A stretch of 12,636 nucleotides of DNA, taken from contig JALREG010000087.1 in NCBI GenBank assembly GCA_023253905.1, positions 1-12,636 on the forward strand, written 5' to 3'. The notes under the pieces were generated by a model. The model saw nothing but the letters and a program-made list of their open reading frames with translations. It had not been told where the DNA came from and ran no database searches. A program made the translations under genes and the position numbers. Of this stretch, positions 1 through 12,636 are shown piece after piece; position 1 is the first letter of the stretch; every line of letters starts with the position of its first letter. The DNA comes from Burkholderiaceae bacterium. GTDB taxonomy: Bacteria > Pseudomonadota > Gammaproteobacteria > Burkholderiales > Burkholderiaceae.

Positions 1-307
1 CGGTTTCAATCTGAAAATCGGACCCCTCAGAGACCAGGTAGCCGATTTCAATCAGGAATGCCTTGTAGGCGACCGCGTCGTGTGGCTGGCCGGCGCGCGC
101 GCGATGCCAGTCATCGATTCTGGCCTGCAGTTCATCGCGACGGGCGAGCAGCGCTCGGTTACGTGGCGCCATGCCGTGGATCAGCTCCGAAAACCCCCGC
201 CAGAATCGCTCAGGTGCAACACCGGTTCCGGGCAGCGCTTCCTGTTCGATCATGTCATGAAGGCTGCGGGCAACGCGCAGGCCATATTTTTCAATTCGCT
301 CGACCAT
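1..307 (-). CDS. glcB: Malate synthase G, N-terminal fragment (runs off the window)
   Basis: Malate synthase G condenses glyoxylate with acetyl-CoA to give malate and CoA in the cytoplasm, as part of the glyoxylate bypass or glycolate use. The 102 residues visible here start MVERIEKYGLRVARSLHDMI and continue with an EALPGTG segment, a FWxGF segment, an APRNRALLARRDELQ segment and an AYKAFLIEIGYLV segment. I recognise all of these as the conserved start of the long (about 720 residue) G isoform rather than the A isoform. The catalytic TIM barrel lies outside the window. The ATG is supported by an AGGAAA ribosome site (312-317 on the opposite strand's numbering) 4 bases upstream. The gene follows cphA on the same strand after 97 bp, so read-through from the cph operon is possible, but there is no obvious functional tie. 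Confidence 0.92.
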   Translation of the reverse strand, partial: MVERIEKYGLRVARSLHDMIEQEALPGTGVAPERFWRGFSELIHGMAPRNRALLARRDELQARIDDWHRARAGQPHDAVAYKAFLIEIGYLVSEGSDFQIET

Positions 308-404
308 CAGATTTCCTGTTTAGAGGGATGTGGGCCGTCTGGGCGGGACCGGGTTTTCAGAATACCGAGTTGAGGGGAAACACGCGGCAAAGTCCGAATG
401 GCGC

Positions 405-3002
405 TCAGGGGTTCAGCGCGCGATCGGCTGCGGCGTTTGTTGCCCGCTGAGTGAGGTGGGCCAGCGCCTCGTCCACCTGATCGATCAGCACCAGACAGAC
501 GTCACCGGGTTTCAGCTCGCCGAGTGCGGTGTCGATGGCAAGAAACTCGCCGCGGATTTCCTCAATCCGGGTGGTGCGCGGCGCATTCGCGAGTCCCTGG
601 CGCAGAAGCCCCATGACCTCGCCATCGGCACGGCCGCGCTGTGCGGCGTCCTGGTACAGGATGACGTGATCGAAAAATCGGCCAACGATTTCACCTTGCT
701 CGATGATGTCCTGGTCGCGGCGGTCGCCGGCGGCGCTGATTACGATCGAGCGGTGCCCGCCAGGCATCGCATCGATTGCCTGGGACAGCGCGAGAATCGC
801 ATCGGGGTTGTGGCCGTAATCGGCGATGACGGTGGCGCCGCGGTAGCTGAAGCGATTGAAGCGGCCCGGAACGGTGTCGGGATTGCTGTCGAATGTGGCA
901 AGGCCGTCGGCGATCAGTGCCCAGTCGAGCCCCAGCGCCCAGGCCGCCGCGACCGCGGCCATTGCGTTATCGATCTGAAACGGAATCGCACCGCCCCCCG
1001 TGAGCGGTATGCGTGTGAGGTCGAAGCGATGAACCACGCGCGTGCCCTGTAGCGCGACGATTGACTGGCCGTCCAGCCGCACGGCCCGCTGGTCGGTGGC
1101 GGCCTGGCGCCGCATCGCCGGGAGGGCGCTGTCGCGAGCAAAGAAGATCGTGCCTCCTGGGCAGACCGTCTGCATCGAGGCGACCATGGGATCGGCCGCA
1201 TTCAGGACGGCAAATCCGTTGGGTGCAACGTTGGCAACAATCACCCGCTTGACGAGCGCAAGGTCATCGATCGAATCAATATGGTTGATGCCCAGGTGGT
1301 CGCCCTTACCGAGGTTGGTCACCACGGCCACCTGGCAGCGGTCAAAGCCCAGGCCTTCGCGCAGAATGCCACCGCGCGCGGTTTCGAATACTGCGGCGTC
1401 CACCTCGGGGTGCATTAGCACGTTGCGGGCGCTGCGAGGGCCCGCACAATCGCCGCTATCGGTCTGAACGCCATTCACATAAACGCCGTCGGTATTGGTC
1501 ATGCCCACGCGCAGGCCCGATTGCGCGATCAGATGGGCAATCAGACGAACGGTGGTGGTCTTGCCGTTGGTGCCGGTGACCGCAACGACCGGAATACGTC
1601 CGCTTTCGGCATCGCCATAGAGGAGGCGCACGATCGCCTCGCCCACCTCGCGCCCCTTGCCGTAGGAAGGGCTGATGTGCATGCGCAGGCCCGGCGCGGC
1701 ATTGACCTCGACGATTGCGCCGCCCTGTTCCTCCAGCGACTGTTGAACCGTCTGGCACACCACGTCGACCCCGGCAATTTCGAGACCCACCATCTGCGCT
1801 GCTTCGATTGCGCGCGCCGCGAGGTCGGGATGGACATCGTCGGTGACATCGGTGGCACTGCCGCCGGTACTGAGATTGGCGTTGTTGCGCAGTACCACTC
1901 GCGCGCCCTTGGGTGGTATCGAGTCGGCCTCAAAGCCCTGCACGCGCATGCGGGCGTGAGCGATTTCGTCCAGACGAATTTTGGTAAGTGAGGTGGCGTG
2001 CCCCTCGCCGCGCCGCGGGTCGCGATTGATTTCCTCGACCAGCTGACGAATGGTCTGTACGCCGTCGCCGATGACGTGCGGCGGATCGCGACGCGCGGCC
2101 GCGATCAGCCGATCGCCCACCACCAGCAGCCGATGATCGTGCCCGGGAATGAAGCGCTCGACCATGATGTTGGAGCTGAACTGCGATGCGGCGTTGAAGG
2201 CGATTTCGAGATGGTCACGGCTCACGATGTTGACGGTGACGCCCTTACCCTGATTGCCATCGCGCGGCTTGACCACGACCGGCGAGGCGAGCTCACGCAT
2301 CGCGGCCCAGGCCTCGTCGGTGGAACGCACGACCCGGCCCTCCGGGACCGGCACGCCCGCGGCGGCAAGCAGTTTCTTGGTGAGTTCCTTGTCCTGCGCG
2401 ATTGATTCGGCGATGGCGCTCGTGGCATCGATCTCGGCCGCCTGGATGCGTCGCGCGCGGCTGCCCCAGCCGAACTGCACCAGACTGCCTTCGGTCAGAC
2501 GGCGGATGGGGATGTCACGGGCGTGCGCAGCATCGGCGATCGACCCGGTGCTGGGGCCCATCCGGATATCCTCGTCGAGCGCGCGCAGCTGGTTGAGGGC
2601 TGCCTCGAGGTCAAAGGGCTGGTCGTCGCGCGCGGCGAGGCAGAGCGCCTCGGCAAGCTGGAGCGCCAGCCGACCGACCGGTTCCTCGGTGTACTCGAAC
2701 ACCACCTGGAAGAGGCCCGGCTCCCGAGTGGGCGTGGTGCGACTGAAGGTGACCGGGCATCCCGCCTGGGCTTGCAGGCGGAGCGCGGCGAATTGCAGCG
2801 CCTGTGCGATCGGTACGTCATCGCGCGATCCGATCGAGCGGATGGCACCGATCAGCGGAAACCGGGCGCGCAGCCGCACCTCAAAGCGGGGGATCCGGTC
2901 GATCGACAGTTCGTCGGGCGCGCAGCGCACGATCGCTTCGATCGAAGTATGTCGGCTCCAGAGATTCGGACCGCGAAGCGCGCGGATTCGGTTGACGTCC
3001 AT
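405..3002 (-). CDS. cphA: Cyanophycin synthetase (CphA), full length with intact Mur-ligase domain
   Basis: CphA builds cyanophycin (multi-L-arginyl-poly-L-aspartate) in the cytoplasm without ribosomes: an ATP-grasp domain adds Asp to the backbone and a Mur-ligase-like domain adds Arg to the side-chain carboxyl. The 865-residue product has the usual family length. It opens with MDVNRIRALRGPNLWSRHT, typical of the family. The N domain covers about 1-160. The ATP-grasp domain follows, with VVVKPRDGNQGKG near 242-254 and the metal site IVEVNAAPG near 430-438. The Mur-ligase domain has an intact P-loop GTNGKTTT at 477-484 (Lys481), ETARGG near 540-545, NLGKGDHLG near 563-571 and YGHNP near 729-733. 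The ATG at 3002 is preferred over an upstream in-frame ATG because the conserved family start lies here and an AGGAAC ribosome site (3009-3014) sits 6 bases upstream. The N-domain His/Glu motif kept in the paralogue upstream is replaced here (QALQF, about 67-71). It lies 64 bp downstream of cphA' and is surely co-transcribed. Confidence 0.95.
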   Translation of the reverse strand: MDVNRIRALRGPNLWSRHTSIEAIVRCAPDELSIDRIPRFEVRLRARFPLIGAIRSIGSRDDVPIAQALQFAALRLQAQAGCPVTFSRTTPTREPGLFQVVFEYTEEPVGRLALQLAEALCLAARDDQPFDLEAALNQLRALDEDIRMGPSTGSIADAAHARDIPIRRLTEGSLVQFGWGSRARRIQAAEIDATSAIAESIAQDKELTKKLLAAAGVPVPEGRVVRSTDEAWAAMRELASPVVVKPRDGNQGKGVTVNIVSRDHLEIAFNAASQFSSNIMVERFIPGHDHRLLVVGDRLIAAARRDPPHVIGDGVQTIRQLVEEINRDPRRGEGHATSLTKIRLDEIAHARMRVQGFEADSIPPKGARVVLRNNANLSTGGSATDVTDDVHPDLAARAIEAAQMVGLEIAGVDVVCQTVQQSLEEQGGAIVEVNAAPGLRMHISPSYGKGREVGEAIVRLLYGDAESGRIPVVAVTGTNGKTTTVRLIAHLIAQSGLRVGMTNTDGVYVNGVQTDSGDCAGPRSARNVLMHPEVDAAVFETARGGILREGLGFDRCQVAVVTNLGKGDHLGINHIDSIDDLALVKRVIVANVAPNGFAVLNAADPMVASMQTVCPGGTIFFARDSALPAMRRQAATDQRAVRLDGQSIVALQGTRVVHRFDLTRIPLTGGGAIPFQIDNAMAAVAAAWALGLDWALIADGLATFDSNPDTVPGRFNRFSYRGATVIADYGHNPDAILALSQAIDAMPGGHRSIVISAAGDRRDQDIIEQGEIVGRFFDHVILYQDAAQRGRADGEVMGLLRQGLANAPRTTRIEEIRGEFLAIDTALGELKPGDVCLVLIDQVDEALAHLTQRATNAAADRALNP

Positions 3003-3066
3003 CGGCAGGTTCCTGCGTGCGAGGGGTGGGCGCGGGTGAGATCGGACAGAAGGCGGGCGGCGAGCC

Positions 3067-5250
3067 TCAGGCGGCGACCTGTGGCGCGGGCATGGGCTCG
3101 AGTGTTTCCAGGCCCGCCTGGATGCGCTCGGGCGGGATGCCAATGGCCCATGCAGCCGCGATCGCCGCGAGCAGCCCGTCGTCGGCGGAGCGGGGGTCGC
3201 CTTCGATGGGCAGTTCGAGCGTGCCCGCGCGGAGTTGGGCGATTTCGCGCTCGCCCTCGAGCAGCCTGATCAGGCCTTCCGTGAGGACCACCGCGCGTCC
3301 CCCCGCTGCGGCATGACTCGCCAGCACGGTGGCTGCAGCGTTGGCGCTGAAATACATCACATGGCCTTTACTGAGCGAAGCCATTTCAACCAGCTGATCG
3401 TCGTCGGCGTTCAGCACTGCAGTGCCATGCTTTTCAAGAACGATGTCGACCTGGGTGCGAAAAACCTTGTAGAGCTGCTCGACTGAATCGATGTAGCGCT
3501 CGGGCACCAGACGGTCGGGATTCATGCGTGTGATGACGCCCACCTGGCACCAGTCGTAAGCAAGCCCCTGATCGAGGAGCACATCGAGTCCGTTTTCGAT
3601 CACCGCCGACTCGATCGCGCGGTTCACGAGCAGTCGCTGGCCTGCCAGGAAATTCGCGCTGTCGCGGTGATCGATGCAGCGCGAGCCCAGGAAGAGGCCG
3701 TCCCGGCAGGCGAGCCCCACCTTTTGCCCGGACATCTGGAGCAGGTGGGCGACGACCCGCGCAGCCAGTCGCGTGCCGCCGGTGCCAGCGATGCCGATGA
3801 CCGGAATGCGACCATCGTCCGTAGCGCCGAACAGGTGTTCGATGATCATCTCGGGCACCGGCTTCGGGGGCAGGCCGGGCGGGCGAAGATGGGTGGACAG
3901 GCCCGGGCCCGCGTTGACCTCAACGATTGCGCCGCCCTGCTCGGCAAGCGGCTGCGCGATGTCGTTGGCCACCAGATCGACGCCTGCGATATCGAGACCC
4001 ACCACGCGTGCCGCGAGCACCGCCTGTCGGGCGGTATCGGGGTGAACGAGCGCGGTGCAGTCAAAGCAGACATTGCCGTTTCGCTGTACCAGCACGCGCA
4101 CGTCTTCGCCCGGAACCGAGTCGGGTTCAAAGCCCTGGCTGGCCAGGTCAAGACGGGTGGCGGAGTCAATGCCGACACGGTTGAGGGGGGCGTCGCTCCA
4201 GCCGGTTCCGCCCCGCAGCGGGTCGGAATTCAGTTGCGACTCGATCAGTTCGCGGATGGTCTGTCGACCATCGCCCGTGACCCAGGCGGGCAGGCCGCGT
4301 GCGGCAGCGGCAAGCTGCCCACCCACCACCAGCAGTCGATGCTCGTTTCCGGTCATGTATTTTTCGACGATGACGCCGCTTCCTTCTGCCGCGGCCACCG
4401 GATAGGCGGCAAGCACCTGCTCGCGCGTGACGAGGTTGAGGCAGACCCCCCGGCCGTGATTGCCGTCGTAGGGCTTCACCACCACCGGTACCCCGATGTC
4501 CTCGGCAGCGGCCCAGGCGTCGTCGGCCCCGCTCACCATGCGGCCCGGCGGCACGGCCACGCCACAGGCTTCGAGCAGCGTCTTGGTGAGTTGCTTGTCG
4601 CGGGAAATGCCCTCGGCGATCGCACTGGTCCGGTCGGTTTCAGCGGTCCAGATACGGCGCTGATTTCGCCCGTAGCCCAGCTGCACGAGGTTGCCGTCGT
4701 TCAGGCGGATGGCGGGAACGCCCCGAAGCTCGGCGGCTTTCACGATGCCGGCGGTGCTGGGGCCCAGGCAGTTGGAGTCGGCAATGTCGCGCAACGCGTC
4801 AACCGCTGCGCGCAGGTCGAAGCTGCGATCGTCGTAGGCGGCGAGCACCATCTCGCGCGCGAGCTGCATGGCGCGCAGCGTGACGGTGTCTTCCCACAGG
4901 GTGACGATCACCTTGTAGCGGCCGCGCACGTCAACGCCGCGGGCGCGCCCGAAGCCGCCTGGCAGACCGGCAAGCGACTGCAGTTCAAGCGTGACGTGTT
5001 CCATGATGTGACCGGGCCAGGTGCCCTCACGCAGGCGCTTCAGAAAGCCGCCGCGCTCGTCATAGCTGCAACGGTGTTCGATCAGCGTCGGCAGCCAGCT
5101 TTCCAGCCGCTCGGGCAATCCGGGCACCTTGTCTGACGGCCAGTCCTCGAGCTCGCCGATATCGATCAGCGCCTCCATGGCCGGCAGGTAGGACCACATG
5201 TTCGGGCCACGCAGGTAGGTGACCGAGAGAATCTCGATATCGCGCTTCAT
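3067..5250 (-). CDS. cphA': Second cyanophycin synthetase (CphA'-type), short, with degenerate Mur-ligase domain
   Basis: This 727-residue paralogue of CphA starts MKRDIEILSVTYLRGPNMWS. Its N domain (about 1-160) contains WPGHIMEHVTLELQ at 78-91. The His81/Glu84/His85 cluster falls where the primer-making hydrolytic site has been described in some cyanophycin synthetases. The ATP-grasp domain looks intact: VVVKPYDGNHGRG at 257-269 and IVEVNAGPG at 442-450. The Mur-ligase-like part is not intact. The P-loop reads GTGGTR at 489-494 in place of GTNGKT, so the phosphate-binding lysine is gone. The ETARGG and DHLG motifs seen in CphA are IENGLD and PDRLV here. The protein ends before the C-terminal Mur-ligase domain. 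It can therefore probably still add Asp or extend chains, but not add Arg by the Mur route. I place the start at 5250 from the family N terminus; the longer in-frame extension to 5661 overlaps the divergent gene. No purine-rich ribosome site precedes this ATG. It is the first gene of the cph operon. Confidence 0.93.
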   Translation of the reverse strand: MKRDIEILSVTYLRGPNMWSYLPAMEALIDIGELEDWPSDKVPGLPERLESWLPTLIEHRCSYDERGGFLKRLREGTWPGHIMEHVTLELQSLAGLPGGFGRARGVDVRGRYKVIVTLWEDTVTLRAMQLAREMVLAAYDDRSFDLRAAVDALRDIADSNCLGPSTAGIVKAAELRGVPAIRLNDGNLVQLGYGRNQRRIWTAETDRTSAIAEGISRDKQLTKTLLEACGVAVPPGRMVSGADDAWAAAEDIGVPVVVKPYDGNHGRGVCLNLVTREQVLAAYPVAAAEGSGVIVEKYMTGNEHRLLVVGGQLAAAARGLPAWVTGDGRQTIRELIESQLNSDPLRGGTGWSDAPLNRVGIDSATRLDLASQGFEPDSVPGEDVRVLVQRNGNVCFDCTALVHPDTARQAVLAARVVGLDIAGVDLVANDIAQPLAEQGGAIVEVNAGPGLSTHLRPPGLPPKPVPEMIIEHLFGATDDGRIPVIGIAGTGGTRLAARVVAHLLQMSGQKVGLACRDGLFLGSRCIDHRDSANFLAGQRLLVNRAIESAVIENGLDVLLDQGLAYDWCQVGVITRMNPDRLVPERYIDSVEQLYKVFRTQVDIVLEKHGTAVLNADDDQLVEMASLSKGHVMYFSANAAATVLASHAAAGGRAVVLTEGLIRLLEGEREIAQLRAGTLELPIEGDPRSADDGLLAAIAAAWAIGIPPERIQAGLETLEPMPAPQVAA

Positions 5251-5419
5251 CGGGGGTGGGGAGTCAGGCGTTGGGCCCGCAGGCGCTGAGCGCGGGACAG
5301 TGCGGACACGGTTCGCGGAGGTGGCTGGGGCAAGGATGTCGGTGCGTGGGCACGGGGTCGGGCCAGAACAGTCAGATACTGTACGCTTGTCGACCGAACA
5401 ACGAAAATCGCCTTCCCCC
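5251..5419. promoter_or_regulatory. Divergent control region between the cph operon and the ABC-DUF1854 operon
   Basis: These 169 bp separate the start of cphA' (minus) from the proposed GTG start of the ABC gene (plus), so promoters for both operons should lie here. GC3 bias is lost in this stretch, which argues that it is non-coding. Only weak boxes are visible. On the minus strand, TTGTTC (5396-5401) and TATCTG (5373-5378) are 17 bp apart but each matches the sigma-70 consensus at only 3 of 6 positions. No convincing operator palindrome was found. The shared region suggests joint control of both operons, which is inference. Confidence 0.45.
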
Positions 5420-7738
5420 GTGAGTGTGTCCCTGCCGCCCGTGCCGGCCGCCGATCCGGCGCATGCGTCGATCGCCGAGCCTTGGCGCGATGTCGTCGCC
5501 GCCTGCCTGCAGGCGGGCGAGCGGGTGTTGATTGCGCTCGAACTCGACCTTGACCGGCGGTTGCGGTATGGCGCGGGGCTGGTGGTGCTCACCGACCGCG
5601 CGCTGGTGGCGAAGGCGGCAGGCGATGCCGATTGGCACCGCCATCCGCTGGGAGCCGACACCCGGCTTGAACTCCATGATCACGCAGGAGCGGGTGCGCT
5701 CGAGCTGTTTGAAGCCGATCGTCGGCTCGATGTGTGGCGCTTTACGCTAGGCAGCAATCCGGCGGCGCTGCGGCTGGTGCGCCGATTTGACGAGCTGCGC
5801 GGACAGTCGCCTGAGGCGCAGCAGCCGGGCGCTGAGACCTCCACCCACTGCGAGCGCTGCGGTGCCGACCTGCCGGCTGATGTCGAGGAGTGCCCACAGT
5901 GCGAGGCTGAACTCGCCGTTATGCCGTCATCGCGAACGTTATTCAGGCTATGGCGATTCGCCCGCCCGTATCGGTCGCAGCTCCTGATCGGCTTTCTGCT
6001 CACGCTGGCGGCCACGGCGGCCACGCTGGTGCCGCCCTACCTCACGATGCCGCTCATGGATCGGGTCCTGATCCCCTATCAGAACGGCACGCCGCTTGAC
6101 ACCACGCTGGTGGGCTGGCTGCTCGCGGGTCTGCTCGCGTCAGCGCTGGTTGCCTGGGCGCTGGGCTGGGCGCGCACTTACATTCTCGCGCTGGTGTCCG
6201 AGCGAATCGGCGCCGACCTTCGAACCGCCACCTACGATCATCTGATGCACCTGTCGCTACAGTATTTCGGCGGTAAGCGGACCGGCGACCTGATCGCCCG
6301 CATCGGCGCGGAAACCGATCGCATCAACCTGTTTCTGTCGCTTCATCTGCTTGACTTCGCCACCGACGTGCTGGTGATCGTCATGACCACTGCCGTGCTG
6401 GTGTCGATCGATCCCTGGCTTGCGATGGTGACGCTCCTGCCGCTACCCCTCATCGTCTGGATGATCCATCTGGTCCGTGATCGCCTGAAGCACGGCTTCG
6501 AGAAAGTCGACCGGATCTGGGGAGAGGTCACCAACGTGCTGGCCGACACCATTCCCGGTATCCGCGTGGTCAAGGCCTTCGCCCAGGAAAAGCGTGAGTC
6601 CAATCGGTTCCGGGAAGCCAACCGGCTCAATCGTGCGGTCAACGATCGGGTGAATCGCGTCTGGTCGCTGTTTTCGCCCACGGTCACGCTGCTCACTGAA
6701 ATCGGGCTTCTGATCGTCTGGGGCTTCGGAATCTGGCTAGTTACCCGCGACCAGGTCACCGTCGGGGTCCTCACGGCATTTCTTGCCTATATCGGCCGCT
6801 TCTACACCCGACTCGACTCGATGAGCCGGTTTGTATCGTTCATGCAGAAAGCGGCTGCCGGGGCCAAACGTATCTTCGACATCCTTGACCATGTCTCAAG
6901 TGTTCCCGAGGCCACGCGGCCGGTGGCGCTCACCCACGTGAGCGGACGGATCGAATTGCGTAATGTCGGCTTTCGTTATGGCAGCCGCTCCGTCACGCGC
7001 GGCATCTCACTCACCATCGAGCCGGGCGAGATGATTGGCCTGGTCGGCCATAGCGGTTCGGGAAAAAGCACGCTCGTGAATCTGATCTGCCGGTTCTACG
7101 ACGTCACCGAGGGCGCTGTGCTGGTCGATGGCGTGGATGTACGGTCACTCCCGGTGGCCGACTATCGGCGCAGCATCGGTCTGGTGCTGCAGGAGCCCTT
7201 CCTGTTCTTTGGCACCATTGCCGACAACATCGCCTACGGCAAGCCCGATGCGACGCGTGAGGAAATCATCGCTGCGGCGCGCGCCGCGCATGCCCATGAT
7301 TTCATCCTGCGGCTGCCTCATGGCTACGACTCGCTGGTGGGCGAGCGTGGTCAGGCGCTCTCTGGGGGCGAACGCCAGAGAATCTCAATCGCGCGCGCGC
7401 TGCTCATCGACCCTCGTATCCTCATTCTGGACGAGGCCACCTCGTCGGTTGATACGCAGACCGAAAAGGAAATCCAGCGCGCGCTCGACAACCTGGTGGC
7501 GGGCCGCACCACCATCGCGATCGCGCACCGGTTGAGCACGCTGCGTCGCGCCAACCGGCTGGTGGTGCTTGATCGCGGCCAGGTGGTCGAGGTGGGGGCA
7601 CACGAAGAACTGATAGCGCGCGAAGGCGCCTATTTCAGGCTCTATCAGGCCCAGGCCCGCAATGTGGACACGGAGGACGCGCTGCCCGACTGGCGCGTCG
7701 AGACGACGCATCCGGTGCGGGTGGCGGCCGAGGTCTGA
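5420..7738 (+). CDS. ABC exporter half-transporter with N-terminal PH-like region and zinc ribbon, cyanophycin-associated
   Basis: This is a 772-residue fused membrane-plus-ATPase half-transporter, expected to work as an inner-membrane homodimer. Residues about 20-125 form a soluble, strand-rich segment ending in a helix, including the run LVVLTDRALVAKA, which resembles a bacterial PH-like domain (inference). A zinc ribbon follows: Cys144, Cys147, Cys158, Cys161 (CX2C-X10-CX2C). The six-helix exporter domain runs from about 185 to 470. The ATPase has Walker A GHSGSGKST at 543-551, Q-loop LQEPFLF, signature LSGGE at 647-651, Walker B ILILDEATS with Asp671/Glu672, and the switch His703; all catalytic residues are present. 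The start is uncertain: GTG 5420 was chosen because upstream codons lose the GC3 bias and reach into cphA', but it lacks a clear ribosome site, and ATG 5336 and GTG 5219 are alternatives. It is divergent from cphA' and coupled to the DUF1854 gene. From memory, related ABC proteins are annotated as cyanophycin metabolism-associated; the substrate is unknown. Confidence 0.9.
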   Translation: MSVSLPPVPAADPAHASIAEPWRDVVAACLQAGERVLIALELDLDRRLRYGAGLVVLTDRALVAKAAGDADWHRHPLGADTRLELHDHAGAGALELFEADRRLDVWRFTLGSNPAALRLVRRFDELRGQSPEAQQPGAETSTHCERCGADLPADVEECPQCEAELAVMPSSRTLFRLWRFARPYRSQLLIGFLLTLAATAATLVPPYLTMPLMDRVLIPYQNGTPLDTTLVGWLLAGLLASALVAWALGWARTYILALVSERIGADLRTATYDHLMHLSLQYFGGKRTGDLIARIGAETDRINLFLSLHLLDFATDVLVIVMTTAVLVSIDPWLAMVTLLPLPLIVWMIHLVRDRLKHGFEKVDRIWGEVTNVLADTIPGIRVVKAFAQEKRESNRFREANRLNRAVNDRVNRVWSLFSPTVTLLTEIGLLIVWGFGIWLVTRDQVTVGVLTAFLAYIGRFYTRLDSMSRFVSFMQKAAAGAKRIFDILDHVSSVPEATRPVALTHVSGRIELRNVGFRYGSRSVTRGISLTIEPGEMIGLVGHSGSGKSTLVNLICRFYDVTEGAVLVDGVDVRSLPVADYRRSIGLVLQEPFLFFGTIADNIAYGKPDATREEIIAAARAAHAHDFILRLPHGYDSLVGERGQALSGGERQRISIARALLIDPRILILDEATSSVDTQTEKEIQRALDNLVAGRTTIAIAHRLSTLRRANRLVVLDRGQVVEVGAHEELIAREGAYFRLYQAQARNVDTEDALPDWRVETTHPVRVAAEV

Positions 7739-7741
7739 TCG

Positions 7742-8242
7742 ATGTCCGTCACGCCAGCTCCTGTCCTCGCGCGCCTCCTCTCCGGCGCCACGCTCGAGCG
7801 GACGCCTGCAGGTAGGCTCCGGCTCACCGCGCCCGACGGGGTGGTGCATGAGCCGGTCCTGGTGGTGCGCGCGTTTCCCATCTCGGCGCCCGAACGTGGG
7901 CTCTCGCTGATGAGTGCAGAGGGCCATGAGCTGTTCTGGATCGAGCAGATTTCGGCGCTCGAGCCCGCTGTCCGGTCGCTGGTTCAGGAAGCGCTCGATG
8001 AGCGCGAATTTATGCCGGTGATCGCGCAGCTTCTGGAGGTGTCGGGGTTTGTCACGCCCTGTACGTGGCGGGTGGACACCGATCGCGGACCCGCCCGCTT
8101 CGTTCTGAAGGGCGAAGAAGACATTCGCCGGATCGGAAACGGCGCGCTCCTCATTACCGATAGCGACGGCATTCACTACCTGGTGCGTGATACCGCGGCG
8201 CTCGACCGCAACAGCCGGCGGCTGCTCGACCGCTTTCTCTAG
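7742..8242 (+). CDS. DUF1854 family protein, cyanophycin-associated
   Basis: This is a 166-residue soluble protein with no signal peptide or membrane segment. I recognise it as DUF1854 from its pattern: RLRLTAPDG near 25-33, VVRAFPIS near 41-48, then a segment reading GLSLMSAEGHELFWIEQIS, a helix of acidic and basic residues (VQEALDEREF), CTWRVDTDRGPARFVLKGEEDIRR near 107-130, and a C-terminal NSRRLLDRFL. The family's biochemical function is unknown to me. The start is firm: the ATG is 3 bp after the ABC stop, and a GAGGT ribosome site (7730-7734) sits inside the end of that gene, so the two are translationally coupled. Small all-cytoplasmic partners coupled to ABC proteins are often regulatory or adaptor subunits, so it may act on the transporter's ATPase or link it to cyanophycin granules (inference). 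Its stop lies 9 bp from the stop of the convergent permease gene. Confidence 0.88.
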   Translation: MSVTPAPVLARLLSGATLERTPAGRLRLTAPDGVVHEPVLVVRAFPISAPERGLSLMSAEGHELFWIEQISALEPAVRSLVQEALDEREFMPVIAQLLEVSGFVTPCTWRVDTDRGPARFVLKGEEDIRRIGNGALLITDSDGIHYLVRDTAALDRNSRRLLDRFL

Positions 8243-8251
8243 CCTCGGCGC

Positions 8252-9472
8252 TTACTCGGCGCGCAGGGCCTGCGCGGGCGATAGCGACGCTGCGCGTAGT
8301 GCCGGATAAAGGCCGAAGCAGAGGCCCGCCATGGCGCTTGCCCCACACGCTGCGAGCGCAGCGGGTGCAGTGACGATGGCCGCCATTGCAAAATGTTCCA
8401 CCGCGATCCAGGCGCCCAAAATTCCGATCGCAAGACCCAGTAAACCCCCCGCTACGCAGACCACCACCGACTCATAGAGAAACTGAAGCGCGATATCGCG
8501 CCGGCGCGCCCCCACCGCCATCCGCAGGCCGATTTCGCGGGTTCGCTCGGTGACTGTAACCAGCATGATATTCATGATGCCGATTCCGCCCACCAACAGA
8601 CTGACCGAGGCGATGGTGGCGAGAAGTGTGCGCATGGTGCCGGCGGTTTTCTGCTCTGCTTCATAGAACGCGTCCTGTCGCCGGACCACGAAGTCATCTT
8701 CCAGACCTTCGGCAATGCGGTGGCGGGTGCGTAGCAGCAGTCGGATATCTGCCTCGGCCTGCGGTAGCGCCTGCGCCGACACGGCCTCGACCATCATGCG
8801 GTTGACCCGGTCGGGGAAGGCGCTTCCGAACAGATCGCGCCGAGCGGTGCTGAGCGGCACGTAGATGATGTCATCCAGATCCCAGCCGTCCAGCGTCTGG
8901 CCTTTGCGGGCGAGGAGCCCCACGACGGTGAAGGGAACATTGCGGATCCGGATTGTTTCGCCTACCGGATTGCGCTGACCAAAGAGCTTCTCGGCAATCG
9001 TACCGCCCATGACCGCCTTGCGGGCGGCTGTGCGGACATCGTGTTCGTCGAAGACTCCACCCGCAGCCAGGGTCCAGTCGCGGACCTCGATGATGTCCGG
9101 ATAGGCGCCCTGCACGGGCCCCAGCCAGTTCTGGTTGTCGAACATGATCTGTGCCGTATTCCAGGTGGTGGGCGAGACGGCTCGTACCGAGTCGAGCCCC
9201 CTGATCGCGTCCACGTCGCCGAGCGTGAGCGTGGGGGTTGCGCCCGAGGCCTGGCGGACGCCGCTCGCCACGCTTGCGCCCGAGTTGACCACCAGCACGT
9301 TCGAACCGAGCGTGCGCATCATCTGGCGCACGCGCTCCTGCGACCCTTGCGCGACCGCCAGCATCACCACCACCGAGGCGACGCCCACGATCATCCCGAG
9401 CATGGCGAGAATGGTCCGAAGCGGGTGTGCGCCCAAGGCTCTCCAGGCTTCGGCGGGCAGGGCGGCAAACAT
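8252..9472 (-). CDS. MacB/FtsX-family ABC permease without its own ATPase domain
   Basis: This 406-residue inner-membrane permease belongs to the MacB/FtsX (type VII ABC) family, which uses mechanical movement to drive export through a periplasmic adaptor and an outer-membrane channel, or lipoprotein release. Topology reads as the family standard: one helix near 19-43, a large periplasmic domain about 45-280 (including an ISVVGLL-type stretch FTVVGLLARKGQ and an IIYVPLSTARRDLFG segment), then three helices near 285-310, 336-363 and 372-396. GIMNIMLVTVTERTREIGLR near 302-321, followed by VGARRRDI, is the typical coupling region. The nucleotide-binding domain that MacB carries at its N terminus is absent. 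No separate ATPase gene is present next door, so an ATPase must come from elsewhere if the system works. It starts 27 bp after the adaptor stop, in the same operon. The ribosome site is weak, so translation may depend on the upstream gene. The substrate cannot be told from sequence. Confidence 0.9.
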   Translation of the reverse strand: MFAALPAEAWRALGAHPLRTILAMLGMIVGVASVVVMLAVAQGSQERVRQMMRTLGSNVLVVNSGASVASGVRQASGATPTLTLGDVDAIRGLDSVRAVSPTTWNTAQIMFDNQNWLGPVQGAYPDIIEVRDWTLAAGGVFDEHDVRTAARKAVMGGTIAEKLFGQRNPVGETIRIRNVPFTVVGLLARKGQTLDGWDLDDIIYVPLSTARRDLFGSAFPDRVNRMMVEAVSAQALPQAEADIRLLLRTRHRIAEGLEDDFVVRRQDAFYEAEQKTAGTMRTLLATIASVSLLVGGIGIMNIMLVTVTERTREIGLRMAVGARRRDIALQFLYESVVVCVAGGLLGLAIGILGAWIAVEHFAMAAIVTAPAALAACGASAMAGLCFGLYPALRAASLSPAQALRAE

Positions 9473-9499
9473 GACGAAGACTAGGGTGCCGGGGCGAAA

Positions 9500-10723
9500 T
9501 CAGAAGAGCCGGAAGCGCAGGCCGCCCCGTGCGGACGCGTTCGACGCCTGTACGAACTCACCGATTGCGATGCGATCGCCCTCGGCGACACCGCTGCCGG
9601 CAACCACTTCAGTGAAGGTGCCGTCGGTGATACCGAGTGTCACGCGCTGCCTGCGCAGCGGCTGCCCGCCCGGGGTGTCTTGGGCGACGAGCACCTCGGC
9701 GATCCGGGTGCGCGCCTGCGGGGGCGTACGGGCAGCGCGATCGGCCGGTGCCCCCGAGGACTGCGCCGTCGCACCCGTGGCAGCCGCCGGCGCCACATCG
9801 TTGGCCTCCGAAGGCCGGAATCGGAGCGCCAGATTGGGCACCCGAAGGGCGGCATCGCGCCGCGCGATTTCCACCTGTACGTTTGCAGTCATGCCCGGTA
9901 GCAGCAGCCCGTCTTCATTGCGGGTGGCGAGCACTACGTTGTAGGTCACCACGTTCTGTTCGATCTTGGGATTGAGCCGGATCTGCCGCACCGAGGCCTC
10001 GAAGCTGCGCTCGCCGAGGGCATCCACCCGGAATCGCGCCTGCATGCCGACATTGAGCAGCGCGACGTCCGCCTCAGCCACATTGGTATCGATCTGCATG
10101 TCGCGCAGATCTCGCGCAATCAGAAAGAGGGTCGGTGTCTGGAAGCTGGCCGCCACCGTCTGTCCTACGTCGACACTGCGCGCAATCACCACGCCGTCGA
10201 TTGGCGAGCGGATGGCCGTGTAGGCGAGGTTGGTGCGTTCACGGGCCACCTGGGCCTCGATAGCTCGCACGCGCGCTTGCGCCAGTTCGACCGCCTGACG
10301 TTCATCCTCGACCTGGGCGGCAGAGATGAAGCCGCGCGCGGCGAGCCCCTCGCTGCGCTCGAGCTTGCGGCGAGCGACCGACAGCTGCGTGCGCATCTCC
10401 TGAAAATTAGCCTCGAGCTGCGCGATCTGGGCCTCGATCAGCGAGGAGTCGAGCTCGGCGAGTAATTCGCCCGCGCGCACGGGCTGGTTGAAATCGACCA
10501 GCACCCGTCTGATTCGCCCTGAAATCTGCGTGCCGACGTTGACCAACACGACCGGATTGAGCGTTCCCGTGGTCGCCACGTTCTGCAGGATGTGGCCGCG
10601 ATCAACCGCTGCGAACCGGTATTTCTCCGGTGGCGCGTCGGATGCGCGGTCGGCCAGCAGGAACCAGGCGGCCGCGGCTCCCAGCAGGGTGATGCCAATG
10701 GCAGCAAGGGTGATTCGTCGCAT
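9500..10723 (-). CDS. MacA-like periplasmic adaptor (membrane-fusion protein, HlyD family)
   Basis: This 407-residue adaptor links an inner-membrane transporter to an outer-membrane channel in tripartite efflux. An N-terminal anchor helix (about 4-23, ITLAAIGITLLGAAAAWFLL) is followed by a first barrel/lipoyl half with VGTQISGRIRRVLVDFNQPV near 63-82 and AGELLAELD. A coiled-coil hairpin (about 93-165, heptad-like with many Glu/Arg/Ala, including FISAAQVEDERQAVE) comes next. The second lipoyl half has YTAIRSPIDGVV near 168-179 and is followed by a beta-barrel domain. A C-terminal membrane-proximal domain is interrupted by an Ala/Pro/Thr-rich linker (about 307-335). This arrangement and wording match MacA more closely than RND adaptors. 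It is the first gene of a two-gene operon with the permease downstream. The ATG lacks a purine-rich ribosome site and has a C-rich leader instead. An outer-membrane TolC-like partner is not in the window. Confidence 0.92.
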   Translation of the reverse strand: MRRITLAAIGITLLGAAAAWFLLADRASDAPPEKYRFAAVDRGHILQNVATTGTLNPVVLVNVGTQISGRIRRVLVDFNQPVRAGELLAELDSSLIEAQIAQLEANFQEMRTQLSVARRKLERSEGLAARGFISAAQVEDERQAVELAQARVRAIEAQVARERTNLAYTAIRSPIDGVVIARSVDVGQTVAASFQTPTLFLIARDLRDMQIDTNVAEADVALLNVGMQARFRVDALGERSFEASVRQIRLNPKIEQNVVTYNVVLATRNEDGLLLPGMTANVQVEIARRDAALRVPNLALRFRPSEANDVAPAAATGATAQSSGAPADRAARTPPQARTRIAEVLVAQDTPGGQPLRRQRVTLGITDGTFTEVVAGSGVAEGDRIAIGEFVQASNASARGGLRFRLF

Positions 10724-10809
10724 CGGGTGGGCAGGGAGTAGACGCGGGGGTGGCGGACACGCAGGTGGGGGCGGTCTGACAGGCAGGCAGGCGATTTCCG
10801 TGGATTCTG

Positions 10810-10837
10810 ATTATCGTTGATCTGCCCGGATTCCCAA
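10810..10837 (-). promoter_or_regulatory. Candidate sigma-70 promoter for the adaptor-permease operon
   Basis: On the minus strand TTGGGA (10832-10837, 4 of 6 consensus bases) and GATAAT (10810-10815, 5 of 6) are separated by 16 bp. They lie about 87 bp upstream of the adaptor ATG, inside the 233 bp divergent gap that also serves the iorA side. This is the best promoter-like pair in the window, but it was found by eye only. No strong match was seen for the opposite direction; TTGCAG/GACAAT (10843-10872) is a weak option. Confidence 0.4.
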
Positions 10838-10945
10838 GGGGCTTGCAGGATTTCCCGAGCACCGGCGACAATAACCGGCCGCGGTCGGCTGATTCTGGAG
10901 CGGATCAGGCCTGCCCGTTCTACCGTACTACATAAGCCAACCCCT

Positions 10946-10951
10946 GGAGGT
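10946..10951 (+). promoter_or_regulatory. Strong ribosome binding site deciding the TTG start of iorA
   Basis: GGAGGT lies 5 bases before a TTG codon at 10957. No ATG or GTG lies suitably close in this frame, and the conserved family N terminus (a beta strand leading to the first Fe-S loop) begins right at this TTG, so the site supports a TTG start. Confidence 0.75.
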
Positions 10952-10956
10952 GACAC

Positions 10957-11463
10957 TTGAAGTCCCGTCTCAACGTCAACGGATCGGTTCGGGAGTTCGA
11001 AGCCGATCCAGCCACACCCCTCCTGTGGGTGTTGCGCGAGCAGCTCGGCCTTACCGGCACCAAGTACGGTTGCGGAGTCGCAGCCTGCGGCGCCTGTACC
11101 GTTCATATCGATGGCGTGCCCACGCGCAGCTGCGTGCGGCCCGTGTCGTCCGTCAGCGCTAACGAAAAAGTCGTCACCATTGAGGGGCTGTCGCCCGATT
11201 CCTCGCACCCGGTGCAGAAGGCCTGGGTCGCCCTGGATGTGCCGCAGTGCGGATACTGTCAGAGCGGCATGATCATGGCGGCGGTCGCGTTGCTGCGCGA
11301 CAAGCCCAAGCCCACTGATCGCGACATCGATGAGGCCATGACCAACATCTGTCGCTGTGGCACCTATAACCGCGTTCGCGCCGCCATCAAGGTCGTGGCC
11401 GAGGGCGGCAATCCGCGCACCGCAGGCCTTTCGATCCAGCATGTTGACGGGAGCGTAACATGA
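10957..11463 (+). CDS. iorA: Isoquinoline 1-oxidoreductase-type small subunit, 2Fe-2S protein
   Basis: This 168-residue protein is the electron-transfer subunit of a two-subunit molybdenum hydroxylase of the IorAB kind. It carries two [2Fe-2S] clusters. The plant-type ferredoxin cluster is bound by Cys39, Cys44, Cys47 and Cys59 ([14 protein letters not shown]). The C-terminal helical-domain cluster is bound by Cys98, Cys101, Cys132 and Cys134 ([11 protein letters not shown] and ICRCGTYNR). All eight ligands are present and the length is normal. Electrons pass from the Mo cofactor of the large subunit through these clusters to an acceptor not seen here, often a cytochrome c in this family. It starts with TTG behind a strong ribosome site. 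Its TGA overlaps the large-subunit ATG (ATGA), so the two are translationally coupled. It has no signal peptide of its own and is presumably carried out with the Tat-targeted partner. Confidence 0.93.
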
Positions 11464-12636
11464 GCGAACTGACTGTCACCCGCCGCCAGTTTCTGGCGTC
11501 TTCCGCCGCAGGCGGACTCAGCCTCGCATTCCATCTGCCGTTTGCGTCAGAAGCACTCGCGCAGGGCGCCGCCACACCCGAGGTGAACGCCTGGGTGGTG
11601 ATCAAACCCGATGACACCGTGGTGGTGCGAATCGCCCGCTCGGAAATGGGCCAGGGCACGCTCACCGGCCTCGCGCAGATGGTTGCCGAGGAACTCGGTT
11701 GCGACTGGGCCAAGGTCACCACCGAACAGCCCACGCCCGGCGAAAACCTTGCGCGCAAACGCATCTGGGGCAATTTCTCCACCGGCGGCAGTCGCGGTAT
11801 TCGCGAGTCGCAGGATTACGTCCGCAAGGGCGGCGCCGCGGCTCGCATGATGCTGGTTCAGGCGGCTGCCAATGAGTGGGGGGTGCCCGCCGCGCAGTGC
11901 AGCGTGAACAAGGGGGTGATCTCACACGCTGCGAGTGGGCGTAGTACCACCTATGGCAAGGTTGCGGCAGCGGCGGCCAAGCTGAATCCGCCGTCCGAGG
12001 TGTCGCTCAAGGACACCAAAGACTGGCAGATTCTGGGTAAGCGCCTGGCGCGTCTGGACACCGCCGACAAGGTCAACGGCAAGCAGGTCTATGGGGCTGA
12101 CCTCACCATGCCGGGCATGCTGAACGCCGCCATTCGGAAGTGCCCCGTGTTCGGCGGCAAGGTTGTGAGTTTTGATGCCGCGGCCATCGAGAAACGCCCG
12201 GGGGTTCGCAAGGTTGTGAAGGTGCATGACGACACGGTTGCGGTGGTCGCAGATACCTGGTGGCAGGCCAAGACCGCGCTCGATGCACTGCCCATCAAAT
12301 GGGATCTTGGTCAACACGCCAACGCGTCGAGCGAGTCGTTTGCGAAGGTGTTGCAGGCGGGACTCGATGCCAGCGACGCGGTCATCGGTAACAGCAGTGG
12401 CGATGCCAAGGGCGCGATCGCGTCGGCGGCGCGCCGGGTTGAAGCGGTCTATGCGTATCCGCATCAGAACCATGCCTGCATGGAGCCCATGAACGCAGTG
12501 GCGCGCTTCACTGCCGATCGCTGCGAGGTCTGGACGCCCACTCAAAACGGCGAGGCAGCGCTCGCGGCCGCATCGGAATCCTCCGGTCTGCCAGCGGCGA
12601 AGTGCGAGGTCTACAAGATCAACCTCGGCGGCGGTT
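11460..12636 (+). CDS. iorB: Isoquinoline 1-oxidoreductase-type large subunit, molybdopterin-binding, Tat-exported (3' end cut off)
   Basis: This is the first 392 codons of the catalytic subunit of a xanthine-oxidase-family hydroxylase, usually about 700-750 residues. The N terminus has a Tat signal: TRRQFL at 7-12, a hydrophobic stretch of small residues, and a likely cleavage after Ala-Leu-Ala at 32-34, so the enzyme acts in the periplasm. Next come [19 protein letters not shown] at 61-79, [15 protein letters not shown] near 103-117, then [24 protein letters not shown] near 192-215 and [16 protein letters not shown] near 335-350, all typical of the single-chain IorB type that lacks a FAD subunit. 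The Gly-rich cofactor loop begins at the very end (INLGGG). A GGGAG ribosome site (11449-11453) lies inside the iorA end, and the ATG overlaps the iorA stop. Homologues oxidise N-heterocycles or aldehydes; the substrate here cannot be called. Confidence 0.92.

Follow-up and report, generated by a model that had tools for sequence, protein, structure and literature searches.

Why should two cyanophycin synthetase genes stand back to back with a predicted membrane exporter and a small protein of the DUF1854 family? The question is raised by a 12,636-nucleotide stretch of DNA from a Burkholderiaceae bacterium (assembly GCA_023253905.1, contig JALREG010000087.1), which was analysed as a whole and is referred to here as the window.

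Gene content and conservation of the locus

The original prediction placed four genes at 405..8242, and profile scores recovered each of them in its place. The cphA gene, encoding a cyanophycin synthetase subunit, lies on the reverse strand at 405..3002 and exceeds both curated cut-offs (NF010623, 1198 against 877 bits; TIGR02068, 948 against 850 bits). The gene of the second synthetase subunit, cphA' (3067..5250, reverse strand), passes the cut-off of NF010623 (943 against 877 bits) but falls below that of TIGR02068 (688 against 850 bits). Its product is truncated, stopping inside the Mur-ligase region, and the Pfam Mur_ligase family finds no match in it. On the forward strand, the predicted ABC exporter (5420..7738) scores 1377 bits against NF052233, 'CphA_assoc_ABC' (cut-off 880), and combines ABC_membrane (PF00664, 146 bits) and ABC_tran (PF00005, 116 bits) in one chain. 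Only 3 bp separate its stop from the start of the gene for the 166-residue DUF1854 protein (7742..8242, forward strand), which reaches 169 bits with PF08909 (cut-off 26.8) and 218 bits with NF052234 (cut-off 150).

The reading frame listed for the ABC protein opens at 5219, inside cphA'. Because 61 of 78 relatives align to this frame only from residues 61-90 onward, and the NCBIfam profile starts near residue 71, we infer that the likely start is the GTG at 5420. This would leave about 170 bp between cphA' and the ABC gene, a putative divergent control region at 5251..5419. It contains no match to the sigma-70 consensus, and a scan for the sigma-70 pattern across loci found it in 1 of 78 only. 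Seventeen of 77 loci, several of them closely related, carry a minus-10-like word of the TATACTTG type directed at the ABC gene. In 71 control regions, patterns for NtrC, sigma-54, ArgR, Nac and PhoB did not clearly outperform shuffled sequence, the largest gain being that of PhoB (5.00 vs 5.25 mismatches).

We compared the locus with its relatives, defined as the 80 best loci from a DUF1854 scan of genome contigs. The ABC gene and cphA' are both visible in 74 of these, the other six being cut by contig ends, and they are adjacent in all 74. Conservation of the divergent order had been named in advance as a check, and it is borne out by 70 of the 74 loci (one, L009, counted as divergent from its coordinates), with four co-directional. 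The four-gene arrangement is not a product of chance. Beyond the block, no flanking family occurs in more than 13 of the 80 loci, and none of its neighbours is a conserved gene for an outer-membrane or adaptor protein (frames of at least 150 amino acids within 10 kb, BLAST E 1e-25).

Active sites divided between CphA and CphA'

The original prediction regarded the Asp/Arg chemistry as established and missed the unusual point of this locus, namely that the active-site residues are divided between the two subunits. In CphA1, the substitutions E82Q, H267A and D585A-H586A each kill one of three sites, and the N domain of SuCphA1 is a primer-making endo-cyanophycinase (PMC9262961). The CphA of the window has lost the N-domain active site, carries Gln in place of the G-domain His, and keeps an intact M domain, the Arg-adding Mur-ligase domain. 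Its M-domain P-loop GTNGKTT (1554..1574) and the motif GKGDHLG (1290-1310) are intact, and DGNQGKG (2241..2261) has a Gln where SuCphA1 has His267. CphA' carries the N-domain metallopeptidase motif HIMEH (4996..5010) with an upstream Cys at 5068-5070, and retains the catalytic His position of the G domain in DGNHGRG (4447..4467). Its M-domain P-loop is degenerate (GTGGTRL, 3766..3786), and it shows DRLV where CphA has DHLG; all of these motifs lie on the reverse strand. Neither subunit thus holds the three sites of CphA1 in one chain, and each site is present somewhere in the pair.

This division recurs in the relative loci. The N-domain motif Cx19HxxEH is found in 75 of 75 CphA' and in none of 71 CphA, whereas the M-domain P-loop GTNGKT is kept in 68 of 71 CphA and in 11 of 75 CphA'; DHLG is present in 70 of 71 CphA. 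At the His267 position, all 70 aligned CphA have Gln, and the 74 CphA' with letters there have His (68) or Arg (6); the solved CphA1 chains that we examined carry His. Stand-alone CphAs keep all readable motif residues in 17 of 17 cases, one of them split over two contig pieces. A midpoint-rooted tree of 55 sequences, with no CphA2 included, resolves CphA and CphA' as one group each (100/100 for both) and as sisters, apart from the stand-alone CphAs. CphA and CphA' show a complementary loss of active-site residues, read here as a split synthetase. The six CphA' with Arg and the 11 of 75 with an M-domain P-loop indicate that the split is incomplete in places. Further exceptions come from a phylum-wide sample (described below), in which two CphA retain HxxEH without the Cys, and from G193, where a CphA-type gene with Cx19HxxEH adjoins the ABC gene.

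By analogy with known CphA1 enzymology, the N-site very probably resides in CphA' and the M-site in CphA. That Asp addition proceeds mainly through CphA', judged on the same enzymology, is only slightly favoured. We lowered this second estimate because Gln-type CphA frames are also found next to a cyanophycinase. In three genomes, G302, G648 and G675, a cyanophycinase adjoins two extra CphA frames, which are full-length, have the M-domain P-loop and lack HxxEH; five of these six frames carry the Gln, the sixth not being readable by pattern. The CphA type may thus also operate away from the block, and the Gln form may be active.

The pair shares its domains and overall sequence with CphA1, as represented by SuCphA1; the three sites share one chain there but are distributed in the window, with the N site and G-domain His on CphA' and the M site on CphA. 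CphA1 active sites are able to function across protomers (PMC9262961). We found no description of divided active sites in a cyanophycin synthetase in the literature searched, which lay mainly outside subscription journals. CphA' also resembles CphA2, whose M domain is inactive or truncated, in its broken P-loop and missing Mur_ligase match, but differs in keeping the N-domain Cx19HxxEH. It is very improbable that CphA' works in the manner of CphA2, its G domain joining beta-Asp-Arg dipeptides that the ABC protein imports or exports. CphA2 does rejoin dipeptides with one active site (PMC10206079), and CphA' has likewise lost its M domain and kept the checked G-domain residues; yet the N-domain motif kept by all 75 CphA' is absent from CphA2 (PMC9262961), CphA' is the sister of CphA in the CphA2-free tree, and dipeptides require a cyanophycinase, which these genomes mostly lack.

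Distribution of the ABC-DUF1854 pair and of cyanophycinase

The link of the pair to cyanophycin synthetase had previously been read from gene position. We examined it in 300 genomes of one order and in a phylum sample of 398 Pseudomonadota genomes. In the order sample, the genomes with the ABC protein and those with DUF1854 are an identical set of 101, all of which have CphA, itself present in 113 (Fisher p 6e-67, kinship ignored). In the phylum sample, all 21 true DUF1854 matches lie within about 8 kb of CphA in divergent orientation; a 22nd match (G366, 27.1 bits) was rejected, as its frame reads as a LacI-type regulator. The partners co-occur even where their genes are far apart (G533, G568, G588). 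A pair occurring mostly without cphA would have spoken against the link, and neither sample contains a single ABC-DUF1854 pair without CphA. The designation 'cyanophycin-associated' given in the original prediction also proved correct, NF052233 and NF052234 being named 'cyanophycin metabolism-associated' in NCBIfam. Both window proteins pass the curated cut-offs of these families, whose names state an association only.

The pair is not a companion of cyanophycin in general. It is missing from every genome with a stand-alone three-site CphA, 8 of 8 in the phylum sample and 9 of 9 among the genomes of the order. G523 was not counted as having a true CphA (match E 1e-174, neither N- nor G-domain motif). 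G510 and G665 have split-type CphA on contigs of 8.4 and 7.6 kb, so short that we attribute their missing pair to gaps in the assembly; in G510, an ABC frame at the contig end matches that of the window at 466 bits. The ABC-DUF1854 pair goes with the split synthetase and not with stand-alone CphA, and in this lineage the four genes almost certainly form an obligate genetic partnership.

Cyanophycinase follows a different distribution. Seven of the 106 genomes with the pair have a cyanophycinase above the cut-off, compared with 17 of 20 other CphA genomes (a count that includes G523, G510 and G665). Of these seven, G302, G648 and G675 are the genomes with extra CphA frames described above; in the other four, G421, G460, G491 and G596, the stretch examined showed no CphA. 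In the window, TIGR02069 is not among the best 25 families of any of the nine main frames. In an independent survey of 903 beta-proteobacterial genomes with CphA1, the share with cyanophycinase was likewise small, at 2.8% (PMC10206079). To the association stated by the NCBIfam names we add that the pair is confined to split synthetases and to genomes most of which lack cyanophycinase.

These distributions bear on two further readings. It is rather unlikely that the polymer is an ordinary intracellular store broken down by an unrecognised cyanophycinase, with the ABC-DUF1854 pair tuning the supply of Arg, Asp or beta-Asp-Arg or signalling the polymer level. The tight genetic link of the pair with CphA would suit such a role, and IadA/IaaA, found in 70.9% of the beta-proteobacterial CphA1 genomes (PMC10206079), indicates that many of them possess the second step of degradation; both cphA copies are also evenly expressed in Accumulibacter (PMC10687191). 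However, the 17 genomes with stand-alone CphA, which would need the same supply, lack the pair, and the neighbour search of the 80 loci revealed no candidate hydrolase conserved beside the block. Alternatively, CphA', freed from a polymerising M domain, could itself replace cyanophycinase as the main depolymerase, the pair handling the released chains or regulating the cut. We consider this distinctly unlikely. All 75 CphA' carry the endo-cyanophycinase motif where cyanophycinase is mostly missing, and a separate gene would permit expression-tuned hydrolysis, impossible for a one-chain enzyme (PMC9262961). Against this, the SuCphA1 N domain yields pieces of about four dipeptides rather than dipeptides (PMC9262961), so that something else must finish degradation, and the tandem placement of cphA and cphA' on one strand makes separate regulation less than obvious.

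The membrane module and a proposed role

The membrane and ATPase domains of the ABC protein are like those of TM_0287/0288, TmrAB, Sav1866 and MsbA, TM_0288 being the best sequence match for the membrane domain among solved structures. Walker A (7046-7072) and the signature (7358-7387) are recognised in 78 of 78 ABC proteins and Walker B (7418-7444) in 72 of 78, these ATPase motifs spanning 7046..7444. Unlike the four solved transporters, the window protein has an additional N-terminus and a DUF1854 partner gene. The N-terminus consists of a predicted PH-like domain (5468..5803), for which the structure model gives a PH-fold match over the domain, followed by a zinc ribbon, CERCGADLPADVEECPQC (5849..5902). 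The zinc ribbon of the original prediction is real: it reads CxxC-x10-CxxC, and CxxC-x8-14-CxxC recurs in 72 of 78 ABC proteins, window included, two of the six without it being truncated frames. Pfam DZR matches 53 of 61 ABC proteins at E 0.1 or better, the window at 19.9 bits, below the cut-off of 27.3. A further difference from the four transporters lies near the last membrane helix, in the segment RFYTRLDSMSR (6797..6829), where R527, R531, D533 and R537 are invariant in 78 of 78 ABC proteins; TM_0288 has Q, P, N and N there. These charges, absent in the nearest structure, were counted in favour of export. All ABC features lie on the forward strand.

For the DUF1854 protein, Foldseek comparison with the PDB and with a viral library gave nothing at E 0.001 or better; weak matches at most suggest a tandem-PH arrangement. 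DUF1854 went unmentioned in the literature searched, again mainly outside subscription journals. As proof of contact between the two proteins, we considered an ABC-DUF1854 fusion (P0125, from a eukaryote set), the sole find among 4210 candidate long proteins, and rejected it. In this protein the ABC sequence is cut short within the ATPase domain, at the point where DUF1854 starts, and we interpret it as an erroneous gene prediction.

A pair of the same kind occurs on plasmid 1 of Gemmatirosa kalamazoonensis (L204), with no cphA on that replicon. The gene order is that of the window, and the ABC protein is 44% identical over 607 columns. Of the NCBIfam profiles, NF052233 matches it best, in an alignment that begins at profile position 16; the Gemmatirosa protein thus probably has the N-terminal domain as well, but it has no zinc ribbon. 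Both Gemmatirosa proteins fall below the NCBIfam cut-offs (625 vs 880 and 73 vs 150). The charges invariant elsewhere are mostly absent (M, P, E and Q), D533 being Glu there. The basic job of the module need not, therefore, be cyanophycin. A general envelope role in lipid or peptide export, merely co-inherited with cphA and cphA', would also agree with the occurrence of DUF1854 in Sulfolobus and with the 2108 relatives found for the Gemmatirosa protein. We regard it as very unlikely, given the co-occurrence in 101 of 101 and 21 of 21 cases, even with genes far apart, and the absence of the pair from stand-alone-CphA genomes.

We tentatively propose, at somewhat less than even confidence, that the block encodes a cyanophycin synthetase split into two subunits and served by a membrane module of its own. 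The N-domain peptidase of CphA' would cut chains to give primers, its better-kept G domain would add Asp, and the M domain of CphA would add Arg, the two subunits probably forming one mixed oligomer. The ABC protein, with its PH-like domain, zinc ribbon and exporter core, would move the polymer, or short chains cut by CphA', out of the cytoplasm, and DUF1854 may be its small soluble partner. Among the roles that the original prediction considered for the ABC-DUF1854 pair, namely export, import, anchoring and sensing, we rank export first, as a possibility short of an even chance in which substrate and direction are postulated. Counted against the model as a whole were the lack of a conserved outer-membrane or adaptor gene, the cphA-free Gemmatirosa pair and the lack of a reliable DUF1854 fold match. 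Export would explain why pair-bearing genomes are mostly without cyanophycinase. It would also explain the report of such a strain, Ralstonia eutropha, with two CphA homologues and no observed cyanophycin (PMC11362209), for which low expression could be an alternative cause. On the opposing side, cyanophycin has been mentioned, citing others, for Bordetella species (PMC8560796). That cyanophycin or a similar Asp-Arg polymer is an exported product in this lineage, and not a storage granule, we deem somewhat doubtful.

A related locus, the Group 1 cphA cluster of activated-sludge bacteria (PMC10687191), has two cphA copies, an ABC transporter and no cphB, as here, and flanking insertion sequences are reported there. 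In its available parts, that account does not touch on DUF1854, on a division of active sites or on a role; it names analogues of cphB and genes for cyanophycin transport as subjects for further study. Beta-proteobacterial CphA1 genomes are mostly without a recognisable cyanophycinase, and the same kind of genome carries the split synthetase and the ABC-DUF1854 module. Our model predicts that CphA' makes primers, that neither subunit suffices alone, and that loss of the ABC protein or DUF1854 changes the location of the polymer. A beta-proteobacterial CphA assayed without CphA' may consequently look poor for biotechnology. If the model is true, chains of controlled length would be made at the membrane by a split synthetase and secreted by a PH-domain ABC exporter with a DUF1854 subunit. 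A DUF1854 protein would thereby gain a first function, polymers of the cyanophycin type would have a transporter, and the scarcity of cyanophycinase in beta-proteobacteria with CphA would be accounted for.

Gene content and order of the block

All four genes of the block were assigned by family scans of the window. On the minus strand, cphA (405-3002) scores above both NCBIfam cut-offs for cyanophycin synthetase (NF010623 and TIGR02068), and cphA' (3067-5250) scores above that of NF010623 (943 against 877) and below that of TIGR02068 (688 against 850). On the plus strand, the ABC exporter gene (about 5420-7738; NF052233, 1377 against 880) is followed by the DUF1854 gene (7742-8242; NF052234, 218 against 150). 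The gene content of the original prediction is thereby borne out. Its statement that such proteins are named cyanophycin-associated was also right, as NF052233 and NF052234 are NCBIfam equivalogs already carrying the name cyanophycin metabolism-associated. Upstream of the likely ABC start, the window holds CAGATACTGTACGCTTG (5373-5389); a minus-10-like word of the TATACTTG type is directed toward the ABC gene in 17 of 77 relatives.

The block is flanked on one side by the N-terminal part of malate synthase G (2-307, minus strand), cut by the window edge. On the other side, a MacB-type permease (MacB_PCD and FtsX, without an ATPase domain) and a MacA/RND-type adaptor (8252-10723, minus strand) converge with the DUF1854 gene; neither family turned up among those most often found next to the block. 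They are followed on the plus strand (10957-12635) by a xanthine or aldehyde dehydrogenase-like enzyme, comprising the 2Fe-2S subunit and the start of the molybdopterin-binding subunit.

Gene order was compared in species genomes scanned with an alignment of 22 DUF1854 proteins, which yielded at least 588 relatives, of which the best 80 loci were kept. The ABC gene and cphA' are both visible in 74 of these and adjoin in every one; the remaining six are interrupted by contig ends. The divergent arrangement of the window is conserved in 70 of the 74 loci (L009 being read as divergent from its coordinates), and four (L041, L047, L048 and L054) show the co-directional order ABC-DUF1854-cphA'-cphA. 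As this set is skewed to close relatives, mostly beta-proteobacteria, genomes were also sampled regardless of gene.

Distribution of the ABC-DUF1854 pair

Among 398 Pseudomonadota genomes, 22 contain a PF08909 (DUF1854) match. The match in G366 scores 27.1 bits and belongs to a LacI-type regulator, so it was dropped. In each of the remaining 21, a divergently oriented CphA gene above the cut-off lies no more than about 8 kb away on the contig that bears DUF1854. CphA exceeds the cut-off in 29 genomes of this sample, and the eight without DUF1854 have neither the ABC protein (best match 425 bits against the cut-off of 880) nor an NF052234 match. In 300 genomes from the order of G001, CphA is found at E 1e-150 or better in 113 and above the cut-off in 111. 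NF052234 and NF052233 each occur in 101, in identical sets of genomes, all of which also have CphA (Fisher p 6e-67, without correction for kinship). Co-occurrence holds even in G533, G568 and G588, where the pair lies hundreds of kb away from CphA. The 12 CphA genomes of the order without the pair comprise nine with stand-alone CphA, two in which the contig bearing a split-type CphA is 8.4 or 7.6 kb long, and G523, which was not counted as a true CphA genome. Within the sampled Pseudomonadota, the ABC-DUF1854 pair is restricted to genomes with split synthetases. The link to cphA and cphA' that the original prediction drew from position is supported by co-occurrence in this survey; its interpretation as a whole is partly supported and sharpened.

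Outside the cyanophycin block, a plasmid search revealed a DUF1854 gene directly behind an ABC gene on a 1.1 Mb plasmid of Gemmatirosa kalamazoonensis (L204, 12471-15393). This ABC protein is 44% identical to that of the window and lacks the zinc ribbon; its best NCBIfam match is NF052233, below the cut-off (625 against 880), and the DUF1854 protein falls below that of NF052234 (73 against 150). No cphA is present on that replicon, and an organism tally of all 19 plasmid records of CphA' relatives at E 1e-40 includes none in Gemmatirosa. A search with the Gemmatirosa DUF1854 gave 2108 relatives; of the 120 listed, those with a name belong to Gemmatimonadota. Among 14 control genomes, that of Sulfolobus acidocaldarius has a PF08909 match and no NF052234 match above the cut-off. 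Therefore, ABC-DUF1854 is a wider module, one branch of which accompanies the split synthetase; a general envelope role for the ABC module is an alternative to a role in cyanophycin metabolism. P0125, a eukaryote data set protein found in a search for long DUF1854 proteins, is a chimaeric gene model in which a broken ABC runs into a DUF1854 with 56% identity to that of the window; it is probably bacterial contamination.

Active-site residues divided between CphA and CphA'

CphA1 has three active sites, namely N (Cx19HxxEH, a primer-making peptidase), G and M; H267A inactivates the G site and D585A H586A the M site (PMC9262961). These residues are divided between the two proteins. The Cx19HxxEH motif is present in 75/75 CphA' and 0/71 CphA (counts including the window). 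At the position of His267, also His in the solved CphA1 chains compared, aligned CphA' have His in 68 of 74 and Arg in six (one further row is a gap), and all 70 aligned CphA have Gln. The M-domain P-loop GTNGKT occurs in 68/71 CphA versus 11/75 CphA', the latter all being full-length and from loci of Achromobacter, Cupriavidus and Pandoraea. The CphA' of Cupriavidus necator H16 is probably also full-length, like those of L022 and L023. A CphA2-like role is a competing reading of CphA'. Stand-alone CphAs from genomes without the pair (eight phylum, nine order, one read from two contig pieces) keep the Cys, HxxEH, His and P-loop in 17/17 as judged from the alignment, with the exact Cys spacing of 19 in 4/8 of the phylum ones. 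In a midpoint-rooted tree of 55 sequences, CphA and CphA' each form one group (100/100 each) and are sister groups to the exclusion of the stand-alone CphAs; the window CphA' is a long branch.

The split is not uniform. Two CphA of the phylum sample (L118, L120) have HxxEH without the Cys. In G193 (L194, 6284-11782), a CphA-type gene with Cx19HxxEH and Gln at the His267 position directly adjoins ABC-DUF1854 and forms the deepest branch on the CphA side of the tree (96/87). It may be an intermediate, although the contig ends there and a second gene may lie beyond. Three genomes with a split block (G648, G675 and G302) possess a second cyanophycin locus (L205, L206 and L207), each with a cyanophycinase and two full-length CphA frames with an intact P-loop and without HxxEH; Gln was read in 5/6. 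Hence this CphA type also exists outside the block, and the Gln may be functional. Placement of the N site in CphA' and the M site in CphA is highly probable, and, for these two reasons, Asp addition by CphA' is only slightly favoured.

Cyanophycinase and a proposed route of the product

Cyanophycinase (TIGR02069) exceeds the cut-off in 7/106 pair-bearing genomes (4/61 and 3/45) and in 17/20 genomes that have CphA and lack the pair; the exceptions are G523, G510 and G665. In G302, G648 and G675, it adjoins the extra CphA genes; in the other four (G421, G460, G491, G596), no CphA was found in the stretch of sequence examined. The low count agrees with a survey whose table gives recognisable cyanophycinase in 2.8% of 903 beta-proteobacterial CphA1 genomes and 70-100% in its other groups (PMC10206079). 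In activated-sludge bacteria, a cluster of two cphA copies and an ABC transporter without cphB is reported, with both copies evenly expressed in Accumulibacter, and cphB analogues and transport are posed as questions (PMC10687191). Ralstonia eutropha is described as having two homologues and no cyanophycin observed in the wild type (PMC11362209). Both the cluster and the names of its proteins were known before; the literature searched yielded no description of the divided active-site residues, the restriction of the pair to split-synthetase genomes in the sampled Pseudomonadota, or the cyanophycinase contrast.

We postulate that CphA' would cut chains to primers and probably add Asp, that CphA would add Arg, and that the ABC protein with DUF1854 would take the product through the inner membrane. 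The synthesis and cutting steps are suggested by the conservation of catalytic residues, read in the light of CphA1 enzymology. What suggests transport is the co-occurrence, the lack of cyanophycinase, the ATPase motifs of the exporter, and the absence of polymer reported for one such strain. No adaptor or outer-membrane gene that might lead the product out of the Gram-negative cell is conserved beside the block. Two of the rival explanations are intracellular storage with an unrecognised hydrolase, and depolymerisation by CphA' itself, the bearer of the peptidase motif. A one-chain enzyme is described as unable to balance synthesis against cutting via expression (PMC9262961); a split enzyme could be balanced at this level.
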